The position numbers and the translations under genes are program-made. DNA of 64,000 nt from a virus. Location: the IMG/VR virus record IMGVR_UViG_3300020477_001008, positions 124,001 through 188,000 of that record; one strand, 5' to 3'. How positions within the stretch are numbered: the first letter of the stretch is position 1; each line of letters starts with the position of its first letter. Below the pieces are notes generated by a model that did not search any database, was not told where the DNA came from, and saw nothing but the letters and a program-made list of their open reading frames with translations. This document shows positions 1-64,000 of the stretch, in pieces.

Positions 1-1
1 G

Positions 2-166
2 TTTACAACTAATAATATAGGTGATAAAATTGGTATGAAATGGGGCGATCCTAAATTAGCAATAGGTTGGTTACCTGTTGGAAGAATGATAACAAATATT
101 GATTACCAAGAATTAATAGGTATTAATGAAATTAAAAAAGTTGACTATTTAGAAAAAACAAGTTAG
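2..166 (+). CDS. C-terminal end of a truncated protein, possibly RmlC-like epimerase
   Basis: The window opens inside this gene; 54 codons remain before TAG. The visible part reads as a compact C-terminal segment with a W-G-D-P-x-L-A-I-x-W stretch. That weakly recalls the end of dTDP-4-dehydrorhamnose 3,5-epimerase-type cupins, which have a D-P-x-x-x-I-x-W motif near the C-terminus. The rest lies outside the window, so the family call is tentative. The dNMP kinase starts 8 nt downstream on the same strand, suggesting co-transcription. Confidence 0.45.
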   Translation, partial: FTTNNIGDKIGMKWGDPKLAIGWLPVGRMITNIDYQELIGINEIKKVDYLEKTS

Positions 167-174
167 TATATATT

Positions 175-804
175 ATGATAGTTGGATTAGTAGGTTTTAT
201 AGGTTCAGGAAAAGATTCAGTAGCAAAACATTTTGAAGAAAGTGGTTTTACAAGAGATTCTTTTGCGGCGCCATTAAAAGATGCTGTATCAAGTATATTC
301 AATTGGCCACGTGATATGTTAGAAGGCGATACAGATAAGAGTAGAGCATTTCGAGAAATGAGAGATACGTGGTGGTCTAGCAAATTAGAAGATAAAGGCT
401 TTACACCAAGATGGGCTTTACAATACATTGGTACAGAAATATTAAGAGATCAATTTAATCATAATATTTGGCTTCATAGTTTAGAAAATAGATATATGGC
501 TAAAGGTAGAAAACAAACTATTGTTAGTGATTGTAGATTTAAAAATGAAGTTGGATTAATTAAAACTTTAGGTGGATATGTAGTTAGAGTTAAAAGAGGG
601 CCAGATCCACATTGGTACGAAATGGCTAAAGAAGCCGCTTCAGGCGATAAATTTGCACAACATAGTTTATATGAAATGGGCGTACATCAAAGTGAATGGG
701 ACTGGGTTAATACTAGAGTAGATTTTGTAGTTGAAAATTCAGGATCATTAGATGATCTATCAAAAGGTGTTCAGAACATTGTCGCTCAAATTAATAAAAA
801 TTAA
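175..804 (+). CDS. 1: Deoxynucleoside monophosphate kinase (T4 gp1-like)
   Basis: This 209-residue protein matches the T4 gp1 family, which phosphorylates dNMPs to dNDPs for phage DNA synthesis in the cytoplasm. The P-loop G-F-I-G-S-G-K-D lies at residues 7-14. The middle carries the family's W-A-L-Q-Y-I-G-T-E-x-x-R-D segment, followed by a V-S-D-C-R-F-x-N-E motif typical of the substrate-binding part. Length fits the family (T4 gp1 is about 240 residues). It would feed NrdA/NrdB, ThyX and the replisome encoded elsewhere in the window. Confidence 0.88.
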   Translation: MIVGLVGFIGSGKDSVAKHFEESGFTRDSFAAPLKDAVSSIFNWPRDMLEGDTDKSRAFREMRDTWWSSKLEDKGFTPRWALQYIGTEILRDQFNHNIWLHSLENRYMAKGRKQTIVSDCRFKNEVGLIKTLGGYVVRVKRGPDPHWYEMAKEAASGDKFAQHSLYEMGVHQSEWDWVNTRVDFVVENSGSLDDLSKGVQNIVAQINKN

Positions 805-1095
805 TTAAAACGACAAATGCTCATCAGTTTCTAATAGTGGTAAACTTGTTGAAGCAACAGGTTCTATATCTAAAGCATCATATTCTGCTCTAGTAATATT
901 CCATTCTTCTGTTATAACTAAATCACTACCAACAATTTCAGATTTAAAATTTATTCTTCCATTTTCAGTAGCCCAAGTTTGATAGTCTTTACCATACTTG
1001 TTCTCGTAGTACTGTGAACCAGTACCATTTTCTTGTCTGCCTGCTACTAAATCTATTGCACCGGCAGAACCGTCAGTTTTCCAAGAAATTTTCAT
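805..1095 (-). CDS. Hypothetical protein, paralogue A of a tandem pair
   Basis: A 96-residue protein of unknown function on the minus strand, with a good Shine-Dalgarno (AAGGAAG) before its ATG. It shares M-x-I-S-W-K-T-D-G-S at the start, G-S-D-L-V-I-T-E-E-W-x-I-x-R-A-E-Y-D-A-L in the middle and D-H-L-S-F-like residues at the end with the gene just upstream. The two are clearly duplicates. The protein is small, soluble and acidic, with no signal peptide or membrane segment. A minus-strand late promoter upstream of the pair suggests late expression. Confidence 0.75.
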   Translation of the reverse strand: MKISWKTDGSAGAIDLVAGRQENGTGSQYYENKYGKDYQTWATENGRINFKSEIVGSDLVITEEWNITRAEYDALDIEPVASTSLPLLETDEHLSF

Positions 1096-1124
1096 TGTTA
1101 CTTCCTTACTTTAAAAATTTAAAA

Positions 1125-1397
1125 TTACGCAAAAGATAAATGATCGCTAGTTTCAACAACTGGTAATGCACTACCATCAGCTGAATGATCAATACCTAAT
1201 GCATCATATTCTGCTCTTGAGATGGACCATTCTTCAGTAATAACGATGTCACTACCAACTTCTTCCCATCTGTAATCTGTTCTTCCGTTAGCATCGGCCC
1301 AAGATCTGTAACTAGTATGCTTATCACCGTTTTCTAACCAATTTTTTACTGTGTCAACTGCGCCTGTTGAACCATCAGTTTTCCAAGATATCATCAT
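1125..1397 (-). CDS. Hypothetical protein, paralogue B of a tandem pair
   Basis: A 90-residue paralogue of the neighbouring minus-strand gene, sharing the S-W-K-T-D-G-S N-terminus and the V-I-T-E-E-W-x-I-S-R-A-E-Y-D-A-L core. The start has two consecutive ATG codons preceded by AAGGAG about 10 nt upstream, and a late-type TATAAATA lies about 40 nt upstream on the minus strand. Function unknown. The conserved Trp-rich core and late promoter make a virion-associated or late accessory role possible, but nothing in the sequence proves it. Confidence 0.75.
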   Translation of the reverse strand: MMISWKTDGSTGAVDTVKNWLENGDKHTSYRSWADANGRTDYRWEEVGSDIVITEEWSISRAEYDALGIDHSADGSALPVVETSDHLSFA

Positions 1398-1435
1398 AGT
1401 ATAATGCTCCTTTTTAATAATATATATTATGTTTG

Positions 1436-1443
1436 TATTTATA
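1436..1443 (-). promoter_or_regulatory. Late promoter octamer TATAAATA (minus strand)
   Basis: The plus strand reads TATTTATA, so the minus strand has a perfect T4 late octamer. It sits between the uL11 stop and the paralogue pair and would start transcription near 1430, giving a short leader with a Shine-Dalgarno. Confidence 0.6.
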
Positions 1444-1471
1444 CAGTAATATATAAAATTTAAGTGATTTA

Positions 1472-1897
1472 CTATAATTTAACGTCTATGCCCATAGAAC
1501 GTGCCTGTCCACTTACAATTTTAACAGCGGCTTCAAGATCGTGTGCATTTAAGTCTTCCATCTTTTCTTTAGCTATATCTTCTACTTGAGCTTTAGTTAA
1601 TGTTGCAATTCTTGATCTACCAGGAGTTCTAGAACCTTTTTTCAGCTTTAATTTTTCTCTAATTAAAAAAGATGTAGGTGGTTGTTTTGTAATAAATTTA
1701 AAACTTTTATCTTTAAAAACAGTGATAATGACAGGTATAACTTTACCCATTTTATCTTTAGTTTTATCATTAAATTGTTTACAAAAGTCCATTATGTTAA
1801 CACCTTTTTGACCTAGTGCTGGACCTACTGGTGGAGCTGGATTGGCCTTGCCTGCTTCTATCTGTAATTTTAGCATTCCTGCTATTTCTTTTGCCAT
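1472..1897 (-). CDS. rplK: Ribosomal protein uL11 (L11)
   Basis: This is a full-length 141-residue uL11. It starts M-A-K-E-I-A-G, has the N-terminal [15 protein letters not shown]-x-G-V-N-I-M-x-F-C signature, the K-Q-P-P-T-S-F linker region, and a C-terminal RNA-binding domain ending S-M-G-I-D-V. In bacteria uL11 binds the GTPase-associated rRNA and, with bL12, forms the stalk base contacted by IF2, EF-Tu, EF-G and release factors. I place the start at 1897 because AAAGGA lies 6 nt upstream and its promoter lies between this ATG and the farther upstream ATG at 1948. A phage gene for uL11 is unusual; bL12 is also present in this window. Confidence 0.93.
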
Positions 1898-1919
1898 ATA
1901 ATCCTTTGTTGCGACAAAG

Positions 1920-1948
1920 ATAATACGAAGTTTTTTAAGTAAAGTCAA
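1920..1948 (-). promoter_or_regulatory. Sigma70-like promoter of rplK
   Basis: On the minus strand TTGACT (1948-1943) and TATTAT (1925-1920) are separated by 17 nt. The predicted start near 1913 leaves a short leader carrying the Shine-Dalgarno of rplK. Confidence 0.65.
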
Positions 1949-1968
1949 ATGGTTTTTTAGCCAGTATT

Positions 1969-2355
1969 CTAAGGTTTATCAGGCATTAATCCGCCTTGCT
2001 TCCAACCTATTTCTTCTACTGCTTTTATACGACCACAGTTAGCACAAATAGTTTTTAAATTGTTCCAACTAGCATTTTTTAAATTACCATCTATATGATA
2101 AACATCCATTTGTGCAGGATGTTTAGATTTAAATGCACATTTTTCACATATAGACTTTTTTCTATAACCAGCTTTTTCCCAAGAGCTTTTAAAACCAGTC
2201 TTTAATCCTAGACCTTCTTTAATACATTGGTCACACTTACTACGATAGTAGATTTTACCTTTTCTTTTGTAGTTAAAGGCACTCGGCCTCTGTTTACATT
2301 TAGAGCATAAGGGTCTTACGTGCTTTATTTCACTGGTGTCGTTTATATCTTCCAT
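1969..2355 (-). CDS. HNH-type zinc-binding endonuclease-like protein
   Basis: A 128-residue protein with three Cys pairs, C17/C20, C41/C44 and C70/C73, then V-Y-H-I-D-G-N at residues 85-91, an N-N-L near 98-100 and C104/C107. This order matches small HNH proteins found in marine T4-like phages, where the His-Asn region binds metal for nicking DNA and the Cys pairs hold zinc. It may be a free-standing homing-type nuclease or a DNA-processing nuclease. On the minus strand TTAAATA lies 6 nt before the ATG, so it could be a leaderless late transcript. Confidence 0.75.
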
Positions 2356-2413
2356 ATATTGTATTTAATACCTTTAAAGGCGATCTTGAATAGGGTACTT
2401 TTTGCAGAAATAC

Positions 2414-2421
2414 AATAAATA
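2414..2421 (+). promoter_or_regulatory. Candidate late promoter AATAAATA upstream of the sheath gene
   Basis: AATAAATA lies about 70 nt before the gp18 start. The gene itself has a strong AGGGAGG Shine-Dalgarno, so the message would have a normal leader, unlike the leaderless late genes in this window. Confidence 0.4.
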
Positions 2422-2489
2422 TAAGCATTAACATAGGACTAGTTTATATTATTAATATAACAGAATATAAGCAGGGAGGATAATAGATT

Positions 2490-5400
2490 ATGCCAACATT
2501 AGTATCACCAGGTGTATCAGTTTCAGTAACTGATGAATCAATGTATGCTCCAGCTGGCCAAGGTACAGTACCACTAGTAGTAGTTGCGACTGCAGAGAAT
2601 AAAACAGATCCAAGTACTAGTAATATAGCAATAGGTACAACTTCGGCAAATGCAGGAAAACCATACCTTGTAACATCACAAAGAGAACTGGTTACAACCT
2701 TTGGCGAACCTAAGTTTCAATCACTAGCTGGAGTACAGCTAAATGGTGATGAAAGAAACGAATACGGTTTGCTATCAACATATTCATATTTAGGTATCTC
2801 AAACAGAGCTTATGTAGTAAGAGCTAACGTGGATTTAGCAGAGCTAGAAGGAACATCAACAGCTCCTAAATTAGCCCCGGCAAATGGCACATATTGGTTA
2901 GATACTGCAGAGACAGATTGGGGTATATTTACAGCTAACACTACGTCAAGTGCGTGGGAAAAGCTAACACCAACAGTATTAACAGACACACCAGGAGCAG
3001 GTGGAAGTAGAGTAAACAATACAGCAGACAAAGATCCAGTAACAACATATGGTCAAGATAATGACTATGTTTTAGTTGCATCGGCATCTCCAGCCAAGTT
3101 ATGGCAGAAGATTTCAGGAACTTGGGAAGTTGTAGGTTCACCATCTTGGAAGTCAGCAACAAGTGCCAACACATATATACAGCCAGGCACAGGCACAGCG
3201 CCAACAGTAGCGGCATCAGGTGCATATAGAGACGTTTGGTTAAAATCAACACCAGGCGGACAAGGTGCTAATATAGCCGTTAAATCATACTCAACATCAA
3301 CAGCAAAATGGACTTCATTGTCAGCTAACTTGTATTCAAGAGACGACGCGGCAACAGCCACTGAAGGTTCATCATTAGCACAGAACGATGTTTATGTACA
3401 ATTTGACGACTTTGATGACGGTAATATTGCGGCACAGTTAGAAGCAACATTTACTTCTACAGCGGCAACTTTATCATCAGTAGCTTTTGGTAAAACATCA
3501 ATTGAACAATATAACACAGCGGCAAGTAAAACACCGGAAATTATGTACACTCTAAAAATTAGAGGTTCAGGAACAGAATCATCAATCACAGGTACAGCAA
3601 TGGCTTTAATTGGTGGAGTTCCAGGTGTAGATTTAGCGGCAACTAAAACAGCTATCAACTTTGAGCTTAACGGTTACGACTTTAACGTTACAGCGGCAGG
3701 TGGTGCAGGTTCACACGTTACGTTAGCAGAGATTGTTACATCAATTAATAACGGTCAAGCAAACACAGGTAACGTAGTAGCTTCAATTGATTATAGAAGT
3801 GCAACAGATCAAAGATTAAATTTAACAAGAGCAGGTGGTTACGAAATTTACTTACAAGACGGAACAGATGCAGGAACAGTAGTAGGTATTCAAACTGCTA
3901 ACCTAGGTTTTGTAGATAACACTTCAACAGGTTCAACAGCATTTAAACATTTTTCATTATGGTCAGATGCAACGTATGAAGCAAGTGATTCAACACCTAC
4001 AAGCTCACCGGTAGATGGAACATTATGGTACAAATCAACACAAGATGCAGATATCTATATTGCTGAAAACGATGGCGGAACAATGAAATGGAAAGCTTAC
4101 GTAAACAGTAAAGATGTTGCTCCAACAGGATCAACAGCATCAGGTGGTTTAAGAGACTTACAAATTGTTTCAGCAGAACCAACAAAACAATCAGATGGTA
4201 CAGCTTTAGCTAACGGCGATATTTGGATTGATTCAGATGAATTAGATTCATATCCAAAAATTTACAAATATAATTCAGGTACAAGTAAATGGGTATTGTT
4301 AGACAATACTGATCAAAGTACAGCAGACGGAGTTATTTTTGCAGACGCAGTTGGTAATCCGGGCGGTGCAGATCAAGATGCTCAAGGATGGGGATCAAAC
4401 TATACAGCTTTCCATTCAGACGCAACTGATCCAGCAACAGCACCAGCTGGTATCTTATTGTTTAATACAAGATTATCAGGTTACAATGTTAAGAAGTATA
4501 CAGTAAATTATACTTACAACAGTACAAACAACGGTAATGTATGGGTTTCAACATCTGGATTAAGAACAGATGGTAGTCCATATATGGGAAGAGCGGCACA
4601 AAGAAATACAGTAGTAACTTCAATGCAGTCAGCTCTTGCAAGTAACGAAGAAATTAGAGCAGAGTCAAGATTCTTTAATATTATAACGGCACCTGGATAT
4701 CCAGAAATGGTCGATGAGATGATTACTCTATCTACTGATAGAAAACAAACAGCTTTCGTACTTGCTGACACACCATTTAGATTAAAACCAAGCGGAACAA
4801 CAGTTCAAGCTTGGGCAACTAACTCGAACAATGCGGCTACAAACGGTGAAGATGGTTTAACATCAGCTTCTCCATATGCGGCAGTTTATTATCCATCAGG
4901 TTATTCAACTGACTTGGCAGGTAGTAACGTAGTAGTTCCACCATCGCATATTGCGTTAAGAACTCTTGCATTTAACGATCAAGTTGCTTATCCTTGGTTT
5001 GCTCCAGCAGGTTTCACTAGAGGTTTAGTAGGTAACTCAACTTCAGTTGGTTACGTTACTGGCGAAGGTGAATTCCAAGCTGTAACATTATCAGAAGGTC
5101 AAAGAGACACTATGTACGCAAACAAAGTTAATCCGATTGCGTTTATTCCAAACAGAGGATTAGTTGTATTTGGTCAAAAGACTTTAAGTTCAACTGCATC
5201 TGCAATGGATAGAATTAACGTAGCTAGATTGATTGTGTACTTAAGATATCATTTAGACTTAATTGCTAAACCGTTCTTGTTTGAACCAAATGATAGAATT
5301 ACTAGAGATCAAGTAACAGACACGTTTAACAGATTCTTAGAAGATCTAACATCGAAAAGAGCTTTGTTTGACTTCTTAGTAGTTTGTGACGAAACTAATA

Positions 5401-5525
5401 ACACTGGCACTAGAATTGATAAGAATGAATTATGGATTGATATTGCAATACAACCAGTAAAAGCAGTAGAATTCATTTACATTCCATTACGTATCAAAAA
5501 TACTGGTGAAAGTTTAACAAGTTAA
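2490..5525 (+). CDS. 18: Contractile tail sheath protein (T4 gp18-like), with large insertion
   Basis: The N-terminus (P-T-L-V-S-P-G-V-S-V-S-V-T-D) and the C-terminal third (T-R-D-Q-V-x-x-T-F-N-R-F-L-E-D-L, and final V-E-F-I-Y-I-P-L-R-I) are typical of contractile tail sheath subunits, which polymerise around the tail tube and contract at infection. At 1011 residues it is much longer than T4 gp18 (about 659). The extra length lies in the middle and contains four copies of a G-x-x-W-[LYI]-[DK]-S/T unit (near residues 132, 246, 509 and 575), each followed by a K-W-like motif. I infer these are surface-exposed domains. The gene lies directly before the tube gene. Confidence 0.93.
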   Translation: MPTLVSPGVSVSVTDESMYAPAGQGTVPLVVVATAENKTDPSTSNIAIGTTSANAGKPYLVTSQRELVTTFGEPKFQSLAGVQLNGDERNEYGLLSTYSYLGISNRAYVVRANVDLAELEGTSTAPKLAPANGTYWLDTAETDWGIFTANTTSSAWEKLTPTVLTDTPGAGGSRVNNTADKDPVTTYGQDNDYVLVASASPAKLWQKISGTWEVVGSPSWKSATSANTYIQPGTGTAPTVAASGAYRDVWLKSTPGGQGANIAVKSYSTSTAKWTSLSANLYSRDDAATATEGSSLAQNDVYVQFDDFDDGNIAAQLEATFTSTAATLSSVAFGKTSIEQYNTAASKTPEIMYTLKIRGSGTESSITGTAMALIGGVPGVDLAATKTAINFELNGYDFNVTAAGGAGSHVTLAEIVTSINNGQANTGNVVASIDYRSATDQRLNLTRAGGYEIYLQDGTDAGTVVGIQTANLGFVDNTSTGSTAFKHFSLWSDATYEASDSTPTSSPVDGTLWYKSTQDADIYIAENDGGTMKWKAYVNSKDVAPTGSTASGGLRDLQIVSAEPTKQSDGTALANGDIWIDSDELDSYPKIYKYNSGTSKWVLLDNTDQSTADGVIFADAVGNPGGADQDAQGWGSNYTAFHSDATDPATAPAGILLFNTRLSGYNVKKYTVNYTYNSTNNGNVWVSTSGLRTDGSPYMGRAAQRNTVVTSMQSALASNEEIRAESRFFNIITAPGYPEMVDEMITLSTDRKQTAFVLADTPFRLKPSGTTVQAWATNSNNAATNGEDGLTSASPYAAVYYPSGYSTDLAGSNVVVPPSHIALRTLAFNDQVAYPWFAPAGFTRGLVGNSTSVGYVTGEGEFQAVTLSEGQRDTMYANKVNPIAFIPNRGLVVFGQKTLSSTASAMDRINVARLIVYLRYHLDLIAKPFLFEPNDRITRDQVTDTFNRFLEDLTSKRALFDFLVVCDETNNTGTRIDKNELWIDIAIQPVKAVEFIYIPLRIKNTGESLTS

Positions 5526-5532
5526 TTTAACC

Positions 5533-5562
5533 TTAAAGGGGTAGTGAAAGCTATCCCTTTAA
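5533..5562 (+). terminator. Hairpin with downstream T-run after gp18
   Basis: Positions 5533-5544 pair with 5551-5562 as a 12-bp stem with one G-U pair and a 6-nt loop. A run of T follows near 5578. It may end or reduce sheath transcription before the tube gene. Confidence 0.6.
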
Positions 5563-5637
5563 ATTACCTTTAATAAATTTTTTGCCTAGGCATTAATTTA
5601 GTAAAGTTGTAAATATTAATATAAGGAGCATTTTAAA

Positions 5638-6234
5638 ATGGCAACACTTTCAAAATTTGGTGTACCGATAGACGGATCAACAGGACGTGGTGGTATCTTA
5701 CAACCTAAATTAAAATATAGATTTAGAGTTAGATTCACAGGTTTTGGATCTGTAGGACAATCTCCATTGCAACTTACACAACAAGTGATGAACATAACTA
5801 GACCTAAAGTTTCTCACGAGGAAGTACCTATTCACTCATATAACTCAATCGCTTATATGCAAGGTAAACATACTTGGGAAGCTATCAACATTACATTACG
5901 TGATGATATTAATAATAATATTTCAAAACTAGTTGGTGGACAAGTACAGAAACAAATGAACCACTTTGAACAAACTTCTGCAATATCAGGTTCAAGATAT
6001 AAATTTGGCACTAAGATTGAAATCTTAGATGGTACAAATAATACTGAACTAGAGCAGTGGGATTTAGAGGGTTGTTTCTTGCAAAACGTTGATTACTCAG
6101 ACGGTGACTACGCAGTATCAGAACCAGTTCAAGTTATCTTGACGCTGAAATATGATAATGCTATTCATACAGCACCAGGTGATACAATATTCCCATTCAG
6201 TTCGCTTTCGGCTTTTAGTGGCTCGGGAGTATAA
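5638..6234 (+). CDS. 19: Tail tube protein (T4 gp19-like)
   Basis: This 198-residue protein matches the T4 gp19 tail tube subunit. An N-terminal R-F-R-V-R-F strand is followed by the I-T-R-P-K-V-S-H-E-E-V-P-I-H-S-Y-N-S loop and the H-T-W-E-A-I-N-I-T-L-R-D-D strand typical of the tube fold. It would form the stacked hexameric rings inside the sheath through which DNA passes. AAGGAG precedes the ATG by about 10 nt. It follows the sheath gene, as in other T4-like phages. Confidence 0.9.
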   Translation: MATLSKFGVPIDGSTGRGGILQPKLKYRFRVRFTGFGSVGQSPLQLTQQVMNITRPKVSHEEVPIHSYNSIAYMQGKHTWEAINITLRDDINNNISKLVGGQVQKQMNHFEQTSAISGSRYKFGTKIEILDGTNNTELEQWDLEGCFLQNVDYSDGDYAVSEPVQVILTLKYDNAIHTAPGDTIFPFSSLSAFSGSGV

Positions 6235-6262
6235 TCCTTATTAATTTATTAAGGAGGCTGAA

Positions 6263-7486
6263 ATGGCAACAGAACAGGATATAGCACTACATCCAGCGAA
6301 TCGTGCCGCTCATCTCTATTTGAGCGGCACTAATAACGAGACTAGACGTGCTGATCAATTTTTTATCGTTTTTAACTTATATCCAATTGACGATGATTTC
6401 CTACAAGCAAAATATTCATATCTAAAAGAGTTTAGAGATAGATTACATTTTCTTTGTCATACAGCTGAAGGACCAAAATTTCAGATTCAGCAAGATGTAA
6501 TGAATCAATACAATAGGAAAAGAGTTATTAATAGAAAAGTTGATTATGATCCTGTTAGTATAAGAATGTATGATACAGTTGATGGATTAGCTTTAAAATT
6601 TGCAAAATTATTATACGAATTTGAATTCCAAAATGCTAGATTGTATTCATCTAGACAGCAAGGACCTTCTGTAACAACAGGTTCAAAATCAGATAATTTC
6701 CAAGAATCAGTTTTAACTAATGAAAATCAATTTAAAAAAACTCATAACTTTGGTATGATTGCTCAAAAAGGTCATCAACATAGATTACTTAAAAGTATAG
6801 ATTTATATCAACTTCAAGGCAAGTTATATAGCAAAGCAAGAATGGTACATCCTAGATTATCAAGAATGGATATGGATCAATTTGATTATGCTTCAAGTGC
6901 CATAACAAATGTTTCATTAGCATTCCAATATGAAAATTTAATGTTTGATGAAGTGGCTGTTAAAATGCAAGGCTTACCAGCTAACGTAAAAACTGCATTT
7001 ACTGAATCATCTGGAAAATATGAAGATTGGGTTAGATCTACAGCTACAGAAAATACTGACGCTCCAGCTGATGACGGAATTAATTCAGTTATTGTAGAAG
7101 ACGGTATTGCAGGAAGTTATAAAAATAATGAAGTTACAGCAGATGATGGATTTGCAACAGCTGATAATGTTCAAAGTTCAGATATGCAAAAATCAGTTAC
7201 AAGTAAGTTTTCACTTCCAACAAATAATATTTTAAATAAAGTTCACCAAGCTGTATATAGAACTACAGTAACAAATCAAAATACATCTTCTGAACTAAAG
7301 GCATTGAACGCCACTTTAAGTTCAGCACAGTTAACTGCTGAAAGAGATAAAATAATTGCTAATGGTCCTACTAGTAATACATTAGATGCCAAAGCGGCAC
7401 ATAAAGAAAATATTGCAATTTACGATCAAGCAATTGCAAATAAAAAAACTGACGAAGCAAATAATAAATCAGGAACTTGGACGTAA
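6263..7486 (+). CDS. Putative tail-tube-fold virion protein
   Basis: A 407-residue protein of uncertain identity. Its first 140 residues resemble the tube fold: F-F-I-V-F-N strand, Q-Y-N-R-K-R-V-I-N-R-K-V-D-Y-D-P-V-S-I-R-M-Y-D loop and strand, then a Y-E-F-E-F-Q end. Residues after about 260 are low-complexity Ala/Asn/Asp/Thr-rich sequence likely to be flexible. The position directly after gp19 with AAGGAGG before the ATG suggests a tail tube cap or baseplate-tube initiator (T4 gp54-like) or another tube-associated protein. The similarity is weak, so the role is inference. Confidence 0.6.
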   Translation: MATEQDIALHPANRAAHLYLSGTNNETRRADQFFIVFNLYPIDDDFLQAKYSYLKEFRDRLHFLCHTAEGPKFQIQQDVMNQYNRKRVINRKVDYDPVSIRMYDTVDGLALKFAKLLYEFEFQNARLYSSRQQGPSVTTGSKSDNFQESVLTNENQFKKTHNFGMIAQKGHQHRLLKSIDLYQLQGKLYSKARMVHPRLSRMDMDQFDYASSAITNVSLAFQYENLMFDEVAVKMQGLPANVKTAFTESSGKYEDWVRSTATENTDAPADDGINSVIVEDGIAGSYKNNEVTADDGFATADNVQSSDMQKSVTSKFSLPTNNILNKVHQAVYRTTVTNQNTSSELKALNATLSSAQLTAERDKIIANGPTSNTLDAKAAHKENIAIYDQAIANKKTDEANNKSGTWT

Positions 7487-7489
7487 GAT

Positions 7490-7930
7490 ATGGCAGTAGA
7501 TAGTACAAAAGCAGTTGAGAGTTTAGGAGCAATTAAAACCATTATAAAACAATTTGGTAAAATTACTTCTTCAATGGGAGGTGGAAACAACGTTGATATT
7601 TCTCAAACCGTTTTAGAAAACATTGGTGGCAGACCAGAATTTATTAATGGTCAACAATTTGAATTAATAAAAGGCATCTTTCAACAACATACTGATAATG
7701 AAAATTTAGCTACGGCTTATGCATTATTAACTACAGATGCTATGAAGAAATTTAATACAGAATACGAACAATTGTTTGAACAAATAAACAATGAAGATGG
7801 TAGTGTAAATTTAAGATTTAGTCAATTAGGCGTTGCATTACTTAATAATTATAGACCATCTACAAGTCAAATTGGTATAAAAGTTGCACAAAATACACAA
7901 CCTTACGTGGCACGTAATATTATCGTTTAA
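7490..7930 (+). CDS. Hypothetical virion-cluster protein
   Basis: A 146-residue soluble protein starting 3 nt after the preceding gene's stop, so it is translationally coupled. It has a mostly helical appearance with a Gly-rich G-G-G-N-N loop near residue 31. I recognise no family. Location between tube-like protein and head-completion gp4 suggests a structural or assembly role. Confidence 0.6.
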   Translation: MAVDSTKAVESLGAIKTIIKQFGKITSSMGGGNNVDISQTVLENIGGRPEFINGQQFELIKGIFQQHTDNENLATAYALLTTDAMKKFNTEYEQLFEQINNEDGSVNLRFSQLGVALLNNYRPSTSQIGIKVAQNTQPYVARNIIV

Positions 7931-7938
7931 TAACCCTG

Positions 7939-7946
7939 GTTAAATA
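7939..7946 (+). promoter_or_regulatory. Late-type octamer GTTAAATA, 5 nt before gp4 ATG
   Basis: GTTAAATA ends 5 nt before the ATG at 7952. T4 late promoters start about 6 nt after the octamer, so transcription would begin at the start codon. Confidence 0.5.
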
Positions 7947-7951
7947 ACTGT

Positions 7952-8380
7952 ATGGCACAGTTTCATAGAGGCACATTTAAACCTAAAAATCCATCGAAGT
8001 ATGCTGGAAAGCGACTTCCAATATATAGGTCTGGTTGGGAATTAACATTTATGCGAATGTGTGATAACCATCCTGCTGTTTTAAGTTGGGCAAGTGAACC
8101 AGTAAGAATACCATATCGTAATCCTTTCACTGGAAAATATACAATGTATGTTCCAGATTTTATAATGGTATATCAAAACAAAAGTGGAAAGAAAATTGGT
8201 GAGCTTGTTGAAATAAAACCAAAAGCACAAACACTAGTTGAACAAGCTAAAACAAGAAATGATAAAATGAAAATCCTATTAAACAGAGAAAAGTGGAAAG
8301 CGGCTGGAGAATGGGCAAAAAGAAAAGGATTAAGATTTAGAATTATAAATGAAGATTCAATTTATTCAATTAAAAAATAA
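7952..8380 (+). CDS. 4: Head completion nuclease-fold protein (T4 gp4-like)
   Basis: A 142-residue protein matching T4 gp4 (also called gp50), needed to finish the DNA-filled head before tail joining. The sequence shows the PD-(D/E)xK nuclease layout: S-G-W-E-L-T-F near residue 30 with the first acidic residue, Y-V-P-D-F in the middle, and V-E-I-K-P-K supplying the E-x-K. The N-terminal F-H-R-G-T-F-K-P-K-N-P and R-I-I-N-E-D near the end are also family-like. No Shine-Dalgarno is visible; the start lies 5 nt after a late octamer. Confidence 0.87.
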   Translation: MAQFHRGTFKPKNPSKYAGKRLPIYRSGWELTFMRMCDNHPAVLSWASEPVRIPYRNPFTGKYTMYVPDFIMVYQNKSGKKIGELVEIKPKAQTLVEQAKTRNDKMKILLNREKWKAAGEWAKRKGLRFRIINEDSIYSIKK

Positions 8381-8381
8381 C

Positions 8382-8410
8382 TTGTTATTGTGGATAAATT
8401 GTGTTATGAT
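8382..8410 (+). promoter_or_regulatory. Sigma70-like promoter abutting the gp16 start
   Basis: TTGTTA (8382-8387) and TATGAT (8405-8410) are 17 nt apart, and the ATG at 8416 follows the -10 box by only 5 nt. A transcript from here would be leaderless. Confidence 0.5.
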
Positions 8411-8415
8411 ATGAT

Positions 8416-8976
8416 ATGAATAAAAAATTAGAAGATACATTTGATTTACCAAGTATGGAAGAAGCTTTGGAAAATGCTAAAGATAAAGAGCAAAAATCTG
8501 AAAGCAAAGAGAAAGTAGAAAAACCAGCTGACGAAAAGGTAATTGAAGAGCTTAAAATTAAAAAAGCACTAACAACAGCAGAAAAAATTGATAGAGCATT
8601 ACCACAAGTTAAAGACTTAGAAACTCACGATGAAGATATGGACGTGTATTCAGATGAAGCTATGAAGTCATATAAAGAATTAATGGATTTAGGTATGAAT
8701 TCTGAGGCTAGACACGCCGGTAAAATGTTTGAAGTTGCGGCTACTATGCTTAAAAATGCAGTAGAATCTAAGAATGCAAAAGCTGATAAAAAGCTTAGAA
8801 TGATTGAATTACAGCTTAAAAAACAGCGGGTAGATCAGTGGGATAAACGTGATGATAAGCAAGATGAAGTAATAGAAGGTGAAGGATATGTGGTTGGAGA
8901 CCGTAATAAGCTACTAGATCAGCTAATTCAGAAGGTTCAGGAAACCGACTCAGAATCCGATAAGGAGGATAAATAA
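8416..8976 (+). CDS. 16: Terminase small subunit (T4 gp16-like)
   Basis: A 186-residue, highly charged helical protein. The central part (Y-S-D-E-A-M-K-S-Y-K-E-L-M-D-L-G-M, then A-R-H-A-G-K-M-F-E-V-A-A-T-M-L-K) matches the core coiled-coil of T4-like terminase small subunits, which form rings that regulate the gp17 packaging motor. N- and C-terminal tails are Lys/Glu/Asp-rich and probably disordered. The large subunit is 4.3 kb downstream, separated by internal-protein and radical SAM genes. Confidence 0.75.
   Translation: MNKKLEDTFDLPSMEEALENAKDKEQKSESKEKVEKPADEKVIEELKIKKALTTAEKIDRALPQVKDLETHDEDMDVYSDEAMKSYKELMDLGMNSEARHAGKMFEVAATMLKNAVESKNAKADKKLRMIELQLKKQRVDQWDKRDDKQDEVIEGEGYVVGDRNKLLDQLIQKVQETDSESDKEDK
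8968..8975 (+). promoter_or_regulatory. Late-type octamer GATAAATA before 8981
   Basis: GATAAATA ends 5 nt before the ATG at 8981. It overlaps a Shine-Dalgarno (AAGGAGG, 8962-8968) that could serve read-through transcripts from upstream, so this gene may be translated in both leadered and leaderless forms. Confidence 0.5.
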
Positions 8977-8980
8977 TTAT

Positions 8981-9640
8981 ATGAAGACATTTACACAATA
9001 TCTATCTGAAGCGGTTAAAGAAATTCCAGTAAGAATTAAACTGGCTACAGATTTATCAGACGATATGATTGACATTATTGAGTCAGAATTAGCTCGTTAT
9101 GATGTAGTTAATGTTGCAAAACCAGTAAAAACTATCGTACAAGAACATCCATTAGATTTTGGTACTAAAATTAGAAATGCTGAAGTTGTTATAATTGACG
9201 CTACAGTAAGAATGCCAATATCTCCAGAAACGTTTAGAAGAAACTTATCTGATAAGTTAGGTATACCATATGATTACGTTGTAGTCAAAGGTCCTAATGA
9301 TCCATTAGAAGCTGAGAATGAAGCTGAAGTAAAAAGACAAGGTAGTACAGGTGAAGACTATGAACCTAAAATGGGTCAAGATTATACAGAAGAAGAAAGA
9401 GGCGAATCAGGTGATAAGGTTGCTGGTGAGAAATTTAAAGCTGAGTTTTTAAAAACTTTAGCAGACAACAAATCAAAAAATCCAGACAGAGCTCAAGTAG
9501 AAGTTGATGGTCCTTTAAGTGCTGAGACACCTAAAAAGGAAGATGATACTAGTCAGCCTAAAGAAGATGACAAAAAAGCAGTATCCCCATATCAAACTAA
9601 AAAAACTATATCTTTTCCAAATCACCCAAAGAAAGGATAA
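8981..9640 (+). CDS. Putative internal head protein with capsid-targeting N-terminus
   Basis: A 219-residue protein beginning M-K-T-F-T-Q-Y-L-S-E-A. That is very close to the T4 capsid-targeting sequence M-K-T-Y-Q-E-F-I-A-E-A of internal proteins, which the gp21 prohead protease cuts after L/I-x-E. Residues 16-100 look like a folded domain with alternating strands; the remainder is charged and low-complexity. I infer it is packaged in the prohead and processed. No enzymatic motif is visible. Confidence 0.65.
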   Translation: MKTFTQYLSEAVKEIPVRIKLATDLSDDMIDIIESELARYDVVNVAKPVKTIVQEHPLDFGTKIRNAEVVIIDATVRMPISPETFRRNLSDKLGIPYDYVVVKGPNDPLEAENEAEVKRQGSTGEDYEPKMGQDYTEEERGESGDKVAGEKFKAEFLKTLADNKSKNPDRAQVEVDGPLSAETPKKEDDTSQPKEDDKKAVSPYQTKKTISFPNHPKKG

Positions 9641-9646
9641 TTGACT

Positions 9647-10132
9647 ATGGAACCAATTACCAAGCCAAATATGCAGAGGTATTCAGTTATAGTCGATGAT
9701 CTAGGTGATTTTGATTTAGATGATGACAGATCAATTGCTCCATCTATAGCATTTTCTTTAAAGCAAGGTGGTATAAAAGATGCAGTTGTTGATCAACACG
9801 AGTTTAATAGAGCGGCTGTTGAGGTAAGTACAACAGCATCAGCTGATGAAGTTGAAAAAGCTTTAAGGATGGATGATTTACACGCAGAGGTACAAATTAT
9901 GGAAGCCAAAGAAATTGAAAACGTAAACACTGGTCCAGGTCATTTTAAACAAGACGACTTTACAAGTTCAGTTAAGAAGTCTAAGAAGTTTAAATATAAA
10001 CCTGCAGGACACGGTGATAACGGTTTAGCAGACGAAGATAAACAAACTGACGGCAAAGCTGTAAACGAAAAAGCTGAAGCTTTATTAAAAGAATATAGAA
10101 AGTTTGTTAGTGAGTCTAGCAAAACCGAGTAA
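9647..10132 (+). CDS. Hypothetical protein of the packaging cluster
   Basis: A protein of about 161 residues. I prefer ATG 9647 over the in-frame TTG at 9641 because AAAGGA then has normal spacing. The N-terminal half (Y-S-V-I-V-D-D-L-G-D-F-D-L-D-D-D) appears folded; the C-terminal half is Lys/Asp-rich. Its end, L-L-K-E-Y-R-K-F-V-S-E, recalls the prohead-protease-type x-x-E motif. The stop overlaps the next start by one base (TAATG). Function unknown; probably a virion or assembly protein. Confidence 0.6.
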   Translation: MEPITKPNMQRYSVIVDDLGDFDLDDDRSIAPSIAFSLKQGGIKDAVVDQHEFNRAAVEVSTTASADEVEKALRMDDLHAEVQIMEAKEIENVNTGPGHFKQDDFTSSVKKSKKFKYKPAGHGDNGLADEDKQTDGKAVNEKAEALLKEYRKFVSESSKTE

Positions 10133-10785
10133 TGAGATATAGAGAGATAACTGAAGTTGATTACACTTATGCAGGTCGTCTAAGAAGAAACGATCAGCAG
10201 ATCGCTAGAGCTCTCTTAAAAGATTACTCAGGACCATTAGCAAAATCATTACAAACATATAATTTAGCAGTAAAAGAATTAGCATTATCTCCAGAGAATA
10301 GAGGACAAAGAGTTAATACTTTTCAAACAAGAAGATTACAAGCATCAAACGTAAGCGGTGATCCAATGTTTATGGGTATGGCAACTAGTATGTTTAGAAT
10401 GGGTAGAGGTAAAAAAGATTTAGGTAAATTATTAACAACTGATGAGCCAGCTGACACGTTATCTAATATTAGAAAATATGCTGAAAAAAATTGGTTCCAA
10501 CAATTACAATCTGCAATGAGACAGGATAATCCAAATGCATCAAAAACATTTGTAACTCCTGAAAATTTAAAAAAATCATTAGCAACTGCACCAGCATCAT
10601 TGTTTGGTGGAGAAGTTGAAAATATGATTAACGATGAAGTAGATGTAGTTAAATTTTATGCTTTAGTAGACTTCTTTGAAGTTATATTAACTGATTTAAA
10701 TTTAAAAGATAAAGCTGGTAAATTTACACCTAGTAATATTGCAAAAGGCTTTAGCGATTTCGAACGTACAGTAACTGGCCAATAG
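10132..10785 (+). CDS. Hypothetical protein with possible capsid-targeting N-terminus
   Basis: A 217-residue mostly helical protein starting M-R-Y-R-E-I-T-E, which ends in an I-x-E cleavage-like motif similar to T4 gp21 processing sites. Its start overlaps the upstream stop (TAATG), so it is translationally coupled. It is rich in basic residues in the first 30 positions and lacks membrane segments. No family recognised; position before terminase and after internal-protein candidates suggests a head role. Confidence 0.6.
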   Translation: MRYREITEVDYTYAGRLRRNDQQIARALLKDYSGPLAKSLQTYNLAVKELALSPENRGQRVNTFQTRRLQASNVSGDPMFMGMATSMFRMGRGKKDLGKLLTTDEPADTLSNIRKYAEKNWFQQLQSAMRQDNPNASKTFVTPENLKKSLATAPASLFGGEVENMINDEVDVVKFYALVDFFEVILTDLNLKDKAGKFTPSNIAKGFSDFERTVTGQ

Positions 10786-10801
10786 TAAATACTATTAGGT
10801 T

Positions 10802-12121
10802 ATGTCAGAAAAATTTAAGAAAACTCAGGAACGTCTAAATTCAGTTTCGCCAACATTATGTTTGGCTAAATGGCAACAAGTAACGATACATTTACAAAAT
10901 GGACATACACATAGTTGTCACCATCCACAAACACATAAAATTCCTTTAGAAGAAATTAAAGAAAATCCATCAGCATTACATAATACAAAGTTTAAAAAAG
11001 AACAACGTAAATTAATGCTAGAAGGTAAACGTCCTAGCGAATGTCATTATTGTTGGGCAGTAGAAGATTCAAAAGGAGAACATTATAGCGATAGAATTAA
11101 AAAGTCAGCAAACAAAACCTGGGCGGCACCTTATTTTGATGAAGTAAAAAATAACGATTACAATTATGATGTTATACCAAAACAAATAGAAGTAAGCTTT
11201 GGTAATGTATGTAATATGAAATGTTTATATTGTGGTCCTGTGTTTAGTAGTGATTGGTGGAGTGAAATAAAAAATCACGGACCTTATCCTACACAAGACA
11301 GTTATAATAATTTAGAATGGATAGCTGAAACAGATAGGACTCCGTATTTAAACAGAGAATTAAATCCTTATGTAGAAGCTTGGTGGAAATGGTGGCCAAC
11401 AATAAGAAGCGAACTTAAAGTATTAAGAATAACAGGTGGTGAACCTTTGTTAAACCATAACACACAGAAGCTATTAAATGACATTCAGCAGAACCCTGCC
11501 CCGGATTTACAACTGGAAATTAACTCTAATTTGGCAATATCAAATAAACTATTAAAAGATTTTGTAATTCAATTAAAAGTATTGGTACAAGAAAAGAAAA
11601 TTAAAAGTATTCTTATACACACTAGTTGTGATACACACGGAGAACAAGCAGAATATATACGTGAAGGTTTGATATATAATGAATGGTTAGACAACTGTGA
11701 ATACGTATTACAAAATGACATACCAGTACACGTAATGATTACTGCCAATCAATTATGCATTGATCGTTTTTATGTATTTTTACAAGACTTATATTCATTA
11801 AAAGAAAAGTACAAATTAACATACGGAATATCATTATTAAACAATCCACCATTTTTAGATGTGCGTAATTTACCAAAAACAGAGTATTGGAACGCAAAAT
11901 TTAATAGGGTACTTGCTTATGTAAGTGAAAACAAATTTACAAACACTAACGAGTTAAACTATATTATTAGATTAAAAAATTATTATACACAAAGTCAATT
12001 TACTGAACAGCAAATAAAGAACAATAAAGAAGACTTGATGAAGTTTGTAAGAGAAATTGACCGAAGACGTAATAAAAATTTTACTAATACATTTACTACT
12101 TTTATAAATCATATAAGCTAA
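10802..12121 (+). CDS. Radical SAM protein (twitch-type), first of three
   Basis: A 439-residue radical SAM protein. The 4Fe-4S motif C-x3-C-x2-C is C137, C141 and C144 within V-S-F-G-N-V-C-N-M-K-C-L-Y-C, and a T-G-G-E-P-L-L motif near residue 212 matches the SAM-binding GGE region. An upstream C-x2-C pair (C81, C84) may hold an auxiliary cluster. Related proteins occur in marine T4-like phages with no known substrate. It lies among packaging genes and may modify a virion or host protein; that is inference. The three such proteins in this window would need iron-sulfur supply. Confidence 0.82.
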   Translation: MSEKFKKTQERLNSVSPTLCLAKWQQVTIHLQNGHTHSCHHPQTHKIPLEEIKENPSALHNTKFKKEQRKLMLEGKRPSECHYCWAVEDSKGEHYSDRIKKSANKTWAAPYFDEVKNNDYNYDVIPKQIEVSFGNVCNMKCLYCGPVFSSDWWSEIKNHGPYPTQDSYNNLEWIAETDRTPYLNRELNPYVEAWWKWWPTIRSELKVLRITGGEPLLNHNTQKLLNDIQQNPAPDLQLEINSNLAISNKLLKDFVIQLKVLVQEKKIKSILIHTSCDTHGEQAEYIREGLIYNEWLDNCEYVLQNDIPVHVMITANQLCIDRFYVFLQDLYSLKEKYKLTYGISLLNNPPFLDVRNLPKTEYWNAKFNRVLAYVSENKFTNTNELNYIIRLKNYYTQSQFTEQQIKNNKEDLMKFVREIDRRRNKNFTNTFTTFINHIS

Positions 12122-12152
12122 TACACATACAAATTAGCACATACAAAAATTG

Positions 12153-12160
12153 CGTAAATA
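12153..12160 (+). promoter_or_regulatory. Late-type octamer CGTAAATA before 12166
   Basis: CGTAAATA ends exactly 5 nt before the ATG of the second radical SAM gene, and no Shine-Dalgarno is present. Confidence 0.45.
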
Positions 12161-12165
12161 CACTT

Positions 12166-13290
12166 ATGTTTAATATTTTAACTCTAGACAAAGTAAGAAA
12201 AATTGAAGTAGAGACTACTACCTACTGTAACGCAGGATGTCCTCATTGTGCAAGACATAAACCAAATACAAGTATATTGCAAGACAATATGGAAATGGAA
12301 CATCTTAATTCTGAGTTAATTTATAAACTTAAAGATGACTTTGGTGAACAAACATCAAAAATGGATATATGGTATGTAGGTAATTTAGGTGATTCATTAA
12401 TGCACCCTCATATGGAAAATATGTGGGATTTTACTGCTAAAAATTTTAGATATACTGAAATGGAAACTAATGGTGGTGCAAGAAAAAAAGACTTTTGGAA
12501 AAATTTAGGAAACATTAGTAAAACAAATGGTAATGCTATGATGCTTTTCTCTATTGATGGTTTAGAAGATACTAATGAAATATATAGAAAAAAAGTAAAG
12601 TGGGACGCTGTAATGGAAAATGTTCAAGCTTATATTGGTGCTGGAGGATTAGCTACTTGGAAATGGTTAATTTTTAAACACAATGAACATCAGGTAGAAG
12701 AAGGAAAAGAGTTAGCAAGAAAATTAGGATTTGCAGAATTTATACCTCAATATGCAACACGATTTGAACAAAAAACATATGATGCTACACCAAAGAATGT
12801 TAATGAAAATGTTAAAAAGAGTTTAGGAAAAGATAACCTTGTTAAGCTCCAAGAATCAGAAGTACAACACGCATCAAATATTTCTGAAGTAACTTCTAAA
12901 AAATTAAAGCAAGTTAATTTTGATAATTCAATATTAAAAGTAGATTGCAAATATATTAAAAAACAACGTATGTATTTGAATGCTAGAGGTAGAGTATGGC
13001 CTTGTTGTTGGCATTCAACTTGGGATCAATTTAATGATCATAGACATATGGATCCATTAATATTACCTCATTATAAAAGAGGATTCAATAATTATCATAC
13101 AAAATCGATGTCTGAAATATTTAATGATTCAGCTTGGAAAGAAATGACCGATGCTTGGGAAACAGAATCAGTAAATGAAAGAGGAAAACAACCAATGAGT
13201 ATATGTTATCGTAAATGTATGAATAAAAAATGGGAAGCTTTATGTAATATTAAAGATTTGGAAAATAAGGCAGTTTTTGCAAATCATTAA
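12166..13290 (+). CDS. Radical SAM protein with C-terminal Cys-rich region, second of three
   Basis: A 374-residue radical SAM protein with the motif C21-x3-C25-x2-C28 (T-T-Y-C-N-A-G-C-P-H-C) close to the N-terminus. The C-terminal part has a C-C-W-H and a C-Y-R-K-C-M-x6-C pattern, consistent with a SPASM/twitch-like auxiliary cluster. Such enzymes usually modify peptides or proteins. It appears leaderless behind a late octamer and sits between the first radical SAM gene and the terminase. The substrate is not evident; adjacent genes do not encode a small precursor peptide I can recognise. Confidence 0.82.
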   Translation: MFNILTLDKVRKIEVETTTYCNAGCPHCARHKPNTSILQDNMEMEHLNSELIYKLKDDFGEQTSKMDIWYVGNLGDSLMHPHMENMWDFTAKNFRYTEMETNGGARKKDFWKNLGNISKTNGNAMMLFSIDGLEDTNEIYRKKVKWDAVMENVQAYIGAGGLATWKWLIFKHNEHQVEEGKELARKLGFAEFIPQYATRFEQKTYDATPKNVNENVKKSLGKDNLVKLQESEVQHASNISEVTSKKLKQVNFDNSILKVDCKYIKKQRMYLNARGRVWPCCWHSTWDQFNDHRHMDPLILPHYKRGFNNYHTKSMSEIFNDSAWKEMTDAWETESVNERGKQPMSICYRKCMNKKWEALCNIKDLENKAVFANH

Positions 13291-13297
13291 ATACGCA

Positions 13298-13305
13298 TAT
13301 AAATA
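13298..13305 (+). promoter_or_regulatory. Late promoter TATAAATA before terminase gp17
   Basis: A perfect TATAAATA followed by CTAGT and then ATG at 13311. The extended match to the T4 late consensus (TATAAATACTATT) is good and places the start site at the ATG. Confidence 0.7.
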
Positions 13306-13310
13306 CTAGT

Positions 13311-14915
13311 ATGGTACACAAAAGTCTAGACGGAAACCTAACAAAAAAAGCATATAGTAAGTCAAAATATAATGATAAGAAATTATTAGACTTAAAAAAA
13401 TGTGCTGACAAAGATACAGGTTATCTTTATTTTATGGAAAATTTTATGTGGATTCAACATCCTACTAAAGGACGTATGAAGTTTATACCATTTGAATACC
13501 AAGAAAGATTATTAAAAACATACAACGATAATAGATTTGCAATAGCGATGTGTGCCAGACAAACTGGTAAAACAACCTGTGCGGCAGGATTTTTATTATG
13601 GTATGCTATGTTCAATCCAGATGTTTTAATTTTAATTGCGGCACACAAATATCAAGGTGCTCAAGATATTATGCAACGTGTTAGATTTGCATATGAAGAA
13701 TGTCCTGATTATATTAGATGTGGTGTAACAAGTTATAATAAAGGATCAATGGATTTTGATAATGGTTCAAGGATTATGGCACAAACAACTACAGAAACAA
13801 CTGGTAGAGGTATGTCTTTATCTTTAGTGTATATGGATGAGTTTGCGTTTGTTGAACCACAACAAAAAGCTAGTGAGTTCTGGACTTCCTTATCTCCTAC
13901 ATTGTCAACAGGTGGTAAATGTATTATTACATCAACACCAAATAATGATGATGACGTTTTTGCAGGTATATGGAGAGGTGCTAATAAAAAAGTTGATGAA
14001 TACGGACAACCTAAAAGAGATGGTACAGGTATAAATGGCTTTAAAGCAATTAATGTACATTGGTCAGAACATCCTGATAGAGATGAAAAATGGGCTAATG
14101 ATGAACGTGCTAGAATTGGTGAAGAAAGATTTAGGCGTGAACACGATTGTGAATTTATTGCATTTGATGAAACACTAATTGATGGATTAAAACTTGTAAC
14201 ACTTGCAGGTAAAGATCCTTTATATAAATCAGGTCAAGTACGTTGGTATGAAAGGCCTAAAAAAGGTTCAACTTATGTTATAGCTTTAGATCCTAGTTTA
14301 GGTACAGGAGGTGATTATGCGGCAATACAAGTTTTTAGTGTACCAGAATTTAAACAAGTAGCTGAATGGCAACATAATAAAACAACTGTACAAGGGCAAG
14401 TTAGAACATTGTTAGCTATATTAAAAGATATAGATAGTCAATTAAAAGAACAAGGCACACCACAACCAGAAATATATTGGACTATTGAAAATAATACTTT
14501 AGGTGAAGCGGCTATTGTTGCAGTAGAAGAAATGGATGAAGCAAGATTTCCTGGATACTTTATGCACGAACCTAGACGTGCAGGACAGCAAAGAAGAGAT
14601 GTACATAAACGTAAAGGTTACAATACAACTCATAAAGCAAAATTATCAGCTTGTTCTAGGTTAAAAAATTGGGTAGAATCAGGAAAACTACAAGTTAATA
14701 GTAGGAACTTAATTAGAGAATTAAAAGTGTTTGTTGCAAAAGGAAATTCATTTGCGGCTAAATTAGGTGAAAATGATGATCTAGTTTCAGCAAGTTTATT
14801 ATGCTGTAGGCTAGTTGGATATCTATCAAAATATGACCCTATATTTGAGAAGAGTTTAGGTGAAAATGATACAGAAGATGGAGGCATATCTGGTCCAATG
14901 CCTATGATAATATAA
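13311..14915 (+). CDS. 17: Terminase large subunit (T4 gp17-like)
   Basis: A 534-residue packaging ATPase-nuclease. The ATPase half has the Walker A-type R-Q-T-G-K-T-T at about residues 84-90 and Walker B L-V-Y-M-D-E-F. The nuclease half has I-A-L-D-P-S-L-G-T-G-G-D-Y-A as its first metal-binding segment and a late G-E-N-D-D-L-V-S-A segment. It pumps DNA into the prohead and makes the headful cut. It is the most reliable single phage marker here and groups with T4-like terminases. Transcription appears leaderless and late. Confidence 0.95.
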   Translation: MVHKSLDGNLTKKAYSKSKYNDKKLLDLKKCADKDTGYLYFMENFMWIQHPTKGRMKFIPFEYQERLLKTYNDNRFAIAMCARQTGKTTCAAGFLLWYAMFNPDVLILIAAHKYQGAQDIMQRVRFAYEECPDYIRCGVTSYNKGSMDFDNGSRIMAQTTTETTGRGMSLSLVYMDEFAFVEPQQKASEFWTSLSPTLSTGGKCIITSTPNNDDDVFAGIWRGANKKVDEYGQPKRDGTGINGFKAINVHWSEHPDRDEKWANDERARIGEERFRREHDCEFIAFDETLIDGLKLVTLAGKDPLYKSGQVRWYERPKKGSTYVIALDPSLGTGGDYAAIQVFSVPEFKQVAEWQHNKTTVQGQVRTLLAILKDIDSQLKEQGTPQPEIYWTIENNTLGEAAIVAVEEMDEARFPGYFMHEPRRAGQQRRDVHKRKGYNTTHKAKLSACSRLKNWVESGKLQVNSRNLIRELKVFVAKGNSFAAKLGENDDLVSASLLCCRLVGYLSKYDPIFEKSLGENDTEDGGISGPMPMII

Positions 14916-14919
14916 AACA

Positions 14920-14927
14920 GATAAATA
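14920..14927 (+). promoter_or_regulatory. Late-type octamer GATAAATA before 14933
   Basis: GATAAATA followed by CTAAT and ATG at 14933: the same 5-nt spacing as at gp17. Confidence 0.55.
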
Positions 14928-14932
14928 CTAAT

Positions 14933-16966
14933 ATGGCAGTAAATTATAGCACAGTTGCAGAAAAAATTTTTAGGGTACTTAAAGGTCACGGGTATCAAGT
15001 ACAGATGTTTGACGACACTGAAGGCAACGAAATATCAAATCCAGCTGAAGCTAGGTTTTTTTATGTTAATCAGCCTAACTTAATGGTTAATTTATCGCCA
15101 GAAAATGAAGAAGTTAAAATGCATAAAGGACCTGAAAATATTGAAAATGTTGAAAAAACCGTACAATCAGTTAAAAACTTGGCTAAAGACAACTTATTAG
15201 ACTTTGATTTGCGTGAATTTGGAAGGGAAATAAAGCCTAAAAATTATGCATTTAGGTTAAATAGTAATACTATGTCAGATGAAAATATTAAAACAGAAAG
15301 CTACAGCCAAATGGCTGGAACTGTAAAAACTTCTAATCAAAAGTTAGAAGGTGCTAAACTATTAATTAAGCATAGAAAAGCAGTAAACGAAGAAATTCCA
15401 GGTGCTAGATCAAGAAACATCAAAGCATTATATATTGAAAATGCTGACGGTGAAAGATTTAAGTATCCATTCATACATTTAAACGGTGCTAGAGCAATGA
15501 CTAGACACGTACAGGCGGGAGGAAATCCGTTTGATGAAGTAGGACAAAGTATTACAAATATCAGCGAAAGATTAAGCAAGATTAGAGAAGTACTAAACAT
15601 AATTAGACGTTCTCCAGCTATTCAAGAACAAGCGGCTTCAGTAGTAACATCATTAAATTACAATCAAGATAGATTAAGAGAAACTATTAAGAAATTAATG
15701 ACTGGTGTTGGCTATGAGTCATATGTTGAGAATTATGCAAAAGCTGAAACAAAAGAATATGATCAAAATACATTGGATTCAATGAAAGAGAAATTTACAG
15801 TAACTAACATTGAAAATAAAATTACAGATTTATTACCAATGATACAAGAAATACACGACGAAGAAATTAATGATACTGACTCTTTAAGAAAAAGAGTACA
15901 AGCTAAATTAAATGATCCAGTTGAAATTCACGCACCATCAGATAGTCAAAAAGCTTTTGGTAGTGATATTGTAAAATATAGAACTAACGCAGATGCTATA
16001 AGACATAGAATTGGTGAGTTAGCTCAATTAGTTAAAGATGATGAAATTTCAGTTTTCTTATCAAGAATGCACGATAAGTTATCTGGAATGGATGAAGAAC
16101 CAATGTCAAAAGATGACGTTGCAACTGTTAGAGCAATTTTAGATAAAGTTAAAAAAGATGAACCAAAAGCAGTTGCAAATGCAGAATCAACTGAAGTAAA
16201 AGAAGTTACAGATTTAAATGAATCTTTTAATAAAATTTTAGGTGTGTTCAATCCAGACGCAATCAACATTGATCCAACAAACATTAATGAAGAGCCAGGT
16301 GATTATAAGACTGTTATGTCTTACACAGGTAAAGATGCTAAACCAACAATGAGTTATGATGCTTGGTTAAAAAAAGAAAAAGGCATTGAAAGAGGTGCGG
16401 CAGGAATTAAAGCTGACCAACACATTAAGTTTGGTAAAGAATACAGAGATCTTAAAAAATCAGATAAAATGACTTGGGCTGATGAATCAGTTGAAGAAGC
16501 AAAACCAGACTTTTTAGATTTAGATAAAGACGGAAATAAAACAGAGCCAATGAAAAAAGCGGCAGATGATAAAGAAGCTAAAAAAGAAGATTGGACTCAA
16601 GCAGATTCAGACGCAGAAAGATTTGCTGAAATTCACGATTACGAGCAATATAGAGATGCAGTAATGGATACTATTGAAGATCCAGAAGGTTATTACAAAG
16701 GTAAGTCAACAGAAGAAATTGCAAAATCATTAAGAGATGAAGCCGCAAGTATTGATTATGCTGATGTAACAGATGGCGAAAGACATCCGTCAGAATCAGC
16801 TTGGTTAGAAAAAATTGCAGATGAACTAGATGGCTCAGCTTCAGAAGAAGTAGAAGCACCAAGTTCAGGTATGGATGCTCCAACACCAGCAGATGGTGAA
16901 ACAGTAGCACCAACAGATTTAAATAAAGTAATACTTAGAATTAAAGATTTAGCAGGTATCAAATAA
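14933..16966 (+). CDS. Large putative virion protein
   Basis: A 677-residue protein of unknown function following the terminase. The first 350 residues look folded and mainly helical. Residues about 440-677 are acidic and low-complexity and contain D-F-L-D-L-D-K-D-G-N-K-T-E-P, a calcium-loop-like motif I associate with structural proteins of marine T4-like phages. The last 12 residues (V-I-L-R-I-K-D-L-A-G-I-K) look like a conserved peptide. A leaderless late transcript and its position point to a virion or head-internal role. Confidence 0.65.
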   Translation: MAVNYSTVAEKIFRVLKGHGYQVQMFDDTEGNEISNPAEARFFYVNQPNLMVNLSPENEEVKMHKGPENIENVEKTVQSVKNLAKDNLLDFDLREFGREIKPKNYAFRLNSNTMSDENIKTESYSQMAGTVKTSNQKLEGAKLLIKHRKAVNEEIPGARSRNIKALYIENADGERFKYPFIHLNGARAMTRHVQAGGNPFDEVGQSITNISERLSKIREVLNIIRRSPAIQEQAASVVTSLNYNQDRLRETIKKLMTGVGYESYVENYAKAETKEYDQNTLDSMKEKFTVTNIENKITDLLPMIQEIHDEEINDTDSLRKRVQAKLNDPVEIHAPSDSQKAFGSDIVKYRTNADAIRHRIGELAQLVKDDEISVFLSRMHDKLSGMDEEPMSKDDVATVRAILDKVKKDEPKAVANAESTEVKEVTDLNESFNKILGVFNPDAINIDPTNINEEPGDYKTVMSYTGKDAKPTMSYDAWLKKEKGIERGAAGIKADQHIKFGKEYRDLKKSDKMTWADESVEEAKPDFLDLDKDGNKTEPMKKAADDKEAKKEDWTQADSDAERFAEIHDYEQYRDAVMDTIEDPEGYYKGKSTEEIAKSLRDEAASIDYADVTDGERHPSESAWLEKIADELDGSASEEVEAPSSGMDAPTPADGETVAPTDLNKVILRIKDLAGIK

Positions 16967-16981
16967 TCAAAGGGAGAGGTT

Positions 16982-17188
16982 ATGAAATTACCAAAATTTA
17001 AAATGCCAACGATTAAAATGCCAAACATTGGTGAAAAAGTTGGTAAAGCTACAGATAAAGTTAAAGGTGCTATGTCAGGTGCAACAAATAAAGCCAAAGG
17101 TGCTGTATCAGGTGCAACAGACAAAGCCAAAGGTGCTGTTTCTAGTGCAACTAACAAAATCAAAAGCTTAAATCCTTTTAAAAAATAA
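16982..17188 (+). CDS. Small Lys/Ala-rich repeat protein
   Basis: A 68-residue protein consisting largely of an 11-residue repeat (consensus A-T-[ND]-K-A-K-G-A-V-S-G) in about four copies, preceded by three K-M-P-x-I units. The repeats resemble LEA-like or histone-H1-tail-like amphipathic, very basic sequences. It could bind DNA or membranes; I cannot choose. GGGAGAGG lies 5 nt before the ATG. Confidence 0.6.
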   Translation: MKLPKFKMPTIKMPNIGEKVGKATDKVKGAMSGATNKAKGAVSGATDKAKGAVSSATNKIKSLNPFKK

Positions 17189-17217
17189 TACTTGCTTCTT
17201 AAGAATAAGAAAGTTTT

Positions 17218-17631
17218 ATGAAGAAGCGATTAGACGTAGACGACAATACAGCAATTAGTATGCCAATCCGTAATATGATTGCCATCATTGGTGTCGTATG
17301 TATTGGTGTTTGGGGTTACTTTGGTATAACTGAAAAACTTAATCAGCACTCAACTACAATTACGTTAATGCAAAAAGATCTCAACGAAAATTCAGAATTT
17401 AGAATTAAATATCCTCGAGGCGAGTTAGGCCAATCACAAAATGATTTAGAACAATTTATGCTCATCGAAGAGCTGTATACACAAATTGAAAGAATGCAGA
17501 AGCATCTAGATGATATGGCAAACAACAAAATAAACATAGAATTTTTAAAAGAGCAAATGGAAAAAGCTCAATCAAGTATTGAAAAACTAAAAGATGCAGA
17601 CAGAGAGATTGTCTACAAGAACGGAAACTAA
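17218..17631 (+). CDS. Membrane-anchored coiled-coil protein
   Basis: A 137-residue protein with one transmembrane helix at about residues 19-37 and a long C-terminal coiled coil (about 85-130). The short N-terminus is charged and likely cytoplasmic. A region rich in Arg/Glu with R-I-K-Y-P-R-G-E-L-G sits between them. The architecture suits a lysis accessory (spanin-like or holin-like) or envelope protein, but there is no diagnostic motif. Its stop overlaps the start of the next gene. Confidence 0.6.
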   Translation: MKKRLDVDDNTAISMPIRNMIAIIGVVCIGVWGYFGITEKLNQHSTTITLMQKDLNENSEFRIKYPRGELGQSQNDLEQFMLIEELYTQIERMQKHLDDMANNKINIEFLKEQMEKAQSSIEKLKDADREIVYKNGN

Positions 17632-17843
17632 TGATAGAAACAGTTGTAGCCTTATTGATGTTTATTAATAATGAGATCAAAGAACACAGAATACAAGACA
17701 CTATGAGTCAGTGTTTAAGAGGAAAACGTACAGCCGAAAGACAATATTCTGAAGGAGTAAAGTATCAGTGTATCAAGTCTAAAGCTGAAGTAGAACTAAA
17801 TATTGACGGAAGTAAAACAATCAAATCTTTGATACTGGAGTAA
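17631..17843 (+). CDS. Small hypothetical protein
   Basis: A 70-residue protein translationally coupled to the membrane protein before it (TAATG overlap). The N-terminal 12 residues are hydrophobic (V-V-A-L-L-M-F-I) and could be a weak signal or anchor. Two cysteines (C-L-R-G and Y-Q-C-I) may form a disulfide if exported. No family recognised. Confidence 0.55.
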   Translation: MIETVVALLMFINNEIKEHRIQDTMSQCLRGKRTAERQYSEGVKYQCIKSKAEVELNIDGSKTIKSLILE

Positions 17844-17845
17844 TT

Positions 17846-18121
17846 ATGAAATTATTAGCAACTATACTATTTTTATTCGCAACTGTGGCAGTAGTCACAG
17901 ACGTTAATGCTGGTCACAAAAGAGGCAATGGTACTTGTTTTGATGACTATACGCATTGGAAAAATATGATCAACAAAAGATCTGATGCACCACTTTGGCA
18001 ACAAAGTAAGGATATGAGAGATTTAGCAATATCTCAACGTGTCCAAGGTAATACTGAAAAGTGCGAAGAATTAATGGAAGAAGCTTTACGAATGATTCGT
18101 AAACCTTATCCAACTGAATAA
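17846..18121 (+). CDS. Small secreted protein
   Basis: A 91-residue protein with a clear signal peptide: K at position 2, hydrophobic core to about residue 20, and V-N-A|G as the likely cleavage site at 22/23. The mature domain has two cysteines (C-F-D-D-Y and E-K-C-E-E-L) and a helical charged C-terminus, so a periplasmic disulfide is possible. It ends three small genes of membrane or envelope character. Role unknown. Confidence 0.6.
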   Translation: MKLLATILFLFATVAVVTDVNAGHKRGNGTCFDDYTHWKNMINKRSDAPLWQQSKDMRDLAISQRVQGNTEKCEELMEEALRMIRKPYPTE

Positions 18122-18127
18122 ATCTGC

Positions 18128-18155
18128 TTGACATCGGAGCAAAATCAAGTATAAT
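18128..18155 (+). promoter_or_regulatory. Strong sigma70-like promoter of the cobalamin-riboswitch unit
   Basis: TTGACA (18128-18133) and TATAAT (18150-18155) are both perfect hexamers, 16 nt apart. This is the closest match to the bacterial consensus in the window. Transcription should begin near 18162, immediately before the riboswitch. Confidence 0.8.
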
Positions 18156-18164
18156 AAAAATTAA

Positions 18165-18331
18165 GTAGTGAATCGTGTTGGGGAATCAGTGTGAAATTCG
18201 CTGGCTCTACCAGGAACCGTAAAGTCGGAGTGCCAACCACTACAAGTCCGCTGTCGAATGAGGGCCTGGGAAAGTCTAGTTCTACAATGAAAAGTTAACA
18301 GTGGCGAGGCACGGCAACGTGTCATAAGGAA
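18165..18331 (+). promoter_or_regulatory. Cobalamin (B12) riboswitch with Shine-Dalgarno-masking hairpin
   Basis: The leader has G-rich GGGGAA, then GTGTGAAATTC, a GGCTCTACCAGGAAC segment and CCGTAAAG (18180-18224), matching the order of the conserved cobalamin aptamer core (GGGAA, GGTGNGAAA-like, GCTG, CCGC-AACTGTAA-like). Downstream, TTAACAGT (18295-18302) and ACTGTTAA (18332-18339) are exact inverted repeats. They enclose a GCAA-loop hairpin and the AAGGA Shine-Dalgarno (18326-18330), and the stem includes the A of the start codon. This fits a translation-controlling expression platform. The 3' B12-box half is poorly conserved, so it may be a marine AdoCbl-variant or class II type. Confidence 0.7.
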
Positions 18332-18338
18332 ACTGTTA

Positions 18339-18848
18339 ATGAATAAAACAACTGAAACGTTAGTATTATTTCTCTACTATATAGGTATTATAGCCTTGAG
18401 TAGAATAATACCACATCCACCAAACTTTACACCGGTTATTGCTATGGCAATTTTTATGCCATATATGACTCGCGATGTATATTTGGCTATGTTAGTTCCA
18501 ATTACGGCAATGTTTGTTTCAGATCTTTATTTGGGTTTGCACTCATTTATGATTTGGATTTATGGAACTATAATGTTATGTACACTTGTTAGTAGATATT
18601 TTAATTTAATAACAATGTCTATATTTGCACCAGTTATATTTTTTACAACAACTAATTTTGGTGTATGGTTAACAAGCACATTATATCCAAAAACACTAGA
18701 CGGTTTAATCTTATGTTACACGATGGCGATACCTTTTTTTAGAAACACATTATTGAGTACGATATTTTATATATTATTACTTGGAGCAATATATGAAATA
18801 GCAAAAAGGAGTTATACGTGGTTAAAAAAATATTACTATCTGCAATAA
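18339..18848 (+). CDS. DUF6580-like multi-pass membrane transporter, probable cobalamin uptake
   Basis: A 169-residue integral membrane protein with five or six hydrophobic segments. The first loop has S-R-I-I-P-H-P-P-N-F-T-P-V-I-A-M-A, the signature I associate with the DUF6580 family of putative transport proteins, which resemble ECF transporter S components. It is the first gene behind the cobalamin riboswitch, so cobalamin or a corrinoid precursor is the likely substrate (inference). It overlaps the TonB receptor gene by 31 nt. Confidence 0.72.
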   Translation: MNKTTETLVLFLYYIGIIALSRIIPHPPNFTPVIAMAIFMPYMTRDVYLAMLVPITAMFVSDLYLGLHSFMIWIYGTIMLCTLVSRYFNLITMSIFAPVIFFTTTNFGVWLTSTLYPKTLDGLILCYTMAIPFFRNTLLSTIFYILLLGAIYEIAKRSYTWLKKYYYLQ

Positions 18849-20686
18849 TACTATTATGTTGGTGGCTTGTTATGACAAAGGTACAAGCTAATGAAACAGA
18901 ACAATTTAAATCAGAATCTTTTTATGAAGAAGATGGTGCGTTAGTTGTTGATATAACAATTTATTTGATTAGAGATCCAAGCACACTTACAACAAAATCA
19001 ATGAGTGTTGATTATGTAGACAAATACACAATTGAAAATACAAATAGTGTTGATACAATACAAGCAATACAAAGAGTAACAGGTTTAACAATAGTACAAT
19101 CAGGTCCAACAGGACAACAAACATCAATCTTTATGAGAGGAACAAATTCTAATCATACAATGGTTGCTATAAATGGAATACCAATTAAAGATAATTCAAC
19201 AACAGGCGGACTACACGATTTAGGACAAGACTTTATTAAACATATTACTGGAATACAAGTAGTAAAAGGTTCACAAGGAACACTATTTGGTCCAAATGCA
19301 GTTGGTGGTGTAATTAATTTTATTACAACAGACAGTTATGAAAATTCAATATCAACAACAATAGGATCAAACAATACTAAAGGTGTAACAGTAAAAATAC
19401 ACGAAGATATTGATAATCACTCAATAAGTTTAATTTTAGATGGTACAAAATCAGATGGTATATCAGTATATCCAAATGGTGCTGAAAAAGATGGATATGA
19501 TACTAAAAATATTACAGTAAACACAAATAGTAAATTTGAAAACTTTGATATAGGAACTACTATTATTAAAAGAAATAATAATTCAGATTTAGATGCATCA
19601 GGTTCTGATGATACAGATTACACATCAAATAACAAAATGAGTGTATATCAAATTTATACAAAAATAAAAAATGCACTAGGATTTAGTAATTTTACTTTTT
19701 CTAGAAGTGAATATGATAGAGAATATGTAAATGGTACAGAAATTGATGAATATGATTCAAATACGAACACTTATCTTTTTACAAATACTTTTATGTTTAA
19801 TGATTTTGATATAACGCCTGGTATTGAGTATGAACAATATGATGGTACGTTTAACAATAGAGGTTCATATACATCATCAGTTGATAAAGAAGGAGATAAC
19901 ACAGGAACATTTATTAATGGAAATTATCTAGTAAATGATAAACTTCTTTTTTCAATAGGTTTAAGAAATGATAACTCTAGTATGTTTAACAACTATAACA
20001 CTTATAGACTAGGTACTACATATGAACTAACTGATGACTTAACATTAAAAAGCAATTATTCAACAGCAGTAAAAACACCTACACTATACGAACTATATGG
20101 TGCAGACAGTTATGGTTATAATGGTAATCCTGACTTACAACCAGAAGAAGCAGAAACAATAGATATAGGTTTTGAATATCAAATAAATGATAAAATGGAT
20201 ATGGACCTTGTTTACTTTACTACTGACTTAGATAATATGATCACGTATGGTAATAGTACATATTCAAATGCAACAGGTACATCTAACAGACACGGTGCTG
20301 AATTAAAAATGAATAGTGCTATAGATGAAAACTTTTATGTAAGGTCAGGTACAACGTTTACTATTGCACAAGACAGTGATGATAAACAAGTTACTAGAAG
20401 ACCAAAATGGAATTGGTTTACAGGTATTGATTACAAGAAAGACAAAGTTACAAACACACTTGAATGGATTTATACTGGAAAGCATTTAGACATAGATTCA
20501 CAAACTTATGCTACTATTGAAAAACCAGCAGTTGATATAATTAATTTTCATTCAAAGTATGAGCTTAATGAAAGTTCAGAATTAATACTTTCTGTAAACA
20601 ATCTTACAGATGTAGATTATGAAAGACCAGATGGCTATTCGCAAGATGGTAGAAACTTCTTACTAACATTTAAAATTAAATACTAA
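18818..20686 (+). CDS. TonB-dependent outer-membrane receptor, BtuB-like
   Basis: A 622-residue TonB-dependent receptor starting with GTG, preceded by AAAAGGAG. It has a signal peptide (cut after V-Q-A, about residue 24), a plug domain with F-M-R-G-T-N-S-N-H-T-M-V-A-I-N-G-I-P-I and G-P-N-A-V-G-G-V-I-N-F-I, and a beta-barrel with the conserved Y-E-L-Y-G and N-P-D-L-Q-P-E segments. It ends with an aromatic barrel terminus. The riboswitch upstream suggests corrinoid uptake, like BtuB. Encoding a nutrient receptor in a phage genome is unusual. Alternatives are siderophore uptake, or receptor replacement that affects superinfection. Confidence 0.88.
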   Translation: MVKKILLSAIILLCWWLVMTKVQANETEQFKSESFYEEDGALVVDITIYLIRDPSTLTTKSMSVDYVDKYTIENTNSVDTIQAIQRVTGLTIVQSGPTGQQTSIFMRGTNSNHTMVAINGIPIKDNSTTGGLHDLGQDFIKHITGIQVVKGSQGTLFGPNAVGGVINFITTDSYENSISTTIGSNNTKGVTVKIHEDIDNHSISLILDGTKSDGISVYPNGAEKDGYDTKNITVNTNSKFENFDIGTTIIKRNNNSDLDASGSDDTDYTSNNKMSVYQIYTKIKNALGFSNFTFSRSEYDREYVNGTEIDEYDSNTNTYLFTNTFMFNDFDITPGIEYEQYDGTFNNRGSYTSSVDKEGDNTGTFINGNYLVNDKLLFSIGLRNDNSSMFNNYNTYRLGTTYELTDDLTLKSNYSTAVKTPTLYELYGADSYGYNGNPDLQPEEAETIDIGFEYQINDKMDMDLVYFTTDLDNMITYGNSTYSNATGTSNRHGAELKMNSAIDENFYVRSGTTFTIAQDSDDKQVTRRPKWNWFTGIDYKKDKVTNTLEWIYTGKHLDIDSQTYATIEKPAVDIINFHSKYELNESSELILSVNNLTDVDYERPDGYSQDGRNFLLTFKIKY

Positions 20687-20694
20687 TATAAATA
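20687..20694 (+). promoter_or_regulatory. Late promoter TATAAATA before 20713
   Basis: A perfect TATAAATA just after the receptor stop codon. The next ATG is 18 nt away with an AAAGGA Shine-Dalgarno between, so this late message would keep a short leader. Confidence 0.6.
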
Positions 20695-20712
20695 TAGTTA
20701 AAGGAAATAAAA

Positions 20713-21483
20713 ATGCCATACCACAATAGTGATAAAAGGTTTGAAAAATATCAGAACATAGCATTTATGCCATTAGACATTCCATATGAAAAAATGGATT
20801 TAGAAGAGCTACAAGTATTTTCTGATAGGAACTATATATGGCCACCTGATGTACACACAAATTTGTACGGAAATAAAAAAAACAAACACGGTGAATATGT
20901 TGAAAAACATCCTCATATGATTTGGAGAATAGTTTGTTTACGTGGTCAAGGATTTGAAAAACCTGAAGATTGGATTGATGCGGCAATGGTTAGAAACTCT
21001 TGGTCAAGCAGATTAGAACGTACACAAGAAGTTAAAAACAATCCAAACTTACCAAAAGAACTACAAGGTATAATAAAGTTAATTGAACAATTACCTATAC
21101 AATGTAATCACGCAGAACTTGTACAGCAAAGAAAAGATGTTCCATTACATAATGACGCCGCAGTAGATTTAGATTCAAGTAAGCTATCTCCATATGAACC
21201 ATCAGGTTTTAGATTACTATTAAATGATGTAAGAAAACCAAGTTTTTATTTCTGTAAAGAACACAAACCAACAGAAGACAATCCATTGTTATATGTGGAT
21301 GTACCAATGGATACAAATGCGTTTGTGATTAATGAATTAGTATACCCACACGGTGCTAAAAAAATAGACGAATTAAAGTGGGTAGTAACAGCAACTGGTC
21401 CTATAGATTCTGGAAAACATTTACAATTATTGGAAAAAAGCTATAACAAATATAGTGATAAAATAATTGCATTTACAGAGTAA
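20713..21483 (+). CDS. Hypothetical protein, possible 2OG-Fe(II) oxygenase
   Basis: A 256-residue soluble protein. A P-L-H-N-D-A-A-V-D segment near residue 142 could supply an H-x-D iron pair. A later V-Y-P-H-G-A-K-K could supply the distal His, as in Asp/Asn beta-hydroxylase-like 2-oxoglutarate oxygenases. The spacing (about 70 residues) is plausible, but the rest is not a clear family match. It has its own late promoter and a hairpin after it. The substrate would be unknown. Confidence 0.5.
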   Translation: MPYHNSDKRFEKYQNIAFMPLDIPYEKMDLEELQVFSDRNYIWPPDVHTNLYGNKKNKHGEYVEKHPHMIWRIVCLRGQGFEKPEDWIDAAMVRNSWSSRLERTQEVKNNPNLPKELQGIIKLIEQLPIQCNHAELVQQRKDVPLHNDAAVDLDSSKLSPYEPSGFRLLLNDVRKPSFYFCKEHKPTEDNPLLYVDVPMDTNAFVINELVYPHGAKKIDELKWVVTATGPIDSGKHLQLLEKSYNKYSDKIIAFTE

Positions 21484-21513
21484 CCAGTTGGTTTAAAAGC
21501 CCCTCCCGGGATT

Positions 21514-21546
21514 AAGGAACCTAAGGTGTAAAAGCTATGGTTCCTT
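21514..21546 (+). terminator. Hairpin between 20713 gene and gp32
   Basis: AAGGAACC (21514-21521) pairs perfectly with GGTTCCTT (21539-21546) around a 17-nt loop, with a short T-rich tail. It sits before the gp32 promoter, consistent with transcription termination. Confidence 0.55.
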
Positions 21547-21563
21547 TCTATTGAAAAAAAGAC

Positions 21564-21592
21564 TTGACTTTATCATAAAAGCTAAATATAAT
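21564..21592 (+). promoter_or_regulatory. Sigma70-like promoter of gp32
   Basis: TTGACT (21564-21569) and TATAAT (21587-21592) with 17-nt spacing. The start near 21599 gives an approximately 83-nt leader, long compared with other genes here. Confidence 0.75.
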
Positions 21593-21626
21593 GTGTATAT
21601 AATGTTTAAGATATTTTATACATTAT

Positions 21627-21664
21627 GGCAAACAAAGGCTAATATAGGCAAACATAGGCTTAAT
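21627..21664 (+). repeat. Tandem imperfect direct repeat in the gp32 leader
   Basis: Two copies of GGCAAACAWAGGCT(T)AAT start 20 nt apart (21627 and 21647), directly before the AGGAGG Shine-Dalgarno of gp32. T4 gp32 represses its own translation by binding a leader operator. These repeats are a candidate operator, but that is inference. Confidence 0.5.
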
Positions 21665-21681
21665 AAAAGGAGGCACATTAT

Positions 21682-22728
21682 ATGGCATCATTAGCAGACA
21701 TCCGTGCGAAACTGGCGGCACAAGAAAATAAAAGCTCAAACAGAGCATCAGTTTCAGATAACGCAATTTACCCATTTTGGAATATACCTGAAGGAACAAC
21801 TTCTACTATGAGGTTCTTACCTGATGGAGATAAATCCAATACTTTCTTTTGGCAAGAAAGAGCAATGATTAAATTACCATTTCCAGGAGTTAAAGGTCAA
21901 GCTGATACTAAACCAACTTTAGTACAAGTACCTTGTATGGAAATGTTTAATGAACCTTGCCCAGTACTTGCAGAAGTAAGAACTTGGTTTAAAGATTCAT
22001 CTTTAGAAGATATGGGTAGAAAATATTGGAAGAAAAGAAGTTACATCTTTCAAGGTTTTGTAGTTAATTCAACTTTAGACGAGGAAACTACACCAGAGAA
22101 TCCTATTCGAAGGTTTGTAATTAATCCATCAATATATCAAATCATCAGATCAGCATTAATGAATCCTGATATGGAAGATCTACCAACTGATATTGAAAAA
22201 GGTAGAGATTTCAAATTAACAAAAACACAAAAAGGTGGTTATGCTGATTATTCAACTTCAACTTGGTCATTTAAATCAAGAGCATTAAGTGATTCAGAAC
22301 AAGGTGCAATCAAACAATATGGTTTGCATAACTTGGCAGACTTTATGCCTAAAAAACCATCTCAAGAAGATCTTAACGTGATTCAAGAGATGTTTAAAGC
22401 ATCAGTTGATGGTGAATTGTATGATCCAGAAAGATTTGGACAATATTATAAGCCAGCTGGATTAAACACAGGATCTAAAGCAACGGCTACAACTAAATCA
22501 GTACCAGTACAAGCGGCACCAACACAGCCAGCACCTGTACAAACTGAAGCAGTAGTACAACCGTCACCTGTTCAAGCTGAAGTTAAAGTAGCAGAAACAG
22601 TAACAGCGACAGCAACAACTGAATCTCCTGCTCAAACAACAGCACCAGCAACATCTACAGCAAGTCAAAGTAAAGTATCAGCAGATGATATTTTATCAAT
22701 GATTAGAAGTAGACAAGCTAACAAATAA
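21682..22728 (+). CDS. 32: Single-stranded DNA-binding protein (T4 gp32-like)
   Basis: A 348-residue gp32 homologue that coats single-stranded DNA in replication, recombination and repair. The N-terminal L-A-D-I-R-A-K-L-A-A helix resembles the cooperativity domain. The core has Y-P-F-W-N-I-P-E-G, a T-x-R-F-L-P-D-G-D strand and a V-P-C-M-E-M-F-N-E-P-C-P cysteine pair comparable to the zinc site. The C-terminal 90 residues are an Ala/Pro/Thr-rich linker ending S-A-D-D-I-L-S-M-I, probably the protein-interaction tail. The strong promoter and AGGAGG site suggest high expression. Confidence 0.93.
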   Translation: MASLADIRAKLAAQENKSSNRASVSDNAIYPFWNIPEGTTSTMRFLPDGDKSNTFFWQERAMIKLPFPGVKGQADTKPTLVQVPCMEMFNEPCPVLAEVRTWFKDSSLEDMGRKYWKKRSYIFQGFVVNSTLDEETTPENPIRRFVINPSIYQIIRSALMNPDMEDLPTDIEKGRDFKLTKTQKGGYADYSTSTWSFKSRALSDSEQGAIKQYGLHNLADFMPKKPSQEDLNVIQEMFKASVDGELYDPERFGQYYKPAGLNTGSKATATTKSVPVQAAPTQPAPVQTEAVVQPSPVQAEVKVAETVTATATTESPAQTTAPATSTASQSKVSADDILSMIRSRQANK

Positions 22729-22738
22729 TTTGTATAAT
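22710..22738 (+). promoter_or_regulatory. Sigma70-like promoter of uvsX
   Basis: TAGACA (22710-22715, inside the end of gp32) and TATAAT (22733-22738) are 17 nt apart. The start would fall near 22745, at the beginning of a stable hairpin. Confidence 0.6.
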
Positions 22739-22740
22739 AG

Positions 22741-22764
22741 AGGCTGTGGGGAAACTCACAGCCT
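22741..22764 (+). promoter_or_regulatory. 5' leader hairpin of uvsX (or gp32 terminator)
   Basis: AGGCTGTG pairs with CACAGCCT around GGGAAACT. No T-run follows. Because a promoter lies directly upstream, it probably sits at the 5' end of the uvsX message, perhaps protecting it, while also forming at the 3' end of gp32 transcripts. Confidence 0.5.
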
Positions 22765-22785
22765 TATACAAGAACAGGAGAAATT

Positions 22786-23889
22786 ATGGTAAGACCATTT
22801 GACGTAAGTAAGTTTAGATCCAGTTTAACAAAAAGTATACAGGGTATTTCTACAGGTTTTGAATCTGATCCTGATACTTGGATCTCAACAGGAAATTATA
22901 CATTAAATTATCTAATTAGTGGAGACTTTAATAAAGGTGTACCGCTAGGTAGAGTAACAATGTTAGCAGGAGAATCAGGCTCGGGTAAGAGTTTAATTGC
23001 TTCTGGTAACTTAATTAAAAATGCACAAGACCAAGGTATATTTTGTGTAGCAATAGACAGTGAAAATGCATTACACGAAGATTGGTTACAAGCATTAGGT
23101 GTAGATACATCACCTGAAAAGATGTTAAGAATAAATGTATCAATGGTAGATGATGTTGCTAAAATTATTAGTGACTTTATTTCAAGTTATAAAAAAGATT
23201 ACGAAGGTAAAGAAGACAAGCCAAAAATTCTATTTGTTGTAGATAGTTTGGGTATGTTACTAACACCAACAGATAGAGATCAATTTGAAAAAGGTGAAAT
23301 GAAAGGTGATTTAGGGAGAAAAGCTAAATCATTAACAGCACTCATTCGTAATACAGTAAATTTAATTGGTAGTTTAAATATTGGATTAGTAGCAACTAAT
23401 CATACATACGCATCGCAAGATATGTTTGATCCAGATGATAAGATATCAGGTGGACAAGGTTTTATGTATGCAAGTTCAGTAGTAGTTGCTATGAGAAAAC
23501 TTAAACTCAAAGAAGACGAAGATGGTAATAAAATAACTGATGTAACTGGTATTAGATCAGCTTGTAAAGTAATGAAATCAAGGTTTAATAAACCTTTTGA
23601 AGCAGTACAAGTAAAAATTCCATATGAAAAAGGAATGGATCCATATTCAGGATTAGTTGACTTGTTTGAAAAGAAAGAAATTTTAGTAAAACAAGGTAAT
23701 AGATTAAAGTACGTTGACAGATTTGGAAAAGAACATTTACATTATCGTAAACAATGGACGGGAGAACATTTGGATTTAGTTATGGCTGAGTTCCAGGATA
23801 ATAATGACCCGGAAAACATAAATAAAACCAAACAAACCATAGGAGCAAACAGCGATGATGAATCACTCGGAGGTAGCGATGCTACTTGA
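22786..23889 (+). CDS. uvsX: RecA-like recombinase UvsX
   Basis: A 367-residue RecA/Rad51-type strand-exchange ATPase of the T4 UvsX family. Walker A is L-A-G-E-S-G-S-G-K-S at about residues 62-71, Walker B the hydrophobic I-L-F-V-V-D-S-L-G, and L2-like G-G-Q-G-F-M-Y-A-S-S follows. UvsX pairs homologous DNA in recombination-dependent replication with UvsY, gp32 and UvsW, all encoded nearby. AGGAG precedes the ATG. Its end overlaps the next small gene. Confidence 0.94.
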   Translation: MVRPFDVSKFRSSLTKSIQGISTGFESDPDTWISTGNYTLNYLISGDFNKGVPLGRVTMLAGESGSGKSLIASGNLIKNAQDQGIFCVAIDSENALHEDWLQALGVDTSPEKMLRINVSMVDDVAKIISDFISSYKKDYEGKEDKPKILFVVDSLGMLLTPTDRDQFEKGEMKGDLGRKAKSLTALIRNTVNLIGSLNIGLVATNHTYASQDMFDPDDKISGGQGFMYASSVVVAMRKLKLKEDEDGNKITDVTGIRSACKVMKSRFNKPFEAVQVKIPYEKGMDPYSGLVDLFEKKEILVKQGNRLKYVDRFGKEHLHYRKQWTGEHLDLVMAEFQDNNDPENINKTKQTIGANSDDESLGGSDAT

Positions 23890-24115
23890 AGCCTGGAATA
23901 AAATAGTTGAATACATACCACAAAAAGATAGAATGGAAGCCGCAAAAGCTTATGTAACATTATTAGATGATTACGGCATTGACGGCCAAGATTTAGAAGA
24001 GTTTAAAGGTAGTGATGACTATTTAGAAACAGCAATCTCAGAACATTATGAAGATTTAGAAGAGTATGATGATGAAGATGAAGGATCTGCGTACAACGAC
24101 GAAGAGGCTTACTAA
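23879..24115 (+). CDS. Small acidic protein between uvsX and uvsY
   Basis: A 78-residue very acidic protein. I chose ATG 23879 over 23855 because CGGAGG lies at the right distance before it. The N-terminal half is helical; the C-terminal half is dominated by Asp/Glu/Tyr. It overlaps uvsX by 11 nt and uvsY by 1 nt, so it is within the recombination operon. Function unknown; a DNA-mimicking or UvsX/UvsY-regulating role is possible only by position. Confidence 0.6.
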   Translation: MLLEAWNKIVEYIPQKDRMEAAKAYVTLLDDYGIDGQDLEEFKGSDDYLETAISEHYEDLEEYDDEDEGSAYNDEEAY

Positions 24116-24588
24116 TGTCAGCTAAATGGTACGGACAAGTTTCAAACAATCTTGGTAAGATTCCTGAATGTATCGAATATTACGAAAATCAATTAGAAGA
24201 AGCAAGACTAGAGTGTGGACTTACTGGTAACATTGAAAGAAATGCTAAAAATGTTCCTGGTATAGTTGAACATCGATTTAATCAATTACAAGAAATAGAA
24301 GCAATTTTAGAGTTTCTTAATATCCAACTAAGAAAAATCAGAAGTAAACATTATAAGAAGTTTTTAGAAAATTATCAAAGAGCATTAACATCAAATGATG
24401 TTAGAAACTATATTGACGGAGAAGATGACGTTGTTGATATGGCTAATTTAGTTAATGAATTTGCTTTGTTAAGAAATAAATTCTTAGGTTTACTTAAAGC
24501 CATTGATGCCAAACAATTTCAAATTAATAATATTGTAAAATTAAGGGTAGCTGGGCTAGATGATGCAGAATTATTTGCAAAAAAATAG
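24115..24588 (+). CDS. uvsY: Recombination mediator UvsY
   Basis: A 157-residue helical protein matching UvsY, the mediator that loads UvsX on gp32-coated single-stranded DNA. The family pattern is visible: W-Y at the N-terminus, E-Y-Y-E-N-Q-L-E-E-A-R, the P-G-I-V-E-H-R-F segment, L-x-I-Q-L-R-K-I-R-S-K-H-Y-K-K-F-L-E, and Y-I-D-G-E-D-D-V-V-D-M-A. The start overlaps the previous stop (TAATG). Confidence 0.88.
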   Translation: MSAKWYGQVSNNLGKIPECIEYYENQLEEARLECGLTGNIERNAKNVPGIVEHRFNQLQEIEAILEFLNIQLRKIRSKHYKKFLENYQRALTSNDVRNYIDGEDDVVDMANLVNEFALLRNKFLGLLKAIDAKQFQINNIVKLRVAGLDDAELFAKK

Positions 24589-24603
24589 TCTCAGTTGTAT
24601 AAT
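24575..24603 (+). promoter_or_regulatory. Sigma70-like promoter abutting uvsW
   Basis: TTGCAA (24575-24580) and TATAAT (24598-24603), 17 nt apart. The uvsW ATG at 24609 is 5 nt after the -10 box, so the message would be leaderless. Confidence 0.55.
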
Positions 24604-24608
24604 AAGAA

Positions 24609-26060
24609 ATGAAAACAACAGTACTGCATATTAAAGACGAAGTAAATGTTAAGTTTGAAAACTTAGATGTAGTAACTCGTAGAAAAATTTCCGACAAGTT
24701 AAAATTTTTTGTACCATATGCATATCATTTACCAGCATATAAGCTAGGAAGATGGGATGGTAATATACGTTTCTGTGATATAGGTGGAAGAACATATTTA
24801 AATTTAATTGATAGAATACTGCCTGTTATTGAAGATCAAGATTATGATATTAAAATCAAAGATGATAGAAAAGATTATGATTTAAAATTTGAAGCTATAG
24901 ATGAAGGATATTTGTCAGAAATTACTTGGCCTAAAACTCATCCAGAAGCTGGAGAACCAATTATATTAAGAGACTATCAAGTTAAAGTTATAAATGAATT
25001 TATAAAAGCACCACAAAGTTTACAAGAAATTGCCACAGGTGCAGGTAAAACAATTATTACTGCCGCATTATCAAAAATGTGTGAGAAGTATGGTAGAACT
25101 ATTGTTATAGTACCTAATAAAAGTTTAGTAGGACAAACAGAACAAGATTATATTACTTGCGGATTAGATGTTGGTGTATATTTTGGAGACAGAAAAGAAT
25201 TAGGTCATCAACATACAATTTGTACTTGGCAAAGTTTAAATGTATTGCACAAAAAAACTAAAAAAGCAGAAGCTCCTTTTCCTTTAGATGAGTTTATAAA
25301 AGATGTTGTATGTGTAATGGTAGATGAAGTTCATATGGCAAAAGCAGATGTATTAAAAACTTTATTAACAGGACCATTTGCACACGTTCCAATGAGATGG
25401 GGATTAACAGGAACAATACCAAAAGAAGATTATGAAAAAATAAGTTTAATAGCTTCACTAGGTAAAGTAATAAATCAATTATCAGCAAGTGAATTACAAG
25501 AAAAAGGTGTGTTAGCACAATGCCACGTTAATATTATTCAAACGCAAGACTTTCAAACTTTTAGATCTTACCCAGAAGAATTAACTTATCTTACAAGTTT
25601 TAAACCAAGACTTACATTTATGGGTAAGTTAGTTGATGAAATAAGATCAGGTGGTAATACATTAATATTAGTTGATAGAATTAAAACAGGAGAACTGTTA
25701 CAAGAAGAAATACCTGGATCAGTTTTTATACAAGGTAAAACAAAATTAGAAACACGTGAAGAAGAATATTCAGAAGTAGCTACAGAACAATATAAAGTTA
25801 TTATTGCAACATACGGAGTTGCGGCAGTAGGTATTAATTTACCAAGAATTTTTAATCTAGTACTTGTGGAACCAGGAAAAAGCTTTGTAAGAGTTATACA
25901 AAGTATAGGAAGAGGTATTAGAAAAGCAGAAGACAAAGATTATGTGCAAATTTGGGATATTACATCAAGTTGCAAATATTCAAAAAGACACTTAACGGCA
26001 AGAAAAAGGTTTTACAAAGAAGCCAAATACCCGTATACTGTTAGTAAGGTAAAAATATAA
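24609..26060 (+). CDS. uvsW: Helicase UvsW (superfamily 2)
   Basis: A 483-residue SF2 helicase matching T4 UvsW, which unwinds R-loops, migrates branches and switches origin to recombination-dependent replication. An N-terminal domain of about 110 residues precedes the Q-like L-R-D-Y-Q motif, Walker A E-I-A-T-G-A-G-K-T and motif II V-D-E-V-H. Motif III is L-T-G-T-I, and V and VI appear as A-T-Y-G-V-A-A-V-G-I-N and Q-S-I-G-R-G-I-R. The last codon overlaps the next start. Confidence 0.93.
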   Translation: MKTTVLHIKDEVNVKFENLDVVTRRKISDKLKFFVPYAYHLPAYKLGRWDGNIRFCDIGGRTYLNLIDRILPVIEDQDYDIKIKDDRKDYDLKFEAIDEGYLSEITWPKTHPEAGEPIILRDYQVKVINEFIKAPQSLQEIATGAGKTIITAALSKMCEKYGRTIVIVPNKSLVGQTEQDYITCGLDVGVYFGDRKELGHQHTICTWQSLNVLHKKTKKAEAPFPLDEFIKDVVCVMVDEVHMAKADVLKTLLTGPFAHVPMRWGLTGTIPKEDYEKISLIASLGKVINQLSASELQEKGVLAQCHVNIIQTQDFQTFRSYPEELTYLTSFKPRLTFMGKLVDEIRSGGNTLILVDRIKTGELLQEEIPGSVFIQGKTKLETREEEYSEVATEQYKVIIATYGVAAVGINLPRIFNLVLVEPGKSFVRVIQSIGRGIRKAEDKDYVQIWDITSSCKYSKRHLTARKRFYKEAKYPYTVSKVKI

Positions 26061-26560
26061 TGAAGATATTAACAACAGAAAATTATTCGTACAATTTAGA
26101 CAAAGTTCCAGAATCAGCAGATGAAGTGCAATATTGTGTGTTGGATACTAATAATCCAAAAAATATAGACTTCTTTTTTGTGCCTTTAATTTTTATGGAA
26201 ACTTTTAATGCTCCAAGTATGATAATGGAAATAGGAAGAAACACAGTTCAAATGCCTATTGATTGGAGCGTCTTGGCTGTTGAAAGAGAATTAGGGATAT
26301 GTGAAATGGTTCCGTTAACAAGTTTAAATGATAGAGGATTTGAAGTATTAACAATTAATCCACTGACTCATAAAATGATACAAGCAAAAGAAGTTAAAAT
26401 AGTAAATGTGTTTCAAGAAGTAAAATGGTATTTTCCAAAATTAAAACACGGACATATAATTGCTGTTCCATTAAATGACCAACCAAATCCACCGTGTGTT
26501 TTCTTTGCAAAAGAAACAAATCAAATTCCAGACTCTTTTGATGCAGGGAGTATACTATGA
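26060..26560 (+). CDS. Hypothetical protein of the replication operon
   Basis: A 166-residue soluble protein coupled to uvsW by a TAATG overlap and to the next gene by a 4-nt overlap. The sequence looks like an alpha/beta fold with central V-P-L-I-F-M-E and a W-Y-F-P-K-L-K-H-G segment. Similar proteins occur in this position in marine T4-like phages, but I know no function. Tight coupling suggests a replication or late-transcription role. Confidence 0.65.
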   Translation: MKILTTENYSYNLDKVPESADEVQYCVLDTNNPKNIDFFFVPLIFMETFNAPSMIMEIGRNTVQMPIDWSVLAVERELGICEMVPLTSLNDRGFEVLTINPLTHKMIQAKEVKIVNVFQEVKWYFPKLKHGHIIAVPLNDQPNPPCVFFAKETNQIPDSFDAGSIL

Positions 26561-27030
26561 CAAAGCCAAATATAAATTTAAATCAGATGTTGTATAATTT
26601 AGATATTGGTAAAAAGGATTGGTACGAAAATTTAGATAGTGAACTTAAAAAAACATTTTCATCATATCTTGCTATGAGATTTGCTAGTAGTATAAAAGCT
26701 AGTAAAATATTACAAGAAACATATATTCAAAATGTTAATGAGTTTTGCAATAAGGATTTTTCTACTTTACAAAAACACGCAGGTGATAGTTTATTATTTT
26801 GGAAGTTATTATGTTTATGTGGTGTAGGTAAAAAAATGTTTCACCCGTGGATTAAAGCACCAAAAGGAAAAGGTAAAAAAACTAAAAGGATTGAGTTTCT
26901 ACAATCATTATATCCTAACTATAAAAATGATGAAGTAGAGTTATTGTCAAGCATATTAGATAAAGATGCTATAAAGCAATTAGCTCGTGATGCCGGATTA
27001 GATGATAAAGAAATTAAATTATTAAAATGA
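26557..27030 (+). CDS. 62: Clamp-loader small subunit (T4 gp62-like), probable
   Basis: A 157-residue helical protein whose pattern resembles gp62 of marine T4-like phages. An N-terminal helix ends in M-R-F-A-S-S (compare R-C-L-S in relatives), a central basic K-K-x-F-x-x-W-I-K segment follows, and the C-terminal part has L-Y-P-N-Y-K-N-D-E-V-E-L-L-S-S-I-L-D. gp62 joins gp44 to load the gp45 sliding clamp. No gp44, gp45 or gp43 lies in this window, so the assignment rests on sequence pattern and replication context alone. Confidence 0.55.
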   Translation: MTKPNINLNQMLYNLDIGKKDWYENLDSELKKTFSSYLAMRFASSIKASKILQETYIQNVNEFCNKDFSTLQKHAGDSLLFWKLLCLCGVGKKMFHPWIKAPKGKGKKTKRIEFLQSLYPNYKNDEVELLSSILDKDAIKQLARDAGLDDKEIKLLK

Positions 27031-27704
27031 TGTATGAGTGTAAGTTCTGCAAAAAAAGTTTTTCTAATGAAAGCACACTGGTTGCACATCTTTGTGAACC
27101 AAAAAGAAGATGGAACAATAGGAAAGATACAAACGTGCAATTAGCTTTAAGATGTTATCAACACTTTTTTCGTATTAGTAGTACTACTATGAAAAATGAA
27201 AGAAACTATGAAGACTTTATGGGAAGCAAATATTATACAGCATTTGTTAAATTTGCAAACTATGTAACTGGAGTTTATATTGCATCAGTAGAACATTATA
27301 TTGAATGGTTGTTAAAGAACAGAGAAAGAGTTGACAGATGGTCAAGCGATGAAGTATATGAAAAATATATTAAAGAATTTAGTCATAGAGAAAGTGTTAG
27401 TTCAGCAACAGAAAGAACTATACTATCAATACAAAAATGGGCAGAAGAAATAAATGCAGATTGGACTAAATTTTTTGAAGAAGTATCTTTACCAAGAGCA
27501 ATTCATATGATTAGATCAGGTAAAATTAGTCCGTGGGTTATCTATAACAGTGAAGGCGGAATAAACTTATTAGAAAAATTATCTTCAGAACAAATGACAA
27601 TGATTGAAGATTATATTTCACCAGGTCCTTGGGCTAAACGATTTCAAGATAGTCCTGATGATGTTAAATTTGTAATAGAAGTAACTAAGGCGGCTGGACT
27701 ATGA
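27027..27704 (+). CDS. Zinc-finger-containing hypothetical protein
   Basis: A 225-residue protein with an N-terminal C2H2-like finger (C-K-F-C-K-K-S-F-S-N-E-S-T-L-V-A-H-L-C, residues 5-23) followed by a mostly helical domain rich in Trp/Tyr. Such a finger suggests DNA, RNA or protein binding. Start and stop overlap both neighbours by 4 nt, so it belongs to one translational unit with gp62-like and later genes. No further family match. Confidence 0.68.
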   Translation: MMYECKFCKKSFSNESTLVAHLCEPKRRWNNRKDTNVQLALRCYQHFFRISSTTMKNERNYEDFMGSKYYTAFVKFANYVTGVYIASVEHYIEWLLKNRERVDRWSSDEVYEKYIKEFSHRESVSSATERTILSIQKWAEEINADWTKFFEEVSLPRAIHMIRSGKISPWVIYNSEGGINLLEKLSSEQMTMIEDYISPGPWAKRFQDSPDDVKFVIEVTKAAGL

Positions 27705-27982
27705 CAAAAGAAATAACTGATTTACGATCTATAGCAACAGCAATGACTCTTACGGAAACAAATAGAAAAGAAATATTAGAAGAATGGGAAAAATTACAAG
27801 TAGTAGTACAGTTAGCTGAAAAAGAACTGTATAATAAAAATGTAGATACTGTTAAACAATCTTTAATTCAAATGAAAGATTTAGGGCAAAGAGTAAAGAT
27901 GTTAGAAACATATACAGGCTCTCTTAAAAATAGAGTAGAAGTATTAATACAACAACGAGATCCAAGGCATAATCAAGAATGA
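27701..27982 (+). CDS. Small coiled-coil hypothetical protein
   Basis: A 93-residue, almost wholly helical protein with heptad-like spacing in residues 20-85 (E-E-W-E-K-L-Q-V-V-V-Q-L-A-E-K-E-L and K-D-L-G-Q-R-V-K-M-L). It overlaps both neighbours by 4 nt. Function unknown; probably a subunit-type partner of adjacent replication proteins. Confidence 0.6.
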   Translation: MTKEITDLRSIATAMTLTETNRKEILEEWEKLQVVVQLAEKELYNKNVDTVKQSLIQMKDLGQRVKMLETYTGSLKNRVEVLIQQRDPRHNQE

Positions 27983-28584
27983 ATATAGCTAAAACAGATA
28001 TAGATATAGATACAGGTAATAGAGATAAACTTTTAGAATTATTAAAGCATATACCTGCAAGTATTAAAGATAAGAATGGATTAAAAAAACATAATACAGG
28101 TGTGTATTGCACAGATATTCCAGTTAATCCAATTCTTGGTGTATCTAATATTGAGTATAAAGAAGCAGAAGAGAGAGGTTATTTTAAATTAGATATTTTA
28201 AATGTATCAATTTACAATGATGTAAAAGATGAAAAGCATTTAATAGAACTTTTAAATCAGGAGCCGTTATGGGAATTACTCACGCACAAAGAATTCAGCA
28301 GTCAATTGTTTCACGTAGGAGAACACAGTTCGATACTAAAGACAATGAATCCAACAAGCATAGAACAACTAGCGATGGTACTAGCAATTATCAGACCAGC
28401 CAAGAGGAACTTGCTAGGAAAAAGTTGGGAAGAAATAAAAAGCCAAGTTTGGGTTAAGCCAACTGACGGATCTTATTACTTTAAGAAGGCACACGCCATA
28501 GCCTATGCACACGCCATTGTCGTTCAGATGAACTTAATATGTAATGATTTTTCGGGGGTACTTACACCCCAGGTGACCACTTAA
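27979..28584 (+). CDS. Protein resembling the C-terminal fingers region of DNA polymerase III alpha
   Basis: A 201-residue protein. The middle and end show an order seen in bacterial replicative polymerase (DnaE) C-terminal regions: F-K-L-D-I-L-N-V, then S-I-E-Q-L-A-M-V-L-A-I-I-R-P-A, and F-K-K-A-H-A-I-A-Y-A-H-A-I-V. The catalytic palm is absent, so it is not a polymerase by itself. Small proteins like this occur in marine T4-like phages. A GGGGT/ACCCC hairpin overlaps its last codons and may separate it from the convergent gene. Confidence 0.55.
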   Translation: MNIAKTDIDIDTGNRDKLLELLKHIPASIKDKNGLKKHNTGVYCTDIPVNPILGVSNIEYKEAEERGYFKLDILNVSIYNDVKDEKHLIELLNQEPLWELLTHKEFSSQLFHVGEHSSILKTMNPTSIEQLAMVLAIIRPAKRNLLGKSWEEIKSQVWVKPTDGSYYFKKAHAIAYAHAIVVQMNLICNDFSGVLTPQVTT

Positions 28585-28634
28585 ACCCCGCTGTATGACC
28601 CTTAAAATGCGTTTATTACCGTGGAAAATGCTAA

Positions 28635-29006
28635 TTAATCGTCTGTTTTCTTAATTAAGCTAATATTACGTCTTATAATACGTTTCTTTAAAACATTGTT
28701 TAAACTAGTGGCTGGACCAAAAACTACCTCTGTATCTTTAGTAGTGAACGTCTTAATATAACCTCTAAATTCTTCAAATTCTCTATTTAAAAATATATTA
28801 ATAGGAATGGTTCTATTAGACTCCCACCACCAAACTTCACCTAATTCTAGGAATAGTTGCTTTTTGTTATGATCTTTAATTTCATCATATACATAGATTG
28901 ATGTTACATACTGATCTTGATTGAGTAATATACCTACATATTCGTTATTACTGTGTCTAATACAGCTTAAAAACGGAAATTTTTCTTGTAACTCTGCGTA
29001 TTCCAT
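28635..29006 (-). CDS. Conserved phage hypothetical protein
   Basis: A 123-residue minus-strand protein. The segments L-Q-E-K-F-P-F-L-S-C-I-R, Q-L-F-L-E-L-G-E-V-W-W-W-E-S-N-R and I-P-I-N-I-F-L match a small protein I recognise as conserved in marine T4-like phages, without known function. It is divergent from the gene starting at 29017, and the two starts are only 10 nt apart. The strong conservation of the W-W-W-E-S-N-R motif suggests an important late or assembly role. Confidence 0.72.
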   Translation of the reverse strand: MEYAELQEKFPFLSCIRHSNNEYVGILLNQDQYVTSIYVYDEIKDHNKKQLFLELGEVWWWESNRTIPINIFLNREFEEFRGYIKTFTTKDTEVVFGPATSLNNVLKKRIIRRNISLIKKTDD

Positions 29007-29011
29007 AAATA
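29004..29011 (+). promoter_or_regulatory. Late-type octamer CATAAATA before 29017
   Basis: CATAAATA overlaps the start codon of the divergent minus-strand gene and ends 5 nt before the plus-strand ATG at 29017. Confidence 0.5.
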
Positions 29012-29016
29012 TTAAT

Positions 29017-29817
29017 ATGTCCAGTTCATATACAGTATATATCTTAGATAAAACTTATACACTAGCGGTACCAACTTCGTTAAATAGTAATATGCCAATG
29101 TATGACAAAACAATATTACTATATTCTGGTACAGATAACAAGATAAATTTTAATCTAGTTAACTCTGATAATAAACCCTACGACTTAACAAGTCAATCGG
29201 CTTATTTTAGTATGTCAGATATAGAAAACAATGAAACTGTATTAGCAAAGCAATTAACTATTAGTGATGCTACTAGGGGTATATGTCATACCACAGTTTT
29301 AGTTAGTGAATTGTATAATTTAGCACCTGGCTTATATCATTTCTCATCTTATGTTCAAAATGCCTCAGGTGCAAAAACACTAGTTCATACAGATAGAGCC
29401 GGTGATGCCGTAGGAGTAGTAGAAATCAAAGGCGATAGTTTTCCAACAGCAAGATCAACAAAAGTAGCAAACACGTGGTCAGTAAGAGGTGGATGGAATT
29501 ATAGTAATAATCTGTCAGGCTCATCTGAACAAAACCTTACATCAAGAGCTCATACAATAGCAATATACACTACAAACTTTAATGGTAATGTAGCTATTGA
29601 AGGCAATATGGATGACACAGCTAGTACCAATGATGATCATTGGTTTGTAATACCAATTCAAGGTATGGGTACAACACAAACACAATTTACGCCAGCTTCG
29701 GCTGATCCAAAAATTGATCCATATCAATTTAATACTGCCGTAAGATGGATTAGAGTAAAATGGAAAGCGGCAACTGGAAACACAGGAACCTTTGATCAAA
29801 TGCTATTAAGAAATTAA
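29017..29817 (+). CDS. Putative baseplate or fibre-associated virion protein
   Basis: A protein of about 266 residues. I use ATG 29017 because it lies 5 nt after a late octamer and avoids overlap with the divergent gene; an in-frame ATG at 28921 would run through that gene. Residues 20-130 (Y-D-L-T-S-Q-S-A-Y-F-S-M, L-T-I-S-D-A-T-R-G-I, L-A-P-G-L-Y-H-F) look like the immunoglobulin-like N-terminal domain of baseplate upper proteins (BppU-like). The C-terminal half is beta-rich with F-N-T-A-V-R-W-I-R-V-K-W. Virion role inferred. Confidence 0.6.
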   Translation: MSSSYTVYILDKTYTLAVPTSLNSNMPMYDKTILLYSGTDNKINFNLVNSDNKPYDLTSQSAYFSMSDIENNETVLAKQLTISDATRGICHTTVLVSELYNLAPGLYHFSSYVQNASGAKTLVHTDRAGDAVGVVEIKGDSFPTARSTKVANTWSVRGGWNYSNNLSGSSEQNLTSRAHTIAIYTTNFNGNVAIEGNMDDTASTNDDHWFVIPIQGMGTTQTQFTPASADPKIDPYQFNTAVRWIRVKWKAATGNTGTFDQMLLRN

Positions 29818-30776
29818 TGCTTGATCTTTTATATAGCGACATAAATCCACAAGATAAAAAATGTTATCAGGCTTACATAAGCAGTGATGCAGGATCTGAA
29901 CGTTCTAATATAGTTCGTTTATCTTTTGAAACATTTAATAGTAAAGAAGATTTTGAAACTCGTTGTTTGAATGTAGCCTTTTCAGATTACACAAAACAAG
30001 TAACATCAGGACAACCTTTTAATGGTATATCGTTAGTAGTTGCAAATGATTTTGGATTAGGTGGTAAAGCTATTGATAAGCAAATTGTATTCTTAATTAA
30101 TTTTTTAACAAAAAAATATAATTTAAAAGTTTATCCATCTGCAGGAGTCCCTCAACATATTATAAACAAATTAAAAGAAGTACAATGGCCACCTGATGTA
30201 GATATGTGTGAACCAGATTATATGAGTTTACTTCATACAATATTAGCAACAAAAAAAGCAATTGGTAGAAATTTATTATCAGTATATTTTGACTATGATT
30301 ATGAAGATAGTTTTAATCAATTTTTTAAATATTATCATATTGATGTTGTAGATGATCCAAAAGATGCAGTTCTTATTACAGACAAATATATTGATTTTGA
30401 TAGAGCAAAAGAAATAGTTAAGTTAAAACCAGAAATAGTTATTAGTTTTAATGATGCTTGTATTTGGGAAAGTAGTATTAATGATGCTCCAATGGCATTA
30501 TTAAGAGTAAACAACATAGATTTAATTCCATCTGGTATTACAAAACTTGGAAACAGCTTAATTGCTGATAATTTTGTTAATAATTTACGTTCAATTGAGC
30601 AAACTTTTAAATTAATTGAAACAACTGGATTGCGAGTAGAAAAACTTTGGAAATATGCATTGGAACAAAGAATAAATTTCAATGATGTTGTATCAGAAAT
30701 AGCCAAAGCAAAAATAGCCACAAATAGGTTCAAATTAGAAACACACGATGTTGGTGTTAATATATATAAAGCTTAA
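29817..30776 (+). CDS. Hypothetical protein
   Basis: A 319-residue protein starting one base before the stop of the virion gene (TAATG). The C-terminal 150 residues alternate strands and helices with A-V-L-I-T-D and E-I-V-I-S-F-N-D patterns. These resemble a Rossmann or receiver-like fold, but there is no catalytic motif. I do not recognise the family. Confidence 0.6.
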   Translation: MLDLLYSDINPQDKKCYQAYISSDAGSERSNIVRLSFETFNSKEDFETRCLNVAFSDYTKQVTSGQPFNGISLVVANDFGLGGKAIDKQIVFLINFLTKKYNLKVYPSAGVPQHIINKLKEVQWPPDVDMCEPDYMSLLHTILATKKAIGRNLLSVYFDYDYEDSFNQFFKYYHIDVVDDPKDAVLITDKYIDFDRAKEIVKLKPEIVISFNDACIWESSINDAPMALLRVNNIDLIPSGITKLGNSLIADNFVNNLRSIEQTFKLIETTGLRVEKLWKYALEQRINFNDVVSEIAKAKIATNRFKLETHDVGVNIYKA

Positions 30777-30781
30777 ATTAA

Positions 30782-30810
30782 TTGACTTTTAGATAGCTTT
30801 CACGTATAAT
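30782..30810 (+). promoter_or_regulatory. Sigma70-like promoter abutting the primase gene
   Basis: TTGACT (30782-30787) and TATAAT (30805-30810), 17 nt apart. The ATG at 30818 is 7 nt after the -10 box, so transcription would start at the start codon. Confidence 0.7.
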
Positions 30811-30817
30811 AACATTA

Positions 30818-31816
30818 ATGAATTTACAATCTACAATTTTAGCATTTATTGGTGGTAAACATAAAAAAACACCATCAGGTTGGCACACTATTAATTGTCC
30901 AATGTGTGTAACTCAAGGGCATTCTGCAGACAAAAGAAGACGTGGTGGATTTAAATTCAGCGAAGTTTCAAGCTATCATTGTTTTAATTGTGGATATAAA
31001 GCATCATATACAGCCGGAAGATTAATAGGACGTAAAATGCGTGACTTATTAATTAATATTGGAGTACCAGAAGCAACAGTAAAAGAATTACAATTACTTG
31101 CAATGAAAGAAAAAGACGATAATGTAATTGTTAATAAACAAACCCACTATGCAAATGATTTTGAAGAAAAACAATTACCAAAAAATTCAGTATTATTAAG
31201 TGAAATTATTAAAGGTGCAAATCCACCTGCTAGTGCTTTATTTGTTTACAAATATTTAATGGATAGAGGTTTAGATTTTTATGATAAGTTTTATTGGAGT
31301 TCAGATCCATATATGAAAATTAATGAAAGAGTTATTATACCATTTTATGCTAATGGAAAATTAGTAGGATATACAGCTAGAATTATAAGAAATTATGATA
31401 ATGTACCAAAATATTATTCAGTAGTACAACCTGGATACATTTATAATTTTGATCACTTGTATAAAGATAGAAAATATATTATAATAACAGAAGGTGTGTT
31501 AGATGCACTTGCAATAGATTCAGTAAGTTCTTTAGGAAATAAGCTTACACAAGGACAAATAGATTTAATTAATAGCATTGGCAAAACTGTCATTGTTTGT
31601 CCAGACAGAGATAAGTCTGGAGGAAATTTAATTGATGTTGCTGTTGAAAACAACTGGCTAGTAAGTTTTCCACAATGGGAAAACAATATTAAAGATTGTG
31701 CAGAAGCAGTAAATAATTATGGGAGATTATATACAGTACAGTCTGTAATAAATGGTGCTATAGGTAATATAGCAAAAATTAAAGTTTTGAAAAGAATAGG
31801 AGCCACTAATGGTTAA
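30818..31816 (+). CDS. 61: DNA primase (T4 gp61-like)
   Basis: A 332-residue primase that would make RNA primers for lagging-strand synthesis with the gp41-type helicase encoded 1.3 kb downstream. The N-terminal zinc site is visible as C-P-M-C (near residue 28) and C-F-N-C (near 67). The TOPRIM core shows I-I-I-T-E-G-V-L-D-A-L-A and, later, V-I-V-C-P-D-R-D-K-S-G-G. No Shine-Dalgarno precedes the ATG. Confidence 0.88.
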   Translation: MNLQSTILAFIGGKHKKTPSGWHTINCPMCVTQGHSADKRRRGGFKFSEVSSYHCFNCGYKASYTAGRLIGRKMRDLLINIGVPEATVKELQLLAMKEKDDNVIVNKQTHYANDFEEKQLPKNSVLLSEIIKGANPPASALFVYKYLMDRGLDFYDKFYWSSDPYMKINERVIIPFYANGKLVGYTARIIRNYDNVPKYYSVVQPGYIYNFDHLYKDRKYIIITEGVLDALAIDSVSSLGNKLTQGQIDLINSIGKTVIVCPDRDKSGGNLIDVAVENNWLVSFPQWENNIKDCAEAVNNYGRLYTVQSVINGAIGNIAKIKVLKRIGATNG

Positions 31817-32417
31817 AGAAAGTAAGAAAGATAAAGATAAAAACGCACAACCAAAGCAACCACAACAACCAATGCAACCAGGTATGTTAATGTGGGAAGC
31901 TGGAATAATGTATTTCAGTGATGGTTTTGATAGCCAAACAACGAAGCCAGTAATTCAAGCAATTATTGAAAAGAATTTAATGCCAGATTCACAAAGGCCA
32001 AAAGAATTAACGTTGGTGGTTAATTCACCAGGTGGACAAGTACATTCAGCATTTGCATTAATAGACACAATGAAAGGATCAGCAATTCCTGTAAAGACAG
32101 TAGGACTTGGTATGATAGCAAGTTGTGGATTGCTAACTTTTATGAGTGGTCATAAAGGACGTAGGGTTATTACACCAAACACGTCTATATTATCACACCA
32201 ATACAGTTGGGGATCTGGTGGTAAAGAACACGAACTATTTGCAAGAGTAAGAGAGTTTGAATTGAGTACAGCAAGAATGTTAGAACATTATAAAAAATGT
32301 ACAGGTTTAAGCGAAAAGAAAGTTAGAGATATTTTATTACCACCTGAAGACAGATGGTTAAGTGCCAAAGAAGCAGTCAAGTATGGTATTGCAGATAAAA
32401 TTGTATCAACATATTAG
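31809..32417 (+). CDS. ClpP-like serine protease
   Basis: A 202-residue ClpP-family peptidase. The triad is visible: Ser105 in I-A-S-C-G-L-L, His130 in I-L-S-H-Q, and Asp181 in P-E-D-R-W-L-S-A-K-E-A-V-K-Y-G-I-A-D. An N-terminal 25-residue Lys/Gln/Pro-rich extension precedes the fold. In T4-like marine phages a ClpP-like protein may act in host takeover or head processing. ClpX, with its ClpP-docking loop, and a tmRNA are encoded in the same window, making a phage ClpXP plausible. The gene overlaps primase by 8 nt. Confidence 0.85.
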   Translation: MVKESKKDKDKNAQPKQPQQPMQPGMLMWEAGIMYFSDGFDSQTTKPVIQAIIEKNLMPDSQRPKELTLVVNSPGGQVHSAFALIDTMKGSAIPVKTVGLGMIASCGLLTFMSGHKGRRVITPNTSILSHQYSWGSGGKEHELFARVREFELSTARMLEHYKKCTGLSEKKVRDILLPPEDRWLSAKEAVKYGIADKIVSTY

Positions 32418-32426
32418 GAGAATAAA

Positions 32427-33077
32427 TTGAAAGTCACATTAGTTGACAAAATGGGAACAGACTTAACGGTAGTAAATGCCGCTAGAGTAAGTTATGCAAA
32501 AACTAAAGAGAAGTTTGACGATAAAGATAAAAAGTTAATTAGCTATCTTGCAAAACACAATCATTGGTCACCATTTGCACACGCAAGTTTACAATTTAGA
32601 ATTAAGGCTCCTATTTTTGTAGCAAGGCAATTGGTTAAGCATCAAGTTGGTTTAAGTTGGAATGAAGTTAGCAGACGTTATGTTAATTATACACCTGAGT
32701 TATATGATATAGAAACTTGGAGAGGTAAGCCAGAAAATTCAAAACAAGGTTCTGGAGGTGAAATAAAACTTAATAGAAGATTAGCAAACGCAGTAGCAAT
32801 GGCTATGAAAAAATGTACAGTTGCTTATGTTGAATTAATTGAAAAAGGAGTTGCACCAGAAATGGCAAGAGCTGTTTTACCACAAAGTATGATGACTGAA
32901 TGGTATTGGAGTGGAAGTTTATATGCATTTGCTAGAGTATGTAATTTAAGATGTGCAAAAGATACACAGTTAGAAACACAAGAAGTGGCTAATAAAATTG
33001 ATAAAATTTGCAATAAAGAGTTCCCACATAGTTGGAAATACTTGCGAAACTTAGATGAAGAGGTTATAATAAAATAA
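32427..33077 (+). CDS. thyX: Flavin-dependent thymidylate synthase ThyX
   Basis: A 216-residue ThyX that methylates dUMP to dTMP using FAD and folate. The signature region reads R-Q-L-V-K-H-Q-V-G-L-S-W-N-E-V-S-R-R-Y. The usual RHR is K-H-Q here, a variant I associate with phage ThyX, while the S-x-N-E-x-S-x-R-Y part is intact. The start codon is TTG with AGGAG 6-10 nt upstream. It lies between ClpP-like and helicase genes and its stop overlaps the helicase start. Confidence 0.9.
   Translation: MKVTLVDKMGTDLTVVNAARVSYAKTKEKFDDKDKKLISYLAKHNHWSPFAHASLQFRIKAPIFVARQLVKHQVGLSWNEVSRRYVNYTPELYDIETWRGKPENSKQGSGGEIKLNRRLANAVAMAMKKCTVAYVELIEKGVAPEMARAVLPQSMMTEWYWSGSLYAFARVCNLRCAKDTQLETQEVANKIDKICNKEFPHSWKYLRNLDEEVIIK
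33042..33070 (+). promoter_or_regulatory. Sigma70-like promoter abutting the helicase gene
   Basis: TTGCGA (33042-33047) and TATAAT (33065-33070), 17 nt apart, inside the end of thyX. The ATG at 33077 is 6 nt after the -10 box. Confidence 0.5.
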
Positions 33078-34480
33078 TGGCAACAGTATATACAGACGAT
33101 TTACAAAAATTATTTTTAGAGTTTATGATAACTGACCCTGAGTTATTTGTAAGAGCTAGAAATATTATTAGTCCAGTTTATTTTAGTAAAAAGTATTTTG
33201 AAACAGTTTCAATGTTTGTTGAACACGCAGAGAAATATAAAACATTACCAACAATTGATCAAATTAAAGCTAAATGTGAAATAGAATTAACACCAGTACC
33301 TAATATCGATGAAACACAGAAGCAATGGTTCTTAGATGAATTTGAAACATTTTGTAGACACAAAGCATTAGAAAGAGCAATTATAGATTCAGCTGACTTG
33401 TTAGAAAAAGGTGATTACGGTCCTGTTGAAGAAAAAATTAAAGACGCAGTAAGGATCGGGCTTACAAAAGATTTAGGAACAGATTATTTTGAAGATCCAA
33501 AAGCAAGATTAATGGCACTTAAAAATAACAATGGAACAATTAAAACTGGTTGGTCTATGTTAGATAAAAAATTATATGGTGGATTTAATAAAGGTGAATT
33601 AACAATATTTGCAGGATCATCTGGAGCAGGTAAAAGTTTATTTTTACAAAATTTGGCATTAAATTGGATAGGTCAAAAATTAAATGTTTTATATTTTACA
33701 TTTGAGTTAAGTGAAGAATTAAGTGCAATGAGATTAGATGCAATGGTAACAGGAACACCAACTAATGAGATATTTAAAAAAATAGAAGATGTTGATTTAG
33801 CAGTTAGATTAGAAAAAACTAAATCAGGAAATTTCCAAGTAAAATATATGCCATCTGGTAGTACTACTAATGATTTACGTTCATTTGTTAAAGAGTATAC
33901 TATACAAAAAGGCGTAGCACCAGACGTAGTTTTAGTTGACTATTTAGATTTAATGATGCCAATTAGTAAAAGAATATCACCAACAGAATTGTTTATTAAA
34001 GATAAATTTGTGTCTGAAGAATTAAGAAATTTTGCAGTAGAACAACAAATAGTATTAGTAACAGCATCACAATTAAACAGAGGTGCAATAGAAGAAGTAG
34101 AATATGATCAAAGTCATATAGCAGGTGGTATTAGTAAAATTAATACAGCAGATAATTTAATAGGTATTTTTACAAGTAGAGCTATGCGTGAAAGAGGCAG
34201 ATATCAAATACAATTAATTAAAACTAGATCAAGTGGTGGTGTAGGAAGTAAAATTGATTTAGCATTTGATATTGATAGATTAAGAATTACTGACTTAAAT
34301 GAAGATGATGAGGAGATTTTACCAACATCATCAGACGCTTTAGTTCAGTCAATTAAGAAAAGATCATCCACAGTAACAGACAAATCAGAAGGTTCAGTAG
34401 TGGCCGAAAAGACGGAAATTACTAAAGGATTACGTGATTTATTAAAGTCACAACGTCAAACCTTTGATAATACCCAATAA
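33077..34480 (+). CDS. 41: Replicative DNA helicase (T4 gp41-like, DnaB family)
   Basis: A 467-residue hexameric-type helicase. The N-terminal domain of about 150 residues resembles DnaB. The RecA core follows with Walker A F-A-G-S-S-G-A-G-K-S, a helicase H1a-like F-T-F-E-L-S-E-E-L-S, Walker B D-V-V-L-V-D-Y-L-D-L and T-A-S-Q-L-N-R-G sensor. It would unwind duplex DNA ahead of the fork and pair with the primase. The start overlaps the thyX stop (TAATG). Confidence 0.93.
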   Translation: MATVYTDDLQKLFLEFMITDPELFVRARNIISPVYFSKKYFETVSMFVEHAEKYKTLPTIDQIKAKCEIELTPVPNIDETQKQWFLDEFETFCRHKALERAIIDSADLLEKGDYGPVEEKIKDAVRIGLTKDLGTDYFEDPKARLMALKNNNGTIKTGWSMLDKKLYGGFNKGELTIFAGSSGAGKSLFLQNLALNWIGQKLNVLYFTFELSEELSAMRLDAMVTGTPTNEIFKKIEDVDLAVRLEKTKSGNFQVKYMPSGSTTNDLRSFVKEYTIQKGVAPDVVLVDYLDLMMPISKRISPTELFIKDKFVSEELRNFAVEQQIVLVTASQLNRGAIEEVEYDQSHIAGGISKINTADNLIGIFTSRAMRERGRYQIQLIKTRSSGGVGSKIDLAFDIDRLRITDLNEDDEEILPTSSDALVQSIKKRSSTVTDKSEGSVVAEKTEITKGLRDLLKSQRQTFDNTQ

Positions 34481-34506
34481 ATGCTGTTAATTTTTTGTAA
34501 AAATGT

Positions 34507-34514
34507 AATAAATA
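34507..34514 (+). promoter_or_regulatory. Candidate late promoter AATAAATA before 34539
   Basis: AATAAATA lies 24 nt before the ATG at 34539. A leader of about 18 nt with a weak AAGGCGG site would result. Confidence 0.4.
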
Positions 34515-34538
34515 TTTCATAAGGCGGTAATTTAAGCT

Positions 34539-34799
34539 ATGAAGAAACATACACGTACCATATTACAAGAAATTAGCAGAGTAGTTCCTGCTACAGATAT
34601 GAATAATTTAGTTGAGACTCGTGCTGGCCACGTTATATCATCAGCAATTAATATCACTAAAATGATATATGAATCATATGATGAAGCAGTTGCTGACGAT
34701 TTAGTAAAGAGATTTGTTAATAGCATTAAGACAGCAGATCCAAAGAAATTTGAGCGTGGTATAAAAAAGTTAAATGAGTCCAATAACAATGAAAGCTAA
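34539..34799 (+). CDS. Small conserved phage protein with capsid-targeting-like start
   Basis: An 86-residue protein beginning M-K-K-H-T-R-T-I-L-Q-E, which ends in an L-x-E motif like T4 prohead-protease sites. The middle V-E-T-R-A-G-H-V-I-S-S-A-I-N and the D-P-K-K-F-E-R-G-I motif are conserved in small proteins of marine T4-like phages. It overlaps the next gene and may be a head-internal protein; the function is unknown. Confidence 0.65.
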   Translation: MKKHTRTILQEISRVVPATDMNNLVETRAGHVISSAINITKMIYESYDEAVADDLVKRFVNSIKTADPKKFERGIKKLNESNNNES

Positions 34800-36675
34800 T
34801 GATTTATTACAAGAAAATCCAAATCTTCATCTTACACACCTTGAAGATTTAGCCTTATTTCAAGGTAAAGCAGGTGCCACTAGAGCAGTTGCATTTTTAA
34901 GAAATTTAGCCAATTTAGCCAAAACATCAAGTACTAAAAAATTTAATGTAACAATTAAATGGGACGGGTCACCAGCAATAGTATGTGGTACTGATCCTAG
35001 TGATGGAAAGTTTTTTGTTGCAACAAAAAGTGCATTTAATAAAGATGCAAAACTTAATAAGAGTATAGACGATATTAGAGTTAATCATCCTGATGCAGGG
35101 GAAACTAGCAAACAAGGATTAAGAGATAAACTAGTACAAGCATTTAATAGTTTACAAAAACTAGGTATAAAAAATGTATTACAAGGTGATTTACTTTGGA
35201 CTAAAGGAGATTTAAAAACAATAAATTACCAAGGCGAATCTTATATTGCTTTTAAACCAAATACAATAACTTATGCTGTTCCACAAAGTATGGATCTAGC
35301 AAAACAAATACAACAAGCAAATTTAGGTATTGTTTTTCATACAAGCTATTCAGGAAAAAGTTTAGATAGTATGACAGCAAGTTTTGATATTGATATAGAA
35401 GGTTTAAACAAAACACCTGATGTATGGTTTGATGATGCTTACATAAAAGATTTTACAGGAGTTGTAAATCTTACAAAAGGTGAGTATGCTAATATAACTC
35501 AAGCTATTAATGATGCTGAAAAATATATTAACTCATCAGGTAATATTTTTGATTTTTTAGAAGCTAGTGAGTTAGGAAAAAATTTTCAACAATTAGTTCA
35601 CGCCAATCATAACAATATGATTAAAGCTGGAGAAATTACACAAGACCCTTTAGCATTCTTTTATAACTTTGCAAAAGATTACGAAGCAAGAGTTGAAAAA
35701 GAAATTGCAAAATTAAAAACAGGCAGAGAAGGTCCAGCTGGGCAAAGAAAATTATTAGCATTAGAACAATGGCGAAATTATTATATGGCTAATAAGAAAA
35801 ATATTCAAAATTGGTATAGTGCTTGGTTAAAGTTAACAGCAATCAAAAACACATTATATCAAAAACTAAAAAATATAAAATCAATTGATGCTTTTGAATT
35901 ACAAGGCGATGAATATGTTGTAAGAGATCAAGAAGGATTTGTTGCAGTTGACCACGTAGGTAATGCAGTTAAAGTTGTAGATAGATTAGATTTTAGTAGA
36001 AAGAATTTTGCTAAAGAAAGTTTATCATTAGTTAATGATTTAAGTGAAAGCAGAGCTTTTAGATCTAGACAAGATTTAGGAAAAAATTCAGCATATGAAA
36101 ATGGTGAATTAGTTTATGCTTATTGTTTAGCATTACTAGTTTTAACAGGTGAATACAAATATCAAAAAATGGCAAGAAATTATATTATTAGAAGTATGAG
36201 TTATGGTAATTATGATTTTTTTAGAACTAATGGAACAGATTTATATTTGTTATTACATAGTATAGTTGGTTCAGGATCTATTGTACAATTTGACGATACA
36301 TCAAGTAAAAATTATATTGAAAGACTACAAAGACAATACACTGATATAAATCAATTATTAAGATATATTTCTAATGACAACTTTTCAAGAAAACAAACGT
36401 CAACTATGCTAATAAGGTTAGAATCACAATTAGCAATAAGATCACGTGATTTAAAAAAAATAAGAAGATTTGCATCTGATTGGGACCGTTTAAAACAAAA
36501 AGAAAAGTATAATGTTGCAATTGATATAATGCATTATATAAGAGACCATTCTCCTAAAAGTGAACTTTATGGAATATTACAAAATATGGTTAAAGAAAGA
36601 AACTTACAAGATAGGCATAATGTAAGACAAAAATCATTGCCTAGAAACGTGGCGGTAGGAGCAATAAGAAGATAA
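34789..36675 (+). CDS. Nucleotidyltransferase-fold protein (DUF6267-like)
   Basis: A protein of about 628 residues. Residues 50-90 contain I-K-W-D-G-S-P-A-I-V, the K-x-D-G motif of ATP-dependent ligases and nucleotidyltransferases, with the rest consistent with the phage DUF6267 family. Whether it ligates or adenylylates anything is not shown. I prefer ATG 34789 (M-K-A-N-D-L-L-Q-E) over 34774 because it gives a capsid-targeting-like N-terminus ending L-x-E. If that holds, the protein may be packaged in the head. The C-terminal 250 residues are helical with no known motif. Confidence 0.72.
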   Translation: MKANDLLQENPNLHLTHLEDLALFQGKAGATRAVAFLRNLANLAKTSSTKKFNVTIKWDGSPAIVCGTDPSDGKFFVATKSAFNKDAKLNKSIDDIRVNHPDAGETSKQGLRDKLVQAFNSLQKLGIKNVLQGDLLWTKGDLKTINYQGESYIAFKPNTITYAVPQSMDLAKQIQQANLGIVFHTSYSGKSLDSMTASFDIDIEGLNKTPDVWFDDAYIKDFTGVVNLTKGEYANITQAINDAEKYINSSGNIFDFLEASELGKNFQQLVHANHNNMIKAGEITQDPLAFFYNFAKDYEARVEKEIAKLKTGREGPAGQRKLLALEQWRNYYMANKKNIQNWYSAWLKLTAIKNTLYQKLKNIKSIDAFELQGDEYVVRDQEGFVAVDHVGNAVKVVDRLDFSRKNFAKESLSLVNDLSESRAFRSRQDLGKNSAYENGELVYAYCLALLVLTGEYKYQKMARNYIIRSMSYGNYDFFRTNGTDLYLLLHSIVGSGSIVQFDDTSSKNYIERLQRQYTDINQLLRYISNDNFSRKQTSTMLIRLESQLAIRSRDLKKIRRFASDWDRLKQKEKYNVAIDIMHYIRDHSPKSELYGILQNMVKERNLQDRHNVRQKSLPRNVAVGAIRR

Positions 36676-37049
36676 TGTATTCTCTAAATACTAATAAAAA
36701 TCAGTATATGCAAGTAAGTGAAGATCTTGAAGTATATAAACTAATTACAACGTTACCAATTGATTATCAAAATAACGATTTAGATCACGATAAGCAAAAA
36801 GATTTTGATCATTTACATCAAATGATTACAATGTATGGTAAAATATTATTTTTTTCAAAACCACGTAAATCTACCTATAAAGGTAAGCAAGTTTATGAGG
36901 TAACATTTGGAGTTGAGCAAAAGAATTTATTTGAGCTTGGTGTAAATCCTGTGGGAGTGCTTGAAAATCGTCTAAATAACGTCGTTTTGTTTAGTGATAC
37001 TATATGCACACAAGGAGTAAATACAAATGTATGGATTACTAAATTTTAA
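36675..37049 (+). CDS. Hypothetical protein
   Basis: A 124-residue protein coupled to the preceding gene by a TAATG overlap. It has a beta-rich C-terminal half (K-Q-V-Y-E-V-T-F-G-V, N-N-V-V-L-F-S-D-T-I) and no membrane segment or enzymatic motif. Unrecognised. The location between the nucleotidyltransferase-like protein and basic head-type proteins suggests a virion link only by context. Confidence 0.55.
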   Translation: MYSLNTNKNQYMQVSEDLEVYKLITTLPIDYQNNDLDHDKQKDFDHLHQMITMYGKILFFSKPRKSTYKGKQVYEVTFGVEQKNLFELGVNPVGVLENRLNNVVLFSDTICTQGVNTNVWITKF

Positions 37050-37063
37050 GGAGCATAGAGAAA

Positions 37064-37324
37064 ATGGATAAAGTACCACCAAAAGTAGTTACAGCACCAA
37101 AAACGCAGGATAGTGTTGAATTTGGTAGTTTGGAAGTTCACGTAGCTTTAAGTCGTGAAAGACACGAGGAAATTAACTCAAGGTTTGATAGAGTTGAAGC
37201 ACATATGATAAAAATTGAAGAAGAAGTAGACAAAGGCTTTGAAAAGATACAAAAAGTCGTTTTATGGTCTGCTGGTACAATGTTTTTCACATTAATATCT
37301 ATGTTTGTTTCAACACTCTTATAA
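37064..37324 (+). CDS. Small tail-anchored coiled-coil membrane protein, holin-like candidate
   Basis: An 86-residue protein with a Lys/Pro-rich N-terminus, an amphipathic helix at about 28-62 (R-E-R-H-E-E-I-N-S-R-F-D-R-V-E) and a single C-terminal transmembrane helix at about 66-86. This architecture resembles haemolysin XhlA-type small proteins and some holins. There is no lysozyme gene next to it in this window, so the lysis role is a guess. AAGGAG is visible before the ATG. Confidence 0.55.
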   Translation: MDKVPPKVVTAPKTQDSVEFGSLEVHVALSRERHEEINSRFDRVEAHMIKIEEEVDKGFEKIQKVVLWSAGTMFFTLISMFVSTLL

Positions 37325-37335
37325 AAGGAATTACG

Positions 37336-37668
37336 ATGCTAATAAAAGACATAGTAGGCGAAGGCACACCGCAAATATACGGAAAGTATAAGCAATCTCT
37401 TAAGAGAAGATATAGATGCCAAACGGGTCCAAGAAAAGGCAGAATAGTAGCTGATCCGGCCACTTGTACAGCACCAATTAATATTCAAAAAAAACAACAG
37501 ATGAAAGCCACTAGAGCAAAACGTTCTACAATTCAAGGCAAGTTATCATCATATACTAAAAAATACAACCCAACTTCAAAAATTGCTAGAAAACTTAACA
37601 CGCAAGTTAAGAAAAGAAGACAACCAAAAATGAAAGCTTTAAAACCTATTAAGTTAGGAAAAAGATAA
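37336..37668 (+). CDS. Very basic Cys-motif protein A, putative DNA-associated head protein
   Basis: A 110-residue, strongly basic protein. I use ATG 37336 (M-L-I-K-D-I-V-G-E) because AAAGGA precedes it; a longer upstream ATG overlaps the membrane protein. It has Y-R-C-x-x-G-P-R-K-G-R-I-V-A-D-P-A-T-C and a long Lys/Arg tail with K-K-Y-N-P. The adjacent gene is a clear paralogue. Such pairs occur in marine T4-like phages near head genes, and the charge suggests DNA packing in the capsid. Confidence 0.65.
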   Translation: MLIKDIVGEGTPQIYGKYKQSLKRRYRCQTGPRKGRIVADPATCTAPINIQKKQQMKATRAKRSTIQGKLSSYTKKYNPTSKIARKLNTQVKKRRQPKMKALKPIKLGKR

Positions 37669-37669
37669 A

Positions 37670-37963
37670 ATGTTTATTAGTGATATTATAACTGACGGTA
37701 TACAAGAAGCTAAAATGATATATGGTCGTAAAGGTAAGACCGTAGTTAAAAAATATCGTTGTACATTTGGTAGAAAAAAGGGTAGGATTGTTAGCAATCC
37801 AAGTGTTTGTAGTGCCCCATTAGATATCAAAAAACGTTTTATTATGAAAAAAATGAAAGCAAGAATGGGTGCTAGATTACAAAGAAAAATCAAGTTTACT
37901 AAAAAGTATAATCCTGCTTCACGTAGGGTTAGAGCATTAAACAAGTCATTAAGACGAAAATAA
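37670..37963 (+). CDS. Very basic Cys-motif protein B, paralogue of the preceding gene
   Basis: A 97-residue protein sharing Y-R-C-T-F-G-R-K-K-G-R-I-V-S-N-P-S-V-C and the K-K-Y-N-P-A-S tail with protein A, and starting M-F-I-S-D-I-I-T-D. The two cysteines 15 residues apart could form a disulfide or metal site. It starts 2 nt after the previous stop. Function unknown; probably a DNA-binding virion protein. Confidence 0.65.
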   Translation: MFISDIITDGIQEAKMIYGRKGKTVVKKYRCTFGRKKGRIVSNPSVCSAPLDIKKRFIMKKMKARMGARLQRKIKFTKKYNPASRRVRALNKSLRRK

Positions 37964-37966
37964 TAC

Positions 37967-37995
37967 TTGATCTTTGATAATAAATTTAGTATATT
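37967..37995 (+). promoter_or_regulatory. Sigma70-like promoter abutting 38002
   Basis: TTGATC (37967-37972) and TATATT (37990-37995), 17 nt apart. The ATG at 38002 is 6 nt after the -10 box, again predicting a leaderless message. Confidence 0.5.
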
Positions 37996-38001
37996 ATTAG
38001 T

Positions 38002-38754
38002 ATGGGTATAAACATAAACAAAAATTTACCAGACAGAAGCGGTCCAGCATATAAGAGAAATAGAGAATTTTGCGTAGCAGGTTTTCCTGACTACCCTTCA
38101 CTTAATTCAGCTATAGAGCATTTTAGATTTATTAAGATCCTTTCAAAATGGGGTCCACCAGGAACAGTTAGAGCTGACTTTTTAGATCATATGGAACTAC
38201 AATTAAAGAAATTCAAAGGTCAAAAAGATGCACATAAAAAGAAAGTCCAACACGTAAGAGAAATGTTGGATAAATTTGATCATATAACTGATAAAGTTGT
38301 TAAACGTATAGTAATAAAAAACAAAAATAATCCAAATTTTAATGAAGCAGTATCTACTAAAAAACGTAATGATGGTGTTGAAGTAGGTAATTATGTTATT
38401 CAGGTTGTAAAACAAAAGTATAAAAGCTACGATATTATAAACAAGTTAAATCAAGATAAAATTTTTACTGAGATTAGGCTTTATGAATCAGCATATCTTA
38501 TTGTAAAAGCCTTAATAAATGGGGCTACTGTAGACTCTGAAGAAGTAGAAAACTTCTTAGATGAAAATGAAGAATACAATGAAATAGCTAAAAATATATG
38601 GCTTGAATCACGTAAATTACGTGATAAATCATTATCAGACGAAGATAAAGATGCGGCTAAACAGACTATAGACCACCTTGAAGATCAGCTATTTGATATA
38701 AAAACGCATATAACGAGCAATTACAATAGCGAAATTAATGGCGAAGATGTATAA
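38002..38754 (+). CDS. Hypothetical protein
   Basis: A 250-residue soluble, largely helical protein. The opening (R-S-G-P-A-Y-K-R-N-R-E-F-C-V-A-G-F-P) is compact, and a Lys-rich helical middle (about 70-140) is followed by an acidic C-terminus. I do not recognise a family. A late octamer for the next gene overlaps its stop. Its own sigma70-like promoter suggests earlier expression than its neighbours. Confidence 0.6.
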   Translation: MGININKNLPDRSGPAYKRNREFCVAGFPDYPSLNSAIEHFRFIKILSKWGPPGTVRADFLDHMELQLKKFKGQKDAHKKKVQHVREMLDKFDHITDKVVKRIVIKNKNNPNFNEAVSTKKRNDGVEVGNYVIQVVKQKYKSYDIINKLNQDKIFTEIRLYESAYLIVKALINGATVDSEEVENFLDENEEYNEIAKNIWLESRKLRDKSLSDEDKDAAKQTIDHLEDQLFDIKTHITSNYNSEINGEDV

Positions 38755-38757
38755 ATA
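38750..38757 (+). promoter_or_regulatory. Late promoter TATAAATA before 38766
   Basis: A perfect TATAAATA spanning the end of the previous gene, 8 nt before the ATG at 38766. Confidence 0.6.
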
Positions 38758-38765
38758 ACTGTACT

Positions 38766-39557
38766 ATGAAATTAAACGATCTAAAATCCACATATGAAAC
38801 GAAGATAGCGAGAGTAAATCGTTGGCTTGAAGAGACTTATGGCTTCAAAGTGTTTGATAAAGTTGATATAGAAAAGCTATATGCAACTAAAGAACAGTTA
38901 GACGTACAACGTGAAGAGCTTAAAAGAAGCTTACCTTTCAATTCGTATCACGAACATCCTGACTATGCAAAAAATATTCTTTTATCAGAAGCAATTGTTT
39001 TAATGATTGGTCAAATTGCTGATGAAGACTTACCAGCAAAACCAGATGATGATAATGAAGATGGTGAAGAAAGTCCATTAACAACTGACAATAATAGTGA
39101 TGAAGCTCCTGCAACAGAGAGCAAAGAAGCTATTAAAGAAAACGAAGATTTAGAACAAGCTGAAACAGTTTTAGCTTCTAAAAATTTAGTTGATTCATTA
39201 CAAGGTATGATTGAAGATTTAGGTAAAATGCAAAATGAAGATTTAGCGGCAATTACAGACCAAATGCAAAATCAGTTTGGTGTAGATTCAGCTAGTTCGT
39301 TTAATGCTAATGTAAACGGAATTATTGATAACTTATTAAATGCGGCAAAAGAAGCTAAAGAGAGTGTCAACAATGAAGTATTGATGCTACAAGGTGAAGC
39401 ACCAGCAACTATGTCAGACGAACCATCAATGGATGCACCAGCAGATGACGAAGGTGACTCTTTAGAAATAGAAGAACCAGTTGATGCTGAAACAGACGGT
39501 GACGATTCTGCATCAGGTCCATTGGATGAGCCTCTTGGTAGAGCCAAGAAGGCATAA
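38766..39557 (+). CDS. Acidic hypothetical protein, possible virion or scaffold component
   Basis: A 263-residue protein: a helical N-terminal domain (T-Y-E-T-K-I-A-R-V-N-R-W-L-E), a spacer rich in Asp/Glu, a second helical part around residues 130-200 and a very acidic tail. Late transcription and coupling to the next gene suggest an assembly-type role. No enzymatic motif. Confidence 0.58.
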   Translation: MKLNDLKSTYETKIARVNRWLEETYGFKVFDKVDIEKLYATKEQLDVQREELKRSLPFNSYHEHPDYAKNILLSEAIVLMIGQIADEDLPAKPDDDNEDGEESPLTTDNNSDEAPATESKEAIKENEDLEQAETVLASKNLVDSLQGMIEDLGKMQNEDLAAITDQMQNQFGVDSASSFNANVNGIIDNLLNAAKEAKESVNNEVLMLQGEAPATMSDEPSMDAPADDEGDSLEIEEPVDAETDGDDSASGPLDEPLGRAKKA

Positions 39558-39880
39558 TGAGACTTAAAGAAATTTCAGAAAGCTATATATCAAAATTGCG
39601 TACTGACGCACTTAATCTTCTTGTGAGATTAGTTGCTAAAGGAGACAATGAAATTAATACAAATTCAATGTCCGATGAACTTAATAAAATGGGTCATTCA
39701 GTAAATCCTAATTCATTAGCTGATTTAGTAAAAAATATGCCAATGGTTAGAAGTATTAACCCAGATAAAATCACTTTAAAACCAAATTCGAATTTGACAC
39801 AGTTCTCAAAAGATGCTACAATGGATAATGAAAAGAAAGTTGATAAACTTGCTAAAAAAACCATTGATAAGAATCTTTAA
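39557..39880 (+). CDS. Small protein with capsid-targeting-like start
   Basis: A 107-residue protein starting M-R-L-K-E-I-S-E, i.e. an I-x-E motif after seven residues, as in other internal-head candidates here. The rest is helical with a winged-helix-like stretch (residues 20-70) and a basic, flexible C-terminus. Translationally coupled (TAATG). Function unknown. Confidence 0.6.
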   Translation: MRLKEISESYISKLRTDALNLLVRLVAKGDNEINTNSMSDELNKMGHSVNPNSLADLVKNMPMVRSINPDKITLKPNSNLTQFSKDATMDNEKKVDKLAKKTIDKNL

Positions 39881-39882
39881 TT

Positions 39883-40563
39883 GTGACCAAATTACTAATA
39901 GAAAAATTTCAATATAAAAGTTTAAAAAGAACAACAATAGACGGTAAGCGTCATTATGTTGGTGAAGATGGTAATCCTGTTCCTAGTGTTACTACAATAT
40001 TATCTCACTCTAAAGATATGACGGCTCTTAATGCTTGGAAAAAGCGAGTAGGTAAAGCTGAAGCTCAAAGAATTGTTACAGAGTCAGCAAATTTAGGTAC
40101 AGTTACACACAAACATTTAGAATCATATATTGAAGGAGTTGAGCGTCCGGGCGGTAGCAATCAAGTATATCAACAAGCAAAACAATTAAGCGATATTATT
40201 ATTGATAAAGGATTTGATAAAGTTAATGAAGTTTGGGGGATCGAGCAGGGGTTGTGTTTTCCTAACTTGTATGCCGGGACGGCAGATATGGTTTGTGTGT
40301 ATGACGGTATGCCTGTGATAGGTGACTTTAAAACAAGTCGTAAAGTTAAAAAGAAAGAGTGGATTGAAGATTATTTTGTTCAATGTGCCGCTTATGCCTT
40401 AGCACACAATGAAGTTTACGGCACAGATATACAAGCAGGGCTTATTTTTATAGTATCTCATAGTGGTGAATACCAGCAATTTTTAGTCAAAAACGGCGAA
40501 TTTAAAAAATATACAGATATGTGGCTTGACAAAGTAGAAGCTTTTTACAAAGCTACTAAATAG
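39883..40563 (+). CDS. PD-(D/E)XK (RecB/Cas4-like) exonuclease
   Basis: A 226-residue nuclease with a GTG start. Motifs: V-T-T-I-L-S-H early, G-T-V-T-H-K-H-L-E supplying the first acidic residue region, Y-A-G-T-A-D-M-V and V-I-G-D-F-K-T-S with the D-x(n)-D-x-K pattern, then Q-C-A-A-Y-A-L-A-H. This is the RecB-family nuclease order. It may process DNA ends in recombination or degrade host DNA. AT content and codon use match its neighbours. Confidence 0.85.
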   Translation: MTKLLIEKFQYKSLKRTTIDGKRHYVGEDGNPVPSVTTILSHSKDMTALNAWKKRVGKAEAQRIVTESANLGTVTHKHLESYIEGVERPGGSNQVYQQAKQLSDIIIDKGFDKVNEVWGIEQGLCFPNLYAGTADMVCVYDGMPVIGDFKTSRKVKKKEWIEDYFVQCAAYALAHNEVYGTDIQAGLIFIVSHSGEYQQFLVKNGEFKKYTDMWLDKVEAFYKATK

Positions 40564-40586
40564 TATTATATTAAGGTTTTAGCAAG

Positions 40587-41897
40587 ATGACAACAACATT
40601 TGTAAGATTAAAGAACAGAAGAGGAAATCGTACTGATTTACCCCAGCCATTAGCTGAAGGTGAAATTGGTCTAGCACTAGATACACGTGAGTTGTATATT
40701 GGTGGTGGTGACCAGTCAACTAAAAACAGAATGGTGCAAGTAGGTAATTTCTTAAATGCACAATCATCTGTACAAAGTTTAATTGATACAAGATTAGTTG
40801 TTTTTAAAATGGCTTCAACTGAAAGTTTTGTAGGTAATGGAACAGATACAAGTTCAACTGTATTAAACGGTGGAACAGCTTTAACATTTCCAACTGGAAA
40901 AAGTACAACTGGTTTTGGTTCAGATAAACTTGAGATATACAAATACAATGTTAACAAGTTGCCTTCAAAAGTTTCAACAGCAGGATATTCAGTTGGTGTA
41001 GCAGGTTCAGATTTAACTATTACATTTAACTCAGCAGGTAAGCCAGAAAACAATTCAGTAATTTGTGTAACAAAATGGCTTGGTACAGAAATAATTGATT
41101 ATGTTAAAAAAGCTTATGCAGATGAAATGTCAATTGCCACAACGGCTGTAACAACAGCAGTTTCAAAAACAGAAGACGTTATAACTTTTAGTGCTACTGG
41201 TAAATCAACATATACATTATACATAGATGTTTCAACTGGTACTGGATTTGTTGATATTGGAGATCAAGGTGCTAACCAAGTTGCTAAACAAAATTCATTT
41301 GCAACAGAATTAGCGGCGGAAAATGGAATTAGCTCAGCTGGTATTAATACGGCTGTGTTTATACGTGGAACAATGGCAGGATTAGGATACACAGCGGCAA
41401 AAGTATCAGTTCCAGGATCATTGTTAATTGAATTAGATAGTCCACAACAAGCAGTACTATTATCAAAATTTTTAAATTTAGCTGTTGGAACAGCAGAAGT
41501 TTCAGTAGCAAACAATATTAAAATTTATACTCAAGATAGCAAACCAGAATTTGCTAATAATCAATATGTTGGGCCAACTTTTTTAATTAAGAAAACTTTA
41601 ACCAAAGGTGGTGCAACAGCAGACGTTACAAGTTTTTCATCAACTGAAACTAATACTTACTTTTTAGACTACTCACTAAAGATAGGTAGTGCCTATGCCG
41701 TAGGTTGTATAAGAATTATTTCAGATGGAACAAACGTTCATTATATTGATGATAGAACAGAAACAGCAAGTACAAGCGATGTAGTGTTTTCTACTCCAGC
41801 AGTAAGCGGTGGATTAATTAAATTACAATACACTAATTCAAATTCTTCAACTGATGCTACATTATCTTATGTTTTAAAACGTTGGTTAACCAGTTAA
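40587..41897 (+). CDS. Fibre-type virion protein
   Basis: A 436-residue protein beginning with R-L-K-N-R-R-G-N-R-T-D-L-P-Q-P-L-A-E-G-E-I-G-L-A-L-type sequence, the short N-terminal module that recurs in phage tail-fibre and tropism proteins (E-G-E-I-G-x-x-x-D-T-x-x-L-Y-I-G-G). The remaining 380 residues are beta-rich, low in charge and rich in Ser/Thr/Gly, typical of trimeric fibres. It may contribute to host recognition. No chaperone or collagen-type motif was seen. Confidence 0.72.
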   Translation: MTTTFVRLKNRRGNRTDLPQPLAEGEIGLALDTRELYIGGGDQSTKNRMVQVGNFLNAQSSVQSLIDTRLVVFKMASTESFVGNGTDTSSTVLNGGTALTFPTGKSTTGFGSDKLEIYKYNVNKLPSKVSTAGYSVGVAGSDLTITFNSAGKPENNSVICVTKWLGTEIIDYVKKAYADEMSIATTAVTTAVSKTEDVITFSATGKSTYTLYIDVSTGTGFVDIGDQGANQVAKQNSFATELAAENGISSAGINTAVFIRGTMAGLGYTAAKVSVPGSLLIELDSPQQAVLLSKFLNLAVGTAEVSVANNIKIYTQDSKPEFANNQYVGPTFLIKKTLTKGGATADVTSFSSTETNTYFLDYSLKIGSAYAVGCIRIISDGTNVHYIDDRTETASTSDVVFSTPAVSGGLIKLQYTNSNSSTDATLSYVLKRWLTS

Positions 41898-41943
41898 CTA
41901 TCCAGATAACTAACATTTGTCCACGATTTTATTAATATTATTA

Positions 41944-41973
41944 TTGACAATAGACTATGTTGTCTAGTAATAT
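41944..41973 (+). promoter_or_regulatory. Sigma70-like promoter of nrdA
   Basis: TTGACA (41944-41949) and TAATAT (41968-41973), 18 nt apart, about 33 nt before the nrdA ATG. Confidence 0.6.
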
Positions 41974-42006
41974 TATTATTATAAAGAATTTAGAGAATAG
42001 GCAAAA

Positions 42007-44334
42007 ATGAATAAAGAAGCAGACCTGTACATTGTTAAACGAGACGGAAGAAAAGAATTACTTGATATTAATAAAGTACACAAAATGACTGAAGCGGCTT
42101 GTGAAGGCTTAACTGGAGTTTCATCATCACAAGTAGAAATGAATTCAGGTTTACAATTTTCAGATGGAATGTCAACACAAGACATTCAAGAAGTATTAAT
42201 TAAATCAGCAAACGACTTAATTACATTAGAAGCACCTAACTATCAGTACGTTGCTTCAAGACTACTTCTTTTCTCACTTCAAAAACACGTATTTGGAAAA
42301 TGGTTGCCATCAGATAATCATATTCCATTAAGATATTTGGTATCAAGAAATATTGAACGTGGTGTATACGATAAAGCAATATTAGATCAATTTAGTGATG
42401 ATGAATGGAATAAGTTAAATGGGTATATGAAGCACGAAAGAGATTGGGATTTTACATACGCAGGTTTAAGACAAGTTGTAGACAAATATCTAGTACAAGA
42501 TAGAAGTACAGGTGCAGTATACGAAACACCACAATATATGTATATGATGATTGCGGCAACACTATTTGCAAATTATCCATTAGATACAAGAATGCAATAC
42601 ATCAAAAAATATTATAATGCTATTTCTACTTTTAAAATTAATATACCTACACCAGTAATGGCAGGAGTAAGAACACCAATGAAACAATTTGCAAGTTGCG
42701 TTCTTGTAGAAGTTGATGATACACTTCCTTCTATTTTTTCTAGCGATATGGCTATTGGAAGATATATTGCACAAAGAGCCGGCATAGGTATTAATGCAGG
42801 TCGTATTAGAGGTATTAATTCTAAAATTAGAGGTGGTGAAGTAGCACACACAGGCGTTGTTCCATTCCTTAAAAAGTTTGAAGCAACTGTAAGATGTTGT
42901 ACACAAAACGGAGTACGTGGTGGTAGTGCTACAGTTCATTTCCCTATATGGCACCAAGAGATTGAAGACATTTTAGTTTTAAAAAATAATAAAGGTACAG
43001 AAGATAATAGAGTACGTAAACTAGATTATTCAATACAAATTAGTAAATTATTTTATGAGAGGCTATTAGCTAATGCCGATATAAGTCTTTTCTCGCCTCA
43101 CGAGGTGCCGGGTTTGTATGATGCATTTGGCACAACAGAATTTGATGATTTATATATTAAGTATGAAAAAAATAAATCAATTAGACGTAAAAAAGTTTCT
43201 GCACAAGATTTGTTTAATAACTTATTAAAAGAAAGAGCTGAAACAGGTCGTATCTATATTATGAATATTGACCATTGCAATAGTCACTCATCATTTAAAG
43301 ATAAAGTTAATATGAGTAACTTATGCCAAGAGATAACACTACCAACAGTACCAATTAATCACATTGATGGAAATGGTGAAATTGCACTTTGTATTCTTTC
43401 TGCTATTAATGTTGGTCAGATTAAAGATTTAGATGAATTAGAAAACTTATGTGATTTATCAGTTAGAGCTTTAGATGAAATTATTGATTATCAAAAGTAT
43501 CCTGTAAAGGCGGCTGAAATATCAACTAAAGCTAGAAGAAGTTTAGGAGTAGGTTATATTGGACTTGCACACTATCTAGCTAAAAATTATGTTGGCTATG
43601 ATGATAAAAAAGCATTAAAGATTGTACACGAATTATCAGAAGCATTTCAATATTATCTAGTTCAAGCATCTATGAATCTTGCACAAGAAAAAGGTAAATG
43701 TGAATATTTTGAAAGAACAAAATATGCAGATGGTAAAATGCCAATTGATCATTACAAAGAAGATTTAGATGATATTTGTAATACAAGACTAAAATTAAAC
43801 TGGGAAAAATTAAGAAAACAAGTAAAACAATTTGGTATGAGAAATTCAACATTATCAGCCCAAATGCCAAGTGAAAGTTCTTCCGTAGTTAGTAATGCTA
43901 CTAATGGAATTGAGCCACCACGTGGTTTTTTATCAGTAAAAAAATCTAAAAAAGGCCCACTAAAACAAATTGTTCCACAATATAAAACACTAAAAGATTA
44001 TTATACTTTGTTATGGGATATGGAATCAAATGATGGTTATATTAATATTGTTTCAGTAATGCAAAAGTTCTTTGATCAAGCTATATCAGGTAATTGGAGT
44101 TACAATCCAACGCAATTCGAAAATAATGAAGTACCAATGAGTGTTATGTTTAAAGATTTATTAACAACATACAAATTAGGTTGGAAAACAAGTTATTATC
44201 AAAACACATATGATTTCAAAACTGATGCTTCAGTAGAAGTAGAAGTACAACCAATACAACAAGCGGCACAAGATTTTGCAAAAGCAAATTTAGAAGTCCA
44301 AGCAGGTGATGACTGCGATGCTTGTAATATATAG
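42007..44334 (+). CDS. nrdA: Ribonucleotide reductase class Ia, large subunit
   Basis: A 775-residue NrdA that reduces ribonucleoside diphosphates. It has an N-terminal ATP-cone-like region (I-V-K-R-D-G-R-K-E-L-L-D-I-N-K-V-H), N-G-V-R-G-G-S-A-T-V-H-F-P-I-W-H-Q-E, the N-L-C-Q-E-I active-site segment with the thiyl cysteine, and a C-terminal C-D-A-C redox pair. The enzyme is B12-independent, so the cobalamin-regulated genes upstream are not explained by it. The R2 gene follows 17 nt after the stop. Confidence 0.95.
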   Translation: MNKEADLYIVKRDGRKELLDINKVHKMTEAACEGLTGVSSSQVEMNSGLQFSDGMSTQDIQEVLIKSANDLITLEAPNYQYVASRLLLFSLQKHVFGKWLPSDNHIPLRYLVSRNIERGVYDKAILDQFSDDEWNKLNGYMKHERDWDFTYAGLRQVVDKYLVQDRSTGAVYETPQYMYMMIAATLFANYPLDTRMQYIKKYYNAISTFKINIPTPVMAGVRTPMKQFASCVLVEVDDTLPSIFSSDMAIGRYIAQRAGIGINAGRIRGINSKIRGGEVAHTGVVPFLKKFEATVRCCTQNGVRGGSATVHFPIWHQEIEDILVLKNNKGTEDNRVRKLDYSIQISKLFYERLLANADISLFSPHEVPGLYDAFGTTEFDDLYIKYEKNKSIRRKKVSAQDLFNNLLKERAETGRIYIMNIDHCNSHSSFKDKVNMSNLCQEITLPTVPINHIDGNGEIALCILSAINVGQIKDLDELENLCDLSVRALDEIIDYQKYPVKAAEISTKARRSLGVGYIGLAHYLAKNYVGYDDKKALKIVHELSEAFQYYLVQASMNLAQEKGKCEYFERTKYADGKMPIDHYKEDLDDICNTRLKLNWEKLRKQVKQFGMRNSTLSAQMPSESSSVVSNATNGIEPPRGFLSVKKSKKGPLKQIVPQYKTLKDYYTLLWDMESNDGYINIVSVMQKFFDQAISGNWSYNPTQFENNEVPMSVMFKDLLTTYKLGWKTSYYQNTYDFKTDASVEVEVQPIQQAAQDFAKANLEVQAGDDCDACNI

Positions 44335-44337
44335 GAC

Positions 44338-44345
44338 AATAAATA
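44338..44345 (+). promoter_or_regulatory. Late-type octamer AATAAATA before nrdB
   Basis: AATAAATA ends 6 nt before the nrdB ATG. It may let the R2 subunit be made late in addition to read-through from nrdA. Confidence 0.4.
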
Positions 44346-44351
44346 ATTTAG

Positions 44352-45452
44352 ATGGCTAAGACAATTTTTAACAGAAACGAGATCGACTTCACTAAAGAGC
44401 CAATGTTCTTTGGTGCGGATCAGAACGTGCAAAGATATGATGTATTCAAGTATCCACAGTTTGATAAACTTAACCAAACAATGTTAGGATACTTTTGGAG
44501 ACCTGAAGAAGTAAGTTTACAAAAAGATAGAGCTGATTTTTCTACATTCAGACCAGAACAAAAACATATATTCACATCTAATTTAAAATATCAAACACTA
44601 TTAGATAGTGTACAAGGTAGAGGACCATCATTGGCATTTTTACCTTATGTTTCTAATCCAGAATTGGAAGGTTGTATTGTTACTTGGGATTTCTTTGAAA
44701 CGATACACTCAAGATCATATACACACATCATTAAAAATGTTTATCCAGATCCGTCAGAAGTATTTGATACTATATTAAATGACAAAGAGATTTTAAAAAG
44801 AGCTGTAAGTGTTACAAAAAATTATGATTCATTTAGCGAAGCGGCAGAGAACTATTTTGTAAAAGGCAAAGGTGATTTATATGATGTTAAGAAAAAATTA
44901 TATCTTGCTATGCACAATGTAAACTTATTAGAAGGCTTAAGATTTTATGTATCATTTGCTTGTACCTTTGCATTTGGTGAACTTAAACTTATGGAAGGTT
45001 CAGCAAAAATTATTAGTTTAATTGCTAGAGATGAAGCAACACACTTAAACTTGTCAACACACGTAATTAAAAATTGGCAACAAGGTGATGATAAAGATTT
45101 TACAAAGATTATCAAAGAATGTGATAGTCAAGTATACGAAATGTATAAAACCTGCGTAGAAGAAGAAAAGGCGTGGGCAAAACACTTGTTCAAAGATGGA
45201 AGTATTATTGGATTAAACGATAGACTATTATTTAAATATGTTGAGTTTATTGCTAATAAAAGATTAAAAGCACTAGGTATGGAGCCAATCTTTGAACAAC
45301 CAGTAACACAAAATCCATTACCTTGGACACAGCACTGGTTATCGTCTGCCGGTCTGCAAGTTGCACCACAAGAAACTGAAGTTGAAAGTTATATTATTGG
45401 TGGTGTTAAACAAGACGTAAACAAAGATACATTTAAAGGATTTAAATTATAA
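44352..45452 (+). CDS. nrdB: Ribonucleotide reductase class Ia, small subunit
   Basis: A 366-residue R2 protein that carries the diiron-tyrosyl radical. W-D-F-F-E-T-I-H-S-R-S-Y-T-H and I-A-R-D-E-A-T-H-L-N supply the conserved Glu/His ligands. The C-terminal tail (about 30 residues, rich in acidic and hydrophobic residues) is the NrdA-binding type. It follows nrdA and overlaps the next start by one base. Confidence 0.94.
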   Translation: MAKTIFNRNEIDFTKEPMFFGADQNVQRYDVFKYPQFDKLNQTMLGYFWRPEEVSLQKDRADFSTFRPEQKHIFTSNLKYQTLLDSVQGRGPSLAFLPYVSNPELEGCIVTWDFFETIHSRSYTHIIKNVYPDPSEVFDTILNDKEILKRAVSVTKNYDSFSEAAENYFVKGKGDLYDVKKKLYLAMHNVNLLEGLRFYVSFACTFAFGELKLMEGSAKIISLIARDEATHLNLSTHVIKNWQQGDDKDFTKIIKECDSQVYEMYKTCVEEEKAWAKHLFKDGSIIGLNDRLLFKYVEFIANKRLKALGMEPIFEQPVTQNPLPWTQHWLSSAGLQVAPQETEVESYIIGGVKQDVNKDTFKGFKL

Positions 45453-45772
45453 TGTTAAAAGAACCAATAACAAAAGATGATGTTATAGCTTTAAAACTTG
45501 TATCTGGAGAAGAAGTTATTGCTAAAGTTGTTACAAACGACGAAACAATGCTTACAGTTAATAAGCCATTAACACTAATTCATACACCAAAAGGTATAGC
45601 TATGAGTCAGTATATATTAATGCAAGATATGACTGTGCCAGTACAAATTGATAAAGAAAAAGTTATCGTAATGACTAAAGCCAATTCAATAGCTAGTGAT
45701 CAGTATACTCAAACTTTATCTTCAATTAAAAAGCCAACACCAGCTGAAAAATCAAGTATTATAACAAATTAA
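45452..45772 (+). CDS. Small Sm-like-fold hypothetical protein
   Basis: A 106-residue protein with an N-terminal segment A-L-K-L-V-S-G-E-E-V-I-A-K-V-V and further alternating strands to about residue 75. This resembles the five-stranded Sm/Lsm-like small barrels found in marine phages. The C-terminal tail is flexible. It overlaps nrdB by one base. If Sm-like, it may bind RNA; that is a guess from fold appearance. Confidence 0.6.
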   Translation: MLKEPITKDDVIALKLVSGEEVIAKVVTNDETMLTVNKPLTLIHTPKGIAMSQYILMQDMTVPVQIDKEKVIVMTKANSIASDQYTQTLSSIKKPTPAEKSSIITN

Positions 45773-45777
45773 TAACA

Positions 45778-45785
45778 GTTAAATA
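45778..45785 (+). promoter_or_regulatory. Late-type octamer GTTAAATA before 45793
   Basis: GTTAAATA lies 7 nt before the ATG of the third radical SAM gene, with no Shine-Dalgarno. Confidence 0.4.
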
Positions 45786-45792
45786 GTAGTGT

Positions 45793-46998
45793 ATGGACAC
45801 TACTAATAATAAATTTTTTTGTTTTTATCCCTTTCGTGCGATTGATGTATTAGCAGATTCGTCTGTGGTACCTTGTTGTAGATTTGATGGAAGGCACGAC
45901 AAAAGCTTACAATATGTTAATGATAAAAATTCTATAACTGATGCGTTTAATTCTGATTACTTTAATAACTTAAGAAAAAAAATGTTAGCTGGTGAAAAAG
46001 TTAACGGTTGCTGGAAATGTTATAAAGAAGACGAAGCAGGTATTAAAAGTATGAGGCTTGGCTCTGATGAATTTATGGAGCAAACTACAGATGTAGGATT
46101 AGAATTTGTAGAATTAGAATCAGGTAGGTTTTGTAATTTAAAATGTAGATCGTGTAGCCCAGCAGTTTCAAGTGGATTTCATAATGAAGTTAAGTCTTCA
46201 AAATTTATGGCTGAACATTTTGGAATAGATTTAAACAATGAAATATTAGATCCTGCAAATCAATTAAACAAATCGTTTTTATATATTTCAAAAGAACAAG
46301 CACAGAAAATAAAATATATTAAAGTTACAGGTGGGGAACCTCTATTAAGTGAATATTTTTTAAAGTATATTCAAAATCTTAATGAATGGGGTTTGTCAAA
46401 AAATATCACTTTAGAAATCTATACTAATGCATCTTTTCTACCAAAACAAAAGCTCTCAGATGCGTTAAAACCTTTTAAAAAAATTTACTTGTTTATGAGT
46501 ATTGATGCTATAGGTAAAAAATCTGATTATTTAAGATCAGGTAGCAATTGGACTACAATGGAAAAAGTTGCAAAGCATTGGTATGATTTATCAACACAAA
46601 TGAATATGGAATTAAATGTTAGTACTACAATATCTATCTATAATGTTTTATATCTAAAAGAATTAATTGATTGGATACAACAAACTATTAAAATTTCTTG
46701 GCCAAGTATAAATTTTGTACATAATCCTTCGTATATGTGTGTATCAAGCTTTAATGTTGATATTAGAAATGAAATACTTAATACACTACAAAATACTTGG
46801 GACGAAAAAACATTAACAAGTAGGCAAGCCAGAGAATATAAAAAAATTATAAATTTTGTTGAAAATACTACAGAATCTATACCTCCTCACTATTTTTTTG
46901 AAACTACAGAAACAATAGATAAAATTAGAAATGAAGATTGGAAACAACTATTTCCGGAGTTATACAGCTTATTAAGTAGGTATAAAAACAGTATATAA
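45793..46998 (+). CDS. Radical SAM protein, third of three
   Basis: A 401-residue radical SAM protein. Its C-x3-C-x2-C is C114, C118, C121 (G-R-F-C-N-L-K-C-R-S-C) and a V-T-G-G-E-P-L-L follows. The N-terminal 80 residues hold extra cysteines (C10, C28, C29, C73, C76) in a C-F-Y-P-F ... P-C-C-R-F ... C-W-K-C pattern. That looks like an N-terminally placed SPASM/twitch-type auxiliary cluster. The related phage proteins have no known substrate. It follows the RNR genes and precedes PAAR. Confidence 0.82.
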   Translation: MDTTNNKFFCFYPFRAIDVLADSSVVPCCRFDGRHDKSLQYVNDKNSITDAFNSDYFNNLRKKMLAGEKVNGCWKCYKEDEAGIKSMRLGSDEFMEQTTDVGLEFVELESGRFCNLKCRSCSPAVSSGFHNEVKSSKFMAEHFGIDLNNEILDPANQLNKSFLYISKEQAQKIKYIKVTGGEPLLSEYFLKYIQNLNEWGLSKNITLEIYTNASFLPKQKLSDALKPFKKIYLFMSIDAIGKKSDYLRSGSNWTTMEKVAKHWYDLSTQMNMELNVSTTISIYNVLYLKELIDWIQQTIKISWPSINFVHNPSYMCVSSFNVDIRNEILNTLQNTWDEKTLTSRQAREYKKIINFVENTTESIPPHYFFETTETIDKIRNEDWKQLFPELYSLLSRYKNSI

Positions 46999-47001
46999 AT
47001 A
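46994..47001 (+). promoter_or_regulatory. Late promoter TATAAATA before PAAR gene
   Basis: A perfect TATAAATA followed by CTGTT and ATG at 47007, the same layout as at gp17. Confidence 0.65.
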
Positions 47002-47006
47002 CTGTT

Positions 47007-47291
47007 ATGCCAGCGGTAACAAGATTAGGAGATGTATGTACAGGTCACGGGTGTTTTCCCTCTAGACCAAATGTGAGTGCTTCTCCGAATGTATTTGTAA
47101 ATGGAATTCCAGTTCATAGAGTAGGTGATTCCTGGGATGTTCATTGTTGTGGAGTTTGCCACTCAGGTGTATTAGCCAGTGGATCATCAACAGTATTTGC
47201 AAATGTAAAACAAGTAGGTAGAATTGGTGATGCTGTAGATTGTGGTAGCTCAGTAGCAAGTGGTTCTGGAAACGTATACGCAGGAGGATAA
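47007..47291 (+). CDS. 5.4: PAAR-domain spike tip protein (T4 gp5.4-like)
   Basis: A 94-residue PAAR protein that would cap the central tail spike and pierce the outer membrane. It begins P-A-V-T-R-L-G-D-V-C-T-G-H-G, repeats V-N-G-I-P-V-H-R-V-G-D and V-G-R-I-G-D, and has the His/Cys zinc-site region (V-H-C-C-G-V-C-H). It is transcribed late and apparently leaderless. The next gene starts 2 nt after it. Confidence 0.87.
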   Translation: MPAVTRLGDVCTGHGCFPSRPNVSASPNVFVNGIPVHRVGDSWDVHCCGVCHSGVLASGSSTVFANVKQVGRIGDAVDCGSSVASGSGNVYAGG

Positions 47292-47293
47292 AA

Positions 47294-48229
47294 ATGTCAA
47301 CAAGAAATATATGGGGTATAGGACAAGATACATTAAACTTTCCATCTGATACTATTCCAGTATCAAGTATGATGAGTGATACACAAAAGAATTTAATTAA
47401 TAGTGGATTACTTGATCAAGTTGATTTTACGGATCCTTGGGGAAGAAAATCTAAAGCATATCCTGGTTTTCAAAATCCGCATAATGATACTTTAACACAA
47501 ATTGCTAATGGCTGGAATTCAAGATTATCAGTTATGCCAGATGGTTGGAATGATAGCAACTATGCCAATAGAGCAGTTGTTGATGGAAATGCATTAGGTA
47601 ATGGTTTCAGTGCTAGAAAGTTAACTGATACAGAAATTAAAGATATTGGTTTTGTTGAAGGTATATTAAAAGACTTTACATTTTTAACTAATAGACAATC
47701 TGGTATGGACATTATGGAATATGCAAATCCTAATAGTATGTGGTCAGCATTAGGAAATACAGGTACCTATGGTGCTATGGTTGGTTTACCTACCACAGCA
47801 AGTTTTCCAACTGGTATTGTAGTTCCAGGTGTAACAAATTATCTTGGTGTTGCTAGAACTATAAATGAAATTGGACAAATTTTAAATAATGTACCAACAG
47901 GTTATACTTCTGGTCCTTGTAAATGGATAGAAGATATAATGAAAGCTGTAATGAAAGGTGGTTCAATATTAGCAGATATATTGAATAAAGTACTTGACGT
48001 ATTAGGCATCATTGGATTAGTAAACTCAATACTTGGTATGATTAAAATGTTAATGGATATGATACTTGAAGATCTAAGAACATTAGGATCAGCTATTGAA
48101 AGAATGAAGCAGGCGGCTTTATCTGGATTGTTAGAAGCATTAATGAAAGACCCTTGTATGAGATACTTAATTACGGCAGGGTTGGCAGTAGCTGGTACAG
48201 TAGCAATATTAAAAACAACCTCTCTATAA
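47294..48229 (+). CDS. Putative baseplate- or spike-associated virion protein
   Basis: A 311-residue protein directly after the PAAR gene. The N-terminal 180 residues are soluble and Asn/Gly-rich. The C-terminal 110 are hydrophobic and helical (L-D-V-L-G-I-I-G-L-V-N-S-I-L-G-M-I-K-M-L-M-D-M-I-type and a final I-T-A-G-L-A-V-A-G-T-V). It may insert in membrane at injection, or act with the spike. No enzymatic motif. Confidence 0.62.
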   Translation: MSTRNIWGIGQDTLNFPSDTIPVSSMMSDTQKNLINSGLLDQVDFTDPWGRKSKAYPGFQNPHNDTLTQIANGWNSRLSVMPDGWNDSNYANRAVVDGNALGNGFSARKLTDTEIKDIGFVEGILKDFTFLTNRQSGMDIMEYANPNSMWSALGNTGTYGAMVGLPTTASFPTGIVVPGVTNYLGVARTINEIGQILNNVPTGYTSGPCKWIEDIMKAVMKGGSILADILNKVLDVLGIIGLVNSILGMIKMLMDMILEDLRTLGSAIERMKQAALSGLLEALMKDPCMRYLITAGLAVAGTVAILKTTSL

Positions 48230-48236
48230 TTTTTTC

Positions 48237-48264
48237 TTGTTTTTTCTAAAAATTCGTGTATAAT
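48237..48264 (+). promoter_or_regulatory. Sigma70-like promoter of tmRNA
   Basis: TTGTTT (48237-48242) and TATAAT (48259-48264), 16 nt apart, with a start near 48271. Confidence 0.6.
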
Positions 48265-48270
48265 TAACAG

Positions 48271-48520
48271 ACAACGTTGAAGTTATCGTAATAGATTATA
48301 TGGACGTGGGGGCAGTACCCACCACCTCCACCATTAAGTTAAAAAGTTTTATGGGGGTGAACTAGGATCGACAGTAATTCAAAGGGTAATGGAGTTGTCC
48401 GGATGGAAGCTCGGTTAACGCGACAAACTTATAAATGCAGATGAAAATCTAGCACTTGCGGCCTAATTCGTTAGGCTAACGGGGTCCGGGGCACCTGGCA
48501 ACAGAACGCCCCACTTGTAT
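48271..48520 (+). ncRNA. ssrA: Circularly permuted (two-piece) alphaproteobacterial-type tmRNA
   Basis: The two tmRNA halves are in permuted order. The acceptor half comes first, with the T-arm-like GTGGG-GGCAGTA-CCCAC and ends CCTCCACCA at 48333. A short spacer follows, then the 5' half opens GGGGGTGA at 48353 with GGATCGACAG. The tag frame at 48437-48463 (GCA GAT GAA AAT CTA GCA CTT GCG GCC, then TAA) encodes A-D-E-N-L-A-L-A-A. Its stop lies in a GCCTAA-TTCG-TTAGGC hairpin. A GGGGC/GCCCC stem closes the end. tmRNA rescues stalled ribosomes and tags products; the LAA end is a ClpXP degron. The permuted form points to an alphaproteobacterial host. Confidence 0.88.
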
Positions 48521-48521
48521 T

Positions 48522-48800
48522 ATGATAAAAAAAATTAAAGAATTTTGGGTAACAAGTTATAAATCAGATCCGTTTGCATTTATTAATGAAATGGCTTCAA
48601 CTATTCTAATAGTTATAGGATCAGCTATTTTAACGTGGACAGTATTAGATCCAAAGCCAGAAATTTTTATTCCTTTTTATTGGGCTGGTAGTATTGCTGG
48701 ATTTATAGGAGCATATCGTAGAACTCTGCCTTGGGTAATGGTATTGACATTTTGGTTTATAATGTTAAATAGTATTGCACTTTGGAGGTTGTTTTTATAA
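48522..48800 (+). CDS. Small three-helix membrane protein
   Basis: A 92-residue protein with hydrophobic segments at about residues 27-43, 50-65 and 69-91. A P-W-V-M-V motif and two Trp near the last helix are visible. It starts just after the tmRNA and overlaps SpeD by one base. Role unknown; holin or transporter-accessory functions are possible by size only. Confidence 0.6.
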   Translation: MIKKIKEFWVTSYKSDPFAFINEMASTILIVIGSAILTWTVLDPKPEIFIPFYWAGSIAGFIGAYRRTLPWVMVLTFWFIMLNSIALWRLFL

Positions 48801-49180
48801 TGGCAGAAGTACATAAACATTTGATAATCAGAGCTGAAACTAACAAAACACCAACTGATCCAGCTTGGGCTCATCAGTGGTTAACAAAGTTAGTAAAGAA
48901 AATAGGAATGAAAATTTGTCAAGGTCCTATTACTGCTTATGTTAATGTACCTGGCAATAAAGGATTAACAGGTTTAGTAGTTATTGAAACAAGCCATATT
49001 GCTTTGCATTGTTGGGATGAAGATGAGCCAGGATTGTTACAACTTGATGTTTACACTTGTGGACCGTTAGATGAACAAATTATTTTTAATGAACTAAAAC
49101 AATTTGATCCTGTTTGTGTAGAATACAAATACCTTGATAGAAAAAGAAATTTAAAAGAAATAGATGTCAATAAAAAATAA
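48800..49180 (+). CDS. speD: S-adenosylmethionine decarboxylase (SpeD-like)
   Basis: A 126-residue protein resembling bacterial SpeD proenzymes, which self-cleave to a pyruvoyl group and decarboxylate SAM for spermidine synthesis. The G-L-T-G-L-V-V-I-E-T-S-H-I-A-L-H-C-W segment has the expected Ser before His for processing, and L-D-V-Y-T-C-G the second conserved motif. I use ATG 48800 (TAATG overlap) rather than a farther upstream ATG. Polyamines could help DNA packing; three radical SAM proteins also use SAM. Confidence 0.8.
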   Translation: MAEVHKHLIIRAETNKTPTDPAWAHQWLTKLVKKIGMKICQGPITAYVNVPGNKGLTGLVVIETSHIALHCWDEDEPGLLQLDVYTCGPLDEQIIFNELKQFDPVCVEYKYLDRKRNLKEIDVNKK

Positions 49181-49568
49181 AATAGACAATTGGGGAAAAC
49201 AATTATCAGTATTAGAAGGTATAGATAGATTACAATATCTAGTTGACCTAGCAGATAAAGAAACTTCATTGGCTAGTGATAAAAGAATAAATGCAAATAT
49301 GATACCTGGATGTGTATCTCAAATTTGGGTAGATGTTAGATTAGAAGATAATAAAGTTATTGCAGATTATGATTCAGATGCAATGATAACAAAAGGAATT
49401 ACAAGTGTAGTATGTGATTGCTTTACAGGTGCTACAAAAGAAGAAGTTAGCAATATAGTTGTAGAAGACTTTGAAAATTTAAATATTAAGCAATTATTAA
49501 CAGCACAACGACAAAATGGTTTAGGAAACCTGATCAATACAGTCATAAACAAGTCCCAGAAGTTATAA
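49164..49568 (+). CDS. sufE: SufE sulfur-transfer protein
   Basis: A 134-residue SufE, which takes persulfide sulfur from SufS for iron-sulfur assembly. Cys50 lies in M-I-P-G-C-V-S-Q-I-W, the family's active-site motif, followed by A-D-Y-D-S-D-A-M-I-T-K-G-I. It overlaps speD by 17 nt. The matching cysteine desulfurase SufS and scaffold SufB are 10-12 kb downstream. Confidence 0.88.
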   Translation: MSIKNKIDNWGKQLSVLEGIDRLQYLVDLADKETSLASDKRINANMIPGCVSQIWVDVRLEDNKVIADYDSDAMITKGITSVVCDCFTGATKEEVSNIVVEDFENLNIKQLLTAQRQNGLGNLINTVINKSQKL

Positions 49569-49595
49569 TAGTAGTTAAGTTTCTATTAACTACCC

Positions 49596-49603
49596 TTTAA
49601 ATA
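49596..49603 (+). promoter_or_regulatory. Late-type octamer TTTAAATA before ctaG
   Basis: TTTAAATA ends 4 nt before the GTG start of the CtaG gene; no Shine-Dalgarno is present. Confidence 0.4.
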
Positions 49604-49607
49604 CAAA

Positions 49608-50069
49608 GTGTCAAGCAGTAAGAGAGGCATAACCGCAATCTTCGTAGCATTAATGTTACTCATTGCAACTATACCTTTGAATCTTCATTCCAAGGCTAGT
49701 GCAAGTTCTGACAATTTTATCATAGATTTTAGAATTAATGTTTCGTATGGATTAGGTTGGCGAGTAGATACTCCAGATCCAATGACAATTATACCAGGTA
49801 AAGAATACAAAGTTAATTTAATGGCAGTAAATGATATGGATTCTACTAAAATTGCTGAAATTATGTATGGGTATTTGCCCCCTGAGTTTGCAAGATATTT
49901 TTTATTAGTAGAATGTTTTTGTTATGATACTATTAAATTAAAAGCAAAAAGAATAATTGAATTGCCAGTTGTTTTTATTATTGATCCAGCTATATTAAAA
50001 GATAGAAAATTTAGGAAAGATAAAAATATAACAATAAGATTCAATTTCTACCCACAGATAAAACGTTGA
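49608..50069 (+). CDS. ctaG: Cytochrome c oxidase copper chaperone CtaG/Cox11
   Basis: A 153-residue protein, starting GTG, with one N-terminal transmembrane segment (about residues 7-25) and a periplasmic domain. The family markers are N-V-S-Y-G-L-G-W-R, P-G-K-E-Y and the copper-binding E-C-F-C-Y followed by L-P-V-V-F-I-I-D-P. CtaG delivers copper to the CuB centre of cytochrome c oxidase. At 153 residues it is slightly short, and the N-terminal copper-binding Cys of the family is not evident. A respiratory assembly factor in a phage genome is unusual. Confidence 0.85.
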   Translation: MSSSKRGITAIFVALMLLIATIPLNLHSKASASSDNFIIDFRINVSYGLGWRVDTPDPMTIIPGKEYKVNLMAVNDMDSTKIAEIMYGYLPPEFARYFLLVECFCYDTIKLKAKRIIELPVVFIIDPAILKDRKFRKDKNITIRFNFYPQIKR

Positions 50070-50094
50070 CTAAAACATAATTATATCATATAAT
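50066..50094 (+). promoter_or_regulatory. Sigma70-like promoter of the RNase P RNA-tRNA-Ser unit
   Basis: TTGACT (50066-50071, overlapping the ctaG stop) and TATAAT (50089-50094), 17 nt apart. The predicted start near 50101 coincides with the start of helix P1 of the RNase P RNA. Confidence 0.75.
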
Positions 50095-50100
50095 AGTTTT

Positions 50101-50260
50101 AATGAGTGTAATCGGACTATCGCTGGTAACAGAGGAAAGTCAGGACACAGGTGGATATGTGCAAGTCCAAATAGAGTGTTAACAACCACCGGGACACAGG
50201 GTAGGACGCAAAGGTAGATGATAGTCTAAAACAGAATCCTGCTTACGGATTATACTCATT
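50101..50260 (+). ncRNA. rnpB: Miniature RNase P RNA
   Basis: The universally conserved segments GAGGAAAGTC (50132-50141) and ACAGAATCCTGCTTA (50231-50245) are present in the right order. CAGGA/TCCTG can form helix P4, and the ends (50101-50113 and 50248-50260) form a 13-bp P1 with one G-U. The whole molecule is only about 160 nt, against about 350-400 in bacteria, so the specificity domain is largely missing. It would cut tRNA 5' leaders. The promoter before it and tRNA-Ser 8 nt after it suggest one transcript. Confidence 0.85.
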
Positions 50261-50268
50261 ACTAACCC

Positions 50269-50358
50269 GGAAGGGTGGCTGAGTGGTTGAAAGCACCGGT
50301 CTTGAAAACCGGCAAAGGCGCAAGTCTTTCGTGAGTTCGAATCTCACCCCTTCCGCCA
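50269..50358 (+). tRNA. tRNA-Ser (UGA anticodon)
   Basis: A 90-nt class II tRNA: acceptor GGAAGGG/CCCTTCC, anticodon stem CCGGT/ACCGG with loop CTTGAAA (anticodon TGA), a long variable arm (GGCGCAAGTC region) and T-arm GTTCGAATC. Encoded CCA at 50356-50358. It lies 8 nt after the RNase P RNA. Confidence 0.93.
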
Positions 50359-50380
50359 GTTAAATGAAAGAAAAAGAAAA

Positions 50381-50620
50381 ATGGAAGATAATGATACAAA
50401 ATTAAATGATGCTTATAACGTAATTTTTAAGCAAGTAGAGAAATTAACTAAAGATGGAGTAGAGCCTGTTATTATTGCTGGAACATTATTAGCTCAAGCA
50501 CTTAGGTTATACAGAACAGTATTATCAGAACCAGATTTTGAAAAAATGATGGATAGTGTCTTTGGTAGACTTGATGAAATTGAACCATATGGTCCAACTG
50601 ATAAAACTTTGCTTCACTAA
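50381..50620 (+). CDS. Small hypothetical protein
   Basis: A 79-residue helical, acidic protein (D-A-Y-N-V-I-F-K-Q-V-E-K-L, G-T-L-L-A-Q-A-L-R-L-Y-R). No family recognised. It lies between the tRNA and ferredoxin on the same strand. Confidence 0.55.
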   Translation: MEDNDTKLNDAYNVIFKQVEKLTKDGVEPVIIAGTLLAQALRLYRTVLSEPDFEKMMDSVFGRLDEIEPYGPTDKTLLH

Positions 50621-50645
50621 ATATGTATAAAATAGAAATAAAAAT

Positions 50646-51005
50646 ATGACCTATTATGTTAATCAAGCCTGTGTAATGTGTAAACACACCGATTGCGTGG
50701 AAGTTTGTCCAGTAGATTGTTTTTACGAAGGTGAAAATTTTTTAGCAATTAATCCAGATGAATGTATAGACTGTGGAGTTTGTGAACCAGAATGCCCAGT
50801 TGATGCAATTAAACCTGACACACACGATGAACCAGACAAAGACAAATGGATAGAAATTAATAAAAAGTATTCAAGTGGACCAAACAGATGGCCAGTATTA
50901 ACAAAAATGATTGAAGCATTAGAAACAGCAGAAGAATATGCAACTAAAACAGATAAAATAAATTTATTATCAGAAAAACCTGGACCAGGAGATGAAGGAC
51001 GATGA
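50646..51005 (+). CDS. fdxA: Seven-iron ferredoxin (FdxA-like)
   Basis: A 119-residue ferredoxin. The first cluster motif reads [14 protein letters not shown] and the second [12 protein letters not shown], giving one 3Fe-4S and one 4Fe-4S cluster. The C-terminal extension (about 55 residues) is the FdxA type. It could donate electrons to the phage radical SAM enzymes or other reductases; that link is inference. It overlaps the next gene by 4 nt. Confidence 0.92.
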
Positions 51006-52042
51006 GTAAAAAGTTTAGTGAGAAGTGGCGAGAAGAAAAAGAAGCTAAAAAGAAAAAGAAATTAGAAAAAGCTGGAGTTAAGCCTGATCCAGAAGTAGGC
51101 AAAAATCTAGATCAAGTAATGAAAAAACAAATTAAAATTGATCTTAACACTCTTAAAGATAGACATTTATTCATTGCCACACCGGCTTATGGTGGTTTAG
51201 TAGGAGAAGCATATTTAAAAGCTATGGTAAGAGTAGGTATATTGTTTAAACAATACAATTTAAACTTTACACTTTGTACAATAGCAAATGAATCATTAAT
51301 AACCAGAGGTAGAAATACACTGACAGCTATGTTTATGAGTGATCCAAAATTTACTGATATGATGTTTATTGATGCTGACATACATTTTGAAGCAGAATCA
51401 GTTATAAAGTTATGGGCTCATATAAGCAATCCAAATTTACCACAATGTGAAGTTGCCATTGGGGCATATCCAAAGAAAACTATTAATTGGGAACAGATTC
51501 ATAAAGCAGTAAGAGCCGGAGCGTCAGTTGATGATATGACTTTACATCAAGGTTCTTATGTAATGAATATTCGTATGGATAATAAAGGAAGAATACCATT
51601 AACAGATGGATTAATTCCTGTATATGATGGTGGAACTGGATTTATGATATTCAAAAGAGAAGTAATACAAACAATGATGGACAAATGGCCTGACTTGCAT
51701 TATAAAAATGATTTAAATACAAACCCTAAACACGATCCATATATGTTTGCTTTATTTGATACTATTATTGATCCTGATACAAGACGTTATTTGTCTGAAG
51801 ATTATACTTTTTGCAGACGTTATCAAGAAATAGGTGGAACAATTTGGATGGATCCTTCTATTAATTTAGATCATCAAGGAAATTATTTGTTTAAAGGTAA
51901 TATTTCTAATCAGTTTACTTACTCAGGTGAAGCAACACAAGAAGAAATGAAAACTATTAATAAAGAGATGGAACTTAATATAGCACCAACACCAAATGAA
52001 CAAAAACCACAAGGTGAATCAAGTGATGAAACAGAACTCTAA
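51002..52042 (+). CDS. GT-A-type glycosyltransferase-like protein
   Basis: A 346-residue protein. After a basic coiled N-terminus, residues 55-300 show H-L-F-I-A-T-P-A-Y, a [10 protein letters not shown] segment and [11 protein letters not shown], where D-A-D is the metal-binding D-x-D of GT-A glycosyltransferases. [10 protein letters not shown] is a likely distal metal His region. It may glycosylate DNA, a virion protein or host glycans; no acceptor is visible. Confidence 0.75.
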
Positions 52043-52277
52043 TACTATAAAAACTGAGATTAGTGAATTAAAGAAAGAAGTTAGAGATCAAGCAATAATT
52101 ACTAGAAGAACAATCGTAAAAACATATCAAAAAAATGAAGAAGATAGTTTAAGAAGTAAAGTAGCAAGGCAAGAAAAGAAATTAAAGCAAGAACAATACT
52201 TACGTAGAAAATATCCATCGGTAAATGAAGCATACAAACATTATTTGATGACAATGAAGTTAGTAAAATCAAAATAA
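52026..52277 (+). CDS. Small basic coiled-coil protein
   Basis: An 83-residue protein. I use ATG 52026, which overlaps the end of the glycosyltransferase gene by 17 nt and has a GGTGA-type site before it. It is helical and Lys/Glu-rich (E-I-S-E-L-K-K-E-V-R-D-Q and S-K-V-A-R-Q-E-K-K-L-K-Q-E). No family recognised. Confidence 0.55.
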   Translation: MKQNSNTIKTEISELKKEVRDQAIITRRTIVKTYQKNEEDSLRSKVARQEKKLKQEQYLRRKYPSVNEAYKHYLMTMKLVKSK

Positions 52278-52637
52278 ATGACAAATTGGCATAACGTAAA
52301 CGACCTTTATATAGTTTGTAATAAAAAAATAGCAAACGTACCAAAGAAGAAAGCAACAATTGATTGGGTTGGAATAGATTGTGTATATAAAATTAAAATT
52401 AATAACAAAGTAGTACACGTTGGTAGGTCTGATACTTGTAAGAAACACGGTGGTGCCGAAAAAACTAGAAAAGCTTTAGTTCAATTAATGGGTTGGGAAA
52501 CAAAAAACCCTGGAATTACAACAACAAAGCTTTGGGAAAGCATTAAAAAAACCTATAAACCAAAAATTGGCGATATTAAAATTGGAATTATAGCGACAAA
52601 CAACATAGAAAAAGTGTATAATAAAGAAGCAATATGA
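52278..52637 (+). CDS. Hypothetical protein, faint GIY-YIG-like pattern
   Basis: A 119-residue basic protein starting right after the previous stop. C-V-Y-K-I-K-I-N-N-K-V-V-H-V-G-R-S-D is reminiscent of the GIY-YIG nuclease start (V-Y-x-I ... Y-I-G-x-S). The downstream catalytic Arg and Glu are not clearly identifiable, so I do not call a nuclease. Confidence 0.5.
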   Translation: MTNWHNVNDLYIVCNKKIANVPKKKATIDWVGIDCVYKIKINNKVVHVGRSDTCKKHGGAEKTRKALVQLMGWETKNPGITTTKLWESIKKTYKPKIGDIKIGIIATNNIEKVYNKEAI

Positions 52638-53038
52638 TATTTAGAAGTAACAAAGATCACTTATTACACGAAGTTTTTAAAGGCTTAAATACTTTTGTAG
52701 AGAAAACTATGTTTAAGCAATACGAAAACGATACCCTAAAATCATTAGAATACCTAACTACAAAAACAGGCGAATTAAAACTAGAATATAAAGAATTAAT
52801 GGCTTGTTGGAAATGGTATAACATTGATCGTCCTAAAAGAGAAGCTAAAAATGATTTAGGCAATAGTATGATGTACTATGAGCAAGATACAAAAATGTTA
52901 GCAAGGGCGGTAGCATTAAGAAAATTTTCACAAAAACTTTTTAAAGGAGGAGATTATGAACCAAGAATCGGGACTTTTCAAGCGACACGCAAATCTGTCA
53001 CAAAAGGTAGAAATGTTGGAAAAGGAGAGACAGCATAA
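52634..53038 (+). CDS. Hypothetical protein
   Basis: A 134-residue basic, helical protein overlapping the previous gene by 4 nt. It includes W-K-W-Y-N-I-D-R-P-K-R and a final K-S-V-T-K-G-R-N-V-G-K tail. A TATAAT-like box lies 11 nt before the ATG. The end overlaps a small coiled-coil gene in another frame. Function unknown. Confidence 0.55.
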   Translation: MIFRSNKDHLLHEVFKGLNTFVEKTMFKQYENDTLKSLEYLTTKTGELKLEYKELMACWKWYNIDRPKREAKNDLGNSMMYYEQDTKMLARAVALRKFSQKLFKGGDYEPRIGTFQATRKSVTKGRNVGKGETA

Positions 53039-53135
53039 TAGAACTTTTCAGCATAAAGCTGAACTACTACAACTTAAAAAAGAAAAATTGAAAATAAAAG
53101 AACAAATAGAAAGATTAAAAACAAGAACAAATTAG
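52956..53135 (+). CDS. Small DUF465/SlyX-like coiled-coil protein
   Basis: A 59-residue protein in a different frame, overlapping the previous gene's end. AAAGGAGG precedes its ATG by 6 nt, the best ribosome-binding site in the region. The sequence runs F-K-R-H-A-N-L-S-Q-K-V-E-M-L-E-K-E-R, then H-K-A-E-L-L-Q-L-K-K-E-K-L-K-I-K-E-Q-I. That is the L-K-K-x-K-L-x-x-K-x-x-I pattern of DUF465 (YdcH-like) proteins. Function unknown. Confidence 0.7.
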   Translation: MNQESGLFKRHANLSQKVEMLEKERQHNRTFQHKAELLQLKKEKLKIKEQIERLKTRTN

Positions 53136-53136
53136 T

Positions 53137-53562
53137 ATGTACGAATATAGATGTAAAATATTAAAAATCATTGACGGGGATACTGTTGATGTTGATATAG
53201 ATTTAGGTTTTGGAGTATGGATGCACAAGGAACGTGTTAGATTGTTTGGCATTGATACTCCTGAGTCTAGGACTAGAGATAAAGAAGAAAAGAAATACGG
53301 TTTACTATCCAAAAAATTTATACAAGAAAGATATCCAGTAGGATCAAATGCAATATTAATAACGCATAAAGACGCAACTGGAAAGTTTGGACGTATATTG
53401 GGTGAGCTAAAATATAATAATACTACAATTAATAAGAAAATGATACTTGAAGGTTATGCAGTTGCTTATCACGGACAATCAAAAGAAGATGTTGAAGCAG
53501 AACATTTAAAAAATAGAAAAAAGTTGGATAAAAAAATAAGCAAATTTACTAAAGTAAAATGA
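53137..53562 (+). CDS. Staphylococcal-nuclease-like (SNase) protein
   Basis: A 141-residue SNase-fold nuclease: I-I-D-G-D-T-V-D-V-D-I-D-L-G near residue 12, E-R-V-R-L-F-G-I-D-T-P-E and K-F-G-R-I-L-G. These contain the metal-binding Asp residues and the Arg/Glu of the active site (R-L-F-G-I-D-T-P-E-S). No signal peptide, so it likely acts in the cytoplasm on DNA or RNA, perhaps in host degradation. Confidence 0.87.
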   Translation: MYEYRCKILKIIDGDTVDVDIDLGFGVWMHKERVRLFGIDTPESRTRDKEEKKYGLLSKKFIQERYPVGSNAILITHKDATGKFGRILGELKYNNTTINKKMILEGYAVAYHGQSKEDVEAEHLKNRKKLDKKISKFTKVK

Positions 53563-53795
53563 GATTAGATCTTCACGGATTTACAGTACACGATGCTTGG
53601 AAAAAATTTAGTGTATGGATTCAAGACGCACAAACAAAGGAAAATGTTAAATCTGTTACAATAGTAACAGGCCAAGGAGAAATCCATAAAGAACTTCCTC
53701 GATGGTGTGATAATATGAATTTTATTAGACAAATACAACCACACTTTCATAATGGTGCTTACCAAATTTATTTTTACAAAAACAGACGTGAATAG
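53559..53795 (+). CDS. Smr-domain protein
   Basis: A 78-residue protein consisting of one Smr (small MutS-related) domain: L-D-L-H-G-F-T-V-H-D-A-W near the start and I-V-T-G-Q-G-E-I-H-K-E-L-P in the middle, the two diagnostic motifs. Smr domains nick DNA or cut RNA; recent work on the family links them to ribosome rescue and mRNA cleavage. It overlaps the SNase gene by 4 nt. Confidence 0.83.
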   Translation: MRLDLHGFTVHDAWKKFSVWIQDAQTKENVKSVTIVTGQGEIHKELPRWCDNMNFIRQIQPHFHNGAYQIYFYKNRRE

Positions 53796-53796
53796 A

Positions 53797-53825
53797 TTGA
53801 CAAAAATTGGATTGTATAGTATATT
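53797..53825 (+). promoter_or_regulatory. Sigma70-like promoter of queD
   Basis: TTGACA (53797-53802) and TATATT (53820-53825), 17 nt apart. The start near 53832 is the first base of the leader below. Confidence 0.65.
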
Positions 53826-53831
53826 AAACAA

Positions 53832-53880
53832 TGAGGACTTAACGTCAACCCTCTTTAAAAATTCTGCCGTCAATATAAGG
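53832..53880 (+). promoter_or_regulatory. Candidate preQ1-I-like riboswitch in the queD leader
   Basis: The leader begins TGAGG, loops through an 11-nt segment to CCCTC (53849-53853) and continues with TTTAAAAA, the stem-loop-A-rich order of preQ1-I aptamers. The gene downstream belongs to the queuosine precursor pathway. A pseudoknot partner for the loop is not obvious, except that CTTA could pair with TAAG of the Shine-Dalgarno. Treat as a candidate. Confidence 0.35.
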
Positions 53881-53887
53881 AGAAAAT

Positions 53888-54352
53888 ATGGGTAAACATT
53901 TTAGTACAAAACATTACGGACATAATATTGGGTTGAGTGCAGTTTTTAGACAACCAAACGCAGACCATTCACATTGTCATTTTTTACACGGATATAGTTT
54001 AGCATTTACATTTACATTTGGTTGTGATGAGTTAGATAATAAAAATTGGGCAGTTGATTTTGGAGGACTAAAACCTTTAAAAAAATGGCTTGAAGACTCA
54101 TTTGATCATAAACTTTGCTTGGATAAAAACGATCCACATCTAGAAAAATTTAAAGAATTAGAAGCAATGGATCTTGCACAGATTAGAATTTTTGATGGTG
54201 TTGGAGCAGAAAAATTTGCCGAACACGCCTTTAATTTTGCAGATAATTTAATTAAAGAAGCAACAAATAATCGTTGTTATGTAGTAAAAGTAGAATGTGC
54301 AGAACACGGAGCCAATTCGGCAATATATCAAATAACTGAAAAAAACCTATAA
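53888..54352 (+). CDS. queD: 6-carboxy-tetrahydropterin synthase QueD-like
   Basis: A 154-residue member of the 6-pyruvoyl-tetrahydropterin synthase family. The zinc/active-site region H-S-H-C-H-F-L-H-G-Y-S has the C-x3-H-G pattern, and E-H-G-A-N-S-A near the end is the second family motif. QueD makes the 7-deazaguanine precursor (toward preQ0/preQ1), which phages use for DNA modification or tRNA. Other que genes are not in this window. AAGGAG precedes the ATG. Confidence 0.85.
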   Translation: MGKHFSTKHYGHNIGLSAVFRQPNADHSHCHFLHGYSLAFTFTFGCDELDNKNWAVDFGGLKPLKKWLEDSFDHKLCLDKNDPHLEKFKELEAMDLAQIRIFDGVGAEKFAEHAFNFADNLIKEATNNRCYVVKVECAEHGANSAIYQITEKNL

Positions 54353-54355
54353 ATA
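54348..54355 (+). promoter_or_regulatory. Late promoter TATAAATA before 54361
   Basis: A perfect TATAAATA overlapping the queD stop, followed by GTTAT and ATG at 54361. Confidence 0.65.
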
Positions 54356-54360
54356 GTTAT

Positions 54361-56058
54361 ATGTTATTAACTTTGCTAACATTATTGTCAGCATTATCTA
54401 TAAGTGCGGTAGCGATCTTCTATTCTATAGCAGGTCTGGCCGCGATATTTGCCGGTGCGGCTGTTCCTATTATGATAATGGGTACTGTTTTAGAAGTAGG
54501 TAAATTAGTTACCGCTTCTTGGCTATATCAGAATTGGAAGAAGTCACCATTCTTTTTAAAGTTCTATCTCACGATCGCAGTAGTAGTTTTAATGTTTATA
54601 ACGTCTATGGGTATCTTTGGTTTCTTATCTAAAGCACACGTAGAACAAACAGCACCGTCGACACTTATTACACAAAAGATAGAACAGATAGATGAAAGAC
54701 TAGTTCGTGAAAATGCTAAAGTAGAAAGATTTACATTAGATTTAGAAAGATTAAACACAGGTACTAACGTAAGAATAGATACATTAGTAGATACAGAACA
54801 AGGCAAATTAGATTCAATTTATTCACGTATTGATAAAGAGATTGCTGATATTACAGCAATTGCTAATACAAGTATTAATACGCAAAAAGAAAGAATAACT
54901 CAAGCTAAAGAAAGAGCTGATAGAGATATTGCACAATTAAATGAAGCTAGAGCAAAAACTTGGGGTAAGAAAAGAATTGATGATGAAATAGCAAAGATTA
55001 GAGATAATGAATTAGCTGTGGCGGCCGCGGCACAAAAAGAAATAATAAAAATACAAGAAAAATTAAATGTTGATATACAAGCTATTAAAGACAAATATCA
55101 AGCTAGTATTGATGCTATTACAACCAATGTAACAAAGTTAACAGGCGAAGCTGAAGCTACAACAGGTGAAATAGAAGTCAAAGCAGATGAACTTGAAGGA
55201 AAACTTACAGTTGTATATGCTAATATTGATGATTTAAATGAAGAAAAATTTGTACTACAATCACAAATTAAAGAGATAGAAGTTGAAGTAGGACCAATAA
55301 AATACATAGCAGAATTTGTATATGGTATGGAAGCAGATGCTGATCTATTAGAAAAATCAGTTAGATGGGTTATTATTATAATTATATTTGTATTTGATCC
55401 ACTTGCAGTATTATTATTGATTGCGGCAAACTTCTCTTTAAAAAGAAGATTTGGTAGTGATATGGAAGAAATGGTTGAAGCCAAATTTGGTGGCGGAAAA
55501 TTAGATGACTATTGGAAAGATAGATATCAAGATATGAAAGAAGATCTTTCAAGATTTAATAAACAAAAAGAACACCAAGATACTACACAAGAAGAACATT
55601 CAGTTAGTGCCTCATATAATTTAGGTGAAGTTAATGTTGATAATACTGATCAATCAGTTGAAGATTATTTAGATGAAGTACAATATGATATAGATCCTAA
55701 AGAATTTGAAGGTGTAGAAGAAAACGATTTAGGTCATCCAAATTATGATTTAATTAAAGATGAAGAAACAGGTAAAAAGAAATATTGGGAAGACCAAAAT
55801 AAAGAAGAACAGCTAGAAAGATTTAAACAGCGAGAAGAAGAAGAAAAACAAGCACTAGAAGAATATTCACGTAAAGCTAGGGAAGAAGATGGCTTTGATC
55901 CAGATGAAGTTGAAGGATATGAAGAATTTAATAAAAATTACGAGAATAAAGAAGATGACGAATCAGTTAGTATTGCTGAAGATGAAGTAACGCCAACTAT
56001 AATTGAAGATGTTAAGATTACAGATCTATCCGATGAGGATGTTAAAAAAAAGACTTAA
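54361..56058 (+). CDS. Large membrane protein with central coiled coil
   Basis: A 565-residue protein with about three N-terminal hydrophobic helices (residues 1-95), a long coiled-coil periplasmic or cytoplasmic middle (about 100-320), another strong membrane helix at about 335-365 (I-I-I-I-I-F-V-F-D-P-L-A-V-L-L-L) and an acidic C-terminal tail. Similar membrane proteins occur in marine T4-like phages. It ends at an A8G run followed by TAA, a possible -1 frameshift site. Late, apparently leaderless transcription. Confidence 0.7.
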   Translation: MLLTLLTLLSALSISAVAIFYSIAGLAAIFAGAAVPIMIMGTVLEVGKLVTASWLYQNWKKSPFFLKFYLTIAVVVLMFITSMGIFGFLSKAHVEQTAPSTLITQKIEQIDERLVRENAKVERFTLDLERLNTGTNVRIDTLVDTEQGKLDSIYSRIDKEIADITAIANTSINTQKERITQAKERADRDIAQLNEARAKTWGKKRIDDEIAKIRDNELAVAAAAQKEIIKIQEKLNVDIQAIKDKYQASIDAITTNVTKLTGEAEATTGEIEVKADELEGKLTVVYANIDDLNEEKFVLQSQIKEIEVEVGPIKYIAEFVYGMEADADLLEKSVRWVIIIIIFVFDPLAVLLLIAANFSLKRRFGSDMEEMVEAKFGGGKLDDYWKDRYQDMKEDLSRFNKQKEHQDTTQEEHSVSASYNLGEVNVDNTDQSVEDYLDEVQYDIDPKEFEGVEENDLGHPNYDLIKDEETGKKKYWEDQNKEEQLERFKQREEEEKQALEEYSRKAREEDGFDPDEVEGYEEFNKNYENKEDDESVSIAEDEVTPTIIEDVKITDLSDEDVKKKT

Positions 56059-56085
56059 AAACCAGGAAAGAGAGAATAAAAAAAA

Positions 56086-56115
56086 TTGACATCAACGATG
56101 AAATTAGTGTACAAT
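56086..56115 (+). promoter_or_regulatory. Sigma70-like promoter upstream of the clpX operon
   Basis: TTGACA (56086-56091) and TACAAT (56110-56115), 18 nt apart. The start near 56122 precedes the small ORF and clpX-infC-rpsU. Confidence 0.5.
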
Positions 56116-56141
56116 TAAAAGAAGTAAAAAAAACTATTGAT

Positions 56142-56264
56142 ATGGAAGGCATTAATCAAAGAACTCAAAAAACACTGGCACTCAATCACGGAGCAAAAGG
56201 TGAGACAGTAATATCCAAGGCTGACAAAGAATGGTTAGATCAGAAATCAGATAATAATAAATGA
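56142..56264 (+). CDS. Small ORF before clpX (possible frameshift extension of 54361 gene)
   Basis: A 40-residue reading frame from ATG 56142 whose TGA overlaps the clpX start (ATGA). The same frame is open from the A8G run at 56044-56052, without any stop, for about 71 codons. So it is either a short independent protein or the tail of a -1 frameshift product of the membrane protein. No strong Shine-Dalgarno is visible. The encoded segment is hydrophilic ([20 protein letters not shown]). Confidence 0.5.
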
Positions 56265-57553
56265 GCGATAAAGAGATTAAAATGAAATGCTCGTTCTGTG
56301 AAAAGACTAGAGCCGAATCACATAAATTAATAGCAGGACCTAAAGAAACATTTATTTGCGATGAATGTGTAAAACTTTGCCACGATATTTTAAAAGAAGG
56401 AACAATTGAAAACGAAACAAAAGAGTTTGCTATTCCTGATCCAAAAAAATTACACGGATATTTAAATGAACACGTAATTGGTCAAGATAGAGCAAAGAAA
56501 ATTGTTAGTGTAGCAGTTTATAACCATTATAAAAGAATTGTTAATAATTTAATTAAAGAAGATGGGCAAGACGAAATTGAAAAATCTAATGTTATGATGT
56601 TAGGACCATCAGGTGTTGGAAAAACACTTTTAGCTAAAAAGGTTGCTGAATACGTAAATGTACCATTTGCTATTGCTGATGCAACAACAATAACAGAATC
56701 AGGTTATGTAGGTGATGACGTAGAGAATATTGTAACAAGATTATTGCAACAAGCAGACTTTAATGTTGAAAAAGCTGAACGTGGAATTATATACATTGAT
56801 GAAATAGATAAAAAAGCAAAAAAAGGTGAGAACGTATCAATTACTAGAGATGTATCTGGTGAAGGTGTACAACAAGCTTTATTAAAAATTATTGAAGGAA
56901 CAACTGTTAGAGTTCCGCCACAAGGTGGAAGAAAACATCCTGGTGCAGAAATGATTGAAGTTGATACATCAAATATATTGTTTATAGTTGGTGGAGCATT
57001 TGTTGGTATAGATAAAGTTATTAATAAAAGGGCTAATAAGTCAGCAGGTATTGGATTTAATCAACGAGTAGAAACTGTTGATACAGGATTTGATGAATGC
57101 GAACCAGATGATTTAATTAAGTATGGATTAATACCTGAACTTGTTGGAAGGTTACCAGTTATAGTAGGTTGTCATAATTTAGATAAAAAAGATTTAAAAG
57201 CAATTATGCTTGATGTAAAAAATTCATTGATTAAACAATCTCAACGTTTATTTAAAATGGAAAATGTAAATTTAATTATAACTGAAGATGCAGTAGATTA
57301 TGTAGTAGATGAAGCACACGAAAAGAAATTAGGTGCTAGAGGATTAAAATCTGTGTTAGAAAAAGGTTTATTAGAAATACAATATGACTTACCAGAATAC
57401 AGAGATGGTGGAGTTAGTGAAATTACAGTTACAGAAAAAACGCTCAAAGGAGAAAAACCGATGCTCACTTATGAGTTTGATGCTAAAGATATAAAAGCTA
57501 AAGAAACAAAAAAAGGGAAAAAGGAAGATAACGGTACAACAGGAAAAGAATGA
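56261..57553 (+). CDS. clpX: ATP-dependent unfoldase ClpX
   Basis: A complete 430-residue ClpX. It has the N-terminal C4 zinc domain (C-S-F-C ... C-D-E-C), Walker A G-P-S-G-V-G-K-T, pore loop G-Y-V-G-D-D, Walker [10 protein letters not shown], the R-K-H loop (G-G-R-K-H-P), and I-G-F in the ClpP-docking loop. It unfolds substrates, including LAA-tagged tmRNA products, for ClpP. With the ClpP-like protease and tmRNA in this window, it could form a phage-controlled tagging and degradation system. It overlaps infC by 4 nt. Confidence 0.95.
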
Positions 57554-58104
57554 AACAAAGATATAGTAATTACGAGTATCAAAAAAAGAAAGCATTAATT
57601 AACGAGAATATTAGAAGTAAAGAAGTTCGTTTAATATTAGAATCATCACAAGAAATAGTAACTACACAAGAAGCATTAAGATTATCTAGAGAGCAAGATT
57701 TAGATCTAGTTTGTGTTAGCACAAAATCAAATCCACCTATATGTAAAATTATGGATTATGGGAAACATCTATATGAACAAAAAAAGAAACAAAAAATTGC
57801 TGATAAAAAACAAAGAGAAGCTATTGTGGATACAAAAGAAATCCAGTTTAGACCAGCAACTGGAATTGGAGATCTTAAAGTAAAAGCTAAAAAGGTACAA
57901 GAGTTTATAGATGATGGAGATAAGGTAAAATTAGTAATGAAATTGCGTGGCAGGGAAAATGCTATGAAGGATTTTGCTATGGAACAATTCAAAAAATTTG
58001 TTGATTTAATTGAGAATTATGACTACGATTATAGGCCAAATATACAGGGAAATAAAATACTTGCAATTTTAAAGAAAGGTGTTATAATAAAGAACAATGA
58101 GTGA
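57550..58104 (+). CDS. infC: Translation initiation factor IF-3
   Basis: A full-length 184-residue IF-3. The N-domain shows [13 protein letters not shown] and the [12 protein letters not shown] segment, a Lys-rich linker follows, then the C-domain K-E-I-Q-F-R-P and the conserved R-G-R-E. IF-3 binds the 30S platform, controls start-codon choice and subunit joining, and normally acts against leaderless messages. It is co-transcribed with clpX and bS21, with overlaps of 4 and 8 nt. Confidence 0.94.
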
Positions 58105-58453
58105 TAAACCAAGGAAAAAATACGACATCAAAAATTTCTCTAATTTTGGGAAATTTGAGCAAAAGCGAGATCGAAGACCAAGACGTGAGCCAGATCCACC
58201 TGGTTTAGCAGTTACAGTTCACGGCGACGATGTAATGAAAGCTTATAGAAGGCTTAAAAAGAAACTAATGAAAGATAACCTTATGGATACAATAAGGGAT
58301 AAAAGATATTACAAAAAGCCAAGTGAAATTAGACAAGAAAAATTAAAAGTGCAAAGAAGGAATATGCAAAAAGCTCAAAGAGATAGAGCTATGCAATATG
58401 GTATAAGATATAAAAACTATGATCCTAGCACAGCCAAAACACGTGGCTATTAA
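58097..58453 (+). CDS. rpsU: Ribosomal protein bS21, extended
   Basis: A 118-residue bS21, versus about 70 in bacteria. The core V-T-V-H-G-D-D-V-M-K-A-Y-R-R-L-K-K-K-L and Y-Y-K-K-P-S-E-I-R-Q-E-K is family-typical. The extra residues are an N-terminal basic 35 residues and a C-terminal tail. bS21 sits on the 30S platform next to the anti-Shine-Dalgarno. It overlaps infC by 8 nt, and the next gene overlaps its stop. Confidence 0.88.
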   Translation: MSDKPRKKYDIKNFSNFGKFEQKRDRRPRREPDPPGLAVTVHGDDVMKAYRRLKKKLMKDNLMDTIRDKRYYKKPSEIRQEKLKVQRRNMQKAQRDRAMQYGIRYKNYDPSTAKTRGY

Positions 58454-58779
58454 TGTTCGACCAAATAAAGTTTCATCAGCACCCCACAGAGAATAAAGGC
58501 AAACAAGCTATAATAGATTTTGTAGATTACAAAATGAGTATAGTATGCTCACCTACATCTTATGGTGGAGATAAAGGTTTGTTTGAAATTGCAGTATTTG
58601 ATAAAGCTGGAGAGTTTGTTGATTTAAAAGGTATTAGTGATAAAGATGATCAAGTACACGGTTGGTTAAGAGAAGATGAAGTTGTATTAGTAATAGAAAA
58701 ATTGTGTGAAATAACAGATATGGATGTTAGATTAGTTTTATTGCGTTCAGCATTTAGGGAGAACAAAAATGATAGATGA
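58453..58779 (+). CDS. Hypothetical protein
   Basis: A 108-residue protein coupled to bS21 (TAATG). It has a beta-rich first half (A-I-I-D-F-V-D-Y-K-M-S-I-V-C, L-F-E-I-A-V-F) and a helical end. Similar small proteins occur in marine T4-like phages; no function known. Confidence 0.6.
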   Translation: MFDQIKFHQHPTENKGKQAIIDFVDYKMSIVCSPTSYGGDKGLFEIAVFDKAGEFVDLKGISDKDDQVHGWLREDEVVLVIEKLCEITDMDVRLVLLRSAFRENKNDR

Positions 58780-58921
58780 ACTTGTAGAACAAATAGCTAG
58801 AATGAACAAAGACGAAAGAAATGAATTTGTTGAAACTCTAGTTAAAAAATGGCCTGATTTATCAGAGTCAATTTATTTTTTATTAAATGTAAATTTAATG
58901 GAGAAGGAGAACATTAAATAG
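58769..58921 (+). CDS. Small hypothetical protein
   Basis: A 50-residue helical protein in a frame overlapping the previous stop by 11 nt. AGGGAG precedes its ATG. Sequence runs I-D-E-L-V-E-Q-I-A-R-M-N-K-D-E-R ... W-P-D-L-S-E-S-I. It ends 13 nt before tRNA-Val. Function unknown. Confidence 0.6.
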   Translation: MIDELVEQIARMNKDERNEFVETLVKKWPDLSESIYFLLNVNLMEKENIK

Positions 58922-58934
58922 ATGTTTAATTCAA

Positions 58935-59010
58935 GGGCGGTTAGCTCAGTTGGTAGAGCATCTCGTTTACACCGAGGGGGTCAAAGGTTCGAGTCCTTTA
59001 CTGCCCACCA
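58935..59010 (+). tRNA. tRNA-Val (UAC anticodon)
   Basis: A 76-nt tRNA with acceptor GGGCGGT/ACTGCCC, D-arm AGCTCAGTTGGTAGAGC, anticodon loop TTTACAC (anticodon TAC), T-loop GTTCGAGTC, and an encoded CCA. Val is read by UAC. Confidence 0.93.
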
Positions 59011-59014
59011 TTAC

Positions 59015-59090
59015 GGAGTATTAGTGTAGCGGTTAACACGTCGCCCTGTCACGGCGAAGACCACGGGTTCGAATCCCGTATACTCCGCCA
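59015..59090 (+). tRNA. tRNA-Asp (GUC anticodon)
   Basis: A 76-nt tRNA, 4 nt after tRNA-Val, with acceptor GGAGTAT/ATACTCC, anticodon loop CTGTCAC (anticodon GTC), T-loop GTTCGAATC and an encoded CCA. Confidence 0.93.
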
Positions 59091-59095
59091 TCAAC

Positions 59096-59103
59096 AATAA
59101 ATA
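59096..59103 (+). promoter_or_regulatory. Late-type octamer AATAAATA before sufS
   Basis: AATAAATA is followed by TTATT and ATG at 59109, the same 5-nt spacing as the structural genes. Confidence 0.5.
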
Positions 59104-59108
59104 TTATT

Positions 59109-60314
59109 ATGCACAATATTCGAAAACAATTTCCCATATTTGATAAAACATTACCTAACGGTAAAAAATTAGTATATTTAGATAGTGCTAATTCTTCACA
59201 AAAACCGAAAAGGGTATTAGATAGATTATATGATTTTTATGCACAAGAATATAGTAGTGTTGGGAGAAGTATACACCAGTTAAGTACAGGTGCAAGTAAA
59301 TGTTTAAATGATAGTAGAGAAGCAGTTGCAAAATTTTTAAATGCTGGTTCTGTAGATGAAATTGTTTTTACTAAAAGTGCCACAGAAGCTATTAATACGA
59401 TTGCAGAAAGTTTTGGCAGAACTCAACGTGATCATTATGAAATAATTTGTTCTGAATTAGAACATAATTCAAATTATCTTCCTTGGCATTTGCAAAGAGC
59501 TCATAAAAATGCAACAATTAAATTTATTCCTTTAAAAGATGATTATACATTAGATGTAGATAAGCTAGAAAGTTTAATTACTAAAAAAACTAAAATGATA
59601 GCAATAACTCATTTATCAAATGTTACTGGAGAAGTAATTAATGTTAAAAAAATATGTGAGATAGCACACAGTAAAGGAATAGCAGTTTTTGTAGATGGTA
59701 CACAAGGTGCACCACATATGAAAGTTGATGTACAAGATATTGATTGTGATTTTTATTGTATTAGTGGTCATAAAATGTACGGACCTTCAGGCGTTGGGGC
59801 TTTGTACGCCAAAGAAAAATGGTTAGATGAATTATCGCCTTTTCAAGGTGGTGGTGGAACGGTACTTGATGCAACGCAAAGTGTTATTCAATATGCAGAT
59901 GGACCAAAAAAATGGGAAGCTGGAACACACCCAGTTGCTGAAATTGTAGCATTAAAAGAAGCAATTGATTTTTATTATGATGTTGGATTTGATAATATGT
60001 TAAATCACGAAAAACAATTAGTTGAGTATTTGTATGAAAAATTAGCATCTGATAATGATATTGAGTTACTATGTGGTAATAAGCCTAATGCTGTTTTATC
60101 ATTTAATATTAAAGGAATACATCACGAAGATATGTCAATGTTTTTAGATGAATATGGTATTGCTACAAGACCAGGTCAACATTGTGCTATGTTATTCCAT
60201 AAAAGGTACAGTTTAACTGGTTCTGTTAGAGTATCATTAGGTGTATATAATACCAAAGAAGAAATGGACTTTTTCTTACAGTCTTTGGGTGAAATTAAGA
60301 AGAGATTATCCTAA
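59109..60314 (+). CDS. sufS: Cysteine desulfurase SufS
   Basis: A 401-residue PLP-dependent desulfurase that takes sulfur from cysteine for iron-sulfur assembly. The PLP Lys lies in I-S-G-H-K-M-Y-G-P-S-G, the N-terminus has Y-L-D-S-A-N-S-S-Q-K-P, and the catalytic Cys in T-R-P-G-Q-H-C-A-M matches the SufS (group II) type. Full-length. It pairs with SufE at 49164 and SufB at 60856. Late-type promoter. Confidence 0.95.
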   Translation: MHNIRKQFPIFDKTLPNGKKLVYLDSANSSQKPKRVLDRLYDFYAQEYSSVGRSIHQLSTGASKCLNDSREAVAKFLNAGSVDEIVFTKSATEAINTIAESFGRTQRDHYEIICSELEHNSNYLPWHLQRAHKNATIKFIPLKDDYTLDVDKLESLITKKTKMIAITHLSNVTGEVINVKKICEIAHSKGIAVFVDGTQGAPHMKVDVQDIDCDFYCISGHKMYGPSGVGALYAKEKWLDELSPFQGGGGTVLDATQSVIQYADGPKKWEAGTHPVAEIVALKEAIDFYYDVGFDNMLNHEKQLVEYLYEKLASDNDIELLCGNKPNAVLSFNIKGIHHEDMSMFLDEYGIATRPGQHCAMLFHKRYSLTGSVRVSLGVYNTKEEMDFFLQSLGEIKKRLS

Positions 60315-60319
60315 TCCTA

Positions 60320-60348
60320 TTGACTTCCTGATAAGTATTTTATATAAT
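60320..60348 (+). promoter_or_regulatory. Sigma70-like promoter of rplL
   Basis: TTGACT (60320-60325) and TATAAT (60343-60348), 17 nt apart. The leader of about 32 nt includes AAGGA before the ATG. Confidence 0.7.
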
Positions 60349-60385
60349 ACTGATGTACAATTAAATATAATTAATAAGGAAAACT

Positions 60386-60856
60386 ATGTCAGAAGATGAA
60401 GTAAAAAAAGCTGAAGAAACAAAGGCAGAAGAAAAGCCAGTAGAACCAAAAGCTGAAGAAACATCTAAAACTATTACAAGAAATTTAGATGCTATTGTTG
60501 AAGAACTTGGACAATTAACAGTTATGGAAGCGGCCGATCTTGCTAAAAAATTAGCTAAAGCTTGGGATATTGATTTAGATAATATGGCGGCCGGTGTTGC
60601 ACCAGCAGGTGGTGGCGCCGCGGGAGCTCCAGCAGACGCAGATGCTCCTGTAACAGTTATATTAAAAGATTTTAAAGAAGGTACTAAAATTAATGTCTTA
60701 AAAGCAATTAAGGCAATTAAAGGTTTAGGACTAATGGAATCTAAACAATTTGTAGAAGCATTACCTAAAGAAGTTGATTCAGAAATACCAAGAGATAAAG
60801 CAGAAGAAATTAAAAAACAATTGGAAGAAGTTGGCGGTAACGTTGAAATAAAATAA
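60386..60856 (+). CDS. rplL: Ribosomal protein bL12 (L7/L12) with N-terminal extension
   Basis: A 156-residue bL12. Beyond an acidic 30-residue N-terminal extension, [19 protein letters not shown] forms the dimerisation domain. A Gly/Ala/Pro hinge follows, then the factor-binding C-domain with V-T-V-I-L, I-K-A-I-K[11 protein letters not shown] and a final V-E-I-K. bL12 recruits translational GTPases at the stalk. It starts an operon with sufB and the ALDH. Confidence 0.93.
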
Positions 60857-62280
60857 TGTTAGATGAGCATAAGGTAGGAAAAGATTATAAAGAAGGCTTT
60901 ACTACGGACATTGAAGCCTATACACTACCCCCTGGTCTAAATGAAGACGTTATTAAAAAGATATCAAGTTTTAAAAAAGAACCACAATGGCTTTTAGACT
61001 GGAGACTAAAAGCTTATAAGGTTTGGCTGAATATGAAACAGCCTGAGTGGGCAAAGTTAGATATTAAGCCAATTGACTATCAAGCAATATCATATTATTC
61101 AACACCTAATCCTAAATTAAAATCTTTAGATGAATTAGATCCTAAAATTTTAGAAACATATAATAAGTTAGGTATTCCATTACACGAACAAAAAGCATTA
61201 GCAGGTGTGGCCGTTGATGCAGTATTTGATTCTGTATCTGTAGCTACAACGTACAAAGCAGATTTAGAAAAACAAGGTATACTTTTTTGTAGCTTTAGTG
61301 AAGCAGTAGAAAAATATCCAGAAATAGTTAAAAAATATTTAGGTAGTGTAGTACCACAAGGTGATAATTTTTTTGCTTGTTTAAATTCAGCTGTATTTAC
61401 AGATGGTTCATTTGCTTATATTCCTAAAGGAGTTAGATGTCCTATGGAACTATCAACTTATTTTAGAATAAATGCGGCCAACACAGGACAATTTGAAAGA
61501 ACATTAATTATATGTGAAGATGATGCATACGTATCTTATCTAGAAGGATGTACAGCACCAATGCGTGATGAAAATCAATTACACGCCGCGGTAGTTGAAT
61601 TAGTAGCAAAAGAAAATGCAGAGATAAAATATTCAACAATACAAAATTGGTATCCAGGAGATGAAGATGGAAAAGGTGGTGTATATAATTTTGTAACTAA
61701 ACGTGGTAAATGTCAAGGACGTAAAAGTAAAATATCTTGGACACAATTAGAAACAGGTTCAGCATTAACTTGGAAGTATCCTTCTTGTGTATTAATGGGA
61801 GATTATTCAGTAGGAGAGTTTTATTCAGTAGCAGTATCAACAGGTAAACAACAAGCTGATACAGGAACTAAAATGATACATTTAGGAAAACATACAAAAT
61901 CAACAGTTATATCAAAAGGTATTTCAGCAAAACAAGGAAAGCAAACTTATAGAGGATTAGTATCAATGGGTGGTAATGCTAAAAAATCACAAAACTATAC
62001 TCAATGTGATTCGTTGCTTCTTGGAGATAAGTGTTCAGCACTTACTATACCTTATATTAAAAGTAAAACAAAATCTTCTAAATGCGAACACGAAGCGTCA
62101 ACATCAAAAGTATCTGATGAACAATTATTTTATTTAAGACAACGTGGACTTAAAGAAGAAGATGCTGTGAACTTAATTGTAAATGGTTTTGTAAAAGAAG
62201 TAACTAAACAGTTACCAATGGAGTTTGCAGTTGAGGCCAATAAACTTTTATCAGTAACATTAGAAGGATCAGTAGGATAA
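60856..62280 (+). CDS. sufB: Iron-sulfur scaffold SufB
   Basis: A complete 474-residue SufB. Key segments are present: [20 protein letters not shown] (with the conserved persulfide-accepting Cys), and C-E-H-E-A-S-T-S-K near the end with the His/Glu used in assembly. SufB usually works with SufC and SufD, which are not in this window and may come from the host. It overlaps bL12 by one base. Confidence 0.94.
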
Positions 62281-62501
62281 TGATAGATAAATTAGATTTA
62301 AGAACGTTGCAAAAAGAATCAGCAAGAGCATTAATAGTAATGCAAAATGCTGACAATTTATCTTTATCTGAAATAAATCAAAAAGTTAGTCACGACTCAA
62401 CTATATTTTATAAAAAAGTTTTAGAAAAATATGTAGAACTGTTTGGTGACTTACCAAGTAAAACAACAGAAGGACAAAAAATAAATTTAATAATGGAGTA
62501 G
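62280..62501 (+). CDS. Small hypothetical protein
   Basis: A 73-residue helical protein coupled to sufB (TAATG). The sequence has L-R-T-L-Q-K-E-S-A-R-A-L-I-V-M-Q and V-L-E-K-Y-V-E-L-F-G-D-L. Unrecognised; position between SufB and ALDH. Confidence 0.58.
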   Translation: MIDKLDLRTLQKESARALIVMQNADNLSLSEINQKVSHDSTIFYKKVLEKYVELFGDLPSKTTEGQKINLIME

Positions 62502-62505
62502 TTTT

Positions 62506-63876
62506 ATGAAAGTAGACAAATATATTAAAGTAATTGATGAGTCAATTGAAGCACAGAAAAAATGGAGAACTGTTCCTGCACCTGTACGTGGTGAGGCAAT
62601 TAGAAAGTTTGGAAATAAATTAAGAGAAAATTTAGTATCAGTTGGAAAAGGTGTTACTAGAGAAAGTAAAAAAATATTAGTAGAAGGTATAGGTGAAGTA
62701 CAAGAAGTAATTGATATGTGTGATTTTGCAGTTGGGCTATCAAGACAACTATATGGAAAAACAATGCCTTCTGAAAGACAGGATCATAGACTACAAGAAA
62801 TTTGGAATCCTATTGGAGTAGTTGGTGTAATTACAGCTTTTAATTTTCCTGTTGCACCTTGGGGTTGGAATTTTTGTTTAGCAATTGTATGTGGTAATAG
62901 TGTTATTTGGAAACCATCTCCAAAAACAATGGAAGTATCTCATTTATGTAAAAAGATTTGGGACGAAACTGTAGAAACTGATGATGAACGTAAACTTTTA
63001 GAAATTATAGATGGTGATGTAACTGAATCACGTTGGATGGCACAAGACAAAAGGATTAATTTATTAAGTGCTACAGGTTCTTGTGAAATGGGTAAAGCAT
63101 TAGCACCATTAGTATCAGAAAGAATGGGTAAAGGATTATATGAATTAGGTGGAAATAATGCAATGGTTGTGTCTAAACACGCAAATTTAGATTTGGCAGT
63201 AAGAGCTATTGTTTTTAGTGCAGTAGGAACTTGTGGACAAAGATGTACAACATTAAGAAGATTAATAGTACACGAGTCTAAATATGATGAATTATTGGAA
63301 AGATTAACAAAATCATATGCAAGTTTACCTATAGGAAATCCAATAAAAAGAGAAAATTTAGTAGGTCCATTAATAAATCAACAAGCATTAGATAAAATGC
63401 AAGGTGTATTAAAAGAATGTAAAGAAAAAGGATATACAATACACGGCGGAGAACCATTAGCAGATCTTGGAGAAGGCTTTGTTAAACCTGCTATTGTTGA
63501 AGTACCAGAACAATGCGATATTGTAAGAACAGAAACATTTGCTCCTATTTTGTATACTATGAAATATAATGAGCTAGATGAAGCAATAGCAATACAAAAT
63601 GATGTAGATCAAGGATTAAGTTCTTGTATATTTACAGACAATATTCAAGAAGCTGAAACATTTATTTCTGCACAAGGTTCAGATTGTGGAATAGTAAATA
63701 TTAACATAGGACCATCAGGTGCAGAGATTGGTGGAGCATTTGGTGGAGAAAAAGATACAGGCGGCGGAAGAGAATCAGGCTCTGATGCTTGGAAACAGTA
63801 TATGAAAAGAACTACTGTTACAACAAACTATGGTAAAGACCTACCATTAGCACAAGGAATAACATTCGATGCCTAA
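62506..63876 (+). CDS. Aldehyde dehydrogenase, ALDH7 (antiquitin)-like
   Basis: A 456-residue NAD(P)-dependent aldehyde dehydrogenase. I-T-A-F-N-F-P-V-A-P-W-G-W-N marks the nucleotide domain, Y-E-L-G-G-N-N-A has the general-base Glu, and G-T-C-G-Q-R-C-T-T-L-R-R the catalytic Cys. The E-L-G-G-N-N-A and G-Q-R-C-T-T-L-R-R patterns match the ALDH7 group (alpha-aminoadipic semialdehyde/piperideine-6-carboxylate dehydrogenase in lysine catabolism). It is slightly shorter than the usual 500 residues. A metabolic dehydrogenase in a phage is unusual. Confidence 0.9.
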   Translation: MKVDKYIKVIDESIEAQKKWRTVPAPVRGEAIRKFGNKLRENLVSVGKGVTRESKKILVEGIGEVQEVIDMCDFAVGLSRQLYGKTMPSERQDHRLQEIWNPIGVVGVITAFNFPVAPWGWNFCLAIVCGNSVIWKPSPKTMEVSHLCKKIWDETVETDDERKLLEIIDGDVTESRWMAQDKRINLLSATGSCEMGKALAPLVSERMGKGLYELGGNNAMVVSKHANLDLAVRAIVFSAVGTCGQRCTTLRRLIVHESKYDELLERLTKSYASLPIGNPIKRENLVGPLINQQALDKMQGVLKECKEKGYTIHGGEPLADLGEGFVKPAIVEVPEQCDIVRTETFAPILYTMKYNELDEAIAIQNDVDQGLSSCIFTDNIQEAETFISAQGSDCGIVNINIGPSGAEIGGAFGGEKDTGGGRESGSDAWKQYMKRTTVTTNYGKDLPLAQGITFDA

Positions 63877-64000
63877 AGGCTTTTATAAAGATCCAGACTT
63901 AAATTTTGATATTAAGAAAATGCAATCAGCATTAAAAGAAGTTGATTCAAGAGTAGCAAGACAATCTCCGTTAGGTGAAAGAGATATTAATGCAATTTGT
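63869..64000 (+). CDS. Start of a further gene, truncated by the window
   Basis: An ATG at 63869 overlapping the ALDH stop, open to the window end (44 codons). The N-terminus runs P-K-G-F-Y-K-D-P-D-L-N-F-D-I-K-K-M and shows no recognisable family. Coupling to the ALDH suggests co-expression. Confidence 0.55.
   Translation, partial: MPKGFYKDPDLNFDIKKMQSALKEVDSRVARQSPLGERDINAIC

Follow-up and report, generated by a model that had tools for sequence, protein, structure and literature searches.

The genome of a large marine phage carries, amid phage genes, a compact unit that consists of a promoter, a class II cobalamin (AdoCbl-II) riboswitch and two overlapping genes, for a DUF6580 protein and a BtuB-like TonB-dependent receptor, and it is quite probable that this unit mediates regulated corrinoid uptake (Table 1). 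The window analyzed here is a stretch of 64,000 bases, positions 124001-188000 of a 242,646-base virus record (G000; IMG/VR IMGVR_UViG_3300020477_001008). The unit is flanked by genes for a T4-type terminase, a virion structural protein, a single-strand-binding protein (SSB) and a UvsX-like recombinase. A preliminary description of the window had postulated that the phage genome contains a single, self-contained unit; the promoter, the riboswitch, the overlapping gene pair and the phage flanks bear this out, and the positions given there were correct. The full explanation that we favor, an operon for corrinoid uptake that is carried by the phage and regulated by cobalamin through feedback, is likely as a whole.

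Table 1 Features of the uptake unit and of related loci
Feature	Position	Strand	Remarks
Sigma-70 promoter, TTGACA-N16-TATAAT	18128-18155	+	12/12 consensus bases, 16-base spacer
AdoCbl-II (class II cobalamin) riboswitch aptamer, P3-P6	18165-18243	+	RF01689, model 1-81 of 81
L5 loop ACCA	18209-18212	+	kissing-loop partner of L13; both partners exchanged (A-U to U-A) in L020 and the SAR11 leaders
Possible anti-sequestor, 5' strand CCGCTGT	18248-18254	+	putative; partner 18298-18304
P13 stem (18263-18265/18274-18276) with L13 TGGG (18267-18270)	18263-18276	+	all cells paired
Start-codon/SD hairpin (sequestor), arms 18294-18302/18332-18340	18294-18340	+	encloses SD AAGGA 18326-18330
DUF6580 protein, 169 aa	18339-18848	+	PF20221; predicted inner-membrane corrinoid transporter
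TonB-dependent receptor, BtuB-like, 622 aa	18818-20686	+	GTG start; overlaps DUF6580 by 31 bases
KedN5-like radical SAM protein, 598 aa	G000 90887-92683		outside the window; NF033712 E 5e-45
TTACCGTATTNAACAATNNRGGTTGGGGTRAT leader	L014:2554-2585, L020:1736-1767, L021-L023 and L039:5972-6003, L024:1434-1465		
Small lipoprotein gene	L014:3121-3306, L020:2303-2497, L015:6482-6664, L018:1134-1316, L029:6467-6652		

Promoter and leader RNA

The promoter, previously described as near-consensus, proved to match the consensus at every base. It is the only match with zero or one mismatch in the window, matches with one mismatch being expected by chance, and a comparable TTGACA/TATAAT-like pair is present in each of the related phage leaders. 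Among the Rfam covariance models, RF01689 alone matched the region 18120-18360, even at E<=1; the match (85.1 bits, E 5e-20, against a gathering cut-off of 36.5 bits) confirms the earlier suggestion of a cobalamin aptamer-like leader and is the only one to this family in the entire virus record. Cobalamin binding and control of expression by the leader are predicted from its sequence.

To assess the conservation of the leader structure up to the start codon, we aligned nine phage leaders of the window type, the L020 leader and three leaders from Pelagibacteraceae (n=13). In this alignment, 95.4% of the 454 cells pair, and 12 of the 35 pairs are changed on both sides, compared to 7.1 in shuffled alignments and 0-3 in slid controls; the counts of two-sided changes are inflated by the kinship of the sequences, a relatedness that the slid controls retain. 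Covarying pairs are found in P3, P4, P5 and P6 of the aptamer. Three of the four pairs of the L5-L13 kissing loop are kept in all 13 sequences, one of them with a two-sided change (pair 53-122, A-U in nine sequences and U-A in four), whereas the outer pair mostly fails. An alternative pairing of L5, as CCAGG/CCTGG, overlaps P5 and was discarded, so that the loop bases alone were counted.

The start-codon hairpin folds with -18.1 kcal/mol, against a mean of -7.8 for shuffled sequences (z -5.3), and its inner six pairs are 96% paired over the 13 sequences, with one pair changed on both sides (157-187, U-A in nine sequences, C-G in two). A stem masking the Shine-Dalgarno (SD) sequence had been proposed for the window, and there the hairpin indeed encloses the SD; as a conserved feature, however, SD masking had to be replaced by a start-codon hairpin, because a clear SD is limited to the window and its closest relatives (L004, L005 and L079). 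What is kept across the phages is an AACAGT/ACTGTT hairpin whose end coincides with the start codon. The aptamer, the kissing loop between L5 and L13 and the start-codon hairpin are all backed by covariation. The possible anti-sequestor (18248-18254/18298-18304) has the strand 18298-18302 in common with the sequestor; because this pairing is conserved (95.6% of cells paired) but shows no covariation beyond chance over the 13 sequences, the ON structure is given here as putative.

The receptor and the DUF6580 protein

The second gene encodes a TonB-dependent receptor, as originally described, with both the plug (PF07715, 62.9 bits) and the barrel (PF00593, 127.1 bits), which is of the 22-strand type, scoring above the respective cut-offs. 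In a profile comparison with the PDB, the best match is BtuB (212 bits; 122 bits for the next kind of protein), and BtuB is also the best match of the predicted fold (TM 0.82), so that by sequence profile and modeled structure the receptor is nearest to BtuB; the identity to Escherichia coli BtuB is 25% over 604 columns. We call the protein BtuB-like only, because it scores 227.6 bits with the BtuB equivalog model TIGR01779, below the cut-off of 599.7. Near the N-terminus, where a TonB box would be expected, ALVVDITI at about residues 41-48 resembles the BtuB motif DTLVVTA without matching it exactly.

The first gene had been described as DUF6580-like, and its product matches PF20221 with 138.4 bits (E 3.4e-40; gathering cut-off 27); we found no papers on DUF6580 in the open-licence literature. 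In bacteria, DUF6580 genes adjoin receptor genes in SAR11, SAR116 and other groups, and a cobalamin riboswitch of class I or II was detected in 18 of the 19 bacterial DUF6580 neighborhoods scanned, which were chosen mostly for the presence of a receptor. The predicted model (pLDDT 86) has as its nearest folds the ECF S-components PanT, ThiT and FolT, at TM 0.51-0.57 and non-significant E values of 0.7-3, and the sole sequence match in the PDB (6fnp_A, E 0.15) comes from the B12 transporter ECF-CbrT. Like the S-components BtuM and CbrT, DUF6580 is a small membrane protein of the six-helix class, although it shows no significant similarity to either. Furthermore, C126 is invariant in the phage DUF6580 set and present in 22 of the 25 bacterial sequences compared, and BtuM, which shows that B12 uptake by a Gram-negative bacterium can rely on a lone S-component, has an essential cysteine. 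We consider it reasonably likely that DUF6580 is a solitary, S-component-like inner-membrane transporter of corrinoids.

In the operon model that we favor, host RNA polymerase would start at the consensus promoter and make the unit readable early and apart from its neighbors. At low cobalamin levels, the DUF6580 start codon would be accessible, perhaps with the help of the anti-sequestor, and both overlapping genes would be translated; the BtuB-like receptor, driven by host TonB, would move corrinoid through the outer membrane, and its passage through the inner membrane would be the task of DUF6580. Upon cobalamin binding, L5 would dock on L13, P13 would be held, the strand 18298-18304 would be freed into the start-codon hairpin, and translation would stop. 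The cofactor would probably feed B12-dependent enzymes of the radical SAM methyltransferase type encoded by the phage and, possibly, host enzymes too. The succession of kissing loop, P13 and RBS hairpin, with translation turned off, is the published mode of the btuB and env8 riboswitches (PMC10653944; PMC10907184).

Spread of the unit among phages

Other phages have such a unit as well. Relatives of DUF6580 are encoded by 36 viral contigs, of which 12 contain RF01689 and 17 contain a receptor gene; these and the other viral relatives are all metagenomic and mostly fragments. In seven of the 12 contigs with the aptamer (G001-G007), the unit occupies the same site as in the window, preceded by homologs of the terminase and the 14933-16966 gene and followed by the SSB and UvsX genes, and in three loci (L011-L013) it lies elsewhere in a related phage, 3' of a DnaB-like helicase gene. 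A DNA pattern derived from the aptamer core identified 47 stretches and added 36 records, all but one of which (35) passed the RF01689 cut-off, bringing the total for the AdoCbl-II riboswitch to 48 viral records (the window, the 12 DUF6580 contigs and the 35 reached by the pattern). A receptor gene follows the aptamer, directly or after DUF6580, in all 40 stretches that are long enough, out of 46 true ones. Five relatives (G018-G021 and G036) have the DUF6580 and receptor genes and no riboswitch. Among the isolated phages of INPHARED, DUF6580 has no match and the receptor has only distant enterobacterial matches of the BtuB type.

In seven phage contigs, mostly without the riboswitch, a different conserved leader, TTACCGTATTNAACAATNNRGGTTGGGGTRAT, is located just 5' of the DUF6580 start codon; in L020, this leader and the riboswitch occur in tandem. 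It has no Rfam match, folds weakly, is absent elsewhere in the viral contigs and perhaps represents another regulatory RNA. In L014, L015, L018, L020 and L029, the place of the receptor after DUF6580 is taken by a gene for a small lipoprotein (60-64 aa, ..TTLKYGNTDQDGDSVNGSYGSENFTITQTFTW).

The phage leaders fall into two types, that of the window and an env8 type, which directly precedes the receptor and has its SD in the P13 loop (GAGCAAGGAGACTC) and kissing loops of the form CUUG/CAAG. The contigs with env8-type leaders belong to phages as well, given the terminase on G041 and G067 and the tail-fiber-assembly protein on L072. Two of these leaders (L059 and L082) contain an aptamer that appears to be identical to the env8 hydroxocobalamin riboswitch (PDB 4FRG/4FRN); if it is, the crystallized env8 would be a phage riboswitch. 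Numbered from GGCC, the aptamer has G19, A20 and A68, as does env8 (PMC11838749), and the two are of the same class, with the RBS in the P13 loop in both (PMC10907184). Compared to env8, the leader in the window is longer and has a separate start-codon hairpin, and its aptamer has G at the positions of A20 and A68 in the alignment, so it is not assigned to the env8-like (MeCbl/hydroxocobalamin-selective) subclass.

The AdoCbl-II class was first described from marine sequence only. We found no account of phage-borne cobalamin riboswitches over nutrient uptake in the open-licence literature. The glutamine riboswitches of marine phages (Melnitz, Mosig) are phage-borne too but belong to another ligand class and accompany a tmRNA gene rather than an uptake operon (PMC9004378).

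Possible uses of the imported corrinoid

The ribonucleotide reductase (RNR) of the phage belongs, as previously noted, to class I (NrdA 42007-44334, NrdB 44352-45452), which excludes a B12-dependent phage RNR as the consumer; QueG was likewise considered and is absent in 20 records. The preliminary description had concluded that the purpose of the unit was unclear, which now seems too pessimistic, since the phage encodes a KedN5-like, B12-type radical SAM protein and the corrinoid taken up may be used by an enzyme of the phage and not by host enzymes alone. This protein (G000 90887-92683) contains a radical SAM domain, and its match to NF033712, the KedN5 family of methylcobalamin-dependent radical SAM C-methyltransferases, spans both the B12-side and the radical SAM regions, at a score (154 bits) far under the cut-off of 700. 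The N-terminal part also matches other B12-type radical SAM families, and, although PF02310 was not detected on this or any other G000 protein, the sequence aligns through the PF02310-positive domain of a G026 protein (E 4e-35). By homology, the protein is predicted to depend on B12.

Similar genes recur beside the unit in other phages. In the five related phages G018-G021 and G036, a relative of the KedN5-like protein is encoded near the DUF6580-receptor pair (within about 2 kb; 4 kb on in G018), which at the loci L022, L023, L024 and L039 places it one to two genes 3' of the pair, with about 83% identity where compared. In the riboswitch phages G033, G045, G048 and G066, no more than about 3 kb separates the receptor from a gene for a B12-binding radical SAM protein. 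Judging from genome neighborhood, the radical SAM genes appear to be the best clue to the purpose of uptake. G000 has 23 radical SAM matches (at 198-219 kb, 135-136 kb, 170 kb and elsewhere) and the 328-kb G018 has 22, unusual counts for a phage, with several "twitch domain" proteins (NF033640) in a row at L048:1336-15619. A SufB/SufD-type iron-sulfur assembly protein (60856-62280 +, PF01458 E 1e-80) is in keeping with the large number of radical SAM enzymes in the phage. A fatty acid desaturase-like gene (L044:17006-17770) and a 2OG-Fe(II) oxygenase gene (L044:8161-8865), at about 88-98 kb of G000, are located near the KedN5-like gene, and a relative of the desaturase-like gene is directly 3' of the receptor in L021-L024.

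Use of the imported corrinoid by a phage radical SAM enzyme is, in our estimate, a serious possibility that falls just short of an even chance. Import could instead benefit enzymes of the host, such as methionine synthase or queuosine reductase, and keep the infected cell productive, the phage radical SAM genes being unrelated to it. We regard this as possible, if rather doubtful: the phage RNR is of class I, the closest bacterial counterparts are uptake operons of SAR11 whose leaders are homologous, and the close relatives G001, G003 and G005 have the unit and no B12-type radical SAM gene, but these three are fragments, whereas long records commonly have such genes, often adjacent to the unit.

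The ligand might also differ from cobalamin, with the unit importing another corrinoid or cobalt compound (cobinamide or other cobamides) and the switch tuned to it. Several corrinoids trigger cobalamin riboswitches (PMC9600662), and the aptamer in the window has G for both A20 and A68 of env8; yet nothing in the sequence indicates a particular non-cobalamin corrinoid, and we consider this variant unlikely.

BtuB is a classical receptor of phages and colicins, and the preliminary description had raised the idea that the phage receptor replaces or blocks one used by rivals. A defensive role on the cell surface, in which the phage protein replaces, dilutes or masks a host receptor for other phages or for colicin-like agents, could accommodate the small lipoprotein genes found in the place of the receptor (L014, L015, L018, L020 and L029). 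It appears quite improbable, because there is no obvious need there for a switch repressed by cobalamin or for a partner in the inner membrane, and at least four captures of DUF6580 by phages would be left unexplained.

Origin and evolution of the unit

The leader in the window is homologous to leaders upstream of a receptor-DUF6580 pair in Pelagibacteraceae (SAR11), and RF01689 scores above the cut-off in 28 of 297 Pelagibacterales genomes. The SAR11 operons (L158, L166 and L171) share with the phage unit the aptamer class, the extended leader with P13 and the start-codon hairpin, both genes and the receptor clade; they differ in that the receptor comes first (AdoCbl-II riboswitch, TonB receptor, DUF6580), reversing the phage order, and in the kissing-loop pair, which is U-A in SAR11 and A-U in most phages. 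The receptor, for which the preliminary description had pointed to SAR11 as a comparison, falls into one clade with its SAR11 counterparts at an identity of about 30%: the 17 phage sequences and three Pelagibacteraceae sequences with class II leaders group together (100/99), and the window receptor groups with those of L005, L006, L009, L011 and L013 (100/100). In the DUF6580 tree, the phage sequences are scattered among different bacterial neighbors, and well-supported branches force at least four changes, suggesting that phages acquired DUF6580 repeatedly.

The window contains a permuted tmRNA gene of the alphaproteobacterial type (48221-48557 +, tag ADENLALAA); marine phage tmRNAs are already known (PMC9004378). 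This tmRNA and the SAR11 relatives of the unit suggest SAR11 or a neighboring group as the host.

Both genes evolve under purifying selection, with dN/dS between the window and L005 of 0.087 for the receptor and 0.124 for DUF6580 and an overall range of 0.07-0.24. An artifactual join of host DNA to a phage contig, which had been raised as a caveat, or a decaying passenger can practically be dismissed in spite of the bacterial relatives of the leader and the genes, given that the unit recurs next to the terminase in seven other viral contigs, where it is placed as in the window, and that many independent contigs have phage flanks, that the nearest bacterial receptor is about 32% identical compared to 65-89% for phage relatives, that the G+C content of the unit (0.30) is like that of the phage, and that purifying selection acts on both genes.

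Implications

Vitamin B12 limits growth in the sea, and the presence of the riboswitch in dozens of marine phage fragments suggests, together with the import genes of this phage, that some viruses actively manage how their host cells are supplied with B12. A broader proposition, which we put forward tentatively, is that marine jumbo and T4-like phages run a cobalamin economy of their own, with import through a phage receptor and a phage DUF6580 transporter, sensing by phage riboswitches and spending by phage methylcobalamin-dependent radical SAM enzymes, and that env8 is a phage RNA. If this is true, B12 would come under viral control during infection, DUF6580 would gain a testable function, env8, a widely studied structural model RNA, would gain a biological owner, and phages would count among the organisms that have their own B12-dependent chemistry.
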